From the NCBI RefSeq assembly GCF_009728935.1, contig NZ_CP034235.1, positions 962,501-1,026,500 of the forward strand: a stretch of DNA of 64,000 bases. Direction: 5' to 3'. Position numbers and translations under genes: made by a program. Source of the DNA: Paenibacillus psychroresistens. GTDB taxonomy: Bacteria > Bacillota > Bacilli > Paenibacillales > NBRC-103111. Below are positions 1 through 64,000 of the stretch, piece by piece. How positions within the stretch are numbered: position 1 is the first letter of the stretch; each line of letters opens with the position of its first letter. The notes beneath the pieces were generated by a model. It was given only the letters and a program-made list of their open reading frames with translations. It did not search any database and was not told where the DNA came from.

Positions 1-20
1 TAAAAAGGAGGAAAGGTAAA

Positions 21-938
21 GTGACACAACAAATAAAACAACAACCACTTACGGAGCAAAGGAACAATAAATCACAGCACCTTGACCGTTTAAGTGTACA
101 TGAAATCGTAACATTAATGAACGAAGAAGACCAAACGGTAGCACTTTCAGTACGCGAAGCTCTACCACAAATATCTATTGCCATTGAAGCTGTTGTTCGT
201 GCCATGAAGCTTGGTGGCCGACTTTACTATATTGGAGCTGGAACAAGCGGACGTCTTGGTGTTCTAGATGCTTCAGAATGCCCGCCTACGTTTGGCGTAG
301 ACACAGACTTGGTGAATGGTCTTATTGCAGGTGGAGAAAAAGCTATTCGTGCAGCGATAGAGAATGCTGAAGACAATGCCGAAGCAGGAGCCCGAACTAT
401 TGCAGATATTGTACGTGAAGGCGATGTCGTCGTTGGAATCACAGCAAACGGGGCTGCCCCATATGTTATAGGTGCGATCCAAGAGGCGAATCGTATGGGA
501 GTAACCACAATTGGAATCAGCTGTAATCAGGATACGCCATTAAGCTCAACTGTGCAGTTTCCGATTGAAGTACTAGTCGGGCCAGAGGTTATTACCGGTT
601 CAACACGCTTAAAAGCAGGGACAGCGCAGAAGATGGTGTTGAACATGATTTCTTCGACTGCGATGATTCAGTTGGGTAAAGTCTACGGAAATCTAATGGT
701 CAACATGAGAGCAACTAATAAGAAGCTTAGAGAACGTGCCATACGAGTTATTCAAGAGGCAACCGGAGCTGACGAAGAAACAGCTCGACGTATCGGAAGC
801 GAAGCTAAGGGCGATGCAAGAGTTGCTATTCTGATGATCATGTTTGGGATTAGTCAGCAAAAAGCTGCGGGTATGCTTGTTCTTGCGCAAGATCACTTTG
901 GTGAAGCAGTGAAATTACTCGAGCAAAGTCGTATATAA
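21..938 (+). CDS. murQ: N-acetylmuramic acid 6-phosphate etherase
   Basis: MurQ cleaves the lactyl ether of MurNAc-6-phosphate to give GlcNAc-6-phosphate and D-lactate in cytoplasmic cell-wall recycling. The 305-residue length is typical. A SIS fold is visible from about residue 55, with the sugar-phosphate motif IGAGTSGRLG at 71-80 and SECPPTF at 85-91. Glu86 and Glu114 (in the IENAED motif) match the two glutamates known to matter in E. coli MurQ. The GTG start at 21 is chosen because AAGGAGG ends about 9 bases upstream. A TAA at bases 1-3 could be the end of a gene to the left, so murQ may be the last gene of an operon. A strong terminator follows. Confidence 0.95.
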   Translation: MTQQIKQQPLTEQRNNKSQHLDRLSVHEIVTLMNEEDQTVALSVREALPQISIAIEAVVRAMKLGGRLYYIGAGTSGRLGVLDASECPPTFGVDTDLVNGLIAGGEKAIRAAIENAEDNAEAGARTIADIVREGDVVVGITANGAAPYVIGAIQEANRMGVTTIGISCNQDTPLSSTVQFPIEVLVGPEVITGSTRLKAGTAQKMVLNMISSTAMIQLGKVYGNLMVNMRATNKKLRERAIRVIQEATGADEETARRIGSEAKGDARVAILMIMFGISQQKAAGMLVLAQDHFGEAVKLLEQSRI

Positions 939-963
939 TAAAATTTAGAATTACATTTGCTTG

Positions 964-992
964 CCTGCCGAAATTTGCGGCAGGTTTTTTTT
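964..992 (+). terminator. Rho-independent terminator of murQ
   Basis: A perfect 7-bp stem, CCTGCCG pairing with CGGCAGG around a 7-base loop, is followed by eight T residues. It lies 25 bases after the murQ stop. Confidence 0.9.
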
Positions 993-1076
993 ATGCGACT
1001 AGAAAGGTATTTAATGGGAAATGTAGAACTTAAAAACAGGTAACGAATTATAAATTCTTGGGAAGAAGGTAGAAGC

Positions 1077-1415
1077 ATGGGCAAAGTAGTGGGTTTTGAA
1101 ATAAGCAGTCAAGAGCCTGAAAAGGCAGCAGAATTTTATTCTAAGGTGTTTGGTTGGGAAATTGCAGAACCTCAATGGAACTATCAGGCTGTTAAGACAG
1201 CTGGAGGAGTTAATGGAGGGATTTCAGGTCCGCCAGACGATCATCCAGCAGGAACTCGCATTCAAATTGAAGTCGATTCCATTGATGACGCTATTTCTAA
1301 GGCTAAGGATCTAGGGGCTACTATTGTGAAAGATAAGATGGATTTTGATACTTTTTACCTTGCCTATCTGATTGATCCTACTGGAGTTCATTTTGGATTG
1401 ACTCAAATCAAGTAA
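1077..1415 (+). CDS. VOC (glyoxalase/bleomycin-resistance fold) protein
   Basis: This 112-residue protein has the single-module VOC layout: GFEISSQEPEKAAEFYSKVFGW at the start (one half-module) and a C-terminal strand pattern ending in DPTGVHFGL. Members are small metal-dependent enzymes or binding proteins; the substrate cannot be told from sequence. GGAAGAAGG lies just upstream of the ATG. The gene is followed after 14 bases by a truncated DUF4440 gene, which suggests a small operon that has suffered deletions. Confidence 0.8.
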   Translation: MGKVVGFEISSQEPEKAAEFYSKVFGWEIAEPQWNYQAVKTAGGVNGGISGPPDDHPAGTRIQIEVDSIDDAISKAKDLGATIVKDKMDFDTFYLAYLIDPTGVHFGLTQIK

Positions 1416-1429
1416 TTGAATCAGGAGAG

Positions 1430-1699
1430 ATGATTTTTTTTGAATTCGGCAGTTCGGGTAGCGTATGGTATAAAAAAGATTGCTTGGCTGAAGAGGGAAT
1501 TGGTATTGTAACGATGACACTTAGTGATTTTGAACTGCATCCACTATCTGCTGATACTGCTCTAACAACCTATCGAATCTTTAACGAAGTAAAACTGCAG
1601 CATTCATTGCGCAGCTCGATATGGAAATTTAGAGACGGAAGCTGGCAAATGTTTTTCCATCAAGGTACACCAACGGAACGTGAACGGGGGATAGAATGA
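1430..1699 (+). pseudogene. DUF4440-like (NTF2 fold) fragment, 5'-truncated
   Basis: The 89 residues match the C-terminal two thirds of DUF4440-type proteins: FFEFGSSG, then the MTLSDFELHPL stretch, and RSSIWKFRDGSWQMFFHQGTPT at the end. Full members carry about 35 more residues at the N-terminus, including the first helix. Here the fold begins inside its first strand, almost directly after the VOC gene, so the 5' end has probably been deleted. The reading frame is otherwise clean and AGGAGA precedes the ATG, so a shortened protein might still be made. The stop overlaps the ATG of the next gene by 4 bases. Confidence 0.65.
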
Positions 1700-2379
1700 A
1701 CATTTTAATTCTTCAGCCAAAGCTTGAAAAAGGGATTGTTCAGCTTGAAAATGAGCTTCGTAACAACCCATCTGTGGATATAGTTATTTTTCCAGAGGGT
1801 TATTTGAATGAAAATGTGGGTCAAGCCTGTAAATTAGCGGAGAGCACAAACACCATATTTATAGGTGGTTACAGAAGGCTAAATGAAAGCCCAAAAGATA
1901 GAGCTATTATTATTAATCGCAAAGGCGAAATCGTTCTGGATAGAATAAAATATAGCCCCACATCTTTCATATTAGAAGAGAGTCTAAGAGTTGGTCTTAT
2001 CCTATGTGATGAGTTAGTCATACAAGGTGTAAAAAGCAATGATGTTGCTGGCATTGACTTAATTGTCCATCCAATTGGTGTAGGGATGTTTAGCAAAGCA
2101 CAATTTGATGAGTGGATTACAGCAGCTGCAGCAATAGCCATAAAGAATAAAACGATGATTATCGGTACGAGTCATGCAGACGGCTCTTTTGGGAATACGG
2201 GTGTTTCCATACCCATTACTTATTGCATTAATAAGGATGGGGGTATTGTCTTTATTTCGGAAAATGATGTGCGAGCTCGGATTTTGAATTTTAAGACTAA
2301 AGAATATTGCTTTCCAATGGAGATACGAGAATTAAAGTCGAATGAAGATTATCCAATGGACAAGACCAGAGACCATTGA
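1696..2379 (+). CDS. Carbon-nitrogen hydrolase (nitrilase superfamily)
   Basis: This 227-residue protein carries a plausible Glu-Lys-Cys triad of the nitrilase superfamily: Glu in IVIFPEGYLN (about residue 34), Lys in LDRIKYSPT (about 87), and Cys in GLILCDEL (about 103). Such enzymes hydrolyse C-N bonds in amides or nitriles; the substrate is unknown. The start overlaps the previous stop (ATGA), indicating translational coupling. It is short for the family but the core looks complete. The last codons overlap a broken GNAT gene, so the native C-terminus may have been altered by the same deletion. Confidence 0.7.
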   Translation: MNILILQPKLEKGIVQLENELRNNPSVDIVIFPEGYLNENVGQACKLAESTNTIFIGGYRRLNESPKDRAIIINRKGEIVLDRIKYSPTSFILEESLRVGLILCDELVIQGVKSNDVAGIDLIVHPIGVGMFSKAQFDEWITAAAAIAIKNKTMIIGTSHADGSFGNTGVSIPITYCINKDGGIVFISENDVRARILNFKTKEYCFPMEIRELKSNEDYPMDKTRDH

Positions 2380-2652
2380 ATTAGTCAATATTGCAGTTAA
2401 CGAGGAGCACCAGGGCAAAGAATAGGAAGAAAATTAGTAAACCATGCAATAGATAAAGCTAAATCATTAGGGTATAAAACGATTGAGGTAGGCACAGGGA
2501 ATCCAGGTATGGGACAGCTTGCCCTTTATCAAAAATGTGGGTTTAGAATCATTGGAGTTGATAGGGACTTCTTTATTAGGCATTACGCTGAGGAGATTTA
2601 TGAGAATGGAATTCAATGCAGGGATATGGTGCGCCTCTCGCAAGACCTTTGA
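2342..2652 (+). pseudogene. GNAT acetyltransferase remnant (truncated, frameshifted)
   Basis: From 2342 the frame reads a GNAT core: TRPETIELVNIAVNEEHQGK, the start of the acetyl-CoA loop. It then stops at GAA TAG. Deleting nothing but adding one G after GGCAAA restores IGRKLVNHAIDKAKSLGYKT and runs on through GQLALYQKCGFR to a stop at 2652. So one base has been lost in the acetyl-CoA-binding loop. About 50 N-terminal residues usual in the family are also absent, and the remnant starts inside the end of the nitrilase-like gene. Confidence 0.75.
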
Positions 2653-2706
2653 GGTTTTTCGACTGACAATTCGTAATCATTTAACGGAAGATGAAGGGTG
2701 ATTTTA

Positions 2707-3113
2707 ATGAGACTAATTAGAAAAATATCAGACAGTGATTTTTTAGGCGAGGCGCCTGTGTGGATTAATTTAGTATCTCGATTTGCTTCAAGAGGCGTTC
2801 TAGTGGATGAACAATTAAATGTGGTTATGATGCTGAGATCATTCATGAGCTGGGATACATAGAGGAATATAAGAATCAGAATGATTTTATGCAGCTTTCT
2901 TATTGTTTTGTGGCAAAAGCACTTGAATATAAGGATGATGTAACGCTAAGTGAAAGTGAAATTAAACTGGGTATGGAGGCAAAATGGATACCTTTGAAGC
3001 AAGCATTAGAATTAATGAATGAGTCCGTTTACAGATGCGATGATTATTCTACTAAATTTATGATTCTAAGAGACAAGACGATACTTGAAGAGGCTATTAA
3101 AATATTTGGCTAA
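2707..3113 (+). pseudogene. Nudix hydrolase remnant with the Nudix box deleted
   Basis: The first part reads MRLIRKISDSDFLGEAP and on through SRGVLVDEQLNVVMM, an N-terminal Nudix strand. After a frame change it resumes as AEIIHELGYIEEYKNQ and continues with a normal Nudix C-terminal half to a stop at 3113. The GX5EX7REUXEEXGU Nudix box that should sit between the two parts is missing. This is therefore an internal, out-of-frame deletion of the catalytic motif, and the gene should be dead. Confidence 0.75.
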
Positions 3114-3183
3114 GGATGAAAGATTCTTATACTTTTTGGTATCTATATAGTAGCAAACGTGATCGAGGAGGTGACGGCTGGAA

Positions 3184-3924
3184 ATGGAACAAAATAGCTG
3201 CACGGACTCTATGGAAATGATGGCCGAAATACATCTTGTAGAACATGCTCGTGCTGGAAACCGTGAAGCATTTGGTGAGCTTGTACGTCGTCATCGAGCA
3301 AAAGCGCTTGGATGGGCTTCGAGTTTTTCCGCTGATACTGCAATGGCTGAAGATATCGTGCAGGAAGCGCTGATTCGTGCGTTTTTACATGTCAGTAATC
3401 TTTCTGATGTCTCTCGATTCAAGCCTTGGCTGCGCCGCATCGTGCAGAATCAAGCGAATCAGCGCTTTCGTCGAGGAGGGCCTTATGGCAATGAGCGACC
3501 TTTTACGAGCATGGAAGGACATGCTGCTTCAATGAGTTCAGCTTCTTGGAACAACGCGGATTGGCGGGATATTGATTCCATTTTATTTCATTTCAGCCAG
3601 TCGCTTAAAAAACGCCACTCGGAGGATGATCCTGAAGTTAGAGTCGTCCGAGCTGAAATGGTAGAAGGAATAGTTACCCTGTTGGGATGCTTGAGCAAGC
3701 ATGAGCGCAATGTATTTGAAGCTCATTTTTTTCGACAGCTTCCATTTGCTGAAATTGCTGCATTATTCGGAACCTCCACCTCTAATGTATATACTTTGCT
3801 TTCGCGGTCACGTAAAAAGGTGCAGAAGGAACGGGTAAGGGTCTACTTTCAGGATGTTGCCAAAAAGCTGATGAGTGAAGGAAAGCCTACAAGACGTATA
3901 CTCACACGACCGTTTGACTTCTAG
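3184..3924 (+). CDS. RNA polymerase sigma factor, ECF-like
   Basis: The 246-residue protein has a sigma-70 region 2 at roughly residues 17-95 (NREAFGELVRRHRAKAL, AEDIVQEALIRAFLHV, RFKPWLRRIVQNQANQ) and a region 4 helix-turn-helix at roughly 165-215 (LSKHERNVFEAHFF, LPFAEIAALFGTSTSNVYTLLSRSRKKVQ). It lacks regions 1 and 3, as in ECF factors. It should redirect RNA polymerase to a small promoter set. No anti-sigma gene is adjacent. The next gene starts 20 bases downstream and is probably its functional partner or target. Confidence 0.85.
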   Translation: MEQNSCTDSMEMMAEIHLVEHARAGNREAFGELVRRHRAKALGWASSFSADTAMAEDIVQEALIRAFLHVSNLSDVSRFKPWLRRIVQNQANQRFRRGGPYGNERPFTSMEGHAASMSSASWNNADWRDIDSILFHFSQSLKKRHSEDDPEVRVVRAEMVEGIVTLLGCLSKHERNVFEAHFFRQLPFAEIAALFGTSTSNVYTLLSRSRKKVQKERVRVYFQDVAKKLMSEGKPTRRILTRPFDF

Positions 3925-3944
3925 ACAGGAAGAGGAGAAACCAT

Positions 3945-4973
3945 TTGTCAAAAATACCAGAGGCAGTTCGTCTTACTCGGTCGCCAACCGCACAAGCAGT
4001 ATTCGGTTTGATCCCGTATACGGACAAAAAAGAGGTTTATTCGCTTGCAGACATTATGATGATTACTAACAGTGCATTTATGATCAACATTCACCCAGAA
4101 ACGGTTGACGCTGCGGGTCCAACACTATTCTCCCCCACTCAATTAATGGGAGATGGACTTATGGCAATGGGATTTGATATTGGCGAGAGCTATTATGAAA
4201 TTCCGGCAACACCAGAGCAGCTTGAGCAATACGTCAAATTTATTAAAGATAGCATAGACCGCGGTTTACCAGTAATTGGCTGGGATTTATTTTGTCCTGA
4301 ATTTGGAATTATTTATGGTTACGATGATGAGAAACAAGAGTTGTACGCGCGTGACGCGGAGAAGGACGGCATAATTGCATACAGTGAAATTAATAATCGG
4401 CGTTATTCTAGTATTCATGCAATGGCTGTGTTGAATTCAAGCTCTGTCGATCCCTTGGACACATTGGAAGATTCACTGCAAAGAGCCGTCCATTTCTTAG
4501 ATGAAAAGAACCATCAGCCCTCATCTCAATACCATCATGGTATCGCGGGGTATGACGCATGGATGCAAGCGTTTATGACGCGGCATATCCACATTCCGGA
4601 AAACGCATATAATTTAGCAGTGGTTACCGATGGCAGAAAATTTGCTGCTCAATTTTTCGGGAATTTCTCAGAATCTATTTTTAGTCAAACATCACTTGGC
4701 AGCCAGTTAGCTCCGCTTGCGTTGGAGGCGGCAGCACATTATAGCGTAATAGCCGAAACATTATCGGAATTGTTATTGCGATTTCCTTTTCCCCAAGGAG
4801 GAGAACCTAACAACCAACAGGAAGCAGAACATGCCATAAAACTATTAAACAAAGTGAAAACATCTGAAATTAATGGTTTAGCCGTAATGAGTCAAATGCT
4901 TGAGCTTGTTTTAAACCGCAAAAGAGAAGCACCTCTTTCACTGGGGAAATTTAAATTCCCGCCATATAGTTAA
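3945..4973 (+). CDS. BtrH N-terminal-like protein of unknown role
   Basis: This 342-residue protein has no signal peptide or membrane segment. The N-terminal half (DAAGPTLFSPTQLMGDGLMAMGFDI, then a glycine-rich stretch GLPVIGWDLFCPEFGIIYGYDD) resembles the BtrH N-terminal/C39-like family found next to sigma factors in Bacillus and Paenibacillus. BtrH itself is an acyltransferase in butirosin synthesis; that activity is not implied here. The start is TTG at 3945, just after AGAGGAGAAA. I am fairly sure it is a real gene and unsure of its function. Confidence 0.7.
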   Translation: MSKIPEAVRLTRSPTAQAVFGLIPYTDKKEVYSLADIMMITNSAFMINIHPETVDAAGPTLFSPTQLMGDGLMAMGFDIGESYYEIPATPEQLEQYVKFIKDSIDRGLPVIGWDLFCPEFGIIYGYDDEKQELYARDAEKDGIIAYSEINNRRYSSIHAMAVLNSSSVDPLDTLEDSLQRAVHFLDEKNHQPSSQYHHGIAGYDAWMQAFMTRHIHIPENAYNLAVVTDGRKFAAQFFGNFSESIFSQTSLGSQLAPLALEAAAHYSVIAETLSELLLRFPFPQGGEPNNQQEAEHAIKLLNKVKTSEINGLAVMSQMLELVLNRKREAPLSLGKFKFPPYS

Positions 4974-5006
4974 AGTGTTGTTTCAATTAAGAGTAGACTG
5001 ATTATG

Positions 5007-5032
5007 AAGGAGCTGAATTCAGGCTCCTTTTT
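5007..5032 (+). terminator. Rho-independent terminator
   Basis: AAGGAGC pairs with GCTCCTT around a 9-base loop, followed by TTTTTCT. It ends the sigma factor/BtrH-like unit and lies directly against the -35 box of the next operon. Confidence 0.8.
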
Positions 5033-5035
5033 CTC

Positions 5036-5088
5036 TTGACAATAATTGTAATGCATAATAACATACGTTATATAACGATAGTTATTAT
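5036..5088 (+). promoter_or_regulatory. tetR-ABC promoter with a 34-bp palindromic operator
   Basis: TTGACA at 5036-5041 and TAACAT at 5059-5064 are 17 bases apart, a SigA-type promoter. A palindrome at 5055-5088 covers the -10: outer arms ATAATAAC and GTTATTAT are exact reverse complements, and the centre CGTTATATAACG is itself a perfect palindrome. This is the expected site for the TetR protein encoded next, so the operon is very likely autorepressed. The leader open frame upstream of 5108 reads through this DNA and is rejected as coding. Confidence 0.85.
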
Positions 5089-5107
5089 GAAATGTGGAGA
5101 GATTAAT

Positions 5108-5707
5108 ATGCCCCCAAAAGCAGAGATAACCAAGGAAAAGGTTTTAGAAGCAGCGTTTGAAATTGTTCGAGCTCATGGATTAGAAGCTCTAACAGCTAGA
5201 AGTATAGCGCAGAAGCTTAAATGCTCGACTCAACCCATTTATAGTGTTTATGGGAACATGGTGGAATTAAAAGATGATGTGTACGATAAGGCTGTTAGCT
5301 TTGCTAATGCCAGAATGAGCGAGTATGAAGATGAAAAAAACGTACTTGCCTTAAATAATGCAATTGGCTGTCTGTATTTTGCGAAGAACGAGAAGCAGCT
5401 TTTTAAAACGGTATACCTTTCTGGGTACAGAAAGTTTGACAGCAAGGACAAATTATTAAACGTAGAATCGTTTATCTCCTTTTTACATATGGAACACAAT
5501 ACGAGTCAAACTGCAGTTCCAGAAAGTACGCTATCCAAAATATTCTTAAAGCTCTCGATTTATTTAATTGGCATCGGAAGTATGATTAACACCGATACAT
5601 TGGATTTAGATATTAATGAAGCTGCAGAAATGATGATAGAGATGTATGAAGCTCTTTTGTTGAAAGCTGATCAAGAGGTTTTAAGCAAGGTGGCACGGGA
5701 TGAATAA
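5108..5707 (+). CDS. TetR/AcrR-family transcriptional regulator
   Basis: The ATG at 5108 gives 199 residues beginning MPPKAEITKEKVLEAAFEIV. A TetR helix-turn-helix is clear at about 20-48 (GLEALTARSIAQKLKCSTQPIYSVYGN). The rest is an all-helical ligand-binding region. An open frame continues upstream to 5036 but runs through the promoter and operator. GTGGAGAG precedes 5108. The gene overlaps the first ABC gene by 8 bases, so it almost certainly controls the exporter pair and itself through the palindrome at 5055-5088. Confidence 0.9.
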   Translation: MPPKAEITKEKVLEAAFEIVRAHGLEALTARSIAQKLKCSTQPIYSVYGNMVELKDDVYDKAVSFANARMSEYEDEKNVLALNNAIGCLYFAKNEKQLFKTVYLSGYRKFDSKDKLLNVESFISFLHMEHNTSQTAVPESTLSKIFLKLSIYLIGIGSMINTDTLDLDINEAAEMMIEMYEALLLKADQEVLSKVARDE

Positions 5708-7487
5708 TAAGGCGGAAGGCCAGCATTCTTCTTTATACACAATGCGAAGAGTTCTTCCGTTTCTTAGACCTTATCGCTTCTGGGTAATAGTTAAACTGTT
5801 ATGTACGATATTAAATGCGGCAAATGATATATTTCTTGTCTATGTGATTAATATCCTTGTAAACTCTTCGTTGTCCGGTGACAAGGAGGAGTTAAGTAAA
5901 TCGATCCAATATATGATTATTTTTATTGTAATTGGCATTATCATGAACTTCTTGGATACCTATTCATCTGGGCGTTACAGTGCGTATGCAGCTCGGGATA
6001 TGAAGGATAAATTTAGCTCGCAAATTGACCATTTACCTATCTCCTATATGGAAACGCATCATTCTGGAGATCTAGTATCCCGAATGACCAATGGGATCAC
6101 GACTATCGAAAATTTCGTCAAAGATGATCTTATGGGAATTGTATTTGAAATCGTTCGAGTGAGTGTAAGTATTATTGTGATGTTTTTTCTAAGCTGGAAA
6201 TTATTATTATTTTGTATAGCTATCCTACCGCTCATGGCAATTCTGACAACCAGGATTAGCCGTCCATTAAATGAGTATTCTTCCAGACTTCAGATGAGTT
6301 TAGCGAAATCGAATTCCGCAGTTCAAGATGCTATTAGCGGCATTTACATGATTAAATCTTATAATCTCATTCAAGTTATGTATGGAAAATTCAAAAGTGT
6401 ACTCGAGCAGATGCTGGCAGATTCCTTGTTAGTGGAGAAGAGAAAGTCGGTAATGGGGTCTGTGAGTGTGTTCGTGGAAACGGTTCCTTTTTTACTCTTT
6501 TTTCTGTTTGGTGGATATATGGTGATTCAAGGTGATTTTACTGCCGGTGGACTAGTAGCATTTGCTCAGCTGCTTACTTATCTCGTAGGAGGAATGGGTT
6601 CTTTACCCAACAAAATAAGCAATTACTCCATAACAGCTGGGGTTGCAGGGCATCTCTTTGAGCTTATGGACGAGAAAACCGAGCGAAGAGGCGGGAAAAC
6701 GCCAGAAATATCCCCGTCTGCACCAGCTCTGGAGTTTATTAACGTTTCATGCTCCTATGATGGACTTAATAGGGTATTGAAAGATGTCAGTTTTACATTG
6801 CCACAGGGAAAGACATTAGCTCTGGTTGGATCAAGCGGATCGGGTAAATCAACCGTTTTTAAACTGATATCAGGATTTTATGAATCTCAAAATGGCTGTA
6901 TTAAGCTGTTTGATGAAGCATTGTCAGAGTGGGAGCTGTCAGCTGCAAGATCGTTGATCTCACTGGTTTCACAAGAGACCTTTCTTTTTTCTGGCTCCAT
7001 AGCGGAAAATATTACTTGTGGAAAAACCGAGTTCAACATGAAGGATGTAGTAAGAGCTGCGAAAATGGCGAATATACATGACTATATTCAGTCGTTGCCG
7101 GAAGGCTATCAAACCCTTGTTGGCGAGCGGGGAGTGAAGCTTTCAGGCGGACAAAGACAGCGTGTTTCTATTGCGCGCGCTATATTAAAGGACGCACCAA
7201 TCTTACTTCTGGATGAGCCGACATCTGCATTGGATACAGAATCTGAAATGCTGATCCAAGAAGCGATCCACCACATCATGCTAGACAAAACGGTATTAGT
7301 CGTTGCACATCGTCTATCCACGATTATCGAAGCAGATGAAGTTATTGTCTTAGACGAAGGTCGCATCGTCGAAAGTGGAACGCATAAAGAACTGCTGGAT
7401 AAAGCCGGTACATATAAACGCTTGTATGATAAACAATGGATTAAGCAAGCGGAATCCCTAATGGTACTTGAAGGGGAAGGGGCATAA
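5700..7487 (+). CDS. ABC exporter half-transporter, ATP-binding/permease
   Basis: A 595-residue type-1 exporter: about six membrane helices in residues 20-320, then a nucleotide-binding domain. Walker A GSSGSGKST is at about 377, the signature LSGGQRQ at about 481, Walker B ILLLDEPTSALD at about 501, and the H-loop AHRLST at about 536. It probably forms a heterodimer with the next gene, because the two are 3 bases apart and of equal size. The substrate is unknown; control by a TetR protein suggests a drug, peptide or lipid efflux role. Confidence 0.9.
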   Translation: MNNKAEGQHSSLYTMRRVLPFLRPYRFWVIVKLLCTILNAANDIFLVYVINILVNSSLSGDKEELSKSIQYMIIFIVIGIIMNFLDTYSSGRYSAYAARDMKDKFSSQIDHLPISYMETHHSGDLVSRMTNGITTIENFVKDDLMGIVFEIVRVSVSIIVMFFLSWKLLLFCIAILPLMAILTTRISRPLNEYSSRLQMSLAKSNSAVQDAISGIYMIKSYNLIQVMYGKFKSVLEQMLADSLLVEKRKSVMGSVSVFVETVPFLLFFLFGGYMVIQGDFTAGGLVAFAQLLTYLVGGMGSLPNKISNYSITAGVAGHLFELMDEKTERRGGKTPEISPSAPALEFINVSCSYDGLNRVLKDVSFTLPQGKTLALVGSSGSGKSTVFKLISGFYESQNGCIKLFDEALSEWELSAARSLISLVSQETFLFSGSIAENITCGKTEFNMKDVVRAAKMANIHDYIQSLPEGYQTLVGERGVKLSGGQRQRVSIARAILKDAPILLLDEPTSALDTESEMLIQEAIHHIMLDKTVLVVAHRLSTIIEADEVIVLDEGRIVESGTHKELLDKAGTYKRLYDKQWIKQAESLMVLEGEGA

Positions 7488-7490
7488 TCG

Positions 7491-9245
7491 ATGGCTGATA
7501 AGCGTAATTCTGAAGCTAGGCGACTGGCTCAATTAATCAAACCTAGAAGAAAAGCCTACTTATTGGGACTATTGGGCAGCAGCCTTATGGATTCCAGTAT
7601 GTCGCTTGTATTTCCTTTATTGATAAAGCTCGTGTTGGATGCAGTTACCGCCAAAAACATGAACACTGTAGGGAAGATATGCCTAGAATTTTCTATAATT
7701 ATTGCTTTATTAATTTGCCTGACCCCACTTTTTCAATATCTGTTTGGCAAGACAGTCAAAGCAATTATGATTGACTTTCGCTTGAGCGTATTCCATCACA
7801 TGGAAAAACTCCCAGTGGCCTATTACGAGAACACTCATAGTGGTGACAGTTTATCGAGAATTAATAACGACTTAGGAGTAGTTGAGAATGCTTTAAGCGG
7901 AAATATACGTTCGATTGTTTCGCTGCTGATGACGGGGGTTTATTCAGCTGTCATTATGTTGTTTCTCAACTGGAAATTTGCCGTTGTCCTGATCTTGGTG
8001 GGATTAGTATCGACCTATGTTAATTCCCGATTTGCCCTGCCGTTACGGAAAATTAGTTTGGAAATCCAACAGGGTTTGGGCAAACAGGTGGAAAGATTAA
8101 TGGATTTAATTGCGGGAGCACAAGTAAGCCGAGTCTTCCAAATGACAGGCCAGATGAACCGAAAATATCAGGTAACCAATCAATTATTAGCTAAGCTGTC
8201 CATTGCTCGTTCGGTAAGATCTGCTTTTCTGAATAGCGCAAATTACACGTTGATATGGATTAATAACGGTGGAGTCTTTATCTTCGGCACCTTACTGCTA
8301 ATCCATGGTGAAATTACATTGGGGACTTTGCTATCTCTAATTCTATTGTTGGATCATGTAACGAATCTCTTTCGCAATCTGGGAAGCTTTTGGGCGAATT
8401 TGCAGTCATCGTTTGCTGGAGCTGCCAGAGTATTTGAGTTATTAGATATTGCTGAGGAGCCGGAACGACATAATAATGAAGCCAAAAATAAAGCACATAA
8501 AAATGAGAGTAAGCAAATTATTGAGTTTCGAAATGTATCATTTAGCTATGGTGAGGGTGAAAAAATACTAGATGGGTTAAATTTATCTATTGAAAAAGGA
8601 CACTTAGTTGCACTAGTAGGTCCAAGCGGCGGAGGTAAAAGTACAATCCTCAAGCTTTTGCTAGGTTTTTATCCGCTTGAGCAAGGGCAGATTCGGTTTG
8701 AGGGCAAACGCTTCACAGACTACTCATTGTCGGAACAAAGGAATAAAATGGCTTATGTTTCACAGGATAGCTACCTTTTTGAAGGGACGATTGAAGAAAA
8801 CATCAGATATGGAAGGATGGATGCTACTTATGAGGAGGTTGTTGCAGCTGCCAAGTCTGCGTATGCCCACGATTTTATAATGGAACAGTCGGAAGGCTAC
8901 AGCACTAGTATTGGGGAACGGGGGGCAAGACTATCCGGCGGTCAGAGGCAAAGAATAACGATTGCCAGAGCATTATTGAAGAATGCGACAATTCTTCTGC
9001 TTGATGAGGCGACATCAGCTCTAGATTCTGAATCGGAACAAGCGGTTCAGATGGGGCTTCAACGTTTAATGGAAGGCAAAACGACAATAACCATCGCACA
9101 TCGCCTTTCCACAATAAGGCAAGCAAATATGATCTATGTGATCGGTAAAGGAAGAATCATGGAGCAAGGAAGGCATGCTGATTTGCTTGATGCAGGCGGA
9201 GTATATATGCGATTACATAATATGCAGGATAGGAAAAGTAAGTAG
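7491..9245 (+). CDS. ABC exporter half-transporter, ATP-binding/permease
   Basis: A 584-residue partner of the preceding exporter. The membrane domain spans residues 25-310. Walker A GPSGGGKST is at about 376, LSGGQRQ at about 481, Walker B ILLLDEATSALD at about 502, and AHRLST follows. Unlike its partner (DEPTSALD), Walker B here reads DEATSALD. Both proteins keep the glutamate, so both ATP sites could be active. It follows after only 3 bases with AAGGGGAAGGGG upstream. Confidence 0.9.
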   Translation: MADKRNSEARRLAQLIKPRRKAYLLGLLGSSLMDSSMSLVFPLLIKLVLDAVTAKNMNTVGKICLEFSIIIALLICLTPLFQYLFGKTVKAIMIDFRLSVFHHMEKLPVAYYENTHSGDSLSRINNDLGVVENALSGNIRSIVSLLMTGVYSAVIMLFLNWKFAVVLILVGLVSTYVNSRFALPLRKISLEIQQGLGKQVERLMDLIAGAQVSRVFQMTGQMNRKYQVTNQLLAKLSIARSVRSAFLNSANYTLIWINNGGVFIFGTLLLIHGEITLGTLLSLILLLDHVTNLFRNLGSFWANLQSSFAGAARVFELLDIAEEPERHNNEAKNKAHKNESKQIIEFRNVSFSYGEGEKILDGLNLSIEKGHLVALVGPSGGGKSTILKLLLGFYPLEQGQIRFEGKRFTDYSLSEQRNKMAYVSQDSYLFEGTIEENIRYGRMDATYEEVVAAAKSAYAHDFIMEQSEGYSTSIGERGARLSGGQRQRITIARALLKNATILLLDEATSALDSESEQAVQMGLQRLMEGKTTITIAHRLSTIRQANMIYVIGKGRIMEQGRHADLLDAGGVYMRLHNMQDRKSK

Positions 9246-9480
9246 ATCCAAAACCTTAGGCAGCAGTCCTAAACCAGCCGTTTCTAGCAAAGACAGCAGC
9301 GTCCATTAATTTGAAGGTAATTATGCCCTGAGGATTCTCTTCAACCAAATGGTGAAAGCCATTACATATAGGAAAAAAGGGCCTTTTTTCTATCACTAGT
9401 TTTCTACTTTTACATAATATGAAAGTATGAGAGATTAATAGTCTTTCTATGATATTAATTATGAAAAGAGGGATAATAAA

Positions 9481-9819
9481 ATGGCAGGTACAAAAACATT
9501 TGTCAATACCAGTCAAGCTGTGTTACAAATTACGCTTTTTGTACGTCAAGGAGTCAATCCAGCCAACCAAGATGGGACGGCTACCTTTACACTAAATCCA
9601 CAAGAATCACTGTTTGTTCAATATGGCAACGAGCAAAATCCATTCCTGAATGGGTTTACACTATTCACCATCTTAAATGGCGATCTCTATAGTAAAGTTC
9701 AATTTACAACTACAATCGGCAGTGAGTTGGATAATCTTCTAAATACAAATGATTATGTTTTGTTCTCAAAAATAATAACAGACTATGTAATTTCAGGAGC
9801 AAATGTAGACCAGATTTAG
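9481..9819 (+). CDS. Conserved hypothetical protein, all-beta
   Basis: This 112-residue protein (starting MAGTKTFVNTSQAVLQITLF) has no signal peptide, membrane helix or known motif. It is rich in T, N, Q and alternating hydrophobic residues, as in small beta-sandwich proteins. I recall similar proteins in Bacillus and Paenibacillus but no function. It stands alone, with AAAGAGGGA before the ATG and a strong terminator after it. The 235 bases before it hold AT-rich sequence and a perfect A/T-rich palindrome near 9375, with no convincing gene. Confidence 0.6.
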   Translation: MAGTKTFVNTSQAVLQITLFVRQGVNPANQDGTATFTLNPQESLFVQYGNEQNPFLNGFTLFTILNGDLYSKVQFTTTIGSELDNLLNTNDYVLFSKIITDYVISGANVDQI

Positions 9820-9851
9820 AGAGTCAATTGTCCACTGCTTTAAGTAACAAT

Positions 9852-9895
9852 AAAGGTCCAAGTCTTAGGCGAAAGCTCCATAGACTTGGATCTTT
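9852..9895. terminator. Bidirectional terminator between 9481 gene and pepT
   Basis: AAAGGTCCAAGTCT pairs with AGACTTGGATCTTT (one G-T pair) around a 16-base loop. The stem ends in A/T runs on both sides, so it can stop both convergent transcripts. Confidence 0.75.
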
Positions 9896-9914
9896 ATTCG
9901 ATTTAATCTCTCAG

Positions 9915-11144
9915 CTAGGTTTGTTCAAAAAGCCTAACGATTTCAATGATCACTTTTGTCGCCTTCTCCATCGTATCTACGGAGACATATTCGAAACGTC
10001 CATGGTAATTCTCTCCACCAGTAAATATATTCGGGGTCGGCAAGCCCATATAGGAAAGCTGGGATCCATCCGTACCGCCGCGGATTGGACGGACGATAGG
10101 GTCAATTCCGAGATTAACCATGGCTTGATAGGCAATATCAACGATTTCCTTAACCGGTTCTATTTTCTCCCGCATATTATAGTATTGATCTTTAATATCC
10201 AACACAATGCTGCCTTCACCATAACTTGCTTTCAATTCCTCAACGATCTGAATCAATTCAGCCTTTCTTCCACTAAAACGTTCCTTATCGAAATCACGAA
10301 TAATATAATGTAGCTTTGTCTGTTCAACATCACCATGTATAGAAATTAGATGGAAGAACCCTTGGTAATCTTCGGTGTGCTCAGGCGCTTCTAGGGTCGG
10401 CAATTTGCTTTGGATTTCCATAGCTATCTTTGCTGAATTCACCATCTTGCCTTTAGCTGTACCTGGATGAACGATTTTTCCACTACAGGTTATGCGAGCA
10501 ACCGCTGCGTTGAAGCTTTCATATTGAAGCTCTCCAAGAGGACCTCCGTCCATTGTATAGGCATATTTCGCGCCAAAGGCAGTCACGTCGAATCGGTGCG
10601 GGCCTCTTCCAATTTCCTCATCGGGGGTAAAAGCAACTCTGACTTTGCCATGTTTAATTTCTGGGTGATTAATCAGGTAAGCCATCGCAGTCATAATCTC
10701 TGTCATGCCAGCTTTGTCGTCAGCACCAAGCAAAGTTGTCCCATCTGTTGTAATTAGAGTTTGTCCCTTATAGCCTGCTAGCTCGGGAAAATCCCTTGGT
10801 GATAGGATAATTTGTTGAGCTTCGTTGAGTACAATATCATGACCGTCGTAGCTGTCGACTACTTGTGGATTAACGCCTTTACCTGTGAAGTCGGTAGCCG
10901 TATCGATATGAGCAAGAAATCCAATCGTTGGAACATCCTTATCTGTATTAGACGGAAGAGTGGCCATTACATACCCATTATCATCTATTGTAACTTCCTT
11001 CATACCGATGCTTTTAAGCTCATCTACAAGCATTCGTCCCAAAACTAATTGACCGGAGGTTGTAGGGCAGGTCTGACTGCTGTCATCGGATTGCGTATCT
11101 ATTTGTACATATGTTTTAAAACGGGCAATAATCTCAGTTTTCAT
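9915..11144 (-). CDS. pepT: Peptidase T (tripeptide aminopeptidase)
   Basis: A 409-residue M20-family cytoplasmic zinc aminopeptidase that removes the N-terminal residue from tripeptides. The metal and catalytic motifs are present: [12 protein letters not shown] (His ligand), [10 protein letters not shown] (bridging Asp), [14 protein letters not shown] (catalytic Glu and ligand), [12 protein letters not shown], and near the C-terminus [18 protein letters not shown] with NYHGRFEYV. Length and motif order are those of PepT. It is a single gene, transcribed toward the terminator at 9852-9895. Confidence 0.95.
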
Positions 11145-11325
11145 ATTGGCTTCAGCTCCTTTTAATTATTTTAGCAGATTTTTTTCTTGTTTAAAAACAT
11201 ATGTGTACCCGATATTGTTATCAAAGTGAGTAGTAAACAGGACTTACAGACAACATAAAGTCTTGTCTTAAATAGAGAGGAGCTTTAAGATAAAGGAAAT
11301 GAGGCGATAGAAAAGAGGAAACTAA

Positions 11326-12234
11326 GTGTCAGCACATAACCTTAGAATAGGCTTGATCGGATTAGATACATCTCATGTTACTGCATTTGCAGACATTTTG
11401 CACAATGAGGATCATCCTTTCCACATCCCTGGAGCAAGGATTACGATAGCTTACTCAAGTGTGTCCGATGATTTTGAAATGAGCTATGCTCGAGTGGCTG
11501 GATTTACGGAGCAATTACAAAATGAATATCGAGTTCAAGTAGTAGCTTCTCCAGAGGAAGTGGTTGAAGCTAGTGATATGATCTTGTTGGAATCTGTAGA
11601 CGGACGTGTTCACTATGAACAGTTTAAACGAATTGCTGCCTATGGCAAGCCGGTTTTTATTGATAAACCGCTTGCTCTAAGCTATCAGGAAGCCAAGGCT
11701 ATTCTCGATTTGGCAGCTCATCATCAACTACCCGTAATGAGCTGTTCTGCGTTAAGATATTCGCAAGCGTTGATAGACGCAATAGCTGACAAGGAGAACG
11801 GTGAGATTTTTGGCATGGATTGTTCTGGGCCGATGGCAATCCAGCCTACTCAGCCGGGCTTGTTCTGGTATGGCATTCATATGGTTGAAATGTTATATGC
11901 CGGATTAGGTGAAGGCTGTAAGCAAGTAACAGCTGTATCTAATGAAGATGGTGATTTTATCGTCGGGGAATGGCTCGACGGAAGAGTGGGTACTTTACGT
12001 GGCAATCGGTTGGGGAATAATAAATTTGGAGCTTTGCTACATAGACAGCAGGGGACTCAATTTTTAGATGTTTCCTCACATCCTAAGCCTTACTATTCCG
12101 GAATGCTGGAGGAAATTCTAGCGATGTACCGTAATAAAATTTCCCCAATTGATCCCGCAGAAATGTTAGAAATCATTCGTTTTATGGAAGCGAGTAATGA
12201 AAGTAGAGCTACTGGAGAAACTGTGAGACTCTAA
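11326..12234 (+). CDS. Gfo/Idh/MocA-family oxidoreductase
   Basis: The 302-residue protein begins with the family's N-terminal nucleotide-binding strand (LRIGLIGLDTSHVTAF), although the glycine pattern is looser than classical GxGxxG. The KP pair that closes the NAD site is present in FIDKPLAL (about 123). Members oxidise sugars or cyclitols; the substrate is unknown. The GTG at 11326 follows AAAGAGGAAA. It ends 22 bases before the convergent permease gene. Confidence 0.8.
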   Translation: MSAHNLRIGLIGLDTSHVTAFADILHNEDHPFHIPGARITIAYSSVSDDFEMSYARVAGFTEQLQNEYRVQVVASPEEVVEASDMILLESVDGRVHYEQFKRIAAYGKPVFIDKPLALSYQEAKAILDLAAHHQLPVMSCSALRYSQALIDAIADKENGEIFGMDCSGPMAIQPTQPGLFWYGIHMVEMLYAGLGEGCKQVTAVSNEDGDFIVGEWLDGRVGTLRGNRLGNNKFGALLHRQQGTQFLDVSSHPKPYYSGMLEEILAMYRNKISPIDPAEMLEIIRFMEASNESRATGETVRL

Positions 12235-12256
12235 ATTATTTACTCAGGTCGATCTG

Positions 12257-13066
12257 TTATTTAAGCCAGATAAAATCCACAGCAATAAGTAAAAAGGATA
12301 CTCTTAGAATCCAAATTAGCATTTTCCCGCTTAATTTAGTGCTTAGTACGGCTCCTAGCCATCCGCCAATTAGTGCGCCAATAGCTAATGGCACTAGAAT
12401 CCCCCAAGATACATTCCCTTGTACAATATGGGTTCCACTTCCGAGAAGTGAGGACATTAAAATCACAAACATCGAAGTAGCCGTAGCCATATGAGGAGGA
12501 TAACGAAACAGAATAACCATGACAGGAATCATCAGAGATCCCCCACCTATCCCAAACAATCCAGAGAAGAGACCAACCAAGCATCCAATACTTAAAACCG
12601 CGAAATAGCTGTAACCAAATAAGCTGACTTGTCCATCTGCTTGGACATAACGCCGAGTTATTTTCCAAGATATCGCTAAGGGCTTCATATAGTCGCGTGC
12701 AACCATAATGGCAGCGATTAACAGCATAAAGAAACCAAAAGCAAGCTGGAGTGTCTCAGGTTTAAAGGCTTGAGTACATAAAGCCCCTACTATAGCAGCA
12801 GGGCCGCTTCCGATAAAGAAAATCCATGCGCTTTTGAAATCAACTTTTTTAGCTTTGATATAAGTTAAGGAGGAGCTGAATGCTGTAAATGAGAGCACAA
12901 CCATCGAGGTTCCAACTGCTGTAGAAGCAAGCAGATCACCATCAAAAAGCGTCGGGTTTAAATATATCAATGCAGGCACTATGATAATTCCACCACCTAA
13001 GCCTAGCAGGCTTCCAAATGCAGCGGCAATAATCCCCAAAATAATGAATAAGCCAAAGATGAGCAT
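12257..13066 (-). CDS. TauE/SafE-family (sulfite exporter-like) permease
   Basis: A 269-residue integral membrane protein with about seven to eight helices. The two repeat signatures of the family are clear: GSLLGLGGGIIIVPALI near the N-terminus and GLFSGLFGIGGGSLMIPVMV near residue 165. Family members move sulfur-containing or other organic anions; the substrate here is unknown. A monocistronic gene seems likely. Confidence 0.85.
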   Translation of the reverse strand: MLIFGLFIILGIIAAAFGSLLGLGGGIIIVPALIYLNPTLFDGDLLASTAVGTSMVVLSFTAFSSSLTYIKAKKVDFKSAWIFFIGSGPAAIVGALCTQAFKPETLQLAFGFFMLLIAAIMVARDYMKPLAISWKITRRYVQADGQVSLFGYSYFAVLSIGCLVGLFSGLFGIGGGSLMIPVMVILFRYPPHMATATSMFVILMSSLLGSGTHIVQGNVSWGILVPLAIGALIGGWLGAVLSTKLSGKMLIWILRVSFLLIAVDFIWLK

Positions 13067-13168
13067 TACACTGAAGTCCTTCCGGAGGATTACTGTTGAA
13101 GAACCCCTCTAACGTTTTATACCACAAAACAGGGAGTTATACACCAGTCTTCACGCTTGATTGAGGAA

Positions 13169-14215
13169 TTATTTTTTCATTTTTAAACGAAGATAATCCT
13201 CCCGTTCCCATTTATTTAAATAAGAATACGGATTAAAGGACCACTCGGTCAGACCTGTATCTCGATATAACCCATAATGTAGATGAGGCGGGAATTTGCC
13301 TGAAGTTCCAGGTTTCCCGTATCCAGAGCTGCCAACCCAACCGACAATTTGCCCAGGCTTAACAATATCACCTTTTTTAATCGGTTTATTAAAGCCAGAC
13401 AAATGAGCATAATAATGGTAAACATTATTGAGATCCCTAATGCCAATTCTCCATCCGCCAAATGGATTCCAGCCTATAATCTCAACGATTCCATGACAGG
13501 TGCTTTTTACAGGCACTCCATAACCAGCAAAAAGATCGGTGCCTTCATGAATGCGCAGTCCACCCCAGCCACGCTTGGCTCCCCAGGTATTGCGATAGGA
13601 GTATACGGCACTAACCGGCAATGGAAAAGAATTTTGATATAAATCCAAGGTTTTATTAACCGCATAAATTCGTGCGAATTGTTGGATTCGCTGTACGCTG
13701 CGTGAATTATGGTAATACTCCCAAAGCCTTATTTGTAAATCTTCCTCACGATTGCCAGGTGTTGAAATAAACGCGGATACCGTTTTAAGTAGATCTAAAT
13801 CGTTATCTCGCTGCGCAAAGCCGTCCCCGGAACCATCTTGACCTAAGCCACGAAATAGCGAAATCGAGGTTGGATTGGTGTCGGTTTGATCCGGGTTTAG
13901 CGCGCCAGCCCAGTCCGATTCAGAAATGTGTATCCCAATTAAGCCTTGGCTTGCTGGGAGTTTTTTAGTGATTCGTAAGCTTCGCTCATATTGATCCATT
14001 GCAGCCAAATAAGACCAAGGAATTCCGGTAACCATGCTAACTTTTTCAAACAATTCTAGGCGTTTTGCGAATATTATTTTATGATCGGATTGTGTTTTTG
14101 GGGGAGAAGAAGCTGGGACCGCGGCTAGGACAGGGCTAATTGGTGTGTAGGTTACGGCAATCAATGTGATAAATAAGACCAAATACTGAAAGGATCTAGT
14201 TGGTTTAATTTTCAT
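13169..14215 (-). CDS. Secreted M23-family peptidase (LysM-less cell-wall hydrolase)
   Basis: The 348-residue protein starts with a signal peptide (MKIKPTRSFQYLVLFITLIA, cleavage likely after VLAAVPA). The C-terminal M23 domain has its zinc ligands: HEGTDLFAGYG (first His and Asp, about residue 236), and HLHYGLYRD (about 310). The loop GDIVKPGQIVGWVGSSGYG is typical. The middle part, with SLFRGLGQDGSG, is conserved in Bacillus and Paenibacillus homologues. It should cut peptidoglycan cross-links outside the cell. No cell-wall binding repeat is present. Confidence 0.85.
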   Translation of the reverse strand: MKIKPTRSFQYLVLFITLIAVTYTPISPVLAAVPASSPPKTQSDHKIIFAKRLELFEKVSMVTGIPWSYLAAMDQYERSLRITKKLPASQGLIGIHISESDWAGALNPDQTDTNPTSISLFRGLGQDGSGDGFAQRDNDLDLLKTVSAFISTPGNREEDLQIRLWEYYHNSRSVQRIQQFARIYAVNKTLDLYQNSFPLPVSAVYSYRNTWGAKRGWGGLRIHEGTDLFAGYGVPVKSTCHGIVEIIGWNPFGGWRIGIRDLNNVYHYYAHLSGFNKPIKKGDIVKPGQIVGWVGSSGYGKPGTSGKFPPHLHYGLYRDTGLTEWSFNPYSYLNKWEREDYLRLKMKK

Positions 14216-14381
14216 GAGATACTATTAATCCTCCCGAGTGTTTTTGCAAAGAATGGTTATTTTAGCATGTGCAATGCATGCATGTTTATGCTTAATGTCG
14301 CAAATTTTATATAAGTTCCGATGGTTAGTGGTATAGTTAGGGATACAAAACCTTAATCACAACAAATGAAGGAGATTGACC

Positions 14382-14858
14382 ATGCGTAGTATTACAGCAA
14401 AACCGTTTGATCCAGACATGCAAAATCTATTAAGTGAAATAGATAATGGCTATCATGCGGTGGAATTGAGCAAAAAAGATAAGTCGGAGCTGCCTGCGGA
14501 GATTTATCTAATTGAAGAGGAAGCCGAGCTAGTGGGATATGCAGTCATTTGGGAGTATAAGAATGGCAAGCTGCTGATCGATAAGGCAGAAAAAGATTAT
14601 TTTGATAAAGAGGACAAGTACTTGGAGAAGGATTTCTATATAGATATCAAAAATAAAACGGACATAATCTTAATCGAGGTTTTGGATATATTGAGGCCGT
14701 TTGAAGGTAAGGGGTATGCTAAATTCTTTATGAACTATCTTAAAGAGAAATACCCGAAGAAAAAAATGTATGTATATACAATTCATAAATCACGGAATTT
14801 TTGGTTTAAGCAGGATTTTGCTGTTTTGGGAACCACGAATTGGGTCACGTTTAATTAG
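14382..14858 (+). CDS. GNAT-family N-acetyltransferase
   Basis: About 158 residues. The central GNAT strands are present (EIYLIEEEAELVGYAVIWEY), and the acetyl-CoA loop is LRPFEGKGYAKFFMNYL, followed by a C-terminal strand KKMYVYTIHKSRNFW. The ATG at 14382 lies 8 bases after AAGGAG; a TTG at 14376 is too close to that site. The gene overlaps the convergent AraC gene by 4 bases at their stop codons. The substrate is unknown. Confidence 0.75.
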   Translation: MRSITAKPFDPDMQNLLSEIDNGYHAVELSKKDKSELPAEIYLIEEEAELVGYAVIWEYKNGKLLIDKAEKDYFDKEDKYLEKDFYIDIKNKTDIILIEVLDILRPFEGKGYAKFFMNYLKEKYPKKKMYVYTIHKSRNFWFKQDFAVLGTTNWVTFN

Positions 14859-15742
14859 AGATAGCCTCTTTTTTGTTGTCTGTTTTTTTTGCGCCAATCT
14901 GTAGGGCTAAATCCCGTTTTACGTTTGAATTCCCCACTGAAGTGATAGATATTCGGGTAACCCGTTTCTGAGGCAACTATTTGTATGGGCATTTCTGTAG
15001 TAGATAAGTAGGTTTTAGCGGCTTCCATTCGCAGCTCCAGCAAATAATCAATCGGTGTAAAGCCTGTTTCTTCTTTAAATCGTTTGATTAAGTATGTGGC
15101 TTGAAAGTTGCTGATTCGGGTTAAATCTGCTAATGTAATTTTGAATTTATAAGCCGACTCCATGTGCCGCGCTAAGGCCTTAACCACATCCTTACTTAAA
15201 GAATAACCAGTAGGAAGTGATCTGCTTTTACTTTGCTTTAAATCTTTTTGATGCTCTTCCACGGTGCCGCGGACCATCAAAAGGATTTTTTCCACGTCCA
15301 ATAGTAATATTTCCTCGCCATAAGGCTGGTCCTGAACACGACTGTCAAGCATGCTGCTAATACCTTGAAGACATAACTTCAACAGGGGAGACAAGCCAAA
15401 TGCTGCATCAATGCCACACTGCAATCGATTCCACAACAGAACATTCTGCAACTTCGCAAACAAGGGCTCAGCGGTCACTTCGGTTAATTCAATGTACCAA
15501 TAAACGGCTTGCTGCGATGTGATAATTAAATCATGAGGTGTATTTGGCGTAATGATAAATAAGGATTGCGGGGACACCTCGTATTGCTCACCTAACCAGT
15601 GGAGTCGGAAGCTGCCAGATGCCAGAAAAAGCAGTTCATATGTCGGGTGAATGCCTCCCGTTTTATACTCGGACTCGGATGTGATCGCTGAGTTATAATT
15701 CATGGCATTATAATAAGAGATACTATAGTTTCTCAGCTTCAT
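14855..15742 (-). CDS. AraC-family transcriptional regulator
   Basis: The 295-residue protein has an N-terminal cupin-like sensor (YELLFLASGSFRLHWLGEQYEV, TPNTPHDL) and two C-terminal helix-turn-helix motifs: ITLADLTRISNFQATYLIKRFKEETG and MPIQIVASETGYPNIYHFSGEFKRKTGFSP. It is divergent from two dehydrogenase genes across a 258-base gap and probably controls them in response to a sugar-like ligand. Confidence 0.85.
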   Translation of the reverse strand: MKLRNYSISYYNAMNYNSAITSESEYKTGGIHPTYELLFLASGSFRLHWLGEQYEVSPQSLFIITPNTPHDLIITSQQAVYWYIELTEVTAEPLFAKLQNVLLWNRLQCGIDAAFGLSPLLKLCLQGISSMLDSRVQDQPYGEEILLLDVEKILLMVRGTVEEHQKDLKQSKSRSLPTGYSLSKDVVKALARHMESAYKFKITLADLTRISNFQATYLIKRFKEETGFTPIDYLLELRMEAAKTYLSTTEMPIQIVASETGYPNIYHFSGEFKRKTGFSPTDWRKKNRQQKRGYL

Positions 15743-16000
15743 CTAGCTTCACATTCCTTTGTGTTTGAGTCTCATTCCAATAGTAATTTGAAACATAATC
15801 AATGTAAACCCTTTTATGAACGAAATCAGACGTAGTGAAATATTATATGAATTTAGGAGTTGTTATGGCGTTAATTAAGCTGATTTTACACTGCTAATCA
15901 TAAATATAAAGCAAGATTATATAAATACATAATGAAGGAAATTCCTTATACTGGAAAGGTATAGGATGCCAAATTTAAATCAAAGAATGGAGCAATTATA

Positions 16001-16981
16001 ATGAAGGCATTGCAGATCCTAGGTAAGGATGCATTTACAATAATTGATACAAAAATACCTAAAGTTAAGGATTTCCAAGTGCTAGTCGAGCTTAAAATTG
16101 TTTCTACTTGTCCGCGTTGGGACATTAATATGCTCGGTGGCAGGAACATGTTTGATTATAGCCTTGCTCCAGCCTATCCTTTGCAATACGGGTTTCCTGG
16201 ACATGAAATGGCAGGTGTTGTGAAGACTATTGGCAGCGGGATTCGTTCATTAAAGGTGGGGGATCGGGTTGCAGCGCTTGAACATAATGGCGATGCTCCA
16301 GGTGCTTATTCACAATATGTTTGTTTTAGAGAGGAGGATTTGCTCAAGCTGCCTGATGCTATTTCTTATAAACAAGCGGTTTCGTTTGAACTGCTGAAAT
16401 GTGTGATGATTGGCATGCAACAATTTGGCGATATCAAGGGGAAATCTATCCTCATTTCAGGATTAGGCCCTGCAGGTATTCTAGCTATTCAGATGGCTAA
16501 ATTGTGGGGAGCTTCACGAGTAGTTGGAATGGATCTTAGTGAGGAACGTGTACAGTTTGTTAATGATTTAGGAATCGGTGAAGCGAAGCTCGTTAGCGAT
16601 CAGCTCGAGGAGAAATTCGACTTAGGTTACGATTGTGTCGGTGCTGCTCCTTCTGTACAGAATGTGATGAGCTTCGTAAGGGATCATGTGGTTATTTTTG
16701 GAGTACTAAGAGGGGAATTACGCTACTCAGACCAGCTGTGGTTTAGTGGTTTTAAGCTGGAATCGTATAGATACAGGCCTACAACTCCAAGAGATCATGC
16801 CTTGTTAATCGATTTAGTAGCAAATAAGCGCTTGAATATGGAATGCATTCAAACCTACCATGGGTCTTTTGTAAAATATGATGAGGCTGTACAGCTATTA
16901 AGAGAACAGAAAGCGATTAAGGTTTATTTTTACCCCGAAACGGATTTTGAGCCAGCTGCAGAAGAGGAGCGTTCATTATGA
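16001..16981 (+). CDS. Zinc-type medium-chain dehydrogenase/reductase
   Basis: 326 residues with the MDR layout: an N-terminal catalytic domain with the GHEMAGVV motif (about residue 66) and a Rossmann domain with LISGLGPAGILAIQMAKLWG (about 150). The first zinc-ligand Cys is in VSTCPRWDIN. The four-cysteine structural zinc loop is absent. Such enzymes oxidise polyols or reduce aldehydes. The stop overlaps the next start (ATGA), so the two dehydrogenases are coupled. Confidence 0.75.
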   Translation: MKALQILGKDAFTIIDTKIPKVKDFQVLVELKIVSTCPRWDINMLGGRNMFDYSLAPAYPLQYGFPGHEMAGVVKTIGSGIRSLKVGDRVAALEHNGDAPGAYSQYVCFREEDLLKLPDAISYKQAVSFELLKCVMIGMQQFGDIKGKSILISGLGPAGILAIQMAKLWGASRVVGMDLSEERVQFVNDLGIGEAKLVSDQLEEKFDLGYDCVGAAPSVQNVMSFVRDHVVIFGVLRGELRYSDQLWFSGFKLESYRYRPTTPRDHALLIDLVANKRLNMECIQTYHGSFVKYDEAVQLLREQKAIKVYFYPETDFEPAAEEERSL

Positions 16982-17964
16982 TTGGAAAAGGCGTCGTTTT
17001 CAAAGAAAGGCTTAAAGTAGCCTATCAAGATGTAAGTATACCAGAGCCTCAAGTGGATGATGTTGTTATTAGCGTTGAATATTCGTGGATCAGCAACGGG
17101 ACGGAGTCGTCTTATCTGCGAGGTGAAAGATCAAATGGAGAAACGGCATTTAAAAATGGAGATCCCATACCTTTCCCGCAGATTAATGGCTATCAAAAGG
17201 TTGGAAAAATTACGTCGATTGGCGCCAATGTAACTGGATTTAATGTAGGTGAACGAGTTTTTGCTGCGATGAGCAAAGTTGAAGGCATGTTCGTTCCTTA
17301 TGGAGGACATATTAGTCCGGCAGTTACCCCATTAAGCCAGGTTTGGAAAATACCCTCAGCAGCTGATCCGCTTGCTTACTCTGGTCTTGTACTTACACAG
17401 GTTGGTTATAACTGTGGGATGTGTCCACCCGTCAAAGCCGGTGATTACGCTGTTGTAATTGGCGATGGGATGGTTGGACAATGGGCAGCACAAACCTTGC
17501 TGCATCGCGGGGCTCAGGTTTTCGTGCTTGGCAGACATCAGGATCGATTAGATTTATTGCCAGCTGCGATTACCGCCATAAATACCAAACAAACCTCAAG
17601 AGATGAAGCACTTAAAGCTGTAAATGGCAAAGTAGCCATTATTGTTGATTCAGTAGGTTCTATGGAATCTGTTTTAAAGCTATTTCCATTAGCTAAGGTA
17701 GATAGCCATTTGGTTTCGGCAGGCTTTTACGAAGCGGATGGAAGAATCGATATCCAACTGTTGCGCACTAAAAGGATGACCTTGTATTGTCCATCTGGAT
17801 GGACGCAAGCTGCTATGGATGAAACTATAGTAGGGATTACCGAAGGCTGGCTGCAAACCATTCCCTTAATCACGCATCACTTTCCAGTTGAACAGGCCGT
17901 AGAGGCGTGGGACTTAATTCTCGACCCAAGTAAAAACAAGCTTGGTGTTGTTCTGGATTGGTGA
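16978..17964 (+). CDS. MDR-family dehydrogenase, partner of the preceding gene
   Basis: 328 residues. The Rossmann glycine motif is VVIGDGMVGQWAAQTLLHRG (about residue 157), and the N-terminal domain carries NGYQKVGKITSIG in place of the usual GHE motif. Zinc ligands are therefore incomplete. It may be a redox partner or work on a related substrate. Overlap by 4 bases with the upstream gene and a terminator downstream define a two-gene operon facing the AraC regulator. Confidence 0.7.
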   Translation: MIGKGVVFKERLKVAYQDVSIPEPQVDDVVISVEYSWISNGTESSYLRGERSNGETAFKNGDPIPFPQINGYQKVGKITSIGANVTGFNVGERVFAAMSKVEGMFVPYGGHISPAVTPLSQVWKIPSAADPLAYSGLVLTQVGYNCGMCPPVKAGDYAVVIGDGMVGQWAAQTLLHRGAQVFVLGRHQDRLDLLPAAITAINTKQTSRDEALKAVNGKVAIIVDSVGSMESVLKLFPLAKVDSHLVSAGFYEADGRIDIQLLRTKRMTLYCPSGWTQAAMDETIVGITEGWLQTIPLITHHFPVEQAVEAWDLILDPSKNKLGVVLDW

Positions 17965-17986
17965 AAAGAAATAATACAAACAAAGC

Positions 17987-18043
17987 AAAAAGGCTGCTGA
18001 CCTTACTGTCGGATATCCGTGCCAGATAGGTTACTGCCTTTTT
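17987..18043 (+). terminator. Terminator of the dehydrogenase operon
   Basis: AAAAAGGC at 17987-17994 pairs with GCCTTTTT at 18036-18043; the inner stem continues imperfectly (TGACC with GGTTA). It lies 22 bases after the stop. From here to 18237 I see only a near-repeat of the text GATC-GTCCTTTTGA and no gene. Confidence 0.6.
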
Positions 18044-18237
18044 GATCGGTGTCCTTTTGATCTGTATCCCTTTGACTCAGCATTACTTATCGTATAGAGG
18101 GAGTGAGCAATTTAATGAATTAAAGTAGTTGGGAATAGAACTTTTATCCACTGGTTTCCTCAATTTGAACACTGAGCGAAGGGGATACAGGTTAAAAGGA
18201 AGGTTTATGTTCGATAAAGCTCTAATCACAATCCTCG

Positions 18238-19695
18238 TTATGCATCCTCACGAACCGGTAAACCAAGCGCGGCGGCAATGCGGCTTCCGAACTCGGGATC
18301 GGCTTTATACCAATGTCCGATTTGGCGGATTTTAATTTCGTCCTTCTCCACGGGGCTAATTGCCCCCACTATATTGACAACTAAACGTGCACGTTCTTCT
18401 TCGCTTAATAGTCGATATAAATCACCGGGCTGAGTGTAATGATCGCTATGGTCATAAGCAACGCTATCAGCCAGTCCTGAAACAGCGAATGCTGCCGGTT
18501 TGTCAGCTGCTGACTCAGTAGCACCGTCGTAGCTGTTTGGCTCATAATAAACGGAGCCTCCACCATTGCTGTCAGAGCGCATTTGTCCGTCACGCTGGTT
18601 ATTATTCACCTCTGCAAGGGGACGATTGATCGGCAAAGTATTATGGTTAGCCCCAACCCGATAACGATGGGCATCACCGTATGCGAAGAGACGGCCTTGC
18701 AGCATTTTATCTGGCGAAGCTTCAATTCCAGGCACGAATGAGCCAGGCGAGAATGTAGCTTGTTCAACCTCTGCAAAATAATTCTCTGGATTCCGATCCA
18801 ATACCATCCGACCTAATTCGATTAAAGGATAATCTTTTTGAGACCATACCTTGGTTACATCAAATGGGTCGAAGCGATATGTATTCGCATCCTCCAAAGG
18901 CATAATCTGAACACAAAGCTTCCAAGCCGGGAAGTCACCGTCAGCAATCGCATTGAATAAATCTTCCGTATGATAATCAGGGTTTTCACTAGCAAGCTTA
19001 GCAGCAAGATTAACATCAAGGTTATGAACGCCTTGCTCTGTTTTGAAATGATATTTGACCCAAACGGCTTGCCCTTCATGATTGACCCATTTAAAGGTAT
19101 GACTGCCGAAACCATGCATATGTCTAAAAGTTGCTGGAATCCCACGGTCTGACATGAGAATAGTTACTTGGTGCAAAGACTCAGGCGAGAGAGACCAGAA
19201 ATCCCAGACCGCATTTGGATTTTTTAAGTGTGTTTGCGGATGGCGTTTTTGGGTGTGGATGAAGTCAGGAAATTTAATCGCATCCCGAATAAAGAAAACC
19301 GGGGTATTATTGCCGACCAAGTCATAGTTTCCTTCTTCTGTATAGAATTTCACAGCAAAACCACGTGGATCACGAACCGTATCAGCAGAACCAAGCTCAC
19401 CTGCAACCGTTGAGAAGCGGATGAACATGGACGTACGTTTGCCAACTTCAGCTAAAAAACTCGCTTTTGTATACTTCGACAAGTCATTCGTAACTTCAAA
19501 ATATCCGTGCGCCCCAGCGCCTTTAGCATGTACCACACGTTCAGGGACACGTTCCCTATTGAAGTGCGCTAATTTTTCCAAGAGGTGAACATCCTGGATT
19601 AAAGTGGGTCCGCGCGCACCTGCGGTCATCGAGTTTTGGTTATCTCCGACTGGAGCTCCCCAGCTAGTGGTCAGCTTGTTATTATCCTTACTCAT
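18238..19695 (-). CDS. katA: Monofunctional heme catalase
   Basis: 485 residues, the size of small-subunit clade-3 catalases. The active-site signature [20 protein letters not shown] holds the catalytic His (about residue 56). The distal Asn region ([12 protein letters not shown]) is present, and the heme-tyrosine motif [14 protein letters not shown] is at about 340. It destroys hydrogen peroxide in the cytoplasm. AGGAGTGA precedes the ATG. It lies 18 bases after a small hypothetical gene on the same strand. I saw no clear PerR box upstream of the pair. Confidence 0.95.
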
Positions 19696-19713
19696 AACAG
19701 AATCACTCCTTAT

Positions 19714-20097
19714 TTATTGAAAAGCTAAGCTCATATATTGATCCATGGCGGTTTGGATCGATTTTTCATACATACGACTGTGACATACCTGATTATCTGA
19801 TACAATTATTTGATCATCTTGTTTATTGCCATTTCTTAGAATAGAGACATCGATTCTATCCTGTCTTCGATAAAAATGAATCGAGTTGGCTTTAATCCGG
19901 ATGTGAGCGATTGCATTGCAGTCATCGAATTCAATTTCTACTTCTTGGCCGAGATATTTTTGAATCTTCTCAAGGCCTTGATGAATCGTTTTGAGATAGC
20001 TTCTGATATAGTCCTCAACATGATCGAGTAGTTTTCCATTATGAATGGTTTCGGTATAATCCTCGTGAATTTTATTTAATAATTGGTCCTTGTTCAT
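19714..20097 (-). CDS. Small hypothetical protein upstream of catalase
   Basis: 127 residues, acidic and soluble, with no signal peptide. The sequence (VEDYIRSYLKTIHQGLEKIQ, a likely helix, then beta strands and a closing helix) does not match a family I can name. AGGTGATATTGC precedes the ATG. Its 18-base spacing to katA and shared strand suggest a two-gene operon. Confidence 0.65.
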   Translation of the reverse strand: MNKDQLLNKIHEDYTETIHNGKLLDHVEDYIRSYLKTIHQGLEKIQKYLGQEVEIEFDDCNAIAHIRIKANSIHFYRRQDRIDVSILRNGNKQDDQIIVSDNQVCHSRMYEKSIQTAMDQYMSLAFQ

Positions 20098-20318
20098 TGC
20101 AATATCACCTCCATTTTGCTAATTGAACAGACTGGAGCAATTCCTCAGCTTTTGTATTTATATTCGTCCCAAACCTGATCTATGTATGAAATAGTTCTAT
20201 TCCTCTAAGTGTAAATCAGATAAAAAAGTGACAGCAATAACTAAATCTTAGGATATTCAACTCATTTGCTTTTCTCGATAATAGGAAGGGAAGCAAGCAG
20301 AAAAAGGGAGGAATAAGC

Positions 20319-20690
20319 ATGAATCATAGCAAGTGGAAATTATGGGGACTTGTTGCAGTAATGTCGGTTACATTAACCATGTCGGCATGTAGAGGCTCCA
20401 GCAGCTACAGGTGTGGAAACTACAGCACCATCAACAACAGCTGCTGCAGTGGTTGAGGACGGCCCGCTTGTTAAATATGATCCTGCTATTGAAGTATCTA
20501 CGGTCCGCATGCAGAACAGTGGATTGAAGTTCCCTAGCGGAGATGATTGGGACAATAACGTGTATACGCGAGAACTTGATAAACAGCTAGGCGTCAAGCT
20601 CAAAAACAAATGGGTGATTGACGATCAACAGTATGCCAAAAAGCTAAGTGTCTAAATGGTAGCTGGTGATTTCCTTGAACCAAACATAAC
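20319..20690 (+). pseudogene. Sugar ABC transporter binding-lipoprotein remnant
   Basis: An excellent ribosome site (GGGAGG) leads to MNHSKWKLWGLVAVMS and a lipobox-like MSAC, but the frame shifts right after the cysteine. In another frame it continues as PSTTAAAVVEDGPLVKYDPA, then WDNNVYTRELDKQLGVKLKN and DQQYAKKLSV, which is the start of a family-1 solute-binding protein of about 500 residues. It stops there, and decayed sequence resembling MVAGDFLEP follows. So there is one frameshift plus loss of most of the gene. No permease genes are nearby. Confidence 0.75.
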
Positions 20691-20831
20691 AAATAACTGC
20701 TGATACTCTCTCAAAGATTGAGAATTAGTACCACCTATATTCACGAACCCGCGAGGTTTAAGGTAGCTTAGTGTCTGGTTGAAGCGTGAATATTAAGCTA
20801 TGTGAAGACTCTGACTTCTTGGGCTTGCCTC

Positions 20832-21227
20832 TCACAAAATTAATCTTTTTTCCAATTCCTTAATTGTCTTTACCCATTCCTCAAAATTTTCAGATTCTTC
20901 CCATAATTCTTTGAGTTCGGATTCTAAAAGTATTTTTCCAAGTGCTTTTTGAGCTATTACTAATAGATTATTTCCCTGTCCTTTTTGTTGGTTTATCCAC
21001 TCTTCAAGTTCATCATCATATTTTTCTTTTCCGGGTCTATTTTGCAACGCAGCCAGTATTTCTATTGCTCCTAAAGCAATAGCTGCCGTGTCTGTATCTA
21101 AATCACTATCATCAAGCACCATTTCAATAGATTCAGAAATTAAGCTCAAATCCTGCGTTTCTAAGAGTTCTTCTACCCAATCCAATACTGTATCATTTTC
21201 GAGATTTCCATATCCCCATGCTCCCAT
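20832..21227 (-). CDS. DUF4259 protein
   Basis: 131 residues opening with MGAWGYGNLENDTVLDWVEE, the hallmark of DUF4259. The function of the family is unknown; related proteins occur in toxin-immunity settings, but nothing of that kind is seen here. It is strongly acidic and all-helical. The 178 bases between it and the decayed lipoprotein hold an inverted repeat (ATATTCACG near 20738 and CGTGAATAT near 20784). Confidence 0.8.
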   Translation of the reverse strand: MGAWGYGNLENDTVLDWVEELLETQDLSLISESIEMVLDDSDLDTDTAAIALGAIEILAALQNRPGKEKYDDELEEWINQQKGQGNNLLVIAQKALGKILLESELKELWEESENFEEWVKTIKELEKRLIL

Positions 21228-21477
21228 GTACTAACACTCTCGCTTCTTTTTTTGATTTTGTAGTTCTTTATTAACTATTAGTAATTCGGGAATTCACCAA
21301 CCGTCTTATTTACGAATTTTGCAAATTCTACATAGTTGAAGTATTCGCGATGTTATTAAATTATCCTCCCCGATAGCTTAATGAGACAGCCGTATTTAGA
21401 GCTAACTCGTACCATTCATAACGACTCGCTTGCTTACCGCCTTAAATAAAAAATAAGGTTGAAATTACAATATTCAC
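21228..21477. other. Intergenic stretch, no gene seen
   Basis: About 250 bases between the DUF4259 gene and the terminator of the aldo/keto reductase. No open frame with a ribosome site, no repeat and no RNA-like hairpin is convincing. It must hold the promoter of the DUF4259 gene, but I cannot place it with confidence. Confidence 0.5.
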
Positions 21478-21510
21478 CCAAAAAAAACCGACCATTTGGC
21501 TGGCCGGCTT
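21478..21510 (-). terminator. Terminator of the aldo/keto reductase
   Basis: On the minus strand AAGCCGGCCA pairs with TGGTCGGTTT (including G-T pairs) around GCCAAA, followed by a run of T. It lies 18 bases past the stop. Confidence 0.75.
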
Positions 21511-21528
21511 TCTTGATTGTGCTTACCT

Positions 21529-22509
21529 TCATTTGAGATCTCTCAGCTTTGCAAGATCAGCATCTGTTCTGTTGCCGTGGATCACAATTTTAGCAAGCTC
21601 TTTCTCGATTTGATTAAATTCATCATCTGTTAGCTCGATGTCAGCTGCCCTTAGATTTTCTTGAGTTCGCTCAAGTTTTCGTGAACCAGGAATGGGTGCT
21701 ATAAAATCTTTTTTATGCAACATCCATCCAAGAGAAATCTGAGCAGGAGTGGCCTCTTTTAATTCTGCAAAACGGGTTAATAAGTCTAGCAATGGCTGAT
21801 TTGCTAGAATATTCTCCTTGTTAAAGCGAGTGATAACTCTCCTTGCGTCAACTCCAACATATTGGGTATCTGCTTGGATTTTCCCGGACAAAAATCCATT
21901 GGCAAGTGGAGAGAACGGAACAAAGCCGATACCAAGCTCTTCACATGTGGGGATCACATCCTTTTCAAACATCCGCTCCATGATGGAAAATTCACTCTGA
22001 ATCGCAGTCAAGGGAGTTACCGCATGCGCGCGTCGGATTTCATCTTCTGTGGACTGTGATTGTCCCCAGCCTAGGATTTTTCCTTCTTTAATCAGTTCGC
22101 CCATGCAGTATGCGATTTCTTCCACTGGGATGTCCTTGTTCACTCTGTGTTGATAATAGAGGTCGATATGATCTGTTCCAAGTCTTTTTAGAGAAGCCTC
22201 CACATGCCCCCTAATTTGTTGCAGTAGCTTCTCGTTAGAGTTCACTTCGTTGCTTTTTTCAAACATAAACTTGGTGGCAATTACAACCTTATCCCGGATC
22301 GGCTTCAGTGCTTCACCCACCAGTTCCTCGTTGGAACCCATGGCGTATCTCTCGGCTGTGTCGAAAAAAGTACAGCCAATATCATAAGCCTTGCGAATCA
22401 GGCTAATAGCCTCACTGCGCTCTGGCACAGAACCATATCCTTGAGATAGCCCCATACAGCCATAACCAATTGCGGACACTTCTAAATCTCTTAATTTTCT
22501 TTTATGCAT
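21529..22509 (-). CDS. Aldo/keto reductase
   Basis: 326 residues. The catalytic tetrad is present: Asp in CTFFDTAERY (about residue 51), Tyr four residues later, Lys in VVIATKF (about 77), and His in LYYQHRVN (about 119). The NADPH-binding end IPGSRKLERTQEN is near 275. It resembles YhdN/Tas-type soluble reductases that reduce aldehydes and ketones. It is divergent from a LysR gene 120 bases away, which likely regulates it. Confidence 0.9.
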   Translation of the reverse strand: MHKRKLRDLEVSAIGYGCMGLSQGYGSVPERSEAISLIRKAYDIGCTFFDTAERYAMGSNEELVGEALKPIRDKVVIATKFMFEKSNEVNSNEKLLQQIRGHVEASLKRLGTDHIDLYYQHRVNKDIPVEEIAYCMGELIKEGKILGWGQSQSTEDEIRRAHAVTPLTAIQSEFSIMERMFEKDVIPTCEELGIGFVPFSPLANGFLSGKIQADTQYVGVDARRVITRFNKENILANQPLLDLLTRFAELKEATPAQISLGWMLHKKDFIAPIPGSRKLERTQENLRAADIELTDDEFNQIEKELAKIVIHGNRTDADLAKLRDLK

Positions 22510-22629
22510 TTGTTTTTGCCCCTTTCAATCTTTCAGTTCCTCTCTAATTTAACTGTTTTGCACTTGATGCGGAAGTTCAAATAGGTTAGGATGGCATTAA
22601 CTAAAAGTTTAAGCGAGGAGGGGCTTTAA

Positions 22630-23520
22630 ATGAACGAACAATTGAATACGTTTATTCAGGTGGCAGAGTCTGGGAGCTTTTCCAAGGCGGCTGAAAAACT
22701 ATTTATTTCTCCAACCGCTGTGATGAAGCAAATTAATTCATTGGAAAAGCATGTAGGAGTGCCTCTTTTGATTCGCACTAACCATGGTGTTGAGCTTACC
22801 GAGGCAGGAAAATCATTTAACAAGGATGCAGCATTTTTTTTGCAGTATTTTCAAGAAGCCGTGCTACGTATACGTCAAGCCGCACAAGGAAATCAGCATG
22901 TGATTCGCGTGGGAACTTCAATGCTTAATCCCTGCAAGGTTTTGCTGGATTTGTGGAATGAAATCAGCGACCAATATCCGCAATTCAAAATAAAAATCGT
23001 CCATTTTGAGGATGATGCTTATACTCTCCCAACCACCTACCGTTCCATTGGCAAATACTTTGATTTCATTGTAGGACCATACCTTATTGAAGATTGGAAG
23101 GATTATTTCAGTGTGCTTGAGCTGGGAAGTTACCGCTTTAGCTTTGCTGTATCTCGCAACCATCGGCTGGCTTCTAAAATAACACTGTCTGTCAAAGATT
23201 TGTATGGAGAGAAATTGGCGGTGGTGAAAGGTGGAAAAAGTGCAGTAATTGATGGAATTCGTGATTTTTTGATAAGGAACCATCCTAAAATCAAAATTAA
23301 AGATGTTCCGCGCCTTTATGATATTGATGTATTCAATCGTTGCGAGCAAAGTGATACTGTCCTACTAACATTGGATGCATGGTCAGATATTCATCCGTCC
23401 TTAGTGACCATCCCTAGTGATTTGGATTTCACGGCACCCTATGGTTTGCTATATCCCTTAAATCCAACCGAGACTGTCAGCCAGTTTTTAGAAATCATAA
23501 AAGAAATGCAAACTGAGTGA
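22630..23520 (+). CDS. LysR-family transcriptional regulator
   Basis: 296 residues. The winged helix-turn-helix is at about 2-60 (LNTFIQVAESGSFSKAAEKL, then SPTAVMKQINSLEKHVGVPL). A LysR-type substrate-binding domain follows. The ATG follows AGGAGGGG. It is divergent from the aldo/keto reductase, the usual arrangement for a LysR protein and its target. Confidence 0.9.
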   Translation: MNEQLNTFIQVAESGSFSKAAEKLFISPTAVMKQINSLEKHVGVPLLIRTNHGVELTEAGKSFNKDAAFFLQYFQEAVLRIRQAAQGNQHVIRVGTSMLNPCKVLLDLWNEISDQYPQFKIKIVHFEDDAYTLPTTYRSIGKYFDFIVGPYLIEDWKDYFSVLELGSYRFSFAVSRNHRLASKITLSVKDLYGEKLAVVKGGKSAVIDGIRDFLIRNHPKIKIKDVPRLYDIDVFNRCEQSDTVLLTLDAWSDIHPSLVTIPSDLDFTAPYGLLYPLNPTETVSQFLEIIKEMQTE

Positions 23521-23620
23521 AAGGGATAACGCCTTGAATTGTACAAAATTAGCGCCAGCATATTTTTTGAAATCCAGAGAATCATTGCGTAAAGTAAGTG
23601 AAGTGGTAATCTTCCCCGAG

Positions 23621-23941
23621 TCAGATTGTTCCAAACGCCCCCAATCCCCCTAAATCTGCTTCGAGCCATAGCGGACGCCAGCCACAAGTACGACGTCGCC
23701 AATGCTGAAGTGCGTTCCACTGATTCTGCAAATCCTCAGTCAAGGTGTTGCCGTTGGTGTCTTCTACACCAAGAGTCAGGCCATTAACGCCGACAACTGC
23801 CGTATCCAGCAGAATGGAATCCAGAGTATCCCAGAAGTAGCCTGTGGAGGTATTGATCGCCATACCGCTATTGATATAGTTGAGTGCGTATTGGGTTGAC
23901 ACCGCTAAAGCTTCAGCTGACCGATTCAACGGAGGCTGCAT
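23621..23941 (-). other. Possible gene remnant, opposite strand
   Basis: A 106-residue open frame on the minus strand reads smoothly in its first 75 residues (ALAVSTQYALNYINSGMAIN, DTLDSILLDTAVVGVNGLTL), which looks like real protein. The rest (HWRRRTCGWRPLWLE) looks like out-of-frame decay. There is no ribosome site, and it overlaps the start of the oxidoreductase remnant on the other strand. I do not recognise it. Across 23521-23939 I see no other gene. Confidence 0.3.
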
Positions 23942-24502
23942 GAGACGTGTTCGATTGGGAGTGATTGGATGCGGGGTAATTGGCCGTATTCATCTGAGCA
24001 TGGCTGTACAAATGGAGCATATTCAGCTAATGGCGGTTGCGGATACGAATTATGAAGCCGCATCAGCCGCAGGGGAAATCTATGGAGTACAAGCTGTCTA
24101 TTACAATGGACATGATTTGATCGATGAGGAATGAATGCTCAGGAGGTGGAGATCATCATGCAGGCTAGAGGCTCACTTGTCGCGGCAAGCTGCACTTCAC
24201 GTTTTCGTTTTCTTGAATCCCGGCTGGTTATAACCTTTCATATGCTGCCTGGAGAAAACAAGGAAATTTTATTCCATCAAGCAGATTCGGAGAAAGGTGT
24301 AATAACGAGCCGAGTTTGGTCGGGGAGCGAGAGCTGGGATACGCTTCATTCGGGGCTCATGAGTGACTTTGCTTCTGCGATCATAGAAGACCGTCCACCA
24401 ATGGGAACATTAGAGGAAGCCTATTTGGCGTAAAGTGTGATTGACGACGCGATTTACCTCTCTTCTGATGAAAATCGGGCTGTATTAGTATTTCAAAAAT
24501 AG
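23940..24502 (+). pseudogene. Gfo/Idh/MocA oxidoreductase remnant
   Basis: GGAGG leads to MRRVRLGVIGCGVIGRIHLS, a perfect Gfo/Idh N-terminus, which stops after 64 residues at 24134. The C-terminal third resumes in a shifted frame (RFLESRLVITFHMLP, then SDFASAIIEDRPPMGTLEEA), meets a second stop at 24431, and continues as IDDAIYLSSDENR to 24502. About half of the usual 330 residues are missing. The gene is broken by a large internal deletion plus a nonsense change. Confidence 0.8.
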
Positions 24503-24521
24503 CCAGTAATCAAACCTTAAC

Positions 24522-24583
24522 TTGACATTAAAAAGTAGTAATGTTATAAAAAGGTGTTGGCACTCGACAACTTAGAGTGCTAA
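24522..24583 (+). promoter_or_regulatory. htpG promoter with CIRCE element (HrcA operator)
   Basis: TTGACA at 24522-24527 and TATAAA at 24545-24550 are 17 bases apart. The CIRCE inverted repeat follows at 24557-24583: TTGGCACTC, nine bases, GAGTGCTAA. Only one base differs from the canonical TTAGCACTC arm. The element sits at the expected transcription start, so HrcA binding would block htpG. Confidence 0.92.
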
Positions 24584-24617
24584 AGTTACACACCTAGCTT
24601 GAAAGGGGAATTTATTC

Positions 24618-26501
24618 GTGAAAAAAACACAGTTTAAAGCAGAATCCAAACGGCTTTTAGAAATGATGATTAATTCCATCTATACGCAAAAAGAAATATT
24701 CCTGAGAGAGCTGCTTTCCAACTCTAGTGATGCAATTGATAAAATGTATTACAAAGCGTTGACGGATGAAAATTTGGCTTTTGACCAAGAAAACTACTTT
24801 ATTAAAGTGACTGCCGACAAGGAAGCAAGAACTTTAACTATTCGTGATACAGGTATTGGAATGTCGAAGGAAGAGCTAATCGACAACCTTGGAGTTATTG
24901 CCAAGAGCGGATCATTAGCATTCAAGAAAGAGAATGAATCTAAAGAAGGCCACGATATCATCGGTCAATTCGGTGTTGGCTTCTATTCAGCATTCATGGT
25001 TGCAGATGTAGTTACTGTGATAAGCAAGCCTTTTGGCAGTGATGAAGCTTATAAATGGGAATCCACAGGCGCAGACGGATATACAGTAGAGTTAGCTGAG
25101 AAGGATTCAGTAGGTACTGAAATTATTCTTACGATCAAACCAAACACAGAAGATGAGAAGTTTGACGAATGGCTCGAGACTTACCGCTTAAAAGGGATCA
25201 TCAAAAAATATTCCGACTTCATTAAATACCCGATTAAGATGGATACTACCAGCAAAAGAGCTAAAGAAGACAGCGAAGATGGCGAGTTCGAGGATTTTGA
25301 AGAAGAAGAGACTGTTAACAGCAGAGTTCCGATTTGGAGAAAGAACAAAAAAGAGCTTACCGATGCAGACTATGAGCAATTCTATGCGGACAAGCGTTAT
25401 GGGTACGACAAGCCAATTAAGCATATTCATCTTAGTGTTGACGGTGCTGTTAGATATGACGCGATCCTTTTCATTCCAGAGAACATTCCGTTTGATTTCT
25501 ATTCCAAAGAATTTGAAAAGGGACTAGAGCTTTATGCGAATGGTGTTTTGATCATGGATAAATGTGCTGATTTGCTGCCTGATTATTTTAGCTTTGTTAA
25601 AGGGATGGTAGATTCCGAGGATCTATCGCTTAATATCTCGAGAGAGATGCTGCAGCATGACCGTCAGCTTAAGCTGATCGCGAAGAACATTAAGAGTAAA
25701 ATCAAAAACCAACTGCTAAGCTTATTGAAGGACGAAAGAGATAAGTATGAGCAATTCTATAAATCCTTCGGCAGACAGCTTAAATACGGGATTTACAGTG
25801 ATTATGGCACGCATAAGGACGAGCTGCAGGATTTATTACTATTCCACTCTTCCAAAGCGAAGAAGTTAATCACTCTAGATGAATATGTAGCCAACATGCC
25901 AGAGGATCAAAAATATATCTACTACGCATCTGGTGAAACGAATGAGAGAATAGATAAACTGCCGCAAACAGAAATGGTATCCGATAAAGGCTATGAAATC
26001 CTTTACTTTACGGACGATATTGATGAATTTGCAATCAAAATGGTCATGAAGTATAAAGAAAAAGAGTTTAAATCTGTATCGAGTGGCGATCTGGGGATTG
26101 AAGCAGATGAAAGTGAGAAAACAACCGAGTCCGAAGAAAGCGACAACAAAGAATTATTCGAGTATATGAAAGCTCAATTGACGGATAAAGTCAGTAATGT
26201 GAGAGCATCCAAGCGCCTAAGATCTCACCCGGTATGCTTCTCCACCGATGGTGAAGTCACGATTGAAATGGAAAAAATCTTGAAATCGATGCCTAACAAC
26301 CAAGATGTAAAAGCAGACAAGGTTTTGGAAATCAACGTCAATCATGCCGTATTCCACTCACTTAAGGCTGCCTTTGAGCAAGATAAAGACAAGCTGAATC
26401 TTTATACAGCTCTGTTATACAGCCAAGCATTACTGATTGAAGGCTTGCCGCTTCAGGATCCAGTTGAGTTCACCAACGATATATGTAAAATCATGGTCTA
26501 A
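24618..26501 (+). CDS. htpG: Hsp90-family chaperone HtpG
   Basis: 627 residues. The N-terminal GHKL ATPase has its signature motifs: [15 protein letters not shown] (about 29), [14 protein letters not shown] (about 73) and [13 protein letters not shown] (about 115). The middle and C-terminal domains are complete. It is a cytosolic ATP-dependent chaperone. The GTG start follows GAAAGGGGAA. The upstream CIRCE site implies control by HrcA, unlike B. subtilis, where htpG is not in the HrcA regulon. Confidence 0.97.
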
Positions 26502-26522
26502 GTAAATAACCGTTTGAGAGAA

Positions 26523-26550
26523 GAAGGCAGATTTATTTGCCTTCTTTTTT
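26523..26550 (+). terminator. htpG terminator, overlapping the convergent gene's end
   Basis: GAAGGCA pairs with TGCCTTC around an 8-base loop, followed by TTTTTTC. The right half encodes the final Lys-Lys-Lys-Glu-Gly-Lys of the gene on the other strand. Confidence 0.85.
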
Positions 26551-27384
26551 CTTCCCTAGTTCACTTAACGATTTCACTATTTGATCGGCTACTTCATGTG
26601 ATTTGAGATATTTTTCATGAGATAACGGAGTCCAGCTGAGAATACCAGGGCAGCGGACTTCCACATCTTTGCTGACATTCTTGTAGTATTGAGGGTTAAG
26701 TCCTTTAATCGGAAAAGCCAGCAGATCATTTTTGTCGTAGAAATTAACCCATTCACCGATAGCAAGCTTTTTGAGATTTGGTGCAGGTACACGAATCGGA
26801 ATGCCAAAATGTTCAAATCTCATGGTCCAAAGTGCAATAGGACTGCCTAATGTATAAAAATGAGTAAGGGTTTGCCCTTTTACAAGATTAGAGTTGCTTG
26901 AGTTTATTACATCGGCTGCTTTTTGGATCATCTTGTTATTCTGTAAATCATAGAAAAAGTTACTTGATATTATAGTGCCAAGACTATGGGAGATCACACA
27001 TAAGGGAGCATTCTCGCCTGCTTTTTTGGAAAGTCTTAGCAAGCACTCCGCATAACGCTTATGAATATCGTCATAAATATAGTCATTCGGGCAAGGATCA
27101 TTTTCTTTGGGGACAGCCTGATAAGCAATGACATCACCCAAATAATTTAGGACAAAGCTGCGCAGCCTTGTAGGTTTCCCATGATGTTGATGGATAGCTT
27201 GAGTTCGTGCCCAGAGCTTTTTCTCGAGTTTATCTGTAATATCTCCCCAGAATACACCCTCAATATGCAGCTGGATGGAAGGATTTACTAAAGCCATTTT
27301 CTTGATTAATAAGCTTTCCATAGCTAAATAGAAATCTAACTTTTGCTGTCCCATGCCGTGGACAATTGCGATAGCGATCTTCAA
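26533..27384 (-). CDS. Alpha/beta hydrolase-like protein
   Basis: 283 residues. IAIAIVHGMGQQ at the N-terminus gives an oxyanion-type HG motif, and the nucleophile elbow is CVISHSLGTIISS (Ser about residue 137). FYTLGSPIALW follows, and a candidate Asp/His pair lies in DKNDLLAFP and PLSHEKYL. There is no signal peptide, so it should be cytoplasmic. It may act on an ester or lipid; the substrate is unknown. Confidence 0.7.
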   Translation of the reverse strand: MKIAIAIVHGMGQQKLDFYLAMESLLIKKMALVNPSIQLHIEGVFWGDITDKLEKKLWARTQAIHQHHGKPTRLRSFVLNYLGDVIAYQAVPKENDPCPNDYIYDDIHKRYAECLLRLSKKAGENAPLCVISHSLGTIISSNFFYDLQNNKMIQKAADVINSSNSNLVKGQTLTHFYTLGSPIALWTMRFEHFGIPIRVPAPNLKKLAIGEWVNFYDKNDLLAFPIKGLNPQYYKNVSKDVEVRCPGILSWTPLSHEKYLKSHEVADQIVKSLSELGKKKEGK

Positions 27385-27473
27385 CTTCCATTCCCCCTCT
27401 TTAACAAAACCTAGCCTGTAAATTAGTTTATTCAGGAGTTTGTATTTGGGTTTAGAGGAAATTTGGCTAGGGA

Positions 27474-27541
27474 GGTCAGATTGAAAAAACCAAGCGACGA
27501 ATATACAAACTCGTTACTTGGCTTTTTTTGTTGTTGAAGGC
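27474..27541 (+). other. Hairpin with T-run and an 18-codon ORF across it
   Basis: CCAAGCGACGA at 27490-27500 pairs with TCGTTACTTGG at 27511-27521, followed by TTTTTTT: a good terminator, yet no gene ends here. GGGAGG at 27470-27475 precedes a TTG at 27481 that opens an 18-residue frame (MKKPSDEYTNSLLGFFCC) running through the hairpin to 27537. It may be an attenuator or leader peptide for the gene at 27610, or a relic of a deleted gene. Confidence 0.4.
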
Positions 27542-27609
27542 ATAAGCAACATCGCTTTGCCATATATTCAGGATAGAGCCCTTATCATGTGTGAAATGAG
27601 GTAGTAATC

Positions 27610-27897
27610 ATGTCAAATGTGGTGGATCTAAATTTGGATACAGATGAAATTGAGTTAAAGCTCGAAAACTCTCCTGGAGTACAGAAAATACAATACGCTA
27701 AAATTTCACGTTTAAAATTCTCGGAGGGTTCCGTTAAAAAATGGTTTAAAGTCAAACAGTTCAGGATCATTGAAGTCCATGTTAGAGGAAATGACACTCC
27801 TTTTATTATCTCAGGTGATAGGGTGAAAACACTCGAACAAATGGAACCTTATCTCAGGCAGATGGCGGAAAAGCACAACGTTATCATTGAAGCTTAA
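27610..27897 (+). CDS. Small conserved hypothetical protein, PH-like
   Basis: 95 residues, basic and soluble. Strand-rich sequence (DEIELKLENSPGVQKIQYAK, FKVKQFRIIEVHV, TPFIISGDRVKTLE) ends in one helix (MEPYLRQMAEKH), the layout of a small PH-like domain. That is inference only. It lies between the hairpin at 27490-27529 and a bidirectional terminator. Confidence 0.55.
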   Translation: MSNVVDLNLDTDEIELKLENSPGVQKIQYAKISRLKFSEGSVKKWFKVKQFRIIEVHVRGNDTPFIISGDRVKTLEQMEPYLRQMAEKHNVIIEA

Positions 27898-27908
27898 CTG
27901 CATTACAA

Positions 27909-27936
27909 AAACCGGTCCTATTTATGGGATCGGTTT
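27909..27936. terminator. Bidirectional terminator
   Basis: AAACCGGTCC pairs with GGATCGGTTT (one G-T pair) around a 7-8-base loop with A and T flanks on both sides, between convergent genes. Confidence 0.65.
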
Positions 27937-29503
27937 AAAGCGGTGTTAAGCTTGGGTCGATATATTTCTCTCTAATTTTCAGGATAGCAGGTAAATTATC
28001 AAAGAATAGACTCACAAGCTGGGGATCGAAGTGATGCCCGCTTTCTTGAGTGAAATATTCAAGAATCTCCTCAAGCGCCCAAGCTTCCTTGTAAACGCGC
28101 TTGGTATTCAAGGCATCGAATACATCGGCCAATGCTGCAATTCTGCCATAAATATGAATCTCTTCCCCGGCTAGTCCATTGGGATAGCCTTGGCCGTTAA
28201 ATTTCTCGTGATGCTGATGAGCGATAATTGCGGCTGTTTTGAAGATGTCGCGATTGGAATGATTTAACATCGCATAGCCATGCAGTGTATGGTTCTTAAT
28301 GATTTCAAACTCTTCCACAGTCAGCTTGCCTGGCTTATTTAAGATTGCATCAGGTACGGCAACCTTGCCGACATCATGCATGGATGAAGCTAAGCGAATC
28401 ACTTCGGCCTCATTTTCAGGTATTCCGTACTTCAGAGCAAGCAATTTGGAGTACTCGGCAACACGTTTAACGTGATTTCCGGTTTCTTTCGAACGTGTCT
28501 CCGCAATTTCCCCCAAGGTAAAGATGATTTCCATCTGCGTATGCTCAACCTCTTCATTGAGGTAGATATTATCAAAGGCTACAGTCACATTCGTGCAATA
28601 AATTTCAATTAAATAACGGTCCCATTCGTTGAGCTTCTTGGCGCCTTCAAAATAGATAACGTTCTCTCTGCCTGTTTTGCTTTGGAAATAACAAGTGAAA
28701 TGATTCTCGTAGAATTCACTTTTCTTCTCATGAAAGGACTTTTCAATAGACTTAAAGATATGGGCAGGCACTTTATCTTCTACGCGTTCGTTTTCGTAAA
28801 CGGAATAATCGCCAGAAGCGGCAAGAATATAAATTTCTTCCTGTCCTTTGGCAACGGCATAGCTATTGCAATGCACAGCATTCTTATTCAAGTTCAGAAT
28901 GGAGGTCAATTGGGTCAGAACCCCTGAAGCAAAATTCCGCATCGACATGACTTCGAACAAGTCTGCAGAGGAATTGATGATTTTCTCAAGCCCGATTTTG
29001 TTGTTCTCAATAACCATGATATCGCGATAGGAGCGCAGAGCTGCCATCATCGTAGTAAAGAGCTTTTGCGAGGTTAATTCGGTTTTTTCTTTGTAATCGT
29101 TAATATCGTAATTGGTGATAACTGTTTTCTCGGGTGCTTGTCCAGGCTGACCAGTACGGAGAATAATCCGGACCCATTTATATTTTAATTCCTCACGAAT
29201 GTACTTAACGATTTTCAATCCGGAGTCATCCTGGTCCATAACGACATCCAAAAGAATAATCGCAACGTCGGGATGCTCATCAATTACGCTTTTTGCCTGA
29301 TCTTCGGTAAAGGCGCTGATAAATTCCAATGACTTGCCATCGAATTCAAAATCACTTAAAACCATGCGAGTTAGATGATGGACTTCTTGCTCGTCATCGA
29401 CAATAATGACCTTCCATTTTTCCTTCTCATAATAAGATTGTTGAGTATCAACTACTTCTTCATCGGCGAATGTTAGAAAATCATCATTTTGCTCACTAAA
29501 CAT
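27935..29503 (-). CDS. Response regulator with DUF3369 and HD-GYP domains
   Basis: 522 residues. A receiver domain is at about 30-155 (KVIIVDDEQEVHHL, phosphoacceptor Asp in VAIILLDVVMDQDD), then a DUF3369 sensor-like region (about 165-310), then an HD-GYP domain at about 330-510 with HDVGKVAVPD and HHEKFNGQGYP. The key residues of c-di-GMP phosphodiesterases are all present. It should lower c-di-GMP when phosphorylated by the kinase encoded 4 bases upstream. Confidence 0.93.
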   Translation of the reverse strand: MFSEQNDDFLTFADEEVVDTQQSYYEKEKWKVIIVDDEQEVHHLTRMVLSDFEFDGKSLEFISAFTEDQAKSVIDEHPDVAIILLDVVMDQDDSGLKIVKYIREELKYKWVRIILRTGQPGQAPEKTVITNYDINDYKEKTELTSQKLFTTMMAALRSYRDIMVIENNKIGLEKIINSSADLFEVMSMRNFASGVLTQLTSILNLNKNAVHCNSYAVAKGQEEIYILAASGDYSVYENERVEDKVPAHIFKSIEKSFHEKKSEFYENHFTCYFQSKTGRENVIYFEGAKKLNEWDRYLIEIYCTNVTVAFDNIYLNEEVEHTQMEIIFTLGEIAETRSKETGNHVKRVAEYSKLLALKYGIPENEAEVIRLASSMHDVGKVAVPDAILNKPGKLTVEEFEIIKNHTLHGYAMLNHSNRDIFKTAAIIAHQHHEKFNGQGYPNGLAGEEIHIYGRIAALADVFDALNTKRVYKEAWALEEILEYFTQESGHHFDPQLVSLFFDNLPAILKIREKYIDPSLTPL

Positions 29504-29507
29504 TTAA

Positions 29508-31022
29508 TCATCCCTCGTTTATTGGAATTTGAATAATAAATCGGGTACCAAATCCGACCTTGCTCTCACAACGAATGGTTCCAGCTAGTGATTGTGTTAC
29601 TAGATTATAAACAATATGCATACCGAGACCTGTTCCACCGCCACTGCGATTTGTCGTAAAGAAGGGGTTGAATATTTGCTCCATTACTTCTGGTGACATG
29701 CCTTTACCATCATCGCTATATCGAATAGTAAGCTCGTTAAGGTGTCTATTAAGCTCAATTTTAATGATTCCTTCAGCTGTGTTGCTATAAGCATGAATGA
29801 TAGAGTTCATAATCAAATTGGTCACTACCTGTGAGATCGCGCCAGGATCATTATAGAGTTGAATATCTTCTTCACCTTGAACGATAACTTGATGCTTTGT
29901 TTTCTTAATATTGGGCTGGAGACTGATAAGCACTTCCTGAATATAGGATTTAATCTTGAATTTGCGCTTGGTTTGCGCAGAACGATCAACCGCTACTTGC
30001 TTGAAGCTTTTTATTAGCTCTGAGGCACGTTGCAGGTTGGTTTGGATCATACCTGTCGTTTCACCAATGATTTTCAGGTAATCATCGAGATCCGATTTCT
30101 TCATTTTATTCTCGAGGAATAGGGCTTGAAAGGCTCGGTTCTTCTCATCCATATAAGAAACCGCGGTAACTCCTATACCAATAGGGGTGTTAATTTCGTG
30201 TGATACTCCAGCAACCAAATTTCCTAAGGCAACCATCTTTTCAGATTCAACCAGCTGTTTCTGAGTTTGTTTAATGGTTTTCATAGCCAGTTCTAATTCA
30301 TTATAACGGCCATCCAGATCAGATACCATATTATTGAATGCGGATGCGACTTCCGTGATTTCATAGCTGGCATTTAGCTTAATCTCTTTGTAGTCCAAGC
30401 CATTTTTAAATGAGTTTGCAGCTTCACGGATTTTTAATAAGGGTCGAATAAGCAGCTGACGAATAATAAAAGATAGCACGAATAACAGAAGCAGGCTTGC
30501 AGCTAAAGCTACAATTATAATGATCTGTGTCCGATTAGTAATCAATGCAGCGCTATCTGAAGTATTAATCAAAAGCTCAATGGCCCCAATTGTAACGCCA
30601 TCTTCTTTAAGTGGAGCCGTTAGACGATCTTTGGGGATTCCGTCCTTCTCATTGCGGATATGCTTGACCAATGTTTCATCAAACTTGATGATATCCAATA
30701 ATTCCGGTGGAGAGGGGGTACCAATGCGATCCCGGTCAGTGGAAGCCAATACCGCATCTTTACCGTATAGAGTAAGCTGCAGCACATTGGGGTTCTTATA
30801 TTGGATATAATCAAAAATTTGTTGAACGTCAACAATATTGTGAGATTCTTCATATCTGCCATTAATAGCCGTCTTCATGCCATCTAGCTGACCTACATAA
30901 GTTTCTTCAACGGTTTTGCGCAAAGTATGAGTATCAAACCAAACGATGATCGAGGTCATCAAAACAGTGACAATGGTAACTAATATAAGGATTTTGAGTT
31001 GTAAGCTTAATTTTTGAAACAC
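29508..31022 (-). CDS. Membrane sensor histidine kinase
   Basis: 504 residues from the GTG at 31022, which sits 6 bases after AAGGAGA; an open frame extends 25 codons further up but crosses stable hairpins and is not favoured. One N-terminal helix (ILILVTIVTVLMTSIIVWF), an extracytoplasmic sensor of about 130 residues, a second helix, HAMP, then the H-box GVSHEINTP and an ATPase with DDGKGMSPE, FTTNRSGGGTGLGM. It probably phosphorylates the HD-GYP regulator encoded next. A lipoprotein gene upstream may supply the signal. Confidence 0.9.
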   Translation of the reverse strand: MFQKLSLQLKILILVTIVTVLMTSIIVWFDTHTLRKTVEETYVGQLDGMKTAINGRYEESHNIVDVQQIFDYIQYKNPNVLQLTLYGKDAVLASTDRDRIGTPSPPELLDIIKFDETLVKHIRNEKDGIPKDRLTAPLKEDGVTIGAIELLINTSDSAALITNRTQIIIIVALAASLLLLFVLSFIIRQLLIRPLLKIREAANSFKNGLDYKEIKLNASYEITEVASAFNNMVSDLDGRYNELELAMKTIKQTQKQLVESEKMVALGNLVAGVSHEINTPIGIGVTAVSYMDEKNRAFQALFLENKMKKSDLDDYLKIIGETTGMIQTNLQRASELIKSFKQVAVDRSAQTKRKFKIKSYIQEVLISLQPNIKKTKHQVIVQGEEDIQLYNDPGAISQVVTNLIMNSIIHAYSNTAEGIIKIELNRHLNELTIRYSDDGKGMSPEVMEQIFNPFFTTNRSGGGTGLGMHIVYNLVTQSLAGTIRCESKVGFGTRFIIQIPINEG

Positions 31023-31037
31023 AGCAGTTCTCCTTAG

Positions 31038-31118
31038 GGCTTTCGAAAGAAAGCCATCATCGTAAGCATAATCTTGGCTTGCGTTGCAAGCCAGCATCGT
31101 AAGCCTAAACTTAGGCTT
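31038..31118 (-). other. Three consecutive hairpins between lipoprotein and kinase genes
   Basis: Three perfect stems lie in 81 bases: AAGCCTAA with TTAGGCTT (31101-31118), GGCTTGC with GCAAGCC (31076-31092), and GGCTTT with AAAGCC (31038-31055). The text ATCGTAAGC recurs between them (near 31059 and 31096). None has a T-run, so they are not simple terminators. They may tune mRNA stability or kinase translation, since the last hairpin ends 16 bases before the GTG. Confidence 0.55.
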
Positions 31119-31120
31119 AA

Positions 31121-31513
31121 TTATTTGATATCAAATTCAACGGTTTGTGTTACATCATAAGGGGTGTGGTCATTATTGTGCAGGGAAATTTTTAGAATAT
31201 GGGGACCAGGCTTTAAATCCTTGAAGACTTTGTGCCCTTCCTTAACTCCGATTTTCTCGCCATTGTCCAAATACATATGTATATGACCCTCGCCGTTTTC
31301 ACGAGCCATGCCGTAGTGCTCTGGTGAAATCATCATGTTTGTAGTTACATCTACGTCAAGCTCGGTTCCCTTAACTTCCGTTTTAACTTCCATAGTCGGT
31401 TTATGGTTTGCGTCCATGACCATAGTCGAATGATCCATTTCCATTTCTTTCTTTTTGCTGCCGCAAGCCGTCAGAACTAGACAGCAAGCTAAAATTAAAT
31501 ACATGACTTTCAT
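31121..31513 (-). CDS. Met/His-rich lipoprotein, possible metal sensor or chaperone
   Basis: 130 residues with a lipoprotein signal ending LTAC at about residue 17. The mature N-terminus is rich in Met and His (MEMDHSTMVMDANHKPTMEV, then HYGMARENGEGHIHMYL and HNNDHTPYDV). The C-terminal half is beta-rich and cupredoxin-like. Copper or silver binding is a reasonable inference. It is the first gene of a lipoprotein-kinase-HD-GYP operon. Confidence 0.7.
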   Translation of the reverse strand: MKVMYLILACCLVLTACGSKKKEMEMDHSTMVMDANHKPTMEVKTEVKGTELDVDVTTNMMISPEHYGMARENGEGHIHMYLDNGEKIGVKEGHKVFKDLKPGPHILKISLHNNDHTPYDVTQTVEFDIK

Positions 31514-31728
31514 TGCTACACCTCGTTTTATTGAGTAATTATACCTATGATATATGTCGGTTTTTAGGGACAGAAGTATGAGATTTTTATATGCTATTTT
31601 ACAAAATTCTACTAAATTATACAGAGAAACTGTTAAATATATGGTATAGTACTAGAAGAAAACGGAATGGGAAGCAGCGAACGAAATAATTACCATTACT
31701 TACACTTAGATCGAGGGGGTAATCCAAA

Positions 31729-32658
31729 ATGAAACGAATTATTCTACTAATCACAGTTCTTACGGTATTTACTGCTTTTTCAGGATTAGCTAGTGCCAGC
31801 ACTTTAAAAATGACTGTAGACGGAAAGAATGTAGCTTTTGCTTATGGGACCCCTATTATTGAGAATAATAGGTCACTGATGCCCTTAAGGGATCTGCTTA
31901 TTGCTCTTAATGTTCCTAATGATGATGACCATATTATATGGAATCAAACCGAAAAATCCGTAACCATTAAGCAAAATAGTGATACGATTAAATTAACGGT
32001 TGGAGAAACTAATATCTATAAGAATGGCAAGGTTTTTGAGGTGCTCGAGGTGCCAGCCCAACAAGTAAAATCACAAAGTGACCGTGTATTCCTCCCAGCC
32101 CGCGCTGTAGCCACAGCATTGGGATATAAAGTCGGCTATGATGCCAAAACGTCAACGGTTCAGGTTACATCCGAAGCAACAGTTATTCAAAAAAATCGGA
32201 GATTAACCCAAGAAAGCTTTAAGCAAGCTGCAGATATCATAGCGGCTAAATATAATTTAACAAACCAAATCACTGAATTTACCGATGAGAATGGCCTTAA
32301 ATATCACAGTACAAGAGCTACGTTGACTAGTAAAAAAGATGCTGCCCACGACTACGAAAATCAAGTGTTAGTGATGGATTACTCAGAATCCAATAATGGT
32401 GCAGGTTATGTATATTATCTGATTTGGGACAATAAAACCACGATAAGTGACCTAAGTGTTGCCACGGTTGGATTTGACTTTATGTCCCAGTTATATGGAG
32501 CGGAGCTGTTCTTCACGGAACAGAATATGGTAGATATAACTCATATTAAGAATTTTGATTATAATAATTCAGACTCTACATTTATGTTCAGACAATCCTA
32601 TACACATGCTCCGACTTTTGATGCAGGTAACTTTAATGGAATGTTATATGAAAAATAG
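31729..32658 (+). CDS. Secreted protein with copper amine oxidase N-terminal (stalk) domain
   Basis: 309 residues with a signal peptide (IILLITVLTVFTAFSGLASA). The stalk domain, common in Paenibacillus, is at about 30-140, with ENNRSLMPLRDLLIALN and VFLPARAVATALGYKVGYD as its repeated motifs. The C-terminal 150 residues are unassigned. It is probably an envelope-associated protein; no oxidase domain is present. Confidence 0.85.
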   Translation: MKRIILLITVLTVFTAFSGLASASTLKMTVDGKNVAFAYGTPIIENNRSLMPLRDLLIALNVPNDDDHIIWNQTEKSVTIKQNSDTIKLTVGETNIYKNGKVFEVLEVPAQQVKSQSDRVFLPARAVATALGYKVGYDAKTSTVQVTSEATVIQKNRRLTQESFKQAADIIAAKYNLTNQITEFTDENGLKYHSTRATLTSKKDAAHDYENQVLVMDYSESNNGAGYVYYLIWDNKTTISDLSVATVGFDFMSQLYGAELFFTEQNMVDITHIKNFDYNNSDSTFMFRQSYTHAPTFDAGNFNGMLYEK

Positions 32659-32669
32659 ACAAAAGCAAA

Positions 32670-32717
32670 AAAAGCAGCAGCCTCTATAACTAAAAAGAGG
32701 AAGTTGCTTTTTTTTTG
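32670..32717 (+). terminator. Terminator of the stalk-domain gene
   Basis: The stem pairs AAAGCA and GCCTCT with AGAGG and TTGCTTT around TATAACTAAA, followed by a long T-run. It lies 12 bases after the stop. Confidence 0.7.
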
Positions 32718-32764
32718 GTAGATACTATAAATTATGAGTTTAAGTCTTGTTACTTATACGGATC

Positions 32765-32974
32765 TTAGCCAATAACTTTAAAATGGACAACTGCGCTGTA
32801 TAACATTTTATTCTTCAGTGGGTTGAAAACTACATTATGGCTGATGAAGAATACCGAAAGCATTAAAGCTTTATTATTGTCGATTTGTTCATTGATTTTC
32901 TTCTCAAGTGTATTTAATTCATAAGCCTCGAAAAACTCGATTTTAGCCTCCATCTTATCTAAGAAAATACTCAT
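32765..32974 (-). CDS. DUF2536 family small protein (YrzA-like)
   Basis: 69 residues. The pattern IEFFEAYELNTLEKKINEQI followed by NKALMLSVFFISHNV and a C-terminal LYSAVVHFK matches the small DUF2536 family of Bacillus. The function is unknown. The ATG follows AGGAGTAAAT on the minus strand. From here to 33215 I see no gene. Confidence 0.7.
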   Translation of the reverse strand: MSIFLDKMEAKIEFFEAYELNTLEKKINEQIDNNKALMLSVFFISHNVVFNPLKNKMLYSAVVHFKVIG

Positions 32975-33215
32975 ATGGATTTACTCCTCATTATGGCTTT
33001 AACGGAATCAGAACAAATCATGTTATCTGCACCGCTTTTTCCGTCATACAAGCAGTGTACTGTGGGAGGAGGGGAGTTGCAAGCTAGACATTAAACGTGA
33101 AAGCTTACAACTCTATGATTAACCGTACTTTATTCAAAATACGGCTGCTTTTATAAGTTGTTATAATTATGTTAATGTACGAGCAAGAGAAGTTTTATAT
33201 AGGAGTGTGGCTAGA

Positions 33216-33908
33216 GTGACGAAATTTGAGAAATACATAGGAATTGATTATTCCGGAGCTGGGGAGCCGCGTTCTTCCAATAAAAGTATCGCTGTGGCTA
33301 TATCTGAAAAAAACGAATCTACTATAATTCTGCCTAACACAATGCCTGTCCATAGATTAAGCAACAACACTCGGATGAGCTCCAATAATGCGCCAGTTTG
33401 GTCCAGAGAGGATAAATTGGAAAACGGCTCAGCATTCCGTTGGTGAATGTAAGAAGACAAGATCTTTCATTAGCTCAACAGACAGAAGATTAGTAGAAAA
33501 AGAGTCGCAACCAGCGCCAAAGGAGTAGTCGATTTAGATAGAGTGGAGGGGAAACAAGGGACAGTTTCTTATTCTACTCATGCAGGAATTTCTTGGATCA
33601 TCCGCTTGAGGCGGCTGCAGCAGCTAAAGCTGATCAAAGTGCATTTTTGGCCTTACGATGGCCTTGTTATAGAACCAAGCAGCCATGTTATTTTTGAAGG
33701 TTATCCAGCTTTGTACAAGAAGAGGGTAACTCCTGAAGGATCGTTAAATGAGCACGAACGGGATGCTTTTTTTATTGCCAGTTGGTTAAGGGACCGGGAT
33801 CAAGCTCAAGTGCTTCAGCACTATCTAGATCTCCCTACCTTAAGTGAGAGTGAGCTTAAATTAAGCGCGAACTGGAAGGCTGGGTTTTGGGGTGCCTTTA
33901 AGTGGTAG
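33216..33908 (+). pseudogene. DUF429-like (RNase H-fold) gene, broken
   Basis: AGGAG leads to a GTG at 33216 and VTKFEKYIGIDYSGAGEP, the Asp-containing first strand of this family. The frame is lost after about 75 residues near 33440. A later frame (from about 33570) gives GISWIIRLRRLQQLKLIKVH with FWPYDG, then EGYPALYKKRV and ERDAFFIASWL, the C-terminal half of the same family. About 40-50 residues between the halves are missing or shifted, so the gene is inactive. Confidence 0.65.
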
Positions 33909-33972
33909 ATGAATAATGAAGTTATCGGCAACTCTCTGCAGTTTGTCCCAAGAAAATCATCAGGTTTCTCCA

Positions 33973-34029
33973 TTGCTAAGAGGAGTAAATTTTATTATGA
34001 TTTACTAAGCGATAATGATTATCATTATC
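33973..34029 (+). promoter_or_regulatory. Promoter with a perfect Fur box
   Basis: TTGCTA at 33973-33978 and TATGAT at 33996-34001 are 17 bases apart. The 19-base palindrome GATAATGATTATCATTATC at 34011-34029 matches the Fur consensus at every position but the centre, where either base keeps the symmetry. It covers the expected start of transcription of the siderophore-binding lipoprotein. Confidence 0.93.
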
Positions 34030-34064
34030 TTTACAAAATCAGATATTGGGGGAAACAAAGCGAG

Positions 34065-35078
34065 ATGAGAACAGCGCGTAGATTTATCGTAATTTTAGCA
34101 TTAACAACTTTGATGGTCGCCTTGTTTACGGCTTGTGGCACTAAAGATAAGGATGCAGTAAGTTCAACAAGTCCAGAAAATGTTCAACCAACTGCAAGTC
34201 CAGCAGCAACAGCTGTTGCAACACCAGAACCAACAACTGAGCCTGCTACGAGATCTTTTATAGATTCTAAGGATCATACGATTGAAATTCCAACTCATGC
34301 CAAAAAAATCGTATATACCGGAAGTGATTTAGGGGATCTGCTTGCATTGGGAGTTAAACCCGCTGGTGCCGCACTTGGTGTTATTGCTTCACAGGTAGCT
34401 TTCCCAGACTTATTGACTGGTATTGAAGACATCGGGGATGTGAAAGCTAATCTGGAGAAGGTACTCTCTCTTGAGCCGGACCTCATACTTATGGATAGCG
34501 GAGGCACTTACTATGAATCCAAAGATTATGATGCGTTGAATAAAATTGCTCCAACCGTTGCCTACGACAGGCTTCCTACCTTTGAGCGATTACTTGTCAT
34601 GGGCGACATCTTAGGAAAGAAGCAAGAAGCAGAAGACTGGATTAACGCCTTTAAAATTAAAGTTGCGGGAATCAAAGATCAGGTTGCTGTAAAAGAGGGT
34701 AAAACGGCATCTGTTTACATTCGATTAGGTAAAGATTTCTACGTTATGGGGAATAGTGGATTCGCAACTATTCTTTACGATACACTTGGCTACACACCTG
34801 CTACAATGGTCAAGCAGAATTTAATCGATAAGAAGGAAAATTTCGCTGATTTAACCAAAGAGCTTTTGCCTGAATACGCAGGAGATTATCTTTTTGTGCT
34901 TACGGATGAAGATGAAACGGCTAGAGCAGCGGCAGATTCTTTTACGAATGATGCGGTATTTAAATCAATCAAAGCAGTCGCTAACAAGCAAGTTTATTAC
35001 ATCCCAACAAAATGGAATTTTGATGATCCGATTACCAAGGATAGATTATTGGACGAGCTCCCAAATATTATGAAATAA
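34065..35078 (+). CDS. Iron-siderophore ABC transporter binding lipoprotein
   Basis: 337 residues from the ATG at 34065 (GGGGGAAA upstream); the frame extends further up but crosses the Fur box. A lipobox TACG is at about residue 25, then a Pro/Thr/Ala linker. The TroA/FhuD-type fold has ARSFIDSKDHTIEIP, KKIVYTGSDLGDLLALGVKP and the closing region VYYIPTKWNFDDPITKD. It should capture ferric siderophore outside the membrane. No permease or ATPase genes are adjacent, so it must use a system elsewhere. Confidence 0.9.
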   Translation: MRTARRFIVILALTTLMVALFTACGTKDKDAVSSTSPENVQPTASPAATAVATPEPTTEPATRSFIDSKDHTIEIPTHAKKIVYTGSDLGDLLALGVKPAGAALGVIASQVAFPDLLTGIEDIGDVKANLEKVLSLEPDLILMDSGGTYYESKDYDALNKIAPTVAYDRLPTFERLLVMGDILGKKQEAEDWINAFKIKVAGIKDQVAVKEGKTASVYIRLGKDFYVMGNSGFATILYDTLGYTPATMVKQNLIDKKENFADLTKELLPEYAGDYLFVLTDEDETARAAADSFTNDAVFKSIKAVANKQVYYIPTKWNFDDPITKDRLLDELPNIMK

Positions 35079-35100
35079 ACTTGTAGTATAATTTTCTAAA

Positions 35101-35138
35101 AAGAAGCTTTCAACTTCATGTTGATAAGCTTCTTTTTT
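35101..35138 (+). terminator. Terminator of the binding lipoprotein gene
   Basis: AAGAAGCTT pairs with AAGCTTCTT around a 16-base loop, followed by TTTTTTT. The right arm overlaps the -35/-10 spacer of the next promoter. Confidence 0.8.
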
Positions 35139-35174
35139 TTCTGTACAATTAAAATGTAAATGATAATCATTCTC
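35121..35174 (+). promoter_or_regulatory. Promoter with Fur box for the Btr-like regulator
   Basis: TTGATA at 35121-35126 and TACAAT at 35144-35149 are 17 bases apart. A Fur-like box lies at 35156-35174 with the core ATGATAATCATT exact and about 16 of 19 positions matching. The regulator should therefore also be iron-repressed. Confidence 0.85.
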
Positions 35175-35201
35175 ACAAGTTGTTTAGCAGGAGGGCTACC
35201 A

Positions 35202-36860
35202 TTGAAACAAACGGAGAAGGAAGCTCCATTACTTCACGAATTATTCTTTTCGATCTGCCAAGTCGAAACAATCGATAGTAGCGGAAATTCAATAGATTTA
35301 AGTCCGTTAGAGGGACATCATGCGATAGTTGCATTTACAAAAGGTACTTGCAATCTGAAAATCGCTGGAGGTACTTTGCATTTTCAGTCGGGGACGTGCT
35401 TTATAGTAAAGCCGGGGGTTCAAGTAAAGTTTGAGGACACAATTGCAGAGGATTTTGCTGGATACTGGATTACATTTGATATATATCGTTTAGGTGTAAG
35501 CGAACCCTACTCGGATATGCAAAAATACTTTCCCTATGGACAACAGCTGAATCCGACGCCTTTTATTAAATTTGTAGATATGCTAGAGCAGCTCCAAGTC
35601 AGACAGCAAAATGTCGGTAAACTGGAGTGCTTTAAGCAGCAAATACGTTTGCAGGAGCTCATTGTTTTTTTGCTGGAAAACCATCAGGTAACAGAAGGGC
35701 CCTCGGATTCATTGCGTGCTGTTAAGCGTTCTGTTACTTATCTGGAAGAAAATTATATGGAGAATATTACGGTAGAACAGCTTTCTCAGCAAGCGGGTAT
35801 ACGACGTTGGGAATATAGCACTTTATTTCAGAACCTTACAGGCTTTAAGCCTTTGGAATATTTAACGGATGTACGGATGAAGCGTGCTAAGGAGCTTTTG
35901 CTGCTCTCCAATGAGCCGCTTCGAGATATTGCGCATCGTGTAGGTTTTAAGGATGAGTATTATTTCAACCGTAGATTTCGGCAGTCCATGGGGATCTCCC
36001 CTAAGCTATATGCTCGAACTCATCAAAGTGAAGGTAGTATCAAGGATTATCTAGGCTCACACATTGAGCTGCCGCTGCGGCAATCAAGGATTGTTGTGAT
36101 AGGTTATGAATTGGGTAATTTGCTCACGCTAGGCGTGAGGCCGGTTGGCGCTGATTTAACGGTAATCGGTAAACAGGTGGTTTATCGGAATGAGCTGCAT
36201 AATATTAGCGATATTGGCCCTAAGGAGGATCTGGAAAGAATAAAAGCATTGGAGCCGGATTTCATATTTAACTGCAGTACTATGCATTCAGCTACTGCTC
36301 TCGTAGCGCATATTGCACCTACCCTGGTTATTAATAGAGAGGATTCAAACTTTGAAAAGCTAAGGTTAATTGCGACAGTAGTAGGTGAACGGCCAAAAGC
36401 GGAGAAGTGGATCAAGGATTATAAGACCAAAGTAAAGGCTCTGTGGTCGCAATATAGCTTGGATATAGGAGCAAAAGAAACGGTTACGGTTATCGTAATA
36501 GTGGATGGGGAGTTTTTTGTCATGGGCAACCATGGATTATCCTATACACTTTATCATCCGCTTGCGTTTAAGCCAGCCGAGAAGGTTAGAGAAATGATTG
36601 AGCAGGGGGTCGATTTTGAGGAAATTTCTGTTGAGATGCTAGCGGATTATGTAGGAGATCGGCTTTTTTTACTGGTAGGCGAAGAACCGCGTTCTGTTAA
36701 TGCTGCGAATGATTTAATAAAAAGTCCTCTGTGGAAGGAGCTACCAGCTGTTCAAAGAAATCTTGTCTATCTTGTGGATCCGAAATGGAATTACGATGAT
36801 TCGATTACACTCGAAAGGCTGCTGACTGTTCTTCCAGGTATTTTACGCAATAGCTCATAA
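35202..36860 (+). CDS. AraC regulator fused to a siderophore-binding domain (Btr-like)
   Basis: 552 residues from TTG 35202, 6 bases after AGGAGGG; the ATG at 35160 lies in the Fur box. Order: cupin-like region (about 30-140), AraC DNA-binding domain (about 175-275; ITVEQLSQQAGIRRWEYS, PLRDIAHRVGFKDEYYFNRRF), then a FecB/FhuD-type domain (about 290-550) without a signal peptide. B. subtilis Btr has this architecture and senses bacillibactin in the cytoplasm. The C-terminal domain is recognisably related to the lipoprotein at 34065 (both end with PKWNYDD or TKWNFDD), so the two probably bind the same siderophore. Confidence 0.9.
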   Translation: MKQTEKEAPLLHELFFSICQVETIDSSGNSIDLSPLEGHHAIVAFTKGTCNLKIAGGTLHFQSGTCFIVKPGVQVKFEDTIAEDFAGYWITFDIYRLGVSEPYSDMQKYFPYGQQLNPTPFIKFVDMLEQLQVRQQNVGKLECFKQQIRLQELIVFLLENHQVTEGPSDSLRAVKRSVTYLEENYMENITVEQLSQQAGIRRWEYSTLFQNLTGFKPLEYLTDVRMKRAKELLLLSNEPLRDIAHRVGFKDEYYFNRRFRQSMGISPKLYARTHQSEGSIKDYLGSHIELPLRQSRIVVIGYELGNLLTLGVRPVGADLTVIGKQVVYRNELHNISDIGPKEDLERIKALEPDFIFNCSTMHSATALVAHIAPTLVINREDSNFEKLRLIATVVGERPKAEKWIKDYKTKVKALWSQYSLDIGAKETVTVIVIVDGEFFVMGNHGLSYTLYHPLAFKPAEKVREMIEQGVDFEEISVEMLADYVGDRLFLLVGEEPRSVNAANDLIKSPLWKELPAVQRNLVYLVDPKWNYDDSITLERLLTVLPGILRNSS

Positions 36861-36993
36861 TTTGGTGGCTATATATCCTTAAAGTCTATTAATTTCACTA
36901 ATAGTTAGGTAGGTTAATTTTAAATCGTCCGAAATGCATGTTTAGAGTATAATTGGAAGCAAGGAATTAAATGGGGAATTAGGAGCTGAAGCA

Positions 36994-37479
36994 ATGAACC
37001 GTCCTATCATATCGATCCCAAGGACTGAAGTAGAATTCATACATACTATCGTTTCGATTGCTGCAATATTATTTACTATTACTTATTTAGTTATGACATG
37101 GACAGAGCTGCCCAATTCCATACCCATACATTTCAACTCGTTGGGCAAAGTGGATCGTTGGGGAAGCAGGTATGTTTTATTCATTCTTCCTTTGCTGTCG
37201 CTGGCTGTATATTTTGGCCTTTCTATTCTGGCTAAGTTCCCGCATAAGTATAATTATCCTGTCCAAATTACGGCGGGAAATGCTAAAAAGCAGTATTTAA
37301 ATGGGCGTATATTATTAAGTTGGATGAAGGTAGAGATAGTTGTATTATTCAGTTATATAGAATGGCGAATCATTCAAACCGCTTTGGAAAGATTAAGTGG
37401 ATTAGGTATTCTGTTCTATGTTATTTTAATTATCTTTATAATGACGATTTTTAATTATCTATTGCGCATGCGCAAATAG
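36994..37479 (+). CDS. DUF1648-containing membrane protein
   Basis: 161 residues with four likely membrane helices. The motif TELPNSIPIHFNSLGKVDRWGSR is typical of DUF1648, a domain found in SdpI-like immunity proteins and other small membrane proteins. A role is not clear. It is monocistronic and followed by a perfect terminator. Confidence 0.8.
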   Translation: MNRPIISIPRTEVEFIHTIVSIAAILFTITYLVMTWTELPNSIPIHFNSLGKVDRWGSRYVLFILPLLSLAVYFGLSILAKFPHKYNYPVQITAGNAKKQYLNGRILLSWMKVEIVVLFSYIEWRIIQTALERLSGLGILFYVILIIFIMTIFNYLLRMRK

Positions 37480-37485
37480 GCAAAA

Positions 37486-37521
37486 ATTTAAAGCGACTGG
37501 ACAATGCCAGTCGCTTTAAAT
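37486..37521. terminator. Perfect bidirectional terminator
   Basis: A 15-bp perfect stem (arm ATTTAAAGCGACTGG) with the loop ACAATG lies between convergent genes. A-rich and T-rich arm ends allow it to work in both directions. Confidence 0.9.
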
Positions 37522-37545
37522 CCATATATTCACTTTAGTGTGTAA

Positions 37546-38310
37546 TCACTGTCTCTTACCTGTGTAAATTAAAACAGCGTCTCGGAGAAATTCGGCGGAT
37601 CCTGGCTGTTTAGTATCATAAAAAGCCGTGAATCTTTCGTCATCGACGTACATCTGGGCAACTCCGGCATGTGCTTCTTTGGTATAGGTATCCCAATAAA
37701 AGCTCAACCATTGGCGATGCAAGTCGGCTGTTTTTTGTGCTAGCTCACCAGCAGGATCGCCGGTTGCAAAAGCTGCCGCTAATGTATCCATAACATCAGC
37801 CCCCAGCTTTTCAATTGCCGCATGTTGTTCCTCGGACATATTTTTAAGCTTCCTGTTGGATTTATCCACTTCTTTATCTCCGTATTTTTCTCTAATTTCT
37901 TTGCCGTATTTGGCCTCATTGTCGTCGATCAGTTTTTGTTTAAAGCCCTCGAATTTTTCTTTATCCGTCATGGTTATTCTCCCTTCAGTTAACGCTATTG
38001 TTTTCTCAACATTAGCGATTAACTCATCTAATTGAGCTCTTCGTTCAAGAAGCTTTTCATGGTGTTCGATCAATGCAAGGGCACCATCGAATTCGGGAGC
38101 AGTCATAATATCTCTAATACCTTCCAAGCTCACACCCAGCTCACGGTAAAAAAGAATTTGCTGCAGCCGATCTACCTCTGATTGCCCATAAATACGATAC
38201 CCCGATGAATTGATTCTTGCCGGCTTAAGAAGGCCAATTACATCGTAATAGCGTAGTGTTCGGGTGCTGACACCTGCTATGTATCCTAGCTTTTGCACTG
38301 TGTATTCCAT
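37546..38310 (-). CDS. MerR-family regulator with TipAS-like domain
   Basis: 254 residues from the ATG at 38310, 6 bases after AGGAGG; a TTG 6 bases upstream is too close. The MerR helix-turn-helix is at about 3-70 (YTVQKLGYIAGVSTRTLRYYDVIGLL, GYRIYGQSEVDRLQQILFYRELG), then a coiled coil, then an all-helical TipAS-type ligand domain (about 120-250). TipA-type proteins are activated by thiopeptide or other drugs. A 19-base-spacer promoter lies just upstream, so it is probably autoregulated. Confidence 0.9.
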   Translation of the reverse strand: MEYTVQKLGYIAGVSTRTLRYYDVIGLLKPARINSSGYRIYGQSEVDRLQQILFYRELGVSLEGIRDIMTAPEFDGALALIEHHEKLLERRAQLDELIANVEKTIALTEGRITMTDKEKFEGFKQKLIDDNEAKYGKEIREKYGDKEVDKSNRKLKNMSEEQHAAIEKLGADVMDTLAAAFATGDPAGELAQKTADLHRQWLSFYWDTYTKEAHAGVAQMYVDDERFTAFYDTKQPGSAEFLRDAVLIYTGKRQ

Positions 38311-38331
38311 GATCAACCTCCTGATAAAATA

Positions 38332-38362
38332 ACTATACTCCTTTACGTAACGTTAATGTCAA
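38332..38362 (-). promoter_or_regulatory. MerR-type promoter with 19-bp spacer
   Basis: On the minus strand TTGACA (38362-38357) and TATAGT (38337-38332) are 19 bases apart, the abnormal spacing typical of MerR-controlled promoters. The spacer holds the inverted repeat TTAACGTTACGTAA, with ACGT arms around one T. The -35 box lies within the last codons of the HAD gene. Confidence 0.8.
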
Positions 38363-39149
38363 GGGGGAATAATACATCAATCGCATGTGCCACGCCATCC
38401 TCTTCACAGTGCTTCGTCACCATATTTGCCCGCTCCTGAACATATAACGGAGCATTCTCAACGGCAACGGAATAGCCTGCCTCGGCAAACATCGGCAGAT
38501 CGTTGTCATGGTTGCCTATGGCAATCACGGATTCCTTAGCTATATTAAGATGCTGCTTCAAGAAACGAAGGGCTTCCCCTTTGTTAGCCTGCAGATTAGT
38601 AATTTCAATGTTATGGTTATCGCTAGGATGAATTTGTACAGGTATCGCTTTGAGATCCTCCATAATGGCAGTGAGCTTAGCGTCGTCGTCCTGCACATAG
38701 ATTTTATAATAGATTTTATCGGAAGGGATACTGCCCACAAAAACGGGTAAATGGGGATAGTCGCGTTGGATAGAGTGAACCAAATGAGAGTCTTGAGCAG
38801 CAAACATCGCGTCGCGCGTGTAAACTCGGTAAAGCGCACGATGTTTTTCAATTGTGGCAAGGATATAACTCATATGAGCTGAAGGCAAGGGAAAGGAGAT
38901 GAGCTCTTGATCTGCTTGCATATCGTATACATGGGCACCGTTGCTGGCGAATAAATAAGAGACACCTTTGAACTTATGCACGATAGGAAGCGCTGCTGCG
39001 AACATTTTACCTGTAATAACGGCTACTATAACACCTTCGTTTATTACACGCTCTATAGCCTTGAGATTCCGATCACTCAAACGCAGCTGGCGATCAATTG
39101 TAGTGCCATCTAAATCAAGCGCGATTAATTTGAAGTGAGTATTATTCAT
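38343..39149 (-). CDS. HAD-superfamily Cof-type phosphatase
   Basis: 268 residues. HAD motifs in order: I, LIALDLDGTTID (about 8-19); II, VITGK (about 45); III/IV, lysine in NKGEALRFL and IAIGNHDNDLPMFAEAG (about 218-233). A C2-type cap lies between. It should dephosphorylate a small sugar phosphate or nucleotide. It follows the two SIS genes by 20 bases, pointing to amino-sugar phosphate metabolism. Confidence 0.88.
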   Translation of the reverse strand: MNNTHFKLIALDLDGTTIDRQLRLSDRNLKAIERVINEGVIVAVITGKMFAAALPIVHKFKGVSYLFASNGAHVYDMQADQELISFPLPSAHMSYILATIEKHRALYRVYTRDAMFAAQDSHLVHSIQRDYPHLPVFVGSIPSDKIYYKIYVQDDDAKLTAIMEDLKAIPVQIHPSDNHNIEITNLQANKGEALRFLKQHLNIAKESVIAIGNHDNDLPMFAEAGYSVAVENAPLYVQERANMVTKHCEEDGVAHAIDVLFPLDINVT

Positions 39150-39169
39150 CTAAGCTGTCTCCTCGCCAT

Positions 39170-39913
39170 TTACTCTAGATAATGGATTTGATTCCTATAT
39201 TGCTCCAATAGTTGTTTGTTATACTCATCTCCACCATCTAAATTGCTGGATAGAAAAACAGGAGGTGTAATCCCTCTTTTAAGCAGAAGCTCAATAGTTT
39301 GCGATATCGTTGCATGCATAATAGTCACACCTGTTACAGTGGAGAGAGGGGCTGTTTTCTCTGGCAGTCCTTCAATCGCCAAGGCTGCATCGCCTTTTTC
39401 ACCCATCATATCTAGAATAATATCAGCGAGCTCAAACAAGCGTTTCCCGCTAGAATGGCGGCTTAGACTATCACTAGAGTAGCTCATTGAAGTTAACGCA
39501 ACAACTTTTACGCCATTTTCTATTGCCCATAAAGCCAGCTCGATGGGTACGGTATTGCGTCCCGAAACAGAGGCAATCACTAGCACATCGCCTTGTTTAA
39601 TCTTCGTCTCCGAAAGAACGGCTGCAGCAATTCCCGATATTCGCTCATACTTGGAAGTTCGGGTGGGAGGGAAAGTTTCCAAGGTCATACCCGGCAGAAA
39701 AATAGGGTTCATCAGCATGAACCCGCCAGCTCTATAGAATACCTCTTGTGCAAAAATACTGGAATGACTGCAGCCCGTAATATAAATCGTGCTTCCATTC
39801 TCTACAGTGTCAGCGAATAGTTGAGCCGTCTTTTCCATGGCTTCTATTTGTGTTTCCAACACTTTGTCTAAGTTATCTTGCACAGCTTGAAAGTAACGTT
39901 TTATCTGCAGCAT
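39170..39913 (-). CDS. SIS-domain sugar phosphate-binding protein
   Basis: 247 residues with one SIS domain (YITGCSHSSIFAQEVFYRAG, about 40-60; DVLVIASVSGRNTVPIELAL, about 107). The Ser residues of the sugar-phosphate pocket are present, and the size matches the YvoF-like/UPF0309 group of isomerase-like proteins rather than MurQ. It is a paralogue of the next gene upstream, 12 bases away. It may isomerise or bind an N-acetylated sugar phosphate. Confidence 0.8.
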   Translation of the reverse strand: MLQIKRYFQAVQDNLDKVLETQIEAMEKTAQLFADTVENGSTIYITGCSHSSIFAQEVFYRAGGFMLMNPIFLPGMTLETFPPTRTSKYERISGIAAAVLSETKIKQGDVLVIASVSGRNTVPIELALWAIENGVKVVALTSMSYSSDSLSRHSSGKRLFELADIILDMMGEKGDAALAIEGLPEKTAPLSTVTGVTIMHATISQTIELLLKRGITPPVFLSSNLDGGDEYNKQLLEQYRNQIHYLE

Positions 39914-39925
39914 GGCTCTTTCACC

Positions 39926-40657
39926 TCAATGTCCAGTTTCATCGTACCGTAGATTTTCGTTATCATTGTAGACGCCACTGCCTGGGAAATTGATCGATTT
40001 CAGAATCGTTGGTTTAATGCCGAGGGCAAGTAAATTTTCTGCTACCTTAGCTTCAATGGCCCACATAATAGTAGCTGCAGATATTCCGGATGCTGGGCAT
40101 ATCGATAAATCCAATTCAGGAATCTTAACCATCGCATCAAGTGGAGGGGCACAGTTATCCAGGACTAAATCGGCAACTTCAAATAGGCGCTTTCCCGTCG
40201 AATGCTCGCTTTTTAGTAGAGTAGAGAATGCTACACTTGTCATGGCAATCACATAAGCTCCCATTTCCTTAGCAGTAAGCGCAATATCGACAGGTAAAAT
40301 ACTTTTTCCAGATACACTGCCGACAATCAGCACATCACCTGGCTGCAGATTGCTTGCTCTCAACGCATATTTGATGAAACCTTCCAGATTGCGATCCTTG
40401 GTTGCATCCTCGGGACGTTTCCTAACGGGGTTTTCGATTTCAAATTTAATCCGCAAGGGCTTGAAATTGGACATTCCGCCAGCTCTATTGATCAGCTCGC
40501 TGTCTAGCATATGGCCTGTATCGTAAATATGAATACAATTGCCATTGGCAATCGCTTTGGTGATGGCATCTGCAGCCGCATCAATTGATGGGCCTTGTTC
40601 ATGCTCAATTCGATGAATGAGTTCTTTTAATTGTTGGAAGAAATTTTCTTTTAACAT
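39926..40657 (-). CDS. SIS-domain sugar phosphate-binding protein
   Basis: 243 residues with a SIS domain (CIHIYDTGHMLDSELINRAGG, about 38; DVLIVGSVSGKSILPVDIAL, about 112). It is the first gene of the minus-strand operon and is clearly related to the gene at 39170 in the C-terminal stretch (EHSTGKRLFEVADLVLD against RHSSGKRLFELADIILD). Two such paralogues in tandem may form a heteromer. The start follows an AAAGGAATG-like site. Confidence 0.8.
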   Translation of the reverse strand: MLKENFFQQLKELIHRIEHEQGPSIDAAADAITKAIANGNCIHIYDTGHMLDSELINRAGGMSNFKPLRIKFEIENPVRKRPEDATKDRNLEGFIKYALRASNLQPGDVLIVGSVSGKSILPVDIALTAKEMGAYVIAMTSVAFSTLLKSEHSTGKRLFEVADLVLDNCAPPLDAMVKIPELDLSICPASGISAATIMWAIEAKVAENLLALGIKPTILKSINFPGSGVYNDNENLRYDETGH

Positions 40658-40720
40658 AGTTTTTTATTCACATTCCTTTCGTATATCTAAATTTTATCAG
40701 TAATTAAACTAAATTATAAT

Positions 40721-40740
40721 TTCGATGTCCTTCGATGTCA
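40721..40740. promoter_or_regulatory. Direct repeat, likely DeoR operator
   Basis: TTCGATGTC occurs twice in tandem (40721 and 40731) in the gap between the divergent SIS operon and the DeoR gene. DeoR-family regulators often bind tandem direct repeats in such gaps, so it is a candidate shared operator. Confidence 0.45.
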
Positions 40741-40844
40741 ATTGAATTGTTTTCATTTCCTTTCTAATTCATTTATCTTTATAGATTTACATATCGGAAT
40801 AGGTTATACTTCTTTCATATGATTATAGGTGGTGGATTCAAGCT

Positions 40845-41618
40845 ATGTATGCCATGCAGCGCCGCAAGGAAATTCTCAGAGTTATCAAAGAAAGTGGGTT
40901 TAAACCCGTTTCCGAATTGCGTGATATTTTTCAGGTTTCGGAGGTTACGATTCGTTCTGATCTACGCTATCTCCAGCAAGAGGGGAAGATAGAACGTAAT
41001 TATGGCGGAGCTATGATTAAAGATGATCCAGATTCTATGCCATTCTCGGTAGCCTCTCAGCTGCTTGGTGAGACTAAATCAACGATTGCCCAAGCTGCCG
41101 TCCAATTAATTCAATCAGGCGATAGCTTGTTTCTTGACGGAAGCTCAACAACACTGCTGTTAGCAAAGCTAGCCCGTCCAATTGAGCATATAACAGTAAT
41201 CAGCAACTCAATCCCTGTTTTCGAGGTGTTTAAAGAGTTGACGACTGGAACCTTAATTGGGATACCCGGTACCTTGAATCCGCGTACTCAAACGTTCGTT
41301 GGACCTTATGCGGAGAAAATGATCAGCGATCTTAGAGCAACAAAAGCTTTCATAAGCCCTAAAGGCTTATTGCTAGAGGGCTTGCGTGATATCACAATGG
41401 CTGAAGCCGATATTCGCAAAAGAATGATGGATTCGGCAAACGAGGTAATTGTATTGGCCGATTATAGTAAATTCAACAACCTTCGCACCTTATTTAGAAT
41501 CGAAAGCTTTGATGCGGTTAACACGATTATTACAGATCAGATGCCGGATGAGATGTATATGAAGCTTTTTGAGGAAAAGAATATTAGGGTGATTATCGCT
41601 GATAGCAAAGGAGACTAA
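40845..41618 (+). CDS. DeoR/GlpR-family transcriptional regulator
   Basis: 257 residues. The helix-turn-helix is at about 6-60 (RRKEILRVIKESGFKPVSEL, FQVSEVTIRSDLRYLQQEGKIERNYGG), and the C-terminal sugar-phosphate sensor has DSLFLDGSSTTLLLAKLA and EVIVLADYSKF. It is divergent from the SIS/SIS/HAD operon and followed 5 bases later by a kinase gene, so it probably represses both until an amino-sugar phosphate binds. Confidence 0.92.
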   Translation: MYAMQRRKEILRVIKESGFKPVSELRDIFQVSEVTIRSDLRYLQQEGKIERNYGGAMIKDDPDSMPFSVASQLLGETKSTIAQAAVQLIQSGDSLFLDGSSTTLLLAKLARPIEHITVISNSIPVFEVFKELTTGTLIGIPGTLNPRTQTFVGPYAEKMISDLRATKAFISPKGLLLEGLRDITMAEADIRKRMMDSANEVIVLADYSKFNNLRTLFRIESFDAVNTIITDQMPDEMYMKLFEEKNIRVIIADSKGD

Positions 41619-41623
41619 ATCTT

Positions 41624-42607
41624 ATGCGTTATGTGCTTGGTTTGGATGGCGGCGGCAGTAAGCTATTGTGTGTAATTGCAGATGAAACAGGTCGGATGAT
41701 AGGGTCCAGCTTAGCAGGTCCAACCAATTCAAGCTATAACACACCCGAAGAAATCGAGCTTTCGATCACTTCCGTGATTTCAGAAATCCTCGCTAACCAT
41801 AATATAGCTCGGCAAGATGTTTCGATCGTTTATGGTGCATTGCCTGCCGATGGACAGCTTTCTATTTCAACGATAACTAAAAATCTTCATGATGGGGTAA
41901 AGGTAAACCTGTGTGGAGAGTACGTGCTTTCTTTGTTTGGAGCCATTCAAGAGGATTATGGAGCGGTTGTTCAAGCAGGAACGGGCTCGTTTGCGCACAT
42001 TCGAACACCCAAGACGGAGATTACCGTTGGCGGTTGGGGGCCGATTCTGGGTGATGAAGGCTCGGGCTATTATATTGGCAAGAATGCATTGATGGCATGC
42101 GTTAGAATGGCAGATGAACTAGGGATATTTACTATTCTACAGGAACGGATTTTAACCTATTGCAAACAGGTGAAGATGAGGGATTTGTGTACTTTGATTT
42201 ACGCCACACCAAGCAATAAGCAAAGCACATTGATCGCTTCGTTATGCCCGATTGTCGGAAAAGCGGCAGCTGAAGGGGATAAAGTAGCCATAGATATACT
42301 CGAGGATGCAGCAGAAATGCTATTCATGCAAGCCAGCTCCGTTTTAAAACTGCCAGATGTGGAAGCAAGGTTTCCTTTAACAGTAGCTGGAGGAGTCTGG
42401 AAAACCAATCCGCTGTTATTTAATTGCTTCTCTACAAAAATTAAGCAGCTTTTCCCGCAGATTGATTTACGTTATCCTTTATTTGAGCCGGTGATAGGCG
42501 GTGTACTTCTTGGTTTAAGAGACCTCGGATTTCCTGTAAAAGCAAAAATCGAGGAGCTTAAACACCATTTTTCAGCCTATTCCATTTCTGCGGATTTGTT
42601 TCAGTAG
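41624..42607 (+). CDS. BadF/BadG-type N-acetylglucosamine kinase-like ATPase
   Basis: 327 residues with the ASKHA fold: phosphate 1 loop YVLGLDGGGSKLLCVIAD at the start, the sugar site EYVLSLFGAIQEDYGAVVQAGTGS (about 106), GGWGPILGDEGSGYYIG (about 136), and the adenosine motif VAGGVWKTNP near 257. It should phosphorylate GlcNAc, MurNAc or a similar sugar. Its place beside two SIS proteins, a HAD phosphatase and a DeoR repressor supports salvage of an amino sugar. Confidence 0.88.
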   Translation: MRYVLGLDGGGSKLLCVIADETGRMIGSSLAGPTNSSYNTPEEIELSITSVISEILANHNIARQDVSIVYGALPADGQLSISTITKNLHDGVKVNLCGEYVLSLFGAIQEDYGAVVQAGTGSFAHIRTPKTEITVGGWGPILGDEGSGYYIGKNALMACVRMADELGIFTILQERILTYCKQVKMRDLCTLIYATPSNKQSTLIASLCPIVGKAAAEGDKVAIDILEDAAEMLFMQASSVLKLPDVEARFPLTVAGGVWKTNPLLFNCFSTKIKQLFPQIDLRYPLFEPVIGGVLLGLRDLGFPVKAKIEELKHHFSAYSISADLFQ

Positions 42608-42611
42608 TTGA

Positions 42612-43883
42612 TTAGAGCAGGCCGAAAAGCCAGAGATTAGTGATTGCTTCGACATATAACATATAGTATAAAACCTCCAAATGAGCAAGGTTTTTGATAC
42701 GTGGCGGATTACGCTTAGAATTAGATGTGTTGGCTAGAATGATCTGGCTATATTTGTGCTTAAAGGCATTAACAGTAACAAGTTTATGATATCTAGTTTG
42801 ATTTTCACGGATTTCTGGAGAATTTAATTTAAGGATGGCTTGATCGATTTGAAAGGCTAGAGCTTTAACATCCTCCGATTCATAAACGAGCCCAATTCCA
42901 AAATGCTGCAGGGTAAAGCCAATCTCTCCATGATTAGGGCCGACCACCAGCTTAGAGCGTGCAACGCCTTCGGTAAGGGGGCCGCTTTGACCTAAAAAGC
43001 TTTTTCTATAAGGGAGAACAATGATATCCGAGAGGTTGAAATAAAAGTCGACTTGCTCATTGGGAATATAACGAATATCTAAAAATACTTTATCCCTGAT
43101 CTTATATTGCTCTAGTATTTGGAGTAAATCGTCTTTATTAAAACAGCTTTCTGAACCTGCTATAAGCAAGGTTGCTTCTTGCTCCATATTTGCCAACGAT
43201 TCTAATAAAAGATCTATACCTTTCTCGTGTCTAAGTCCGCCAAAAGCAAGTAATAAGGGCCTTTTATAAGCTTTCAACTGTTGAGCAATTAAAGTATGGA
43301 TCTCTAGGTCATGGGCGTTTGTTGAATATGAAATCTCGTCTGTTTTCTGTAGGTTAGGCAAAAGCACGCTTTCCACACGGTTCGCAATATCTGCTCTGAA
43401 TTGAACTAAGCGATTTTTGGTGTATTCACCATGCACGACTAACTTTTGCAGAATGTTCCATTTTAAAAGCTTTGTGAGCATATTGGACTTGCTTTTTTGT
43501 GCGGGAAACCTATGCAAAGTGCCCGATAATTTTAAGCCAAGGGTTAGAGGAAAGAAAAGATACAGAGCTAATACACAGCAATCGACATATAGAAAGTGAA
43601 TTCTTTTGAAGCCATGGGCTCTTGCGTAAACTAGAACATATAAGGTAATAAGCATGCTTTTTAATCTAGTGGGCAGATAGTTAAGAATTTGTTGGATACG
43701 TTGAGGGATATAGGTGGTTATCGATAGATGCTCGAGATAACTAGAGGTTGTATTTTCATGATTGGGACATGTTAAAAATGTTAGCTCTAAAGCATTATTG
43801 GCGTCTAGTAGACCTTGAATGACGGTATTATCATAATGCGTATGATGGCCATCGCTAGCGTGGTCGAATAATAATGTTTTCAT
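42612..43883 (-). CDS. Glycosyltransferase, GT4-like
   Basis: 423 residues. The GT-B C-terminal domain has LLAFGGLRHEKGIDLLLESLANM (about 215), YKIRDKVFLDIRYIPNEQV and the acceptor-loop region IIVLPYRKSFLGQSGPLTEGVA (about 290), as in GT4 enzymes. It probably adds a sugar to a lipid or surface polymer; the substrate is unknown. A weakly hydrophobic stretch near residue 100 may be a membrane-associated helix. It is convergent with the kinase gene, with a 4-base gap. Confidence 0.8.
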   Translation of the reverse strand: MKTLLFDHASDGHHTHYDNTVIQGLLDANNALELTFLTCPNHENTTSSYLEHLSITTYIPQRIQQILNYLPTRLKSMLITLYVLVYARAHGFKRIHFLYVDCCVLALYLFFPLTLGLKLSGTLHRFPAQKSKSNMLTKLLKWNILQKLVVHGEYTKNRLVQFRADIANRVESVLLPNLQKTDEISYSTNAHDLEIHTLIAQQLKAYKRPLLLAFGGLRHEKGIDLLLESLANMEQEATLLIAGSESCFNKDDLLQILEQYKIRDKVFLDIRYIPNEQVDFYFNLSDIIVLPYRKSFLGQSGPLTEGVARSKLVVGPNHGEIGFTLQHFGIGLVYESEDVKALAFQIDQAILKLNSPEIRENQTRYHKLVTVNAFKHKYSQIILANTSNSKRNPPRIKNLAHLEVLYYMLYVEAITNLWLFGLL

Positions 43884-44005
43884 GGTAGCCTCCTTGAATC
43901 ATTCAGACTTAAGAGCTGAAGCTCTTCAATCTAATTTACGATACATTTTGTATCATGTCAAGCGATACCTAAAATCCTCCAGAAGCGGAATGACCTAACC
44001 GGAGA

Positions 44006-45247
44006 TTATAATTGACTGATCGTAGCTTCCGTTCCCTCTACAATAATCGGGTGTTTGCTAGGATCGAGCCAACGCATGAGCATTAATAATTCTGATTTGC
44101 TCATAGCTGTACAGCCTAGAGTTCCGCTTGCTTCCGATGACCAAATATGTAGAAAAATAGCACTGCCTTTGCCTGAAATTTGCATTGGATTATAGTTGAT
44201 GACAACCGCATAATCATATAAATCATCTTTTCTTAAAAGCTTCTCTGCCGAGCTCCACCTCCCGTTCACAGGCCCATTCTGCCAAGTGTTGTAGTAAGTA
44301 GACTGACTATCATCTACCCAGTAATCATTAGGACTTGTTTTTGTATAAGGCAGCTTAGTGCCGGGATTTTTAAATTTCCCGAAGGCAGATTCTAATGTGT
44401 AAATACCCTCTGGAGTCGTTTTATCTCCTTCATGAAAATTAGCTGAAAACCCGCGAATTCCTATTACGCCTTGTTTAGCCGCAAACTTCTCAGACCAGAT
44501 TCCATTTGTTTTCTCATAAGCTGTGATTTTGACGGAAGTTTCTCCATATGAGGGTGCCGTAACTATAATAGCTTGCTCTGCATTGCCTAAGCCATGTAAT
44601 TTCTCAACTGCTAATGCTGGCATTTGTAGTGAAGTCCGGTTACTTAGCTGTTTCGGTCGATTTTTTAATGCCTTTATCTCTAGCTTTTCTTGCAAATTCT
44701 TAATAAGCTGAAGGGCTTCAGCACGTGTGAGGAGTTTATTACCGTTAAAGCCTGGGATGGTTGCCGATGTTTCTCCCTTGGCTAATCCATTGTCGAGTAA
44801 ATATTGAATCGCAAATTTATCCTCGTAATGGACACCTTGTGTGGCAGATATGAGCTCAGCTGTATATTTACGTGTGATAGAGGTGTTGCGACGTTGGCTT
44901 ATGGGGTAATTGTGTGTGGCAGCTACAAGGTAGAAGGGATCTGACCAAGCGGTATCACCTGTGTTTGAAGTGGGCAGCACTCCAAAAGAGCGCAGCAATA
45001 AAGCAATAAATTGCTCCTCCGTTATCGGTTCATTCGGTCGAAAGGTCTGATCCTCGAAGCCAAAAGTAATCTCATGCGCAATAGACCAATTTACAGTTTC
45101 ATAGGCCCATTGAGCAGGAGTTACATCTTTAAAAGCTAAAGGTACTGGTTGAACAGCGGCAGAGGTGGTAGTCTGACTAAGAAAGCAACATGCAAACAAG
45201 GCAAGGCAAAAGCAGCTCAAGCTAAGTTTAATGTAGTAGATTTTCAT
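44006..45247 (-). CDS. Secreted SLH-domain L,D-transpeptidase-like protein
   Basis: 413 residues with a signal peptide (cleavage likely near TTTSAA, 31). An SLH module is at about 37-90 (FKDVTPAQWAYETVNWSIAH, TFRPNEPITEEQFIALLLRS), then a second SLH-like part with LTRAEALQLIKNLQEKL. The C-terminal YkuD domain (about 225-410) ends with FLHIWSSEASGTLGCTAMSK, matching the HxxG...S/TxGC catalytic pattern, with Cys as nucleophile. It probably acts on peptidoglycan at the cell surface. Confidence 0.85.
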   Translation of the reverse strand: MKIYYIKLSLSCFCLALFACCFLSQTTTSAAVQPVPLAFKDVTPAQWAYETVNWSIAHEITFGFEDQTFRPNEPITEEQFIALLLRSFGVLPTSNTGDTAWSDPFYLVAATHNYPISQRRNTSITRKYTAELISATQGVHYEDKFAIQYLLDNGLAKGETSATIPGFNGNKLLTRAEALQLIKNLQEKLEIKALKNRPKQLSNRTSLQMPALAVEKLHGLGNAEQAIIVTAPSYGETSVKITAYEKTNGIWSEKFAAKQGVIGIRGFSANFHEGDKTTPEGIYTLESAFGKFKNPGTKLPYTKTSPNDYWVDDSQSTYYNTWQNGPVNGRWSSAEKLLRKDDLYDYAVVINYNPMQISGKGSAIFLHIWSSEASGTLGCTAMSKSELLMLMRWLDPSKHPIIVEGTEATISQL

Positions 45248-45311
45248 CGCTCGCTCACCTCATGACTTCCATAAGTACATATACTACTTTTTGGCTGAAA
45301 TGAAACACGAT

Positions 45312-47273
45312 TTATTTTTTAAATTCGACATTATATTTAGGATTTGGACCTTTGTTTAAATAGTCTTGATCAATGAAATCAGCTAGATACTTTTTACCGA
45401 AAAGCTCATCATATTGCAGTTGTTTATACTGCTCGACGACTGCTTTGTCTTTTTCCGGCACTTCTGCGTATAGCTTCTGATCGGCATCGATCACCAGATT
45501 AGAGATTAAACCTGGTACCTTGCGGGAAACCTCGAAATTAGCTGCGAACGGAGCGGGCATTTTCAAATTGAGAGCATCCAGCACATAAGCACCTAGGAAT
45601 GAATTGCTCATAATCGGGAAGCTTTTGTTAGGCAAGTCCATGTTGGACCACATTACAAAAGGCACGCTGTGCATTTTTTTAATTTCCTCTAGCGACCATT
45701 CCTCAGGTTTACCAGATTGCACAAATCCAGACTGATGAAAAACATCATAATCAAAGCCAAGCATTGGTAAATGATCCCCATAGAACACAATAACCGTGGG
45801 TTCAGCGGATTGCTTAAAATGATCAATGAGCAGCTTCAGACCATGGTCTGCATCGTGTGCACCTTGCGTATAATTGTCGATTAGCTGCTGTGCAGCAGGT
45901 GTGAAATTTCCTTTAACTTTGATCGGCAGATTACTGTATCGTGTCTTACCCTCGTAAGATCCATGATTCTGCATCGTTATGCCATAAATGAACATCGGGT
46001 CTTCTGTTTTATCTACTTCTTCTATTAAATTACGTGAAAACTCATCATCTGCAATAAAGCCGCCTTTGATCTCAGGATTAATAAAGTTCTCCGAGCTTTT
46101 AAAGCTTTCGAAGCCCAAGTATTTGTAAACATTCTCACGATTGTAGAAGTAGCTAACATAGGAATGCAGCGCTAAGCTTTTGTAGCCCTGACCGGAAAAA
46201 TAGCTAGCTAGGCTAGGCAGCGGCTTATGGATATATTGCTGATAAGCAATGGCACCGTTAGGTAGAAAGCTCACCGAATCTCCAGTTAAAACCTCAAACT
46301 CTACATTGCTTGTGCCTCCACCGATTTGCGGGGATAGCATGTAACCAGAGGTGGTTTCTTTTTGCAATTGGTGAATAGTCGGTACCGGGTCTTCGCTGAA
46401 GGTTACATTTGTCATTAACGTAGGATCCCAGAAAGCTTCATTCATCACGAAAATAACATTTGGCTTCTTGGTTGTTGCTGGAATAGAACCGCCAACTTTA
46501 GCTGAAGCAGTCAGGCTTTGAGTGGACAGCTTATCGGCGATAGCCTTAATGGAAGCTTCACTGTATCCATCTGGGGTTGGCATCTTGGAGTTCTGTAAAT
46601 TCATCATAAAAGCAAGCGACTGCCCATTTAGTGAATAATTCTGCTGCTGATTCCAGAGGATATTCGAAACCTGACTTTTCTGCATCAGCCATTTAACAGG
46701 TGGAATCTTGATGGCGAATAAATACAATAAAAGCAGAGAGACTAGCCCCACAGAAATTCTTGTGATTAGAGGGAGTGAGAACCGCGGTAGCAGCAAACGC
46801 ATCAAGAATATAAGCCCAATAAACACGACTAAGACTACTATATAACGGAGCATGGAAGCGTTCATAACTAAAGGCAGGATATCGACAACTTCTTTATTCA
46901 TCTTCAGGTCCCATGGAAAGAACGGAACACCAATTAATTTGATCTTAAAATAACTAATCAACGAACCCAAGACTAACAGCAAGCTTGTTACAGCAAGCGA
47001 AGGAATTAGCGAGCCAAGCAAACAATAAACGAAAACTACGATTAGAAAATCGATTAGCACATTAAGATTAAGTAGATTTGAATGTACTGTCATCCAATTT
47101 AAAGTATCATGGATCGAACGTCTTTGGATAAATTCAACTCCGAAGGTTAATAAGTAGGGGGCAATGAGGAGGACGGCTAAAATCAAGCTGTATTTCAATT
47201 TGGGATTTCGTTCAATGCGGGAAGGCTTTCGCAAACGGTTAAATGGCGATAGCTTCGATAGTTTGATTTGCAT
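45312..47273 (-). CDS. Lipoteichoic acid synthase-family protein
   Basis: 653 residues with five N-terminal membrane helices (about 25-205), then an extracellular sulfatase-type domain. The catalytic Thr is in IGGGTSNVEFEVLTG (about 320), metal ligands are in FVMNEAFWDP and VFYGDHLPM, and the MQNHGSYEG motif is present. LtaS polymerises glycerol phosphate from phosphatidylglycerol onto a lipid anchor. It is the size of Bacillus LtaS paralogues. Confidence 0.9.
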   Translation of the reverse strand: MQIKLSKLSPFNRLRKPSRIERNPKLKYSLILAVLLIAPYLLTFGVEFIQRRSIHDTLNWMTVHSNLLNLNVLIDFLIVVFVYCLLGSLIPSLAVTSLLLVLGSLISYFKIKLIGVPFFPWDLKMNKEVVDILPLVMNASMLRYIVVLVVFIGLIFLMRLLLPRFSLPLITRISVGLVSLLLLYLFAIKIPPVKWLMQKSQVSNILWNQQQNYSLNGQSLAFMMNLQNSKMPTPDGYSEASIKAIADKLSTQSLTASAKVGGSIPATTKKPNVIFVMNEAFWDPTLMTNVTFSEDPVPTIHQLQKETTSGYMLSPQIGGGTSNVEFEVLTGDSVSFLPNGAIAYQQYIHKPLPSLASYFSGQGYKSLALHSYVSYFYNRENVYKYLGFESFKSSENFINPEIKGGFIADDEFSRNLIEEVDKTEDPMFIYGITMQNHGSYEGKTRYSNLPIKVKGNFTPAAQQLIDNYTQGAHDADHGLKLLIDHFKQSAEPTVIVFYGDHLPMLGFDYDVFHQSGFVQSGKPEEWSLEEIKKMHSVPFVMWSNMDLPNKSFPIMSNSFLGAYVLDALNLKMPAPFAANFEVSRKVPGLISNLVIDADQKLYAEVPEKDKAVVEQYKQLQYDELFGKKYLADFIDQDYLNKGPNPKYNVEFKK

Positions 47274-47405
47274 GTTAATATAGGACTCCTTTAAAGTGGC
47301 TCTTAGGTAAGCGTTGCTAGTAAAATACTTTCCTTAACATATTTTAATAGTATAAAGGAGAATTGTGAAGGAAATATGAAGAATTAATCGAAAGTAAGTA
47401 AAAAT

Positions 47406-47430
47406 ACACCTGATTTATCAGATCAGGTGC
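47406..47430 (-). terminator. Terminator at the end of the Ro60 unit
   Basis: On the minus strand CACCTGAT pairs with ATCAGGTG around CTGATAA, followed by TATTTTT. It lies about 5 bases after the Ro60 stop and closes the whole minus-strand RNA locus. Confidence 0.85.
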
Positions 47431-47434
47431 ATTC

Positions 47435-48925
47435 TCAATCAAATTCAGTTGCTTTAATGGAGTCAACCATTCCCGCATAACCTTGTGTCATATTAGCGAT
47501 ATATTGCAGAATGGTATCACTCCAGCCATAAATATAATAAGTGTTTGGATCTTGTGGAGGGACCATGACGCTGCGGTATGGAGCAATATCGATAATAAAA
47601 GCTATTACTTCACGATTCACCGCTTTGCGATAGCGAGCTAGCTCGCTGTAGAAGTGGCTGCCACTGTTTTGCTGCTCATCGGTGATTATGATAATGTTAT
47701 CAACCTTGCGTTTTCTAGCTATCAGCTCTTTGATTGGTGCTCCGGTATCCGTCCCACCTCCTGCTTTGATTTGTGACGCCTGTGTTAAAATACTGTCATA
47801 CAAGGAAGGCTTGGCATCGATAACTTCCGTATTGAATAACCAGAACAAGCCATGTCCACGTGTCTTTTTATACAAGGCATAAGCAAACACCGAACCTATT
47901 TCCAACAAGTCACCTTGCATCGACCCTGAGATATCGAGAAAAATGGCTGTTTTGCCTTCGACCGCAGGTACATTTCTAAACGTTATGTCGACAGCCTCTC
48001 TAAGTGCGTCCTTTATCACAGGAGCGTTCACATGGTGAAAGGCATTAACAAACCGAAAAGGTAGAATTTTTGCTTTTTGCAAGGCGATTTGGTCGGTCAA
48101 TCTTGCTGCGATGTAATCTTGATTGCCTTCCAAGACACCTGCGCGATCCAATGCATTCAAGTGGCGCAAGAGAGCAAATGTTGGCATTTGATAGAGAATT
48201 GCTTCCCATACCGCTTTGGACGGTTGAATTACACCAGTTACCACTTCATATGTGAGCTTGCCTGCTGTGATCCAATGTATACGTTCGCTATCGGTTTCGG
48301 CGGATTTCAGCTTTTCCATCGCTTGAATCTGCAGAATTAAGCTAAGATCAGCCTCTTTGTTCAAAAGATAACGAAACAGTGCTTCCTGTGTAGGATCCTT
48401 CGCGATTGGATGGGCTGTAGAAATGACGTCTGCGAGATTGAAGCCGCGTCCGCGCCCATTATATTTCATCGCCCAATATTCAGAAACCTCTCTTAGAAAA
48501 AGCTTAACCGCTCGTTTGATTGCCCGACCGCCTTGACCTCGCCCCATGCTTTCCAATATCGTCATGAAGTCAAAAAGATCAGAAGGAATTCGAATGACCT
48601 TGCTGAATATTTCTGCGAAAAGCTCAGGACGTACGCTGGACAGCTTAGCTAATCCGTAAATGGGCTGAATTCGCATATAGCCTTCATTTCGAGCATAGAC
48701 AATGGCTTTTGCAGCGAAGTTTGGATCCTTTTTTAGCATTTGGTCATGGATTTCATTTGCCTCCATCAAAAGCTGCGTTTGATCCGCATAAAAAGTATTT
48801 GCTAGCGTATTTGTCATTAGTGTTTGTACATACTGCTCTTCCAACGTGCGTTCATAAGCGGGAAAGCTCTCGCGGTTACGAAAGGTTGGAAGAATTGTTG
48901 CGAAAATTTTAGTTGCTTTACTCAT
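47435..48925 (-). CDS. rsr: Ro60/TROVE-domain RNA-binding protein
   Basis: 496 residues from the ATG at 48925, with GGAGG 8 bases before it. The TROVE domain, a ring of HEAT-like repeats, spans about 10-325 (FPAYERTLEEQYVQ at the start, FHHVNAPVIKDALREAVDITF at the end). A von Willebrand A domain follows, with the MIDAS motif DISGSM (about 337) and GGGTDTGAPIKE and IIIITDEQQ. Ro60 proteins bind Y RNAs on the outer ring and misfolded RNAs in the central cavity, and in Deinococcus they work with polynucleotide phosphorylase. Two Y-RNA-like RNAs lie directly upstream on the same strand. Confidence 0.93.
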   Translation of the reverse strand: MSKATKIFATILPTFRNRESFPAYERTLEEQYVQTLMTNTLANTFYADQTQLLMEANEIHDQMLKKDPNFAAKAIVYARNEGYMRIQPIYGLAKLSSVRPELFAEIFSKVIRIPSDLFDFMTILESMGRGQGGRAIKRAVKLFLREVSEYWAMKYNGRGRGFNLADVISTAHPIAKDPTQEALFRYLLNKEADLSLILQIQAMEKLKSAETDSERIHWITAGKLTYEVVTGVIQPSKAVWEAILYQMPTFALLRHLNALDRAGVLEGNQDYIAARLTDQIALQKAKILPFRFVNAFHHVNAPVIKDALREAVDITFRNVPAVEGKTAIFLDISGSMQGDLLEIGSVFAYALYKKTRGHGLFWLFNTEVIDAKPSLYDSILTQASQIKAGGGTDTGAPIKELIARKRKVDNIIIITDEQQNSGSHFYSELARYRKAVNREVIAFIIDIAPYRSVMVPPQDPNTYYIYGWSDTILQYIANMTQGYAGMVDSIKATEFD

Positions 48926-48949
48926 TATTAGGACCTCCATAGAATAATA

Positions 48950-49050
48950 CGTGAGGAAGGACAGAGAAGGTATAACTCCTTCAATAGAAGGAATTGGCAG
49001 GATAGTAGTCTGCAGTCTTAGGACGAAGTAACCCTCTCTAGCGCCTCACG
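48950..49050 (-). ncRNA. Y-RNA-like RNA (no tRNA module), next to Ro60
   Basis: About 101 bases on the minus strand. A perfect lower helix pairs CGTGAGG at the 5' end with CCTCACG at the 3' end. After an internal loop, GAGAGGGT pairs with ACCTTCTC (one G-T). The 5' strand then carries GTTACTTCG, shared with two other RNAs in this locus. The apical part holds a CCTTC-TATT-GAAGG hairpin. Conserved bulged terminal stems are what Ro60 binds in Y RNAs. The 3' end is 24 bases before the Ro60 ATG, so it lies in the Ro60 leader. Confidence 0.75.
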
Positions 49051-49078
49051 TTGTTGCTTTATTAATATTGCGAAGAAA

Positions 49079-49195
49079 GTAACAGAAAAGGTACAAATTA
49101 AGTGCCTTTACCATTTGGCGACTTCACCTTGCGATGAAGGCCGGAATCGAACCGACAGTCACTTAAGCCCGAAGTAACCCTTTCAAACGCCTCAC
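49079..49195 (-). ncRNA. YrlA-like Y RNA with permuted tRNA module
   Basis: About 117 bases, minus strand. Order: 5' motif GTGAGGCG...GGGTTACTTCG; TTAAGTG; a T-arm (GTCGG, TTCGATT, CCGGC); CTTCATC; loop GCAA; GGTGAAG; a D-arm (GCC...TGG...GGC); CACTTAA; then CCTTTTC. CTTCATC pairs with GGTGAAG to form an acceptor-like stem closed by a GNRA tetraloop, and TTAAGTG pairs with CACTTAA as an anticodon-like stem joined to the Ro60-type helix (GAAAGGG with CCTTTTC). A tRNA cut at the anticodon and closed at the acceptor end is the known architecture of YrlA Y RNAs. The outermost pairing is weak. Confidence 0.75.
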
Positions 49196-49211
49196 AAATT
49201 ATAAAAATGTG

Positions 49212-49778
49212 TTAAACAATTTGATATTGTTTTTTGGAGTATCGGTTAGCATAAGCCGAGGCTACATAGGAATCTGGTTTGATGACGGGGACCATGCCAA
49301 GTGATTCGACTCGGAAAACCATTTCAGCAACGAAAAGTGCTGTTTTATTGCGCATTAGGTTGGAGCCTGCATCAATGTGAATGTAGGATTCGAACGAACC
49401 ACCTTTATAGACATAAGGTAAAATCAGATCCTCCATTTCCCTGCGCTTTTCCTCACTAAAATACATAGCAATTTCTTCGCTTAAAGTGGTTTCTGTAGAT
49501 AGCTTTTCTTTGATGGAAACTAGCTGTCTAGGAATGATAACCTGTCGGTAGCAAGCCCATGCTCCTTTACCGGGTCTTTGAATAACAACACCTGTAATGA
49601 ACTGGGTATATCCACGATGGACTTGGCAATCTGTGCCAATGATGAATTTGTACTCTGAGTTTGGGTCTTGTTTAATGAAGCGAATGATTCGGCCATGGAC
49701 CTGCTCCAGATTTAGATTCATCTCTGTGGTATTGCGGAACTCCAACCTTTGGCTTAGGCTGTTTGTTTTCTTTTTCAT
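49212..49778 (-). CDS. YkuK-family (DUF458) RNase H-like protein
   Basis: 188 residues from the ATG at 49778 (AGGTGA upstream); an ATG at 49808 adds 10 residues and cannot be excluded. A longer frame upstream crosses tRNA-Asn and is rejected. The first strand with its acidic residue is KFIIGTDCQVHRG, and later strands include SYIHIDAGSN and MVPVIKPDSYVASAYANRYS, the DUF458 pattern of an RNase H-like fold. Its activity is not established. Lying between the tRNA array and two Y RNAs, an RNA-processing role is a fair guess. Confidence 0.85.
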   Translation of the reverse strand: MKKKTNSLSQRLEFRNTTEMNLNLEQVHGRIIRFIKQDPNSEYKFIIGTDCQVHRGYTQFITGVVIQRPGKGAWACYRQVIIPRQLVSIKEKLSTETTLSEEIAMYFSEEKRREMEDLILPYVYKGGSFESYIHIDAGSNLMRNKTALFVAEMVFRVESLGMVPVIKPDSYVASAYANRYSKKQYQIV

Positions 49779-49832
49779 AATTTTCACCTGTACCCTAACG
49801 GTAGGCATTGTTCCTTTCTTGTATGTAGTTGG

Positions 49833-49907
49833 CAGGGAAAGAGGGACTCGAACCCCCACGATACACTGATTAACAGTCAGCTGCTTTACCAATTAAGCTA
49901 CATCCCT
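49833..49907 (-). tRNA. tRNA-Asn (GTT), divergent, CCA not complete
   Basis: All arms can be drawn: D-stem GCTT/AAGC, anticodon loop CTGTTAA giving GTT, T-loop TTCGAGT. The acceptor stem AGGGATG/TTTCCCT has a T-T mismatch and a G-T pair and starts with A, unlike the usual Bacillus tRNA-Asn. The discriminator G is followed by CCAA only if offset, so CCA is not cleanly encoded. Confidence 0.75.
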
Positions 49908-49918
49908 ATATTCAATTT

Positions 49919-49995
49919 TGGTCGGAACAGCAGGGTTCGAACCTGCGGCCTCATACGCCCAAAGTATGCGCTCTCCCAAGCTGAGCTATATCCCG
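49919..49995 (-). tRNA. tRNA-Pro (TGG), CCA encoded
   Basis: The cloverleaf is complete: C-G first pair, anticodon stem CATAC/GTATG, loop TTTGGGC giving TGG, T-arm GCAGG/CCTGC, then A-CCA. The acceptor stem has two G-T pairs. It is related to but clearly different from housekeeping tRNA-Pro. Confidence 0.85.
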
Positions 49996-50001
49996 ATTTG
50001 G

Positions 50002-50078
50002 AGGATAGGAACGGATTCCCACCGTTGAATCTGTCAGCCACCTAGTGCAGCAGCTTCTTTGACCTTGTATACCCATCC
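50002..50078 (-). ncRNA. Degenerate tRNA-like element
   Basis: GGATGGG pairs with CCTATCC as an acceptor stem (one G-T), and AACGG pairs with CCGTT as a T-stem, but the T-loop reads TGGGAAT instead of TTCGAAT. The D-arm does not pair. The anticodon arm (AGCTGC with GTGGCT) leaves an 8-base loop, TGCACTAG, so no anticodon can be assigned with confidence. It sits in register with the array, between tRNA-Lys and tRNA-Pro. Confidence 0.55.
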
Positions 50079-50084
50079 ATATTG

Positions 50085-50160
50085 TGGTGATGCTGAAGGG
50101 ACTTGAACCCCTAACCTACCGATTAAAAGTCGGTTGCTCTGCCAATTGAGCTACAGCGTC
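50085..50160 (-). tRNA. tRNA-Lys (TTT), CCA encoded
   Basis: D-arm GCTC/GAGC, anticodon stem ACCGA/TCGGT, loop CTTTTAA giving TTT, T-stem AGGGG/CCCTT, then A-CCA. The acceptor stem GACGCTG/CAGCATC has one C-A mismatch at position 3-70. The anticodon loop is normal, while stems differ from the usual tRNA-Lys. Confidence 0.85.
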
Positions 50161-50164
50161 ATAG

Positions 50165-50240
50165 TGGGGAGATCGGAGAGGATCGAACTCTCAATAAACG
50201 GTTCACAGCCGTTCGCGGTAACCACTTCGCCACGTTCTCC
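50165..50240 (-). tRNA. tRNA-His (GTG), CCA encoded
   Basis: The sequence fits tRNA-His including an extra 5' G (position -1) opposite C73. Anticodon stem AACGG/CCGTT with loop CTGTGAA gives GTG. T-stem GAGAG/CTCTC is perfect and CCA is encoded. One A-A mismatch lies in the acceptor stem. Confidence 0.85.
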
Positions 50241-50248
50241 ATGATTTT

Positions 50249-50324
50249 TGGTGGTCAGAGACGGGATCGAACCGCCGCTGCATGGTACTTCAAACCATCG
50301 CTCTACCTACTGAGCTATCTGACC
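50249..50324 (-). tRNA. tRNA-Phe (GAA), CCA encoded
   Basis: A perfect acceptor stem GGTCAGA/TCTGACC, D-stem GCTC/GAGC, anticodon stem ATGGT/ACCAT with loop TTGAAGT giving GAA, T-stem GGCGG/CCGTC with one G-T, and A-CCA. Confidence 0.88.
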
Positions 50325-50328
50325 TAAT

Positions 50329-50404
50329 TGGTGACGCATGTGGGATTCGAACTGGGCGTTACACGAGTGAAAGTCGTGTGGCTTAGCCGCTTGCCGAATG
50401 CGTC
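50329..50404 (-). tRNA. tRNA-Glu (TTC) with an unpaired T-stem
   Basis: A perfect acceptor stem GACGCAT/ATGCGTC, anticodon stem CACGA/TCGTG, loop CTTTCAC giving TTC, and A-CCA. The T-stem is broken: CCCAG faces CCCAC around a normal TTCGAAT loop, where GTGGG would be expected. It is the first tRNA in the direction of transcription. Confidence 0.75.
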
Positions 50405-50415
50405 AAAATTGCAAC

Positions 50416-50444
50416 AAAAAAGACTGCTAGTTGTACCAGCAGCC
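50416..50444 (-). terminator. Terminator hairpin C (conserved GGCTGCTGG type)
   Basis: On the minus strand GGCTGCTGG pairs with CTAGCAGTC (G-T pairs included) around TACAA, followed by TTTTTT. It lies only 12 bases upstream of tRNA-Glu with no promoter between, so the tRNAs must be reached by read-through or antitermination. Confidence 0.8.
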
Positions 50445-50501
50445 TCAACTTACCTATATGTATAATAATCTGAAGTCCAAATTGGACACAGTACTATAAC
50501 A

Positions 50502-50633
50502 TTATGCAGAACATCCTTCCTTGGGTGGAAAGCGGCGCTGACTTAGGTATGTAAAACTGCGAATACGATAAAAATTCTTCTCGGATTGCTTTTGGGATTT
50601 CTCGTTTTGTTTAAAATGGGATGGATTGTGCAT
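50502..50633 (-). CDS. Very small protein, 43 residues (sORF C)
   Basis: A strong GGAGG lies 8 bases before the ATG. The product is basic and hydrophilic (MHNPSHFKQNEKSQKQSEKN, then FYRIRSFTYLSQRRFPPKEG). There is no membrane segment and I know no homologue. The motif FTYL followed by a basic and proline-rich stretch has a faint echo in sORF A. A terminator of the same type as its two neighbours follows. Confidence 0.5.
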   Translation of the reverse strand: MHNPSHFKQNEKSQKQSEKNFYRIRSFTYLSQRRFPPKEGCSA

Positions 50634-50706
50634 TTTCAAAACCTCCACTAAATTTAGTTTGAAATGAAAAAAGACTACCCGCTCTCCCCAGGATCTTTTC
50701 TTGGTA

Positions 50707-50740
50707 AAAAGAAAAGACCACTAGATGAGCACCAGTAGCC
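50707..50740 (-). terminator. Terminator hairpin B (same type)
   Basis: GGCTACTGG pairs with CTAGTGGTC around TGCTCAT, followed by TTTTCTTTTT. The stem is nearly the same as hairpin C, including the positions of the G-T pairs. A second short hairpin (CTTTTCTT with AAGAAAAG) overlaps the T-run on its far side. Confidence 0.75.
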
Positions 50741-50794
50741 TAACAACATATTCTATAGGAATCACATTCACATGTTAAATGATTCGGATATTCA

Positions 50795-50950
50795 TTATAA
50801 AATGTCGGAAAGCGACATTTCACAATAAACGAAAGGGTTGTTAAAGCTAGGAATATTTAGTTGGAAATAATTGTTTAATTGCGGATATTGCAGATGCTTC
50901 TCATTTAGATATTGTTCATGTTTAAATGATTTTCCAATAAAGTTTTCCAT
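50795..50950 (-). CDS. Very small protein, 51 residues (sORF B)
   Basis: The ATG at 50950 follows AGGTGAG and a good promoter 33 bases further up. The product (MENFIGKSFKHEQYLNEKHL, then QYPQLNNYFQLNIPSFNNPF) is rich in Asn, Gln and aromatic residues, with no membrane helix. An open frame 14 codons longer exists but has a poorer ribosome site. Function unknown. Confidence 0.55.
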   Translation of the reverse strand: MENFIGKSFKHEQYLNEKHLQYPQLNNYFQLNIPSFNNPFVYCEMSLSDIL

Positions 50951-50982
50951 GCTTCTCACCTGCTTTCGTTTTGATAAACCGT

Positions 50983-51011
50983 ATCTTATCATAGAAATTT
51001 ATTCCTGTAAA
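50983..51011 (-). promoter_or_regulatory. Promoter of sORF B
   Basis: On the minus strand TTTACA (51011-51006) and TAAGAT (50988-50983) are 17 bases apart. Confidence 0.6.
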
Positions 51012-51039
51012 TACATTATTTTCTTTTATTTTTCATAAT

Positions 51040-51066
51040 AAAAGAGCTACTGAGATTCAGCAGCCC
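51040..51066 (-). terminator. Terminator hairpin A (same type)
   Basis: GGGCTGCTGA pairs with TCAGTAGCTC around ATC, with G-T pairs at the same places as in hairpins B and C, followed by TTTTATTAT. Confidence 0.75.
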
Positions 51067-51118
51067 CGTAAATTCTTTATGATGTTTAGTGCTCATCTGG
51101 CCAAATGCCGAGATGAAA

Positions 51119-51241
51119 CTAACAACTGTTATCCTTCTTATGGAGAATGGATGACAAAGAAAAAGGGTGCTGTGTATTAAATTCTTGTTTAAACGTTTGT
51201 TTATTATTCGGTAAATGAAGATAGGTCAAGTGATTAAACAT
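51119..51241 (-). CDS. Very small protein, 40 residues (sORF A)
   Basis: AAGGAG lies 10-11 bases before the ATG at 51241. The product is MFNHLTYLHLPNNKQTFKQE followed by FNTQHPFSLSSILHKKDNSC. It is hydrophilic with no known motif. TTGACA at 51314-51309 may be its -35 box. It ends 53 bases before hairpin A. The spacing from ribosome site to start is long, so this is the least certain of the three. Confidence 0.4.
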   Translation of the reverse strand: MFNHLTYLHLPNNKQTFKQEFNTQHPFSLSSILHKKDNSC

Positions 51242-51325
51242 GATTCATACACTCCTTTCTGCTCTGCCTCTTAATTTTGTTCAAAGCTTAACTCATGGAC
51301 AAGGAAGCTGTCAATTCTTTTATTT

Positions 51326-51458
51326 CAAAGTGAGGAAAGAGGGCGGATAGGTACGCACTGCTCTACCAGCTGAGCTACTCCACCTAAGTGGAGGTTGGAT
51401 TCGAACCAACGACAGGTCGATTAAAAGTCGAAGTAACTCATCCATACGCATCACTTTG
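51326..51458 (-). ncRNA. YrlA-like Y RNA with a permuted tRNA-Lys-like module
   Basis: 133 bases, minus strand. The ends form a perfect helix, CAAAGTGA with TCACTTTG. The 5' strand has GTGATGCG then GTTACTTCG, as in the two RNAs near Ro60, and GGAT pairs with ATCC further in. Then come an anticodon-like hairpin (TCGA, CTTTTAA, TCGA), a T-arm (GTTGG, TTCGAAT, CCAAC), CTCCAC, TTAG, GTGGAG, and a perfect D-arm (GCTC, AGCTGGTA, GAGC). So 3' tRNA half precedes 5' half, and the acceptor stem is closed by a 4-base loop. Read in tRNA order it makes a near-complete tRNA-Lys. Confidence 0.8.
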
Positions 51459-51479
51459 TCAACAAAAACTATAAGCCTA

Positions 51480-51509
51480 GTTATAATATGGATTACCAAG
51501 TGTTGTCAA
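51480..51509 (-). promoter_or_regulatory. Strong promoter of the Y RNA/tRNA locus
   Basis: On the minus strand TTGACA (51509-51504) and TATAAC (51485-51480) are 18 bases apart. The expected start near 51473 is about 15 bases before the 5' end of the Y RNA. Confidence 0.8.
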
Positions 51510-51636
51510 TACAATTTTTAATTAGCTCGATTAGGTTTCTTGTTCTGCTAACTAGAAACACAATCGAATTCTTTGGAATTGCTTAATTGTGATAAACAAT
51601 AATGATGATTATAATAAAATTTTATTATGAAAAGCA

Positions 51637-51666
51637 TTGACAAACATTTCCTTGCCCGCTTATTAT
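51637..51666 (+). promoter_or_regulatory. Promoter of the broken AAA ATPase gene
   Basis: TTGACA at 51637-51642 and TATTAT at 51661-51666 are 18 bases apart. It is divergent from the Y RNA promoter. Confidence 0.65.
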
Positions 51667-51702
51667 GACATTATCTTCATTTCGAAAAGGAGGCCAACCA
51701 AC

Positions 51703-52179
51703 ATGATTCGACTAAGCCATTTGCAGAATTCAAAAAATCATTTTTTACAATCGCATAAGTTAACCTGTTTTATTGGCCTCTACGGGCCTGTCGCAAGCCG
51801 AGATTAGTGGGATTTTTTCGCTATATCGCAGCCGCTGCGCATTTATTCGCAACACGAAGACCGTAGGCTAATAGCTTGCGGTTTTTTGTATGCTCCCAAA
51901 TTAGATAATCTGTTTAATGATCCCGCCTTGGATTATCTAATGAAGAAACATCTCATTCAGCTTGTTGGAAATGATGCAGTTACATCGGCTGCACGACTAA
52001 CTAAAGGTTTTTCTTTTGCACAGCTGAATGAGTTTTATGTGTCCGCAGCCTTGCAGCATCATTACGACAATCGGGTGAATTGCGAGGGTTTGATTCAAGA
52101 GATGAATCAAGCGCAGAATAAAAGCCGCATGCATGTGTGGTATGATGAACAAATGGAGCAGCGAATCGGGTTTAACTAA
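51703..52179 (+). pseudogene. AAA-type ATPase remnant
   Basis: AAAGGAGG leads to MIRLSHLQNSKNHFLQSHKL and a stop after 34 residues (GPVASRD, then TAG). The frame then continues cleanly from about 51808 (WDFFAISQPLRIYSQHEDRR) to DNLFNDPALDYLMKKHLIQL and the lid-like TKGFSFAQLNEFYVSAALQ, typical of the C-terminal lid of AAA ATPases. Walker A and B are missing, so there is a large internal deletion. The family assignment rests mainly on the lid. Confidence 0.55.
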
Positions 52180-52198
52180 TAAAAGTAGGGGGATCGAA

Positions 52199-52612
52199 AT
52201 GACAGTAATCCCAGCCAATACCCAGATTTTGATTTGTATCGTAGGGATTATTGCTTGTTTAACCTACTATGTTAGGAAAAGATCAACTAAAGCAGTTCTG
52301 ATTACGCTTATATCACCGGGAATGGGGCATCTTTATCTAGGCTCTTATAAATCCGGCTTCATGTATTTGTCGATTCCTAGTTTGATAATAATTACCTTTC
52401 CACTTGTATTTTCAATTATTTCTCTATTAATTTTTGTGTACTTATGGGTAGTTTTCCTTGCATTTATTGTCCTATGGATAGTATGTATTGTGGATGTTAT
52501 CGACTTATCCAAGCAAGCTATTGAGGATAAAACGTTAAAGCATTCCATTGGGATTTTAGCTTTGGGGATTGGTTATGAATGGTTATCTATCAAAAAAATG
52601 AAGATGGGCTAA
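52199..52612 (+). CDS. Small TM2-like membrane protein
   Basis: 137 residues from the ATG at 52199 (AGGGGGATC upstream). Four hydrophobic segments are seen. ISPGMGHLYLGSYKSGFMYL matches the PGxGxxYLG signature of TM2-like proteins. Its role is unknown. The terminator stem begins inside its last codons. Confidence 0.65.
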   Translation: MTVIPANTQILICIVGIIACLTYYVRKRSTKAVLITLISPGMGHLYLGSYKSGFMYLSIPSLIIITFPLVFSIISLLIFVYLWVVFLAFIVLWIVCIVDVIDLSKQAIEDKTLKHSIGILALGIGYEWLSIKKMKMG

Positions 52613-52649
52613 TCTGCTTGATCTGAAAAGATCTGTAGATTAGCTTTTT
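52608..52649 (+). terminator. Terminator with the TCTGAAAAGATCTG loop
   Basis: GCTAATCT pairs with AGATTAGC, followed by TTTTTG. The loop contains TCTGAAAAGATCTG, which recurs in the terminator at 56574. Confidence 0.8.
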
Positions 52650-52727
52650 GTATGCGGTAATCTAGTTTGAAGGGAAGCTAGCCCCCTAGTCGAATATATA
52701 TCAATAGTAACTATGAGGAGGTAATCT

Positions 52728-53516
52728 ATGTTTAAGCTTCAATTATCGAATAAAACGGCTATTGTGACTGGTGGGGCGGGAGGAATTGGCTATGACATCG
52801 TGAAATGGCTCGCGGAAGCGGGGGCTGCTGTTGTGATTGCTGATTTATCTGATTCAGGAGCCGAAAAAGCGAAGGTTCTATGCGATGCGGGACAACGCGT
52901 TTTATATATTAAGACAGATGTAACCAAGGAAGCGGATATTGAACGCATGCTGACAGAAGCGGCATCCAATTATGGCGGGATAGATATTTTGGTGAATAAT
53001 GCGGGGATTTATCCAAGAGCAAGTCTGCTAGAAACGTCGGAAGCCTTATGGGATTCCGTTATAGATATCAATTTAAAAAGTATGTTCCTCTGCTGTAAGC
53101 TAGTTATTCCCTATATGCGTCAAAAAGCAAAAGGAGCCATTATTAACCTTGGTTCGAGTCATGCGATTGTTGGGATGCCAGAGTTATTTGCTTATTCTGT
53201 ATCCAAAGGCGGTGTAGCTACACTTACAAGAAATTTAGCTGGAGCTTATGCGCGCGACCGAATTCGTGTCAACTGTGTTAATCCCGGATGGGTGGCAAGC
53301 GAAAGAGAGATTATGGAACAGCTAGCCATTGGCCAAACGATTGAATGGATGATGGAAATGGGAAAATCACTGCCATTGGGTCGTTTGCAGACTGGCGATG
53401 ATACCGCTGCACTCGTATTGTTTCTCGTTAGTGATTTAGCCGATCAAATTACTGGACAGGTGATTAATGTGGATGGAGGTATAGGGGTTGGTTCATTATC
53501 AGAGGAAAAGAGGTGA
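52728..53516 (+). CDS. Short-chain dehydrogenase/reductase
   Basis: 262 residues of classical SDR type: TGGAGGIGYDI (about 14) for the cofactor, DILVNNAGIYP (about 86), catalytic Ser in NLGSSHA (about 144), YSVSKGG (Tyr about 157, Lys 161), and the GQVINVDGG end. It probably oxidises a sugar or sugar acid. It leads a five-gene carbohydrate cluster with AGGAGG before the ATG. Confidence 0.9.
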   Translation: MFKLQLSNKTAIVTGGAGGIGYDIVKWLAEAGAAVVIADLSDSGAEKAKVLCDAGQRVLYIKTDVTKEADIERMLTEAASNYGGIDILVNNAGIYPRASLLETSEALWDSVIDINLKSMFLCCKLVIPYMRQKAKGAIINLGSSHAIVGMPELFAYSVSKGGVATLTRNLAGAYARDRIRVNCVNPGWVASEREIMEQLAIGQTIEWMMEMGKSLPLGRLQTGDDTAALVLFLVSDLADQITGQVINVDGGIGVGSLSEEKR

Positions 53517-53522
53517 GCATAG

Positions 53523-54728
53523 ATGACAAAAACAGATCCAAAGCTATATCTAGCACTTGATAACTGCTTTGCTAAAAAACGCTGGACGAGCCCTAATGAA
53601 TGGGTGAAATTGATTCACGACCTTGGAGTTTATTATGTTGAAGCAAGTTCGGATAATGAGTTTGACCCGCTTTATGGCGATCCAGCTTATTTAGCTGATT
53701 GGTTAAGTGAAATGAAGGAAGCCTGTACAAAATGGGGGGTACATGTCGCTAATTTTTACTCGGGGCATGGCTCTTACACAACCTTGGGATTGGCTCATAC
53801 GGACATTCGCATTCGCGATCGTATGTTGAATGATTGGCTTAAGCCTATGGCGTTACTCTCTGCTCAAGCTGGTGCTGGGCTGGGTTTTTACTGTCACGCC
53901 TATTCGAATGCTGTGCTTCAAAACGGGCAGGCTTACATGGAAACCGAACAGGATTTGTATCGCCGGCTTGCGGAGCTTGCTGTTTATTGTAAAGCATGTG
54001 GGGTGCGAACGCCTGGTGTGGAACAGATGTATTCGCCAAACCAAATTCCGTGGACGATTGATGGTGCGGAGAAGCTGCTTCGTGAAGTGTACCGGATGTC
54101 TTCCAGCTCCCCGTTCTATCTTACGCTCGACACAGGTCATCAAAGCGGGCAACGCCGATACATGCGGCCATCGGCATCTATTATACGCGAGGCGGCGGGT
54201 AGAGTTAGACAGGGTGAGCGACTACGCGATTTCTGGCTTGGCCCGGAAACGGCGAGCAATTTGTTCGCTGAGCTGGTGAAAAGCCCAATTGAGCAAGAAG
54301 TGGATATTCTCACTCAAATGGATGATGAAATGAACAAGTTTCCTCAGCTTTTTGCAGATTACAAGGATGGGGATACTTATCTCTGGCTGGAAAAGCTCGC
54401 TCGGTATTCACCAATCATTCATTTGCAGCAAACCAATGGGACATCATCCGCGCATCAGCCGTTTACTGAAGAGTATAACAGTTCAGGAGTCATTTTCGGT
54501 GATCAGGTGCTGCAGGCAATTAGCAAATCTTATCAAGATTCTTCAGTGGAGGGAATGCCTCCAGTATGCGATGAGATTTATTTAACGTTGGAAATTTTCG
54601 CGGGAACAAGTGAAATGAATAGTGATATTAAGCACAAAATTCTTGAGTCTGTAAAATATTGGCGTAAGTATATCCCTCAGGACGGAATTAGATTAAGCGA
54701 AGCTTTGCGGCTTATTACTTTAGCTTAG
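53523..54728 (+). CDS. Sugar phosphate isomerase/epimerase-like TIM-barrel protein
   Basis: 401 residues, close to the AP-endonuclease-2/xylose isomerase-like family. Barrel strands carry YYVEASSDNEF, WGVHVANFYSGHG, GVEQMYSPNQIPW (candidate metal Glu), YLTLDTGHQSG (candidate metal Asp and His) and IIHLQQTNG. That set of E, D, H and E ligands suits isomerases of keto-sugars or inositols. It starts 6 bases after the SDR gene with GAGGTGAGC upstream. Confidence 0.75.
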   Translation: MTKTDPKLYLALDNCFAKKRWTSPNEWVKLIHDLGVYYVEASSDNEFDPLYGDPAYLADWLSEMKEACTKWGVHVANFYSGHGSYTTLGLAHTDIRIRDRMLNDWLKPMALLSAQAGAGLGFYCHAYSNAVLQNGQAYMETEQDLYRRLAELAVYCKACGVRTPGVEQMYSPNQIPWTIDGAEKLLREVYRMSSSSPFYLTLDTGHQSGQRRYMRPSASIIREAAGRVRQGERLRDFWLGPETASNLFAELVKSPIEQEVDILTQMDDEMNKFPQLFADYKDGDTYLWLEKLARYSPIIHLQQTNGTSSAHQPFTEEYNSSGVIFGDQVLQAISKSYQDSSVEGMPPVCDEIYLTLEIFAGTSEMNSDIKHKILESVKYWRKYIPQDGIRLSEALRLITLA

Positions 54729-54770
54729 ATTGACTGTATAACAAAAGCGGAGATGAAGGTAGGGAACAGA

Positions 54771-55727
54771 GTGAAGCCAATCATAAGTGTCACAAGCTAT
54801 AAGAATATTAAAGCGGTTACGATTGAAAACGAGCAGTTGATTGCACAGTTTCTACCTGACTATGGCGGCAAAATGGCATCGCTGATTCAAAAGAAAACAG
54901 CAAGGGAGTTTTTAGTTCAAGCTCCCAATGAGTTATATAGAGTTCTGGAATATGATGGAGATTATGTGGATGCTGAATGCAGCGGCTTTGATGATATGTT
55001 TCCGACGATTGATAAGGTCTATTACCCGGAATATCCGTGGAAAGGAGTCGAAATTCCAGATCATGGCGAGGTTTGCGGCTTAAGATGGGATTATGAGATT
55101 AGAGCGGATTGTCTATATATGGCTGTGAATGGAGTAAGGTTTCCGTATAAGCTGGAGAAATGGATTAAATTTGCACCGAGCGGGAAATTAAATATCAGCT
55201 ATAAAGCGACTAATTTAAGCAATTATGCTTTTGATTTCCTCTGGGCGGCACATCCGATGATTAACGCCGAAGCAGGTGGAGATATTCTTGTCCCCTATCA
55301 AGGTCAACAAGAAGTAATTACGATGTTCTCAACCGACGGAAAGCTAGGTCAATATGGAGATCAGATAGCTTGGCCTAACTTTGTATGCAAGGACAAGAGT
55401 AAGCTTAACCTCGCCACATTAGAGGGGAATTCAGAGCGGAAGCTAGCTTATAAATATTATTTTAAAGATAAAATTCCGGAGGGCTGGTGTGCGTACCGGT
55501 ATAAATCGGACGGGACGACACTTAAGTTAAGCTTCCCAGAAGCTGAGGTACCTTATCTCGGTGTATGGATCAATGAAGGCGACTTTAAGGGCTTTAATAA
55601 CCTGGCACTGGAAATGTGTACGGGCTCCTTGGATCGACCGGATGTTGCCAAAAGGTTTGGGCAGAATAGTGTACTTCCTGCGAATGGTGAATATGCATGG
55701 TATTTGGATTTTGAAGTGACAGAGTAG
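54771..55727 (+). CDS. Aldose 1-epimerase-like (galactose mutarotase fold) protein
   Basis: About 318 residues from a GTG at 54771, behind AAGGTAGGG; an ATG at 54753 in the same frame is an alternative. The beta-sandwich has FLPDYGGKMASLI near the start, a His in PDHGEVCGLRWDYEI (about 105), a second in LWAAHPMINA (about 160), and a C-terminal Glu in LALEMCTGS, as in mutarotases. It should interconvert sugar anomers or act on a related sugar. A short gap to the SDR and isomerase genes suggests one operon. Confidence 0.75.
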   Translation: MKPIISVTSYKNIKAVTIENEQLIAQFLPDYGGKMASLIQKKTAREFLVQAPNELYRVLEYDGDYVDAECSGFDDMFPTIDKVYYPEYPWKGVEIPDHGEVCGLRWDYEIRADCLYMAVNGVRFPYKLEKWIKFAPSGKLNISYKATNLSNYAFDFLWAAHPMINAEAGGDILVPYQGQQEVITMFSTDGKLGQYGDQIAWPNFVCKDKSKLNLATLEGNSERKLAYKYYFKDKIPEGWCAYRYKSDGTTLKLSFPEAEVPYLGVWINEGDFKGFNNLALEMCTGSLDRPDVAKRFGQNSVLPANGEYAWYLDFEVTE

Positions 55728-55772
55728 GAATGTGACGAAACTTGAAAAAAAGGTAACAAATCGGTAAAAATG

Positions 55773-55802
55773 TTGACATTTTAATTCGATTATTGATAAC
55801 AT
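55773..55802 (+). promoter_or_regulatory. Promoter of the GntR gene
   Basis: TTGACA at 55773-55778 and TAACAT at 55797-55802 are 18 bases apart. Confidence 0.7.
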
Positions 55803-55855
55803 TGTAATACTGAACGATTTTGGCGTTTTGAATATAGTTGAATGAGGTAAGAGCT

Positions 55856-56548
55856 ATGAATAAATATGATGAACCATTAGCCAGGGCATTGCATACCAAA
55901 GAGATTGTTAAGCAGCTGCGTACGGATATTATTCTGGGGAAATATAGACCAGGATCGAGAATGATAGAAGCTACTATCGCTAAACAGATGGGGATCAGCC
56001 GCGCTCCAATCCGTACATCGTTGCAGATGCTGGCACAAGAGGGCTTAGTGTTAAATCTATCAAACGGCGGAACAGAGGTTGTCGGATTTTCAGTAAAGCA
56101 TTTTGTGGATCTATTTGATTTGCGATTAATGCTGGAGAAAAAAGCTTTGGAATTAATTCTGATAAGTAATTCCTTTAACTATAGACCGATTTTTGACATC
56201 ATGGAAACCTTCGAAGCCTATCGCAAAAAATCCTTGACCACAGAAATTACAAGCTCGGAGACATCCTTTTTGGATGTGCAATTCCATCGCAGCTTAATTA
56301 ATATGCTGGAGAATAACCCATTACTTGTCGCATGGAATACCATGGCAAACGTGTTTCAAGCTATTCTGGAAATTACTAATATGACTAGCTCTAGCTTTGA
56401 AGAATTTTATAATGATCATAGACGATTGGCGGATCTTGTTATTCAGAAGAATCCCAGCTGCGTAGATGAGCTTATAGCGCATATTTCCAAATCTAAAGAT
56501 ATCATTGTGTATAGAATGGAAAAGATTTATTCGAATGCAGAAGAATAG
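55856..56548 (+). CDS. GntR-family regulator, FCD type
   Basis: 230 residues from the ATG at 55856; a TTG at 55838 in frame is less well placed. The winged helix at about 10-75 has LRTDIILGKYRPGSRMIEAT, MGISRAPIRTSLQMLAQEGLV, and the FCD domain has DLFDLRLMLEKKALEL, FHRSLINMLENNPLL (metal His) and the final HISKS (His). Such proteins bind organic acids or sugar acids. A perfect 20-bp palindrome 93 bases after its stop is the likely operator. Confidence 0.88.
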   Translation: MNKYDEPLARALHTKEIVKQLRTDIILGKYRPGSRMIEATIAKQMGISRAPIRTSLQMLAQEGLVLNLSNGGTEVVGFSVKHFVDLFDLRLMLEKKALELILISNSFNYRPIFDIMETFEAYRKKSLTTEITSSETSFLDVQFHRSLINMLENNPLLVAWNTMANVFQAILEITNMTSSSFEEFYNDHRRLADLVIQKNPSCVDELIAHISKSKDIIVYRMEKIYSNAEE

Positions 56549-56573
56549 TCATTAAACTTATATCCTTAATAAG

Positions 56574-56618
56574 GCTAACCAGCAAGGTCTGAAAAGATCT
56601 GCGGGTTAGCTTTATTTT
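56574..56618 (+). terminator. Terminator with the TCTGAAAAGATCTG loop
   Basis: GCTAACC pairs with GGTTAGC, followed by TTTATTTTTG. The loop shares TCTGAAAAGATCTG with the terminator at 52608. Confidence 0.75.
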
Positions 56619-56640
56619 TGTGAGCTCAAAGGTTAAAGTA

Positions 56641-56725
56641 ATAAATTGTATACAATTTATTAAAATTGTTGTCAATAAAAGCATCATCTGATATATTTGA
56701 AATGCAGCAAAAGTGAGCGCTTACA
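56641..56725 (+). promoter_or_regulatory. GntR operator, promoter and cre site of the glycosidase operon
   Basis: ATAAATTGTATACAATTTAT at 56641-56660 is a perfect 20-bp palindrome, with the core TTGTATACAA typical for FCD-type GntR regulators. A promoter follows: TTGTCA at 56669-56674 and TATATT at 56692-56697, 17 apart. AGTGAGCGCTTACA at 56712-56725 matches the catabolite (CcpA) cre consensus at 12 of 14 positions, just past the expected transcription start. Confidence 0.85.
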
Positions 56726-56747
56726 GATGTTTAATGAAGGAGGAGCT

Positions 56748-58514
56748 ATGAAAACAATTGATATTAGAAGTATCGAAGTTGGTGGTGAAATTGGCAGACG
56801 AATCGACATTACAGCCAAGAATAATATCCTCGCTATTGATATACAACGGGATTTCATACAGCCATTTAGAGATAAATGGGATAAAGACAAGGAGCTTGGC
56901 GATTATGTCGGCTTGGGAAAATTTATTGACGCATTGACAAGGCTGGCCGCCTATAAGCAAGATGAAGAACTGACAAATCTTCGGGATAGTGTTATTAATC
57001 AGATCCTTGCCTTGCAAGAACAGAATGGATATATAGGTATAATGCCATTAGATTATAGGTTTAATCGATTATGGGATATTCATGAGATATCCTATATGAT
57101 ATTTGGTTTGGTGTCGGACTACCGTTACTGGAAAGAGGTAAAGTCACTAGCTGCAGCTTGTAGGCTTGCTGATTATCTAATGGAGCAATGGAAAGCTGCG
57201 CCGCAGGATTTACCGGAAATTTACATAGGTACGCTAGGCTCTGAAGAGGCTTTTCTTGCGCTTTATGAACAAACGCAGGATCAAAGATATCTGGAATTTC
57301 TAACTGAGTTTAGAAAATTTCAGGATTGGGATAGACCTATTGTTAAAGGCAGGCTGGAGCATGTTGACGGGCATATTTATGACTATTTAAGCAGACTTAT
57401 TGCTAGGTTTAAGCTCAGTAAATGTTTAAATGTTCCGGCGCTACTTGCCACTATCCATCAGACAGTTGATTTTATGCTGAATCAGGACGCAATGGTCATC
57501 ACGGGTGCAGCGGGCGAGAATGAATGCTGGCAGGATACTCAGGAAGGTCTGGGTAATTTAGGTGAAACCTGTGCCACGGCCTATTGGATTCGTTTGTTGG
57601 ATATTTTGCTGCAGGAAACAAGTAATTCATTATATGGAGATGTGATGGAGCGAACAATCTTTAACGGATTGTTTGCCGCTCAATCACCAGATGGCAGGAA
57701 AATCAGATATTATGTGCCTTTTGATGGACCTAAACGCTATTTTCCGCTCGATACGTATTGCTGTCCGAATAATTTTAGACGCATCATATCCGAATTGCCT
57801 GAAATGATTTATTACAGGACTGTTGACGGTGTTGCTATCAATTTATATACAGCTTCAAAAGCAACCATAGATCTGGATAATAATACCTCTGTCACTATAA
57901 GACAGGAGACGGATTATCCTCATTCAGGTCAGATCCATATAGCTATAGATCCCTCAATGTCTGTTAGGTTTGTCTTAAAGCTGCGGATTCCAAAATGGTG
58001 TGCGGGAGCAGGGACGCAAGTAAAAGTAAATCATCAAACTATAACGACTAGTGCCTCAGCGGGTAGTTTTTTTGAAATTGAGCGGTTATGGTCGGCAGGA
58101 GATGCGATTGAACTGAACCTACCGATGGGCTATCGGTTAATAAAAGGTAGAAAAGCACAAAAGGGTAGAGCGGCCGTCATGAAAGGACCGATTGTATTCT
58201 GTTTTAATCCTTCCCAAAATACGGAGATAACAAGATCAGATATGCGGCTGATAGCATTTGACCCCAGCTTGGTGGAATCGATGGATTCCAAAGATGTGAT
58301 GCACCCAAACGGACATGCCTGCTGTATCAAAGCTTGGGGGCCATACAAGCATGCTCCTGAGAATTCACCTGAATTAAAGCTGTATTTAACCGATTTTGCG
58401 GATCCCGATGGTGAATTTGTTTATTTTAGAGTAGTGGATGAAAATGCGGGAAATCTGGTTGAGGATGAGCTCACCCAGCTTGAACTAGGGAGAAGAGAGG
58501 AAGTTGCGAAATGA
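56748..58514 (+). CDS. GH127-like (DUF1680) glycoside hydrolase
   Basis: 588 residues from the ATG at 56748 (AAGGAGGAG upstream); an earlier ATG at 56697 has no ribosome site. It has no signal peptide, so it is cytoplasmic. The middle holds LGETCATAYWIRLLD (ETC, about 275) and DTYCCPNNFRRII (about 340), with the Glu and paired Cys of GH127 beta-L-arabinofuranosidases. A beta-sandwich follows. It probably removes arabinose or a related furanose. It overlaps the next gene by 4 bases. Confidence 0.8.
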   Translation: MKTIDIRSIEVGGEIGRRIDITAKNNILAIDIQRDFIQPFRDKWDKDKELGDYVGLGKFIDALTRLAAYKQDEELTNLRDSVINQILALQEQNGYIGIMPLDYRFNRLWDIHEISYMIFGLVSDYRYWKEVKSLAAACRLADYLMEQWKAAPQDLPEIYIGTLGSEEAFLALYEQTQDQRYLEFLTEFRKFQDWDRPIVKGRLEHVDGHIYDYLSRLIARFKLSKCLNVPALLATIHQTVDFMLNQDAMVITGAAGENECWQDTQEGLGNLGETCATAYWIRLLDILLQETSNSLYGDVMERTIFNGLFAAQSPDGRKIRYYVPFDGPKRYFPLDTYCCPNNFRRIISELPEMIYYRTVDGVAINLYTASKATIDLDNNTSVTIRQETDYPHSGQIHIAIDPSMSVRFVLKLRIPKWCAGAGTQVKVNHQTITTSASAGSFFEIERLWSAGDAIELNLPMGYRLIKGRKAQKGRAAVMKGPIVFCFNPSQNTEITRSDMRLIAFDPSLVESMDSKDVMHPNGHACCIKAWGPYKHAPENSPELKLYLTDFADPDGEFVYFRVVDENAGNLVEDELTQLELGRREEVAK

Positions 58515-60634
58515 CTACCCAATCAAATGATCTAAACATAAGTAAGCCTTCCGTTAGCTATGATGAGCAGAATGGACAGCTCGTTCTAACCAATGGGCGA
58601 TTAGAAATGATTGTTGAGACGCAGGGGAGATTAAATCCTCTGCATTTGCGAGATTTGCAGAGCAGACGTGTGTATGCGGATGACAGCTATGCTTGGTTAT
58701 GTGAAAATCAGCCCCAATTAATAGGAAAGCCAAGCATTACAACAGAGGATAATGGCACGTATAAAGTAGTGTTCAGCAGCAAAGCCGGTGAATTGGGAAT
58801 TGAGCAAATTTGGACAATGCCTGGGGATGAGACAGGAGTTTTGACAGAGGTTATTCGTATATATAATCCTAGTTTACAAACATTGGATACTTCCTCATTT
58901 GCATGTGGTTTTGTAAAGAACGTGCATGATGGCAACGACTGGCTGCCTGGGATGAGCCAACAGCGTTTTTGTGATGTGCCTTATCGTCGTCATCCAGAGA
59001 CGGGGGAACTCAACGATTATGATATTCAACAATTGGCGAATCAGCCTAATTGGTTTACTACTGCACGCAGCCCGGATTACAATATAGAGTACACATCGGA
59101 TTGGGGAGCGGAAGGCTGGGCTTGGTATCAGGAAGGCAATACTTTGCTGATCAGCAAGTACAATGCGAACGCTATGGAATGGTCGTTAATTAGCCCCATG
59201 CACAAAGACGAAACAAGTGAGACGGCTAAGGCTCTGCGATTTGGCGGAGCGGGTCGCTGGAAATTGGGAGATCCCGAGGGGGCTGAGAAGCTGTTGCCTG
59301 GAGGTGAATTCAGCTTTGGCGAGACTCGCTATCAGATTCTGGATGGAGAATGGAAGGAAGCTTATTCGGCCTTCCGCCAATACACCGAACGTAAAGGGCA
59401 CATTACGCCTACTGGATTTAATCCGCCCGTTCATTGGAATGAGCTATATGACAACCTGCTGTGGTGGATAGAGGATTCGCAAGAGAATCGCCATAAATAT
59501 TATCAGAAGAGCGATATGAAGCTAGAAGCAGACAAGGCCAAAGAATTTGGTTGTGAATGTTTATATCTTGATCCAGGTTGGGATACTTCATTAAGCTCCA
59601 ATATATGGGCGAATGATCGCTTGGGAACTCAAGAAAGCTTCGTCCAATGGTTGAAGGACGAATATAATATGAAGCTGGCGCTTCATACACCTTTAGCGCC
59701 TTGGTGCGATGCCGGGGCTTACCCTGAAGAGGCAAGCCGCATGGATAAAAACGGCCAAAGATTAAAGCATCCAGCGAATGATTTCTTGCACATTGATGTG
59801 TTGTGCAGCGGCAGCTCGGCTTATATAGAGGTTAAGGTCGAAAGACTTAAAGAGCTTTGTCGAAAAGGTGCCTATTTCCTCATGTTTGACGGGTCATGGT
59901 TTGCCGGCGAATGCTGGGATCCTGCACATGGACACTCGCTTCCCTTGAAGCATCAGGAGCATCTCGATGCCATACTTCTCATCACACAGCGGGTACATGA
60001 GGAATTTCCGGAAGTGCTGATTGAGCAGCATGATCCCATGACTGGACCAGGGACTCCGCGTTATGTGCCGACCTATTATATGCATGGAAAGCCTGGGTCA
60101 TTTGATGAGCTATGGGGATATGAGTACATGGTAGAACCGTTGGATGACATTATTAGTCGACGCGCTTTCTCGTTGTACTATGCTAATCTAGCCTACAGTA
60201 TCCCGATTTATTTGCACATAGATTTACGCAAGGACAATGAAAATGCTTTGATGTTCTGGTGGTACGCGAGCACATGTCGCCACTTGGGCATAGGCGGTAC
60301 GCACACCAATTTAAAAATAGGGGAAACACAGAAAAAAGCAATGCAGGTTTATTTGTCCCATAAATTGTTTTATGCCCAAGGAACTTTCTATGGTTTGGAT
60401 GAAACGGTTCATGCCCATACCTTAACCGAAAACGGAGAGTGTGTGATCAACATCTTTAATTTAGAAAACAAACTCGTACAGCGGCAAATTCAGTTCAGCT
60501 TGTCGGAAATTGGCTTAACAGCTGGGCAGGTGGAGATAGAAGGCGCGGCTTATAAAGTAATCCATGACAAAATTCTGCTTAATGCAGTTATTCCAGCCAT
60601 GGGGCATAAGTGGGTTAAGCTTAAAGTGCTATAA
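58511..60634 (+). CDS. GH36-like alpha-galactosidase-type hydrolase
   Basis: 707 residues without a signal peptide. An N-terminal beta-sandwich (about 10-300) precedes a TIM barrel with LYLDPGWDTS (about 350), MKLALHTPLAPW (about 392), and the nucleophile-type Asp in YFLMFDGSWFAGE (about 460). The overall arrangement matches clan GH-D. The enzyme probably cleaves alpha-linked galactose or a related sugar. Overlap with the GH127-like gene indicates one operon for a mixed oligosaccharide. Confidence 0.72.
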   Translation: MTTQSNDLNISKPSVSYDEQNGQLVLTNGRLEMIVETQGRLNPLHLRDLQSRRVYADDSYAWLCENQPQLIGKPSITTEDNGTYKVVFSSKAGELGIEQIWTMPGDETGVLTEVIRIYNPSLQTLDTSSFACGFVKNVHDGNDWLPGMSQQRFCDVPYRRHPETGELNDYDIQQLANQPNWFTTARSPDYNIEYTSDWGAEGWAWYQEGNTLLISKYNANAMEWSLISPMHKDETSETAKALRFGGAGRWKLGDPEGAEKLLPGGEFSFGETRYQILDGEWKEAYSAFRQYTERKGHITPTGFNPPVHWNELYDNLLWWIEDSQENRHKYYQKSDMKLEADKAKEFGCECLYLDPGWDTSLSSNIWANDRLGTQESFVQWLKDEYNMKLALHTPLAPWCDAGAYPEEASRMDKNGQRLKHPANDFLHIDVLCSGSSAYIEVKVERLKELCRKGAYFLMFDGSWFAGECWDPAHGHSLPLKHQEHLDAILLITQRVHEEFPEVLIEQHDPMTGPGTPRYVPTYYMHGKPGSFDELWGYEYMVEPLDDIISRRAFSLYYANLAYSIPIYLHIDLRKDNENALMFWWYASTCRHLGIGGTHTNLKIGETQKKAMQVYLSHKLFYAQGTFYGLDETVHAHTLTENGECVINIFNLENKLVQRQIQFSLSEIGLTAGQVEIEGAAYKVIHDKILLNAVIPAMGHKWVKLKVL

Positions 60635-60673
60635 TTCGAAATTCTCAGCTCTAAATCTAATGAAACCATAATT

Positions 60674-60702
60674 CCTCCGCTTTCTTAAAGGGAGGTTTTT
60701 TT
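60674..60702 (+). terminator. Terminator of the glycosidase operon
   Basis: CCTCC-CTTT pairs with AAAG-GGAGG (one unpaired G) around CTT, followed by TTTTTTTG. Confidence 0.75.
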
Positions 60703-60740
60703 GTTTGCTAAAATAAATTAAAATCAACATTAATTAGTTA

Positions 60741-60797
60741 TTGACTACAAAAATATTTATATGTATACTAAATTCGCTAGTCATGTAAGTGCTTACA
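60741..60797 (+). promoter_or_regulatory. Promoter and cre site of the secreted glycosidase
   Basis: TTGACT at 60741-60746 and TATACT at 60764-60769 are 17 bases apart. TGTAAGTGCTTACA at 60784-60797 matches the cre consensus at 13 of 14 positions. The GTATAC inside the -10 region recalls the core of the GntR palindrome at 56641. The 140-base leader that follows holds a ribosome site and a 10-codon TTG-initiated ORF near 60822, probably without function. Confidence 0.8.
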
Positions 60798-60939
60798 AAG
60801 TTTATGGGGAAGGAGGATAATATTGAAAATTAATTTTATAGAAAGGAGAAATTAATAAAGGATATTAATAAAGGACTTTGGTGCTGGAATAATTAGGGTA
60901 GGTCAACGTTATAAAAACCAATAGGAAGGTGGATCAATA

Positions 60940-63900
60940 ATGAAACAGACAAATGGTAAAAAAAGCAGGAGGCTGCTTGCTTTATTTCTCTCAATTGTGA
61001 TCGCATTATCCCTATTCCCCCTAGATTTGACACATGCAGCAGCAACTCAAGTCAATGACAACAACGGTTCAATAACGTATTCAGGTGCCTGGACCTATGA
61101 TACGACAGGCGCTACCGGTTATATCAACAGTGATCAGCATTATTCCAATACCAACGGAAATTATGCACAATATACTTTTACCGGCACATCAATCAAATGG
61201 ATTGGACCCAAGAATGTCGATTGTGGAATCTCTCAGGTCTATATCGATGGTGCATTGGTTGCGACAGTTGATTTGTACGCCAGCTCTTGGCTGAAGCAGC
61301 AGGTGCTTTACAGCAATACCTCGTTGAGCAATGCGAGTCATACTATCAAGGTTGTAGCCACCAACACCAAGAATGCGGCATCGATTAGTTATTATACCTC
61401 CGTAGATGCTTTTGAATATGATACGGCTGTGCCTATTACTCTGAATGACACAGATTCAGGTATTGCATATACAGGAGCTTGGACATATGGCGCTGCCTCT
61501 GGGTATGTAAGCGGGGATCAGCATTATTCCAGTACAAATGGAAATTATGCTCAATTAGCCTTTGTTGGTACATCGATTAAGTGGATCGGTCCGAAGAATG
61601 TGGATTGCGGCATCTCTCAGATTTATATCGATGGGGTGCTAACAGCAACTGTTGATTTATATGCAAGCACTTGGCTAAAGCAGCAGGTTTTGTATAGCAA
61701 TACAACGCTTGCCAATACCGGTCATACCATCAAGGTTGTAATTACTAATACCAAAAATGCCTCATCTAGCGGTTACTATTCTTCCATAGATGCATTTGAA
61801 TACATTTCAACCGGAGCAGAAAAGATTTTTAGCGACGCTACTACGGGGACTGCCCTTAGCAACAGCATGCAGCACGAGCTGGGACAGGTATTCGCCGTTA
61901 ATGTGGCAGGGAGTATCACCAAGGTTAGACTCTATGCCGTTTCACAAGAAACCGGTAATCATACAGCTAGGATTTGGCGGAATTCTGATGGCATGAAGCT
62001 GGGTGAATATACTATACCAGCAGCTTCGTTTACTGGTGCCAACGGTTGGATCACCTATACGCTGCCAATCCCTTTATCGATTGCCTCCAATACTGACTAC
62101 ACCGTTTCTGTATCAACTGGAACGGATGCAGGCCGTTATTGGGGCGGCGGCACCAATGCTAGTGCGGGAAACAATGGACTACATATCAGCTGGCCCGCAA
62201 GCTCAGGTCGATTTACAGATACGATGGGAGCGCGGCCTACAACCACACCAGCAGGAGGCGAAAGCTATCTAAGGGATATTGAATTTATTGCCAACGCGCA
62301 AGTACCTACATCATTGACTGTCTCAGGAACGGACTTTATAGAAAAGCCATCTTCTCTTAGCCGCTATGGCCTTTACACAGCTAAAGTATTGGATCAGAAC
62401 GGAGATATGATTCCAAACCGAACCATTTCTTGGAGCCTGCAAACTCCAAAAACCGGCGTTTCCATCGACTCAGGCACTGGAACGGTTACGGTTAATAGCA
62501 CGGCGGTTAACGGTACTATTACAGTTGTAGCCACAGATGCAGGCAGCAGCATGACTGGAACTAAAACAGTAACCATCCAAAGCCTGACTGCGACGGCGAT
62601 CTCTGTATCCGGAGCAAGTGCATTGAAAATCCCGGCAACAGGCAGTATTACACAAAGCTACTTAGCTAAAGTAAAGGACCAGCAGGGGAATGCGATGAGC
62701 GGTCCTACTGTTACTTGGAGCCTGCAGTCTCCCAAAACAGGGGTATCTATTAATGCCTCATCAGGTGTAGCTACAGTAGGCAGCTCTGCAACTGCAGGGA
62801 ATTTTACTATAGTGGCGACTAACGGCAGCATCAGTGGAACACAGTTGGTTTCACTAGATACGTATAACACAGCGGTCTATTTGGCGACGTCTGATACAGG
62901 CTTAACGCTTGCTGTGAAAAACAATCTGATTTATATCAAATCATTGAAAAACCCCGTACAAGGCTGGGACTGGATTAATGGCGATACAACCGTACCTCTA
63001 GTCTCAACCGTATCAGGAGTAACCCCTAATTGGATCTATCAGGACACAACGACAGATACAACCAGCGGGGTGAAGATTACATTGCGCTTCACAAGCACGA
63101 CGCCAAATCTGGAGCTTAAATCGATTTGGTGGGCAAGACCGGGAACAGGACCTGTAGAGAATTGGATGACCGTCCAGAATAATACGGGAGGAACAGTCTC
63201 ATACGGAACCTCGATACAAGGGACTAATATTGCCATAAAAGCGGACAGCACAGCTGATTTGTATCGTTTCTCTAAAACGGCCTATCAGATGCCGACTTTG
63301 GATAAGTTCACGATGAATGCGAGCACGAGCATTACAACCAGCTCAGCCTATATCCCCTTTGGGCTGCTCAATGTAAATGGCTCACATGGATTCTATGTCG
63401 GCTATGAGTGGGAGCTCGGCAGCTTCAATATTGCCTCTGGCGTTGATCCGCTTAATATTAGTGTCTCAGTCAATCCGTTTACAGAGACCGTAACGCAAGC
63501 GAACAGTGCTATTTTTACCATTCCAAGTGTGTATTACGGTACTTACAAAGGTGATATCGACGATGGCGGCAACAGCTTCAAAAAATGGTTCTGGGATTTC
63601 AAGGTTCCGCGGAGCCTCTATAATAATCCAAGCGAACCGTGGACAGAAATCTGTTTTGATCCTGTTGGCAGTACACCGCAAAGCACCTATGACAGCATTG
63701 CAGCCAGTGGTGTTGAAGCTGTGAAAATGGATTTCGGCTGGTATGACGGCAGAAACTGGACCTACCGCCCTGCAGAGTGGCCAAATGGCTTTGATTTTGC
63801 AACAAAAGCGCACAATGCAGGTTTAAAAGCTTCGCTATATATGGGCGGCACTTATAATGATGCTGATCTAAACACTATTGCGGGCAGAGATGCGGAGCTT

Positions 63901-64000
63901 TCTGCGCTAACTACACGCTATGATAATGGCTGGTATGACATGTGGAGAACGGATATTTACACCGCTCCGACCAATCCAATGCCGGATACTTATAATGGGG
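60940..64000 (+). CDS. Large secreted multidomain GH36-like glycosidase (3' end outside window)
   Basis: 1020 codons are in the window without a stop. A signal peptide (LLALFLSIVIALSLFPL, cut near THAA) is followed by two tandem repeats of about 115 residues (SGAWTYDTTGA and TGAWTYGAASG; both with KWIGPKNVDCGISQ), which look like carbohydrate-binding modules. Next is a DUF4082 domain (about 285-450), two Ig-like repeats sharing TWSLQSPKTGVSI or SWSLQTPKTGVSI (about 460-640), then a GH36-type catalytic region with VEAVKMDFGWYDG (about 930) near the window end. It probably degrades a galactose-containing polymer outside the cell. Confidence 0.85.
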   Translation, partial: MKQTNGKKSRRLLALFLSIVIALSLFPLDLTHAAATQVNDNNGSITYSGAWTYDTTGATGYINSDQHYSNTNGNYAQYTFTGTSIKWIGPKNVDCGISQVYIDGALVATVDLYASSWLKQQVLYSNTSLSNASHTIKVVATNTKNAASISYYTSVDAFEYDTAVPITLNDTDSGIAYTGAWTYGAASGYVSGDQHYSSTNGNYAQLAFVGTSIKWIGPKNVDCGISQIYIDGVLTATVDLYASTWLKQQVLYSNTTLANTGHTIKVVITNTKNASSSGYYSSIDAFEYISTGAEKIFSDATTGTALSNSMQHELGQVFAVNVAGSITKVRLYAVSQETGNHTARIWRNSDGMKLGEYTIPAASFTGANGWITYTLPIPLSIASNTDYTVSVSTGTDAGRYWGGGTNASAGNNGLHISWPASSGRFTDTMGARPTTTPAGGESYLRDIEFIANAQVPTSLTVSGTDFIEKPSSLSRYGLYTAKVLDQNGDMIPNRTISWSLQTPKTGVSIDSGTGTVTVNSTAVNGTITVVATDAGSSMTGTKTVTIQSLTATAISVSGASALKIPATGSITQSYLAKVKDQQGNAMSGPTVTWSLQSPKTGVSINASSGVATVGSSATAGNFTIVATNGSISGTQLVSLDTYNTAVYLATSDTGLTLAVKNNLIYIKSLKNPVQGWDWINGDTTVPLVSTVSGVTPNWIYQDTTTDTTSGVKITLRFTSTTPNLELKSIWWARPGTGPVENWMTVQNNTGGTVSYGTSIQGTNIAIKADSTADLYRFSKTAYQMPTLDKFTMNASTSITTSSAYIPFGLLNVNGSHGFYVGYEWELGSFNIASGVDPLNISVSVNPFTETVTQANSAIFTIPSVYYGTYKGDIDDGGNSFKKWFWDFKVPRSLYNNPSEPWTEICFDPVGSTPQSTYDSIAASGVEAVKMDFGWYDGRNWTYRPAEWPNGFDFATKAHNAGLKASLYMGGTYNDADLNTIAGRDAELSALTTRYDNGWYDMWRTDIYTAPTNPMPDTYNG

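Follow-up and report, generated by a model that had tools for sequence, protein, structure and literature searches.

Small leader open reading frames (ORFs) precede an array of extra tRNA genes in the 64,000-nt stretch of DNA analysed here (the window) and at further loci of Paenibacillus-like bacteria, and the codons of these leaders match the tRNAs encoded behind them. Both the architecture and the leader-array codon match are shown here at the level of sequence. The locus is probably an extra-tRNA operon with codon-matched leader attenuators, in which shortage of a particular tRNA would induce replacement tRNAs and, with them, YkuK and Ro60; that the locus responds to such a shortage, and what the two proteins do there, we infer.

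Layout and recurrence of the locus

All features lie on the minus strand (Table 1; coordinates are positions within the window). From 51.5 to 47.4 kb a YrlA-like Y RNA is followed by three leader ORFs, each with a terminator, then by the array of six tRNAs and a non-canonical tRNA-like RNA, and finally by YkuK, two further Y RNAs and Ro60. The three tiny ORFs with terminators described in an earlier note on this DNA were thus recovered. Its proposal of a one-strand run from a promoter to a terminator holds in that all elements share the strand and the final terminator was found, but, with three terminators inside it and a possible, weak promoter at 51011-50983, this stretch is not a single simple transcript. 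The promoter placed at its head can be read in the sequence, but is unlisted by the scan. The number of promoters in that scan (16) was not clearly above chance (12.0 ± 2.8 in shuffles), and terminators numbered 8 vs 4.3 ± 1.8 in shuffles.

Table 1. Features of the locus, in order of transcription
Feature	Position	Strand	Basis
Possible promoter of array transcript, TTGACA-18-TATAAC	51480..51509	-	read in sequence; absent from promoter scan list (second hexamer ends in C)
Y RNA 1 (YrlA-like, with tRNA-like modules)	51339..51452	-	Rfam YrlA 41.7 bits over 51357-51417; fold z -0.9; ends by eye
Leader ORF 1, 40 aa, MFNHLTYLHLPNNKQTFKQEFNTQHPFSLSSILHKKDNSC	51119..51241	-	ORF scan
Leader 1 coding segment, predicted pairing with terminator 5' arm (51080-51057)	51155..51172	-	duplex z -2.5, p 0.02; 14.7 expected pairs in partial transcript
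Terminator 1	51043..51067	-	terminator scan
Possible promoter of leader 2, TTTACA-17-TAAGAT with TG	50983..51011	-	promoter scan, 9/12 matches, weak
Leader ORF 2, 51 aa, MENFIGKSFKHEQYLNEKHLQYPQLNNYFQLNIPSFNNPFVYCEMSLSDIL	50795..50950	-	ORF scan
Leader 2 coding segment CTAGCTTTAACAAC, predicted pairing with GTTGTTAGGCTAC (50747-50735)	50837..50853	-	duplex z -0.3, p 0.32 (not significant by itself); partial transcript, 11.8 pairs expected
Terminator 2; second T-run (GGGTAGTCTTTTTT) after it near 50670	50715..50741	-	terminator scan
Leader ORF 3, 43 aa, MHNPSHFKQNEKSQKQSEKNFYRIRSFTYLSQRRFPPKEGCSA	50502..50633	-	ORF scan
Leader 3 coding segment, predicted pairing with terminator 5' arm (50457-50438)	50543..50561	-	duplex z -0.7, p 0.21 (not significant by itself); partial transcript, 15.6 pairs expected
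Terminator 3, immediately 5' of array	50420..50446	-	terminator scan
tRNA-Glu (UUC), weakest of six (36 bits)	50329..50404	-	ARAGORN, Rfam
tRNA-Phe (GAA)	50249..50324	-	ARAGORN, Rfam
tRNA-His (GUG)	50165..50239	-	ARAGORN, Rfam
tRNA-Lys (UUU)	50085..50160	-	ARAGORN, Rfam
Non-canonical tRNA-like RNA	49999..50078	-	covariation; model R1 67.3 bits (building member); single-sequence fold z -0.5
tRNA-Pro (UGG)	49919..49995	-	ARAGORN, Rfam
tRNA-Asn (GUU)	49830..49907	-	ARAGORN, Rfam
YkuK, RNase H-like (PF04308)	49212..49778	-	Pfam
Y RNA 2 (GGGTTACTTCG and tRNA-like module)	49070..49195	-	sequence motif; fold z -1.7; ends by eye
Y RNA 3 (GGGTTACTTCG, long closed stem)	48950..49050	-	fold z -5.4; ends by eye
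Ro60/Rsr relative (TROVE and candidate vWA)	47435..48925	-	Pfam, NCBIfam
Final terminator	47399..47437	-	terminator scan

A tRNA array lies upstream of YkuK in 35 of the 112 YkuK loci fetched (14/52 and 21/60 in the two batches) and in the window; at 8 of the resulting 36 array-YkuK loci (window included) a Ro60 gene follows. In one further case (L042) the array is followed by Ro60, with no YkuK. An array is lacking at the majority of the family's Ro60 loci. Because arrays were located by starting from YkuK or Ro60 genes, the link between them is partly a matter of search design. The earlier note had proposed that the locus may handle damaged or misfolded tRNA and that its tRNAs may replace or decoy cellular ones, and would have given this up had TROVE, YkuK and tRNA clusters not co-occurred. 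As the combination recurs, the proposal is not refuted on this ground; it is supported in part, namely for replacement (see below). At one locus (L113) repeats surround the tRNAs.

Leader codons match the array tRNAs

The small ORFs preceding arrays carry ribosome sites and terminators. An automatic scan detected a leader ORF in 34 of 37 arrays. ORFs of this kind were seen at 16 of 71 YkuK loci that lack an array (in the 1.3 kb upstream) and in 3 of 66 distant control stretches; the stretch scanned at arrays was somewhat longer than that of the controls. The terminator follows the leader stop at 36-106 nt in most units and at about 150-174 nt in class 2. The arrangement of a leader-peptide attenuator, regulatory codons in a small ORF that a terminator follows, is therefore present, with translation predicted.

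The codon test compared 35 leaders from 24 representative loci with 109 small ORFs bearing ribosome-binding sites in the same DNA; the ORFs of L130, L127, L152 and L153 were left out by eye. The frequency of a tRNA in the arrays correlated with the enrichment of its residue in leaders over the small-ORF controls (Spearman 0.81, p 1.6e-5), and the coefficient was 0.45 (p 0.049) when long ORFs served as background. The mean cognate share was 35.6% in leaders, 24.2% in small-ORF controls and 26.5% in long ORFs, and by leader thirds it was 0.42, 0.39 and 0.25. The specificity of leaders for their own tRNA sets was equalled in 0 of 5000 free permutations and in 1 of 5000 confined to leader classes set by hand; restoring the four dropped ORFs gave 0 and 7 of 5000, respectively. 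Of 12 residues, 11 were commoner in leaders where the cognate tRNA was present in the array. Furthermore, CCA and CCG made up 81% of Pro codons in leaders vs 60% in long ORFs, and NAN codons 46% vs 30%. Glu, Asp, Ile and Leu showed no leader enrichment over long ORFs, and the excess of Leu TTR codons was no different between loci with and without Leu-UAA (p 0.27). Given this match, the extra tRNAs would likely be switched on when the cell's own are short or cut. The replacement role that had been suggested for the array tRNAs gains support from the same match, which the earlier note did not report.

An attenuator would be blind to whether a tRNA is missing or uncharged, and amino-acid starvation would trip the same switch. 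The leaders might thus sense general charging starvation, with the array a growth-control device that gives no answer to tRNA damage, and the many residue types per leader, including Trp, which occurs in many leaders though the array has no Trp tRNA, agree with that. We nevertheless regard it as unlikely, since the leaders are specific to their own sets, the genes downstream are tRNAs and predicted RNA-care proteins with no biosynthesis genes among them, and a shortfall of amino acids would not be remedied by extra tRNA.

Array tRNAs and a non-canonical tRNA-like RNA

Six array tRNAs (50404-49830) were common to the ARAGORN and Rfam calls: Glu-UUC, Phe-GAA, His-GUG, Lys-UUU, Pro-UGG and Asn-GUU. 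The seventh of the tRNA or tRNA-like genes noted earlier is a distinct RNA. The reported divergence of the six tRNAs was confirmed, identity to the closest host tRNA with the same anticodon being 67-76% (61 host tRNAs compared). U35 tRNAs make up 100 of 157 in arrays vs 18 of 61 among host tRNAs; the arrays are thus U35-rich. Among the window tRNAs, those for Phe and Pro show unusual bases on the 3' side of the anticodon, and in our own reading the anticodon loops of those for Glu, His, Lys and Asn look conventional, which leaves nuclease-resistant loops unsupported for most window tRNAs. The genome encodes a PrrC-related protein, and a search of the whole genome gave no match to RtcB ligase (PF01139), so that replacement fits rather than repair.

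The tRNA-like RNA has an acceptor stem, a long central hairpin, a T-like arm and an encoded CCA; the D arm is absent. It recurs in other arrays according to a covariance model, and covariation supports three helices. It departs from the canonical cloverleaf (RF00005), with no ARAGORN and no Rfam family match. A model match in L119 was discounted as it sits on a tRNA-Ile gene. A viral origin was also considered and rejected: three viral contigs matched a pattern derived from this RNA, and these were taken as chance matches because none carried a tRNA and their surroundings, judged by eye, were unlike the RNA.

The divergent bodies and the presence of this RNA within arrays would also suit non-translating decoys, which would titrate anticodon nucleases or be passed to Ro60/YkuK; PMC7790460 raises the possibility that YrlA, through its tRNA-like part, inhibits a nuclease competitively. 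This seems to us slightly less probable still than charging starvation, because the six tRNAs are complete with encoded CCA ends and the leader-array codon match is what translating spares would predict; for nuclease-resistant decoys, the four conventional loops are a further objection.

Predicted antiterminator pairing versus terminator

The 3' coding end of the leader pairs with the 5' arm of the terminator in 87.5% of alignment cells in 11 class-1 units and 96.2% in 11 class-2 units, whereas slid controls reached at most 54.3% and 51.6%, respectively. In partial transcripts the antiterminator helix had mean probabilities of 0.82 and 0.75 (class 1, class 2). Unit by unit, 17 of 57 duplexes attained p <= 0.05 (mean z -1.28, some z positive); in the window the first alone did so. 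Changes on both sides of a pair occurred in two pairs per alignment, and the class-1 covariation score was matched by 132 of 500 shuffles. For the full RNA at equilibrium the terminator is favoured: the class-1 mean is 0.93 when free and 0.99 when masked, and the three window units give 0.89, 0.91 and 0.96 free against 0.96, 0.98 and 0.91 masked, the third moving in the wrong direction. In both, a switch would need to be kinetic. The class-2 hairpin taken into this scoring lacks a T-run, so the T-run arm was scored as well: with the coding region masked, its pairing with the 5' arm rose from a mean of 5.0 to 8.7 pairs. Of a mutually exclusive antiterminator and terminator, the helix is supported, and a clear equilibrium switch is predicted in 5 of 11 class-2 units (L118, L150, L152, L154, L158; six hardly switch) but not in class 1 or the window.

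A reading of the small ORFs as functional peptides, with the arrays as remnants of mobile elements, is very improbable, as the terminator lies 3' of the leader stop with its 5' arm paired to the coding end, and YkuK relatives were absent from the phages and viral contigs searched (two occur in plasmids), even if the leaders are under purifying selection (pooled pN/pS 0.45) and repeats surround the tRNAs of L113.

Under attenuation by codon-matched leaders, ribosomes supplied with the needed charged tRNAs would traverse the leader and occupy the antiterminator segment, and the terminator would halt transcription. If a needed tRNA were missing, for example after anticodon-nuclease attack, the ribosome would stall, usually within the initial two thirds of the ORF, the part richest in matching codons; the free segment could then pair with the emerging 5' arm of the terminator and RNA polymerase would continue into the array. 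The divergent, CCA-encoded tRNAs would refill the pool, and the RNase H-like YkuK and Ro60 with its Y RNAs may process or clear damaged tRNA. With somewhat less assurance, we favour a wider view of the locus as a tRNA insurance system: leaders would read out usable tRNAs codon by codon, attenuation would free locus-specific spares, the tRNA-like RNA, the YkuK nuclease and the Ro60 RNP, translation would be restored after anticodon-nuclease attack in phage defence or by rival bacteria, and the codon set of the leaders would co-evolve with the tRNA set.

Ro60, Y RNAs and YkuK

The YkuK RNase H-like gene and Ro60 were identified correctly in the earlier note (Pfam YkuK/RNaseH_like 4.5e-43; TROVE, PF05731, 65.3 bits against a cut-off of 23, 7.9e-18). 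The vWA domain of Ro60 scored 27.6 bits with vWA_Ro60 (cut-off 27.7, E 3e-6), and the NCBIfam Rsr equivalog 81.4 bits against a cut-off of 900 (E 5e-23); by sequence, the protein is a divergent Rsr relative. Of 34 Ro60 loci, 31 have a Y RNA motif in the 1.5 kb upstream, and two copies occur elsewhere in the same DNA. Of the three Y-RNA-like RNAs proposed, the first matches Rfam YrlA (RF02553, E 6e-6) but stays under the gathering score of 69, the two preceding Ro60 contain GGGTTACTTCG, and fold z-scores (-0.9, -1.7 and -5.4, in order) indicate that folding by itself supports the third only. For YkuK, no solved structure was found by sequence.

Comparison with known systems

The attenuators of the trp and his operons are ribosome-controlled and combine a leader ORF with regulatory codons, a terminator and a competing helix, as here. 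In contrast to these, the genes downstream are tRNAs and predicted RNA-care proteins, each leader has several residue types, and the antiterminator segment is part of the leader's coding sequence, at its 3' end. T-box riboswitches also lie upstream of a terminator and act on the state of a tRNA; a T-box reading was rejected, as no T-box RNA family of Rfam matched, and sensing here would go via translation. The switch type, attenuation, is thus already known, whereas the controlled system was not found in print: among the titles and abstracts listed by searches of open-licence PMC papers, none described codon-matched leaders before tRNA arrays.

In the Salmonella rsr-yrlBA-rtcBA RNA repair operon, as described in PMC7790460, RtcR senses tRNA fragments and RtcB and RtcA are the repair enzymes. 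Ro60 and a YrlA RNA in a tRNA-damage-responsive operon are common to both systems, but the window genome lacks RtcB ligase and has codon-matched leader ORFs, extra tRNAs and YkuK instead. Phage-borne tRNA arrays are thought or were shown to offset depletion by tRNA-targeting defences, through genes with anticodon-loop changes or strong expression (PMC10264068, PMC11555353); unlike those, the present arrays lie in bacterial genomes behind leader ORFs, and the window loops are mostly conventional.

If attenuation by codon-matched leaders is correct, the cell would gauge the integrity of its tRNA pool by translating test peptides and then replace what is missing, a bacterial counterpart to phage spare tRNAs. 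This would give YkuK proteins a candidate role and Ro60 a tRNA context in an RtcB-less genome, add a class of tRNA-like RNA, and make leader codons reporters of the tRNAs under attack in nature.

The SOS-box idea is a side note only, as GAACNNNNGTTC is absent from the window; 9 exact copies lie inside the arrays' regions (74,520 nt) vs 5 outside (299,159 nt).

Recurrence of the locus

The mechanism that we favour for this locus is a putative attenuation by leaders, tiny ORFs with a terminator that precede a cluster of extra tRNA genes (the array), in which a shortage of tRNA would release predicted spare tRNAs. The natural trigger of such a switch may be either nuclease attack or starvation. 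Same-strand arrays upstream of YkuK were found in 14 of the 52 YkuK places fetched in a first batch and in 21 of the 60 in a second, giving 36 array loci with the window and 37 with L042 (L-numbers denote loci fetched around YkuK or Ro60 genes), where the array leads into Ro60 and no YkuK was found within the fetched stretch. Ordinary large tRNA clusters (L096, L098, L099, L164, L175) and clusters on the opposite strand or downstream (L076, L182, L183, L185) were left out of this count, and the array loci include three near-identical groups, for example L092, L093 and L121. In the window and in 34 of the other 35 array loci, no more than about 0.65 kb separates YkuK from the start of the last tRNA; in L116 the distance is 2.2 kb.

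YkuK is listed as a predicted RNase H-like family, PF04308 (PMC3985635), and its sequence matched no solved structure. Genomes with a YkuK match came from three sets: the order sample (93 of 296), a second family (76 of 394) and the class sample (32 of 299). None of nine fetched class-sample loci (L177-L185) had an array of the window type. In a YkuK tree of 52 rows, built from the first batch together with L033 and the window, the array-linked genes are dispersed across the long-form clade. The YkuK frame is broken in the array loci L121 and L122.

Of the family's 104 genomes, 33 have a Ro60 relative. Among 40 Ro60 loci compared, some of them the same contig counted twice, arrays were seen in just three: the window, Cohnella phaseoli (L033) and L042. 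Ro60 follows YkuK in eight of the 36 array loci (L135, L137, L140, L142, L144, L145, the window and L033, identical to L130, where the distance is about 2.5 kb), and more such followers may exist since the second-batch stretches stop 1.5 kb downstream. Because the search started from YkuK or Ro60, arrays with neither gene would escape it. In L033 extra structured-looking sequence, without an Rfam match at E 0.1, lies between tRNA-Trp and YkuK (about 3270-3100 nt before Ro60).

The window genome, a single 8.1 Mb contig, has one TROVE gene, and no RtcB was found in it. The array supplies six of its 73 tRNA matches, with 67-76% identity to the nearest host tRNA of the same anticodon (six tRNAs compared with 61 of the other 67). 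Outside the window, the same genome encodes a full-length AAA_13 protein (L207; PF13166, 4e-173), which among PADLOC models matched the candidate system PDC-S06 (1.5e-249) and, weakly, PrrC (1.9e-14), and for which NCBIfam gave no useful name.

Layout of the window locus and position of the AAA_13 gene
Feature	Position	Strand	Order of elements
Whole locus	51.5 to 47.4 kb of the window	minus	possible promoter, YrlA-like Y RNA, three leader ORF and terminator pairs, tRNAs and tRNA-like RNA, YkuK, two Y RNAs, Ro60, terminator
RNAs of the array		minus	tRNA-Glu, tRNA-Phe, tRNA-His, tRNA-Lys, tRNA-like RNA, tRNA-Pro, tRNA-Asn
AAA_13 gene (L207)	G000:C1:425414-427516

Leaders and their match to the arrays

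Leaders were called automatically as ORFs of 25-95 codons with an ATG start and a ribosome site, followed by a terminator no more than 330 nt away. Of the 37 arrays, 34 have one or more, and leader-like ORFs are nonetheless visible in the three failures (L089, L115, L158). When 1.3 kb upstream was scanned in a similar way, leaders were called at 16 of the 71 YkuK loci that lack an array and in 3 of 66 far control stretches; the array scan covered more DNA than these, since it began 1.3 kb ahead of the first tRNA and ran on to the last one. Two of the 16 look like reduced versions of the array locus: L094 with a leader and the tRNA-like RNA but no tRNA, and L110 with leaders alone. Leaders are under purifying selection, with pN/pS of 0.30-0.55 across seven groups and 0.45 when pooled.

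Codon content was compared in 24 representative loci, near-identical ones dropped, of which 22 carry leaders. Residue enrichment in leaders followed tRNA frequency in arrays (Spearman 0.81, p 1.6e-5) against a background of 109 small ORFs with ribosome sites from the same DNA, and less closely against long ORFs (0.45, p 0.049). The coefficient for these small ORFs themselves, set against long ORFs, was -0.30. His, Gln, Phe and Asn are enriched and Ala, Val, Thr and Gly depleted, while Glu, Asp, Ile and Leu showed no enrichment over long ORFs. The match is also specific to each locus's own tRNA set: the observed value of 0.191 was reached in 0 of 5000 shuffles of tRNA sets among loci (permuted 0.043 ± 0.041) and in 1 of 5000 within hand-set leader classes, or in 0 and 7 of 5000, respectively, with four ORFs dropped by eye restored.

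Over the first 65% of leader length, residues tend to be commoner where the array has the matching tRNA (Phe 10.3 vs 5.4%, Pro 6.6 vs 3.8%, Trp 4.1 vs 2.1%): this is true of 11 of 12, by a small margin for Glu and His, and Ile is the exception. The cognate share by leader thirds is 0.42, 0.39 and 0.25. CCA and CCG, which Pro-UGG is expected to read, make up 81% of Pro codons in leaders vs 60% in long ORFs, and NAN codons number 607 of 1308 vs 13,532 of 44,537. The Leu TTR share did not differ between loci with Leu-UAA and loci without a Leu tRNA (p 0.27).

Predicted antiterminator

The alignments predict that the 3' coding end of the leader pairs with sequence at the 5' arm of the terminator. 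This antiterminator pairs 87.5% of cells in class 1 (11 units of leader and terminator; at most 54.3% when slid) and 96.2% in class 2 (11 units; at most 51.6%), counts biased towards the helices because these were drawn by eye on the same sequences. The covariation score of class 2 exceeded 500 of 500 shuffles and that of class 1 was reached by 132 of 500, with two pairs in each alignment changed on both sides. Tested unit by unit, duplexes in 57 units (one further unit had no testable region) gave a mean z of -1.28, with 17 units at p <= 0.05, 14 at p <= 0.01 and positive z in several.

In a transcript just reaching the terminator 5' arm, the mean antiterminator probability is 0.82 for class 1 and 0.75 for class 2. 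Over the full RNA, terminator probability in class 1 is 0.93 with the RNA free and 0.99 with the coding region masked to mimic a ribosome; in the three window units it is 0.89, 0.91 and 0.96 free and 0.96, 0.98 and 0.91 masked. The class-2 hairpin scored first (0.57 to 0.93) lacks a T-run; for the later arm with the T-run, mean pairs with the 5' arm are 5.0 free and 8.7 masked, a clear switch in five units (L118, L150, L152, L154, L158) and barely one in six. An equilibrium switch is thus clear in those five units only, and outside them any switch would need to act kinetically.

The tRNA-like RNA

The non-canonical seventh RNA of the window array is one of nine sequences with a common acceptor stem, central hairpin of 7 bp, T-like arm and CCA end, whose alignment pairs 95.9% of cells (at most 56.7% when slid) with covariation above 500 of 500 shuffles; no Rfam family matched it. 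Its model matched in 15 of the 90 YkuK loci scanned and in 3 of the 36 Ro60 loci. The match in L119 (E 0.005) sits on a tRNA-Ile gene and was discounted; the other 14 YkuK-locus matches comprise seven members used in building and seven new ones (L146, L116, L151, L143, L167, L095 and, weakly, L091, E 0.0097), which occupy gaps between tRNA genes. In L075, the locus of the closest YkuK relative, apparent degenerate remains of a tRNA and of the tRNA-like RNA can be seen by eye about 200-50 nt before YkuK, where the model gave no match.

Identity of the array tRNAs

U35 tRNAs account for 100 of 157 array tRNAs in representative loci vs 18 of 61 in the host (p 8e-6), the commonest being Glu-UUC (28), His-GUG (20) and Gln-UUG (20). 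The anticodon nuclease PrrC targets tRNA-Lys, and colicin E5 those for Tyr, His, Asn and Asp; the presence of such targets among array tRNAs offers a lead. In L113, repeated units surround two His tRNA copies. A perfect palindrome, GAACNNNNGTTC, which we take to be SOS-box-like and which does not occur in the window, lies between attenuator and array, 20-206 nt ahead of the first tRNA, in eight loci (L118, L119, L128, L129, L149, L150, L115, L167), and other loci have versions with one mismatch.
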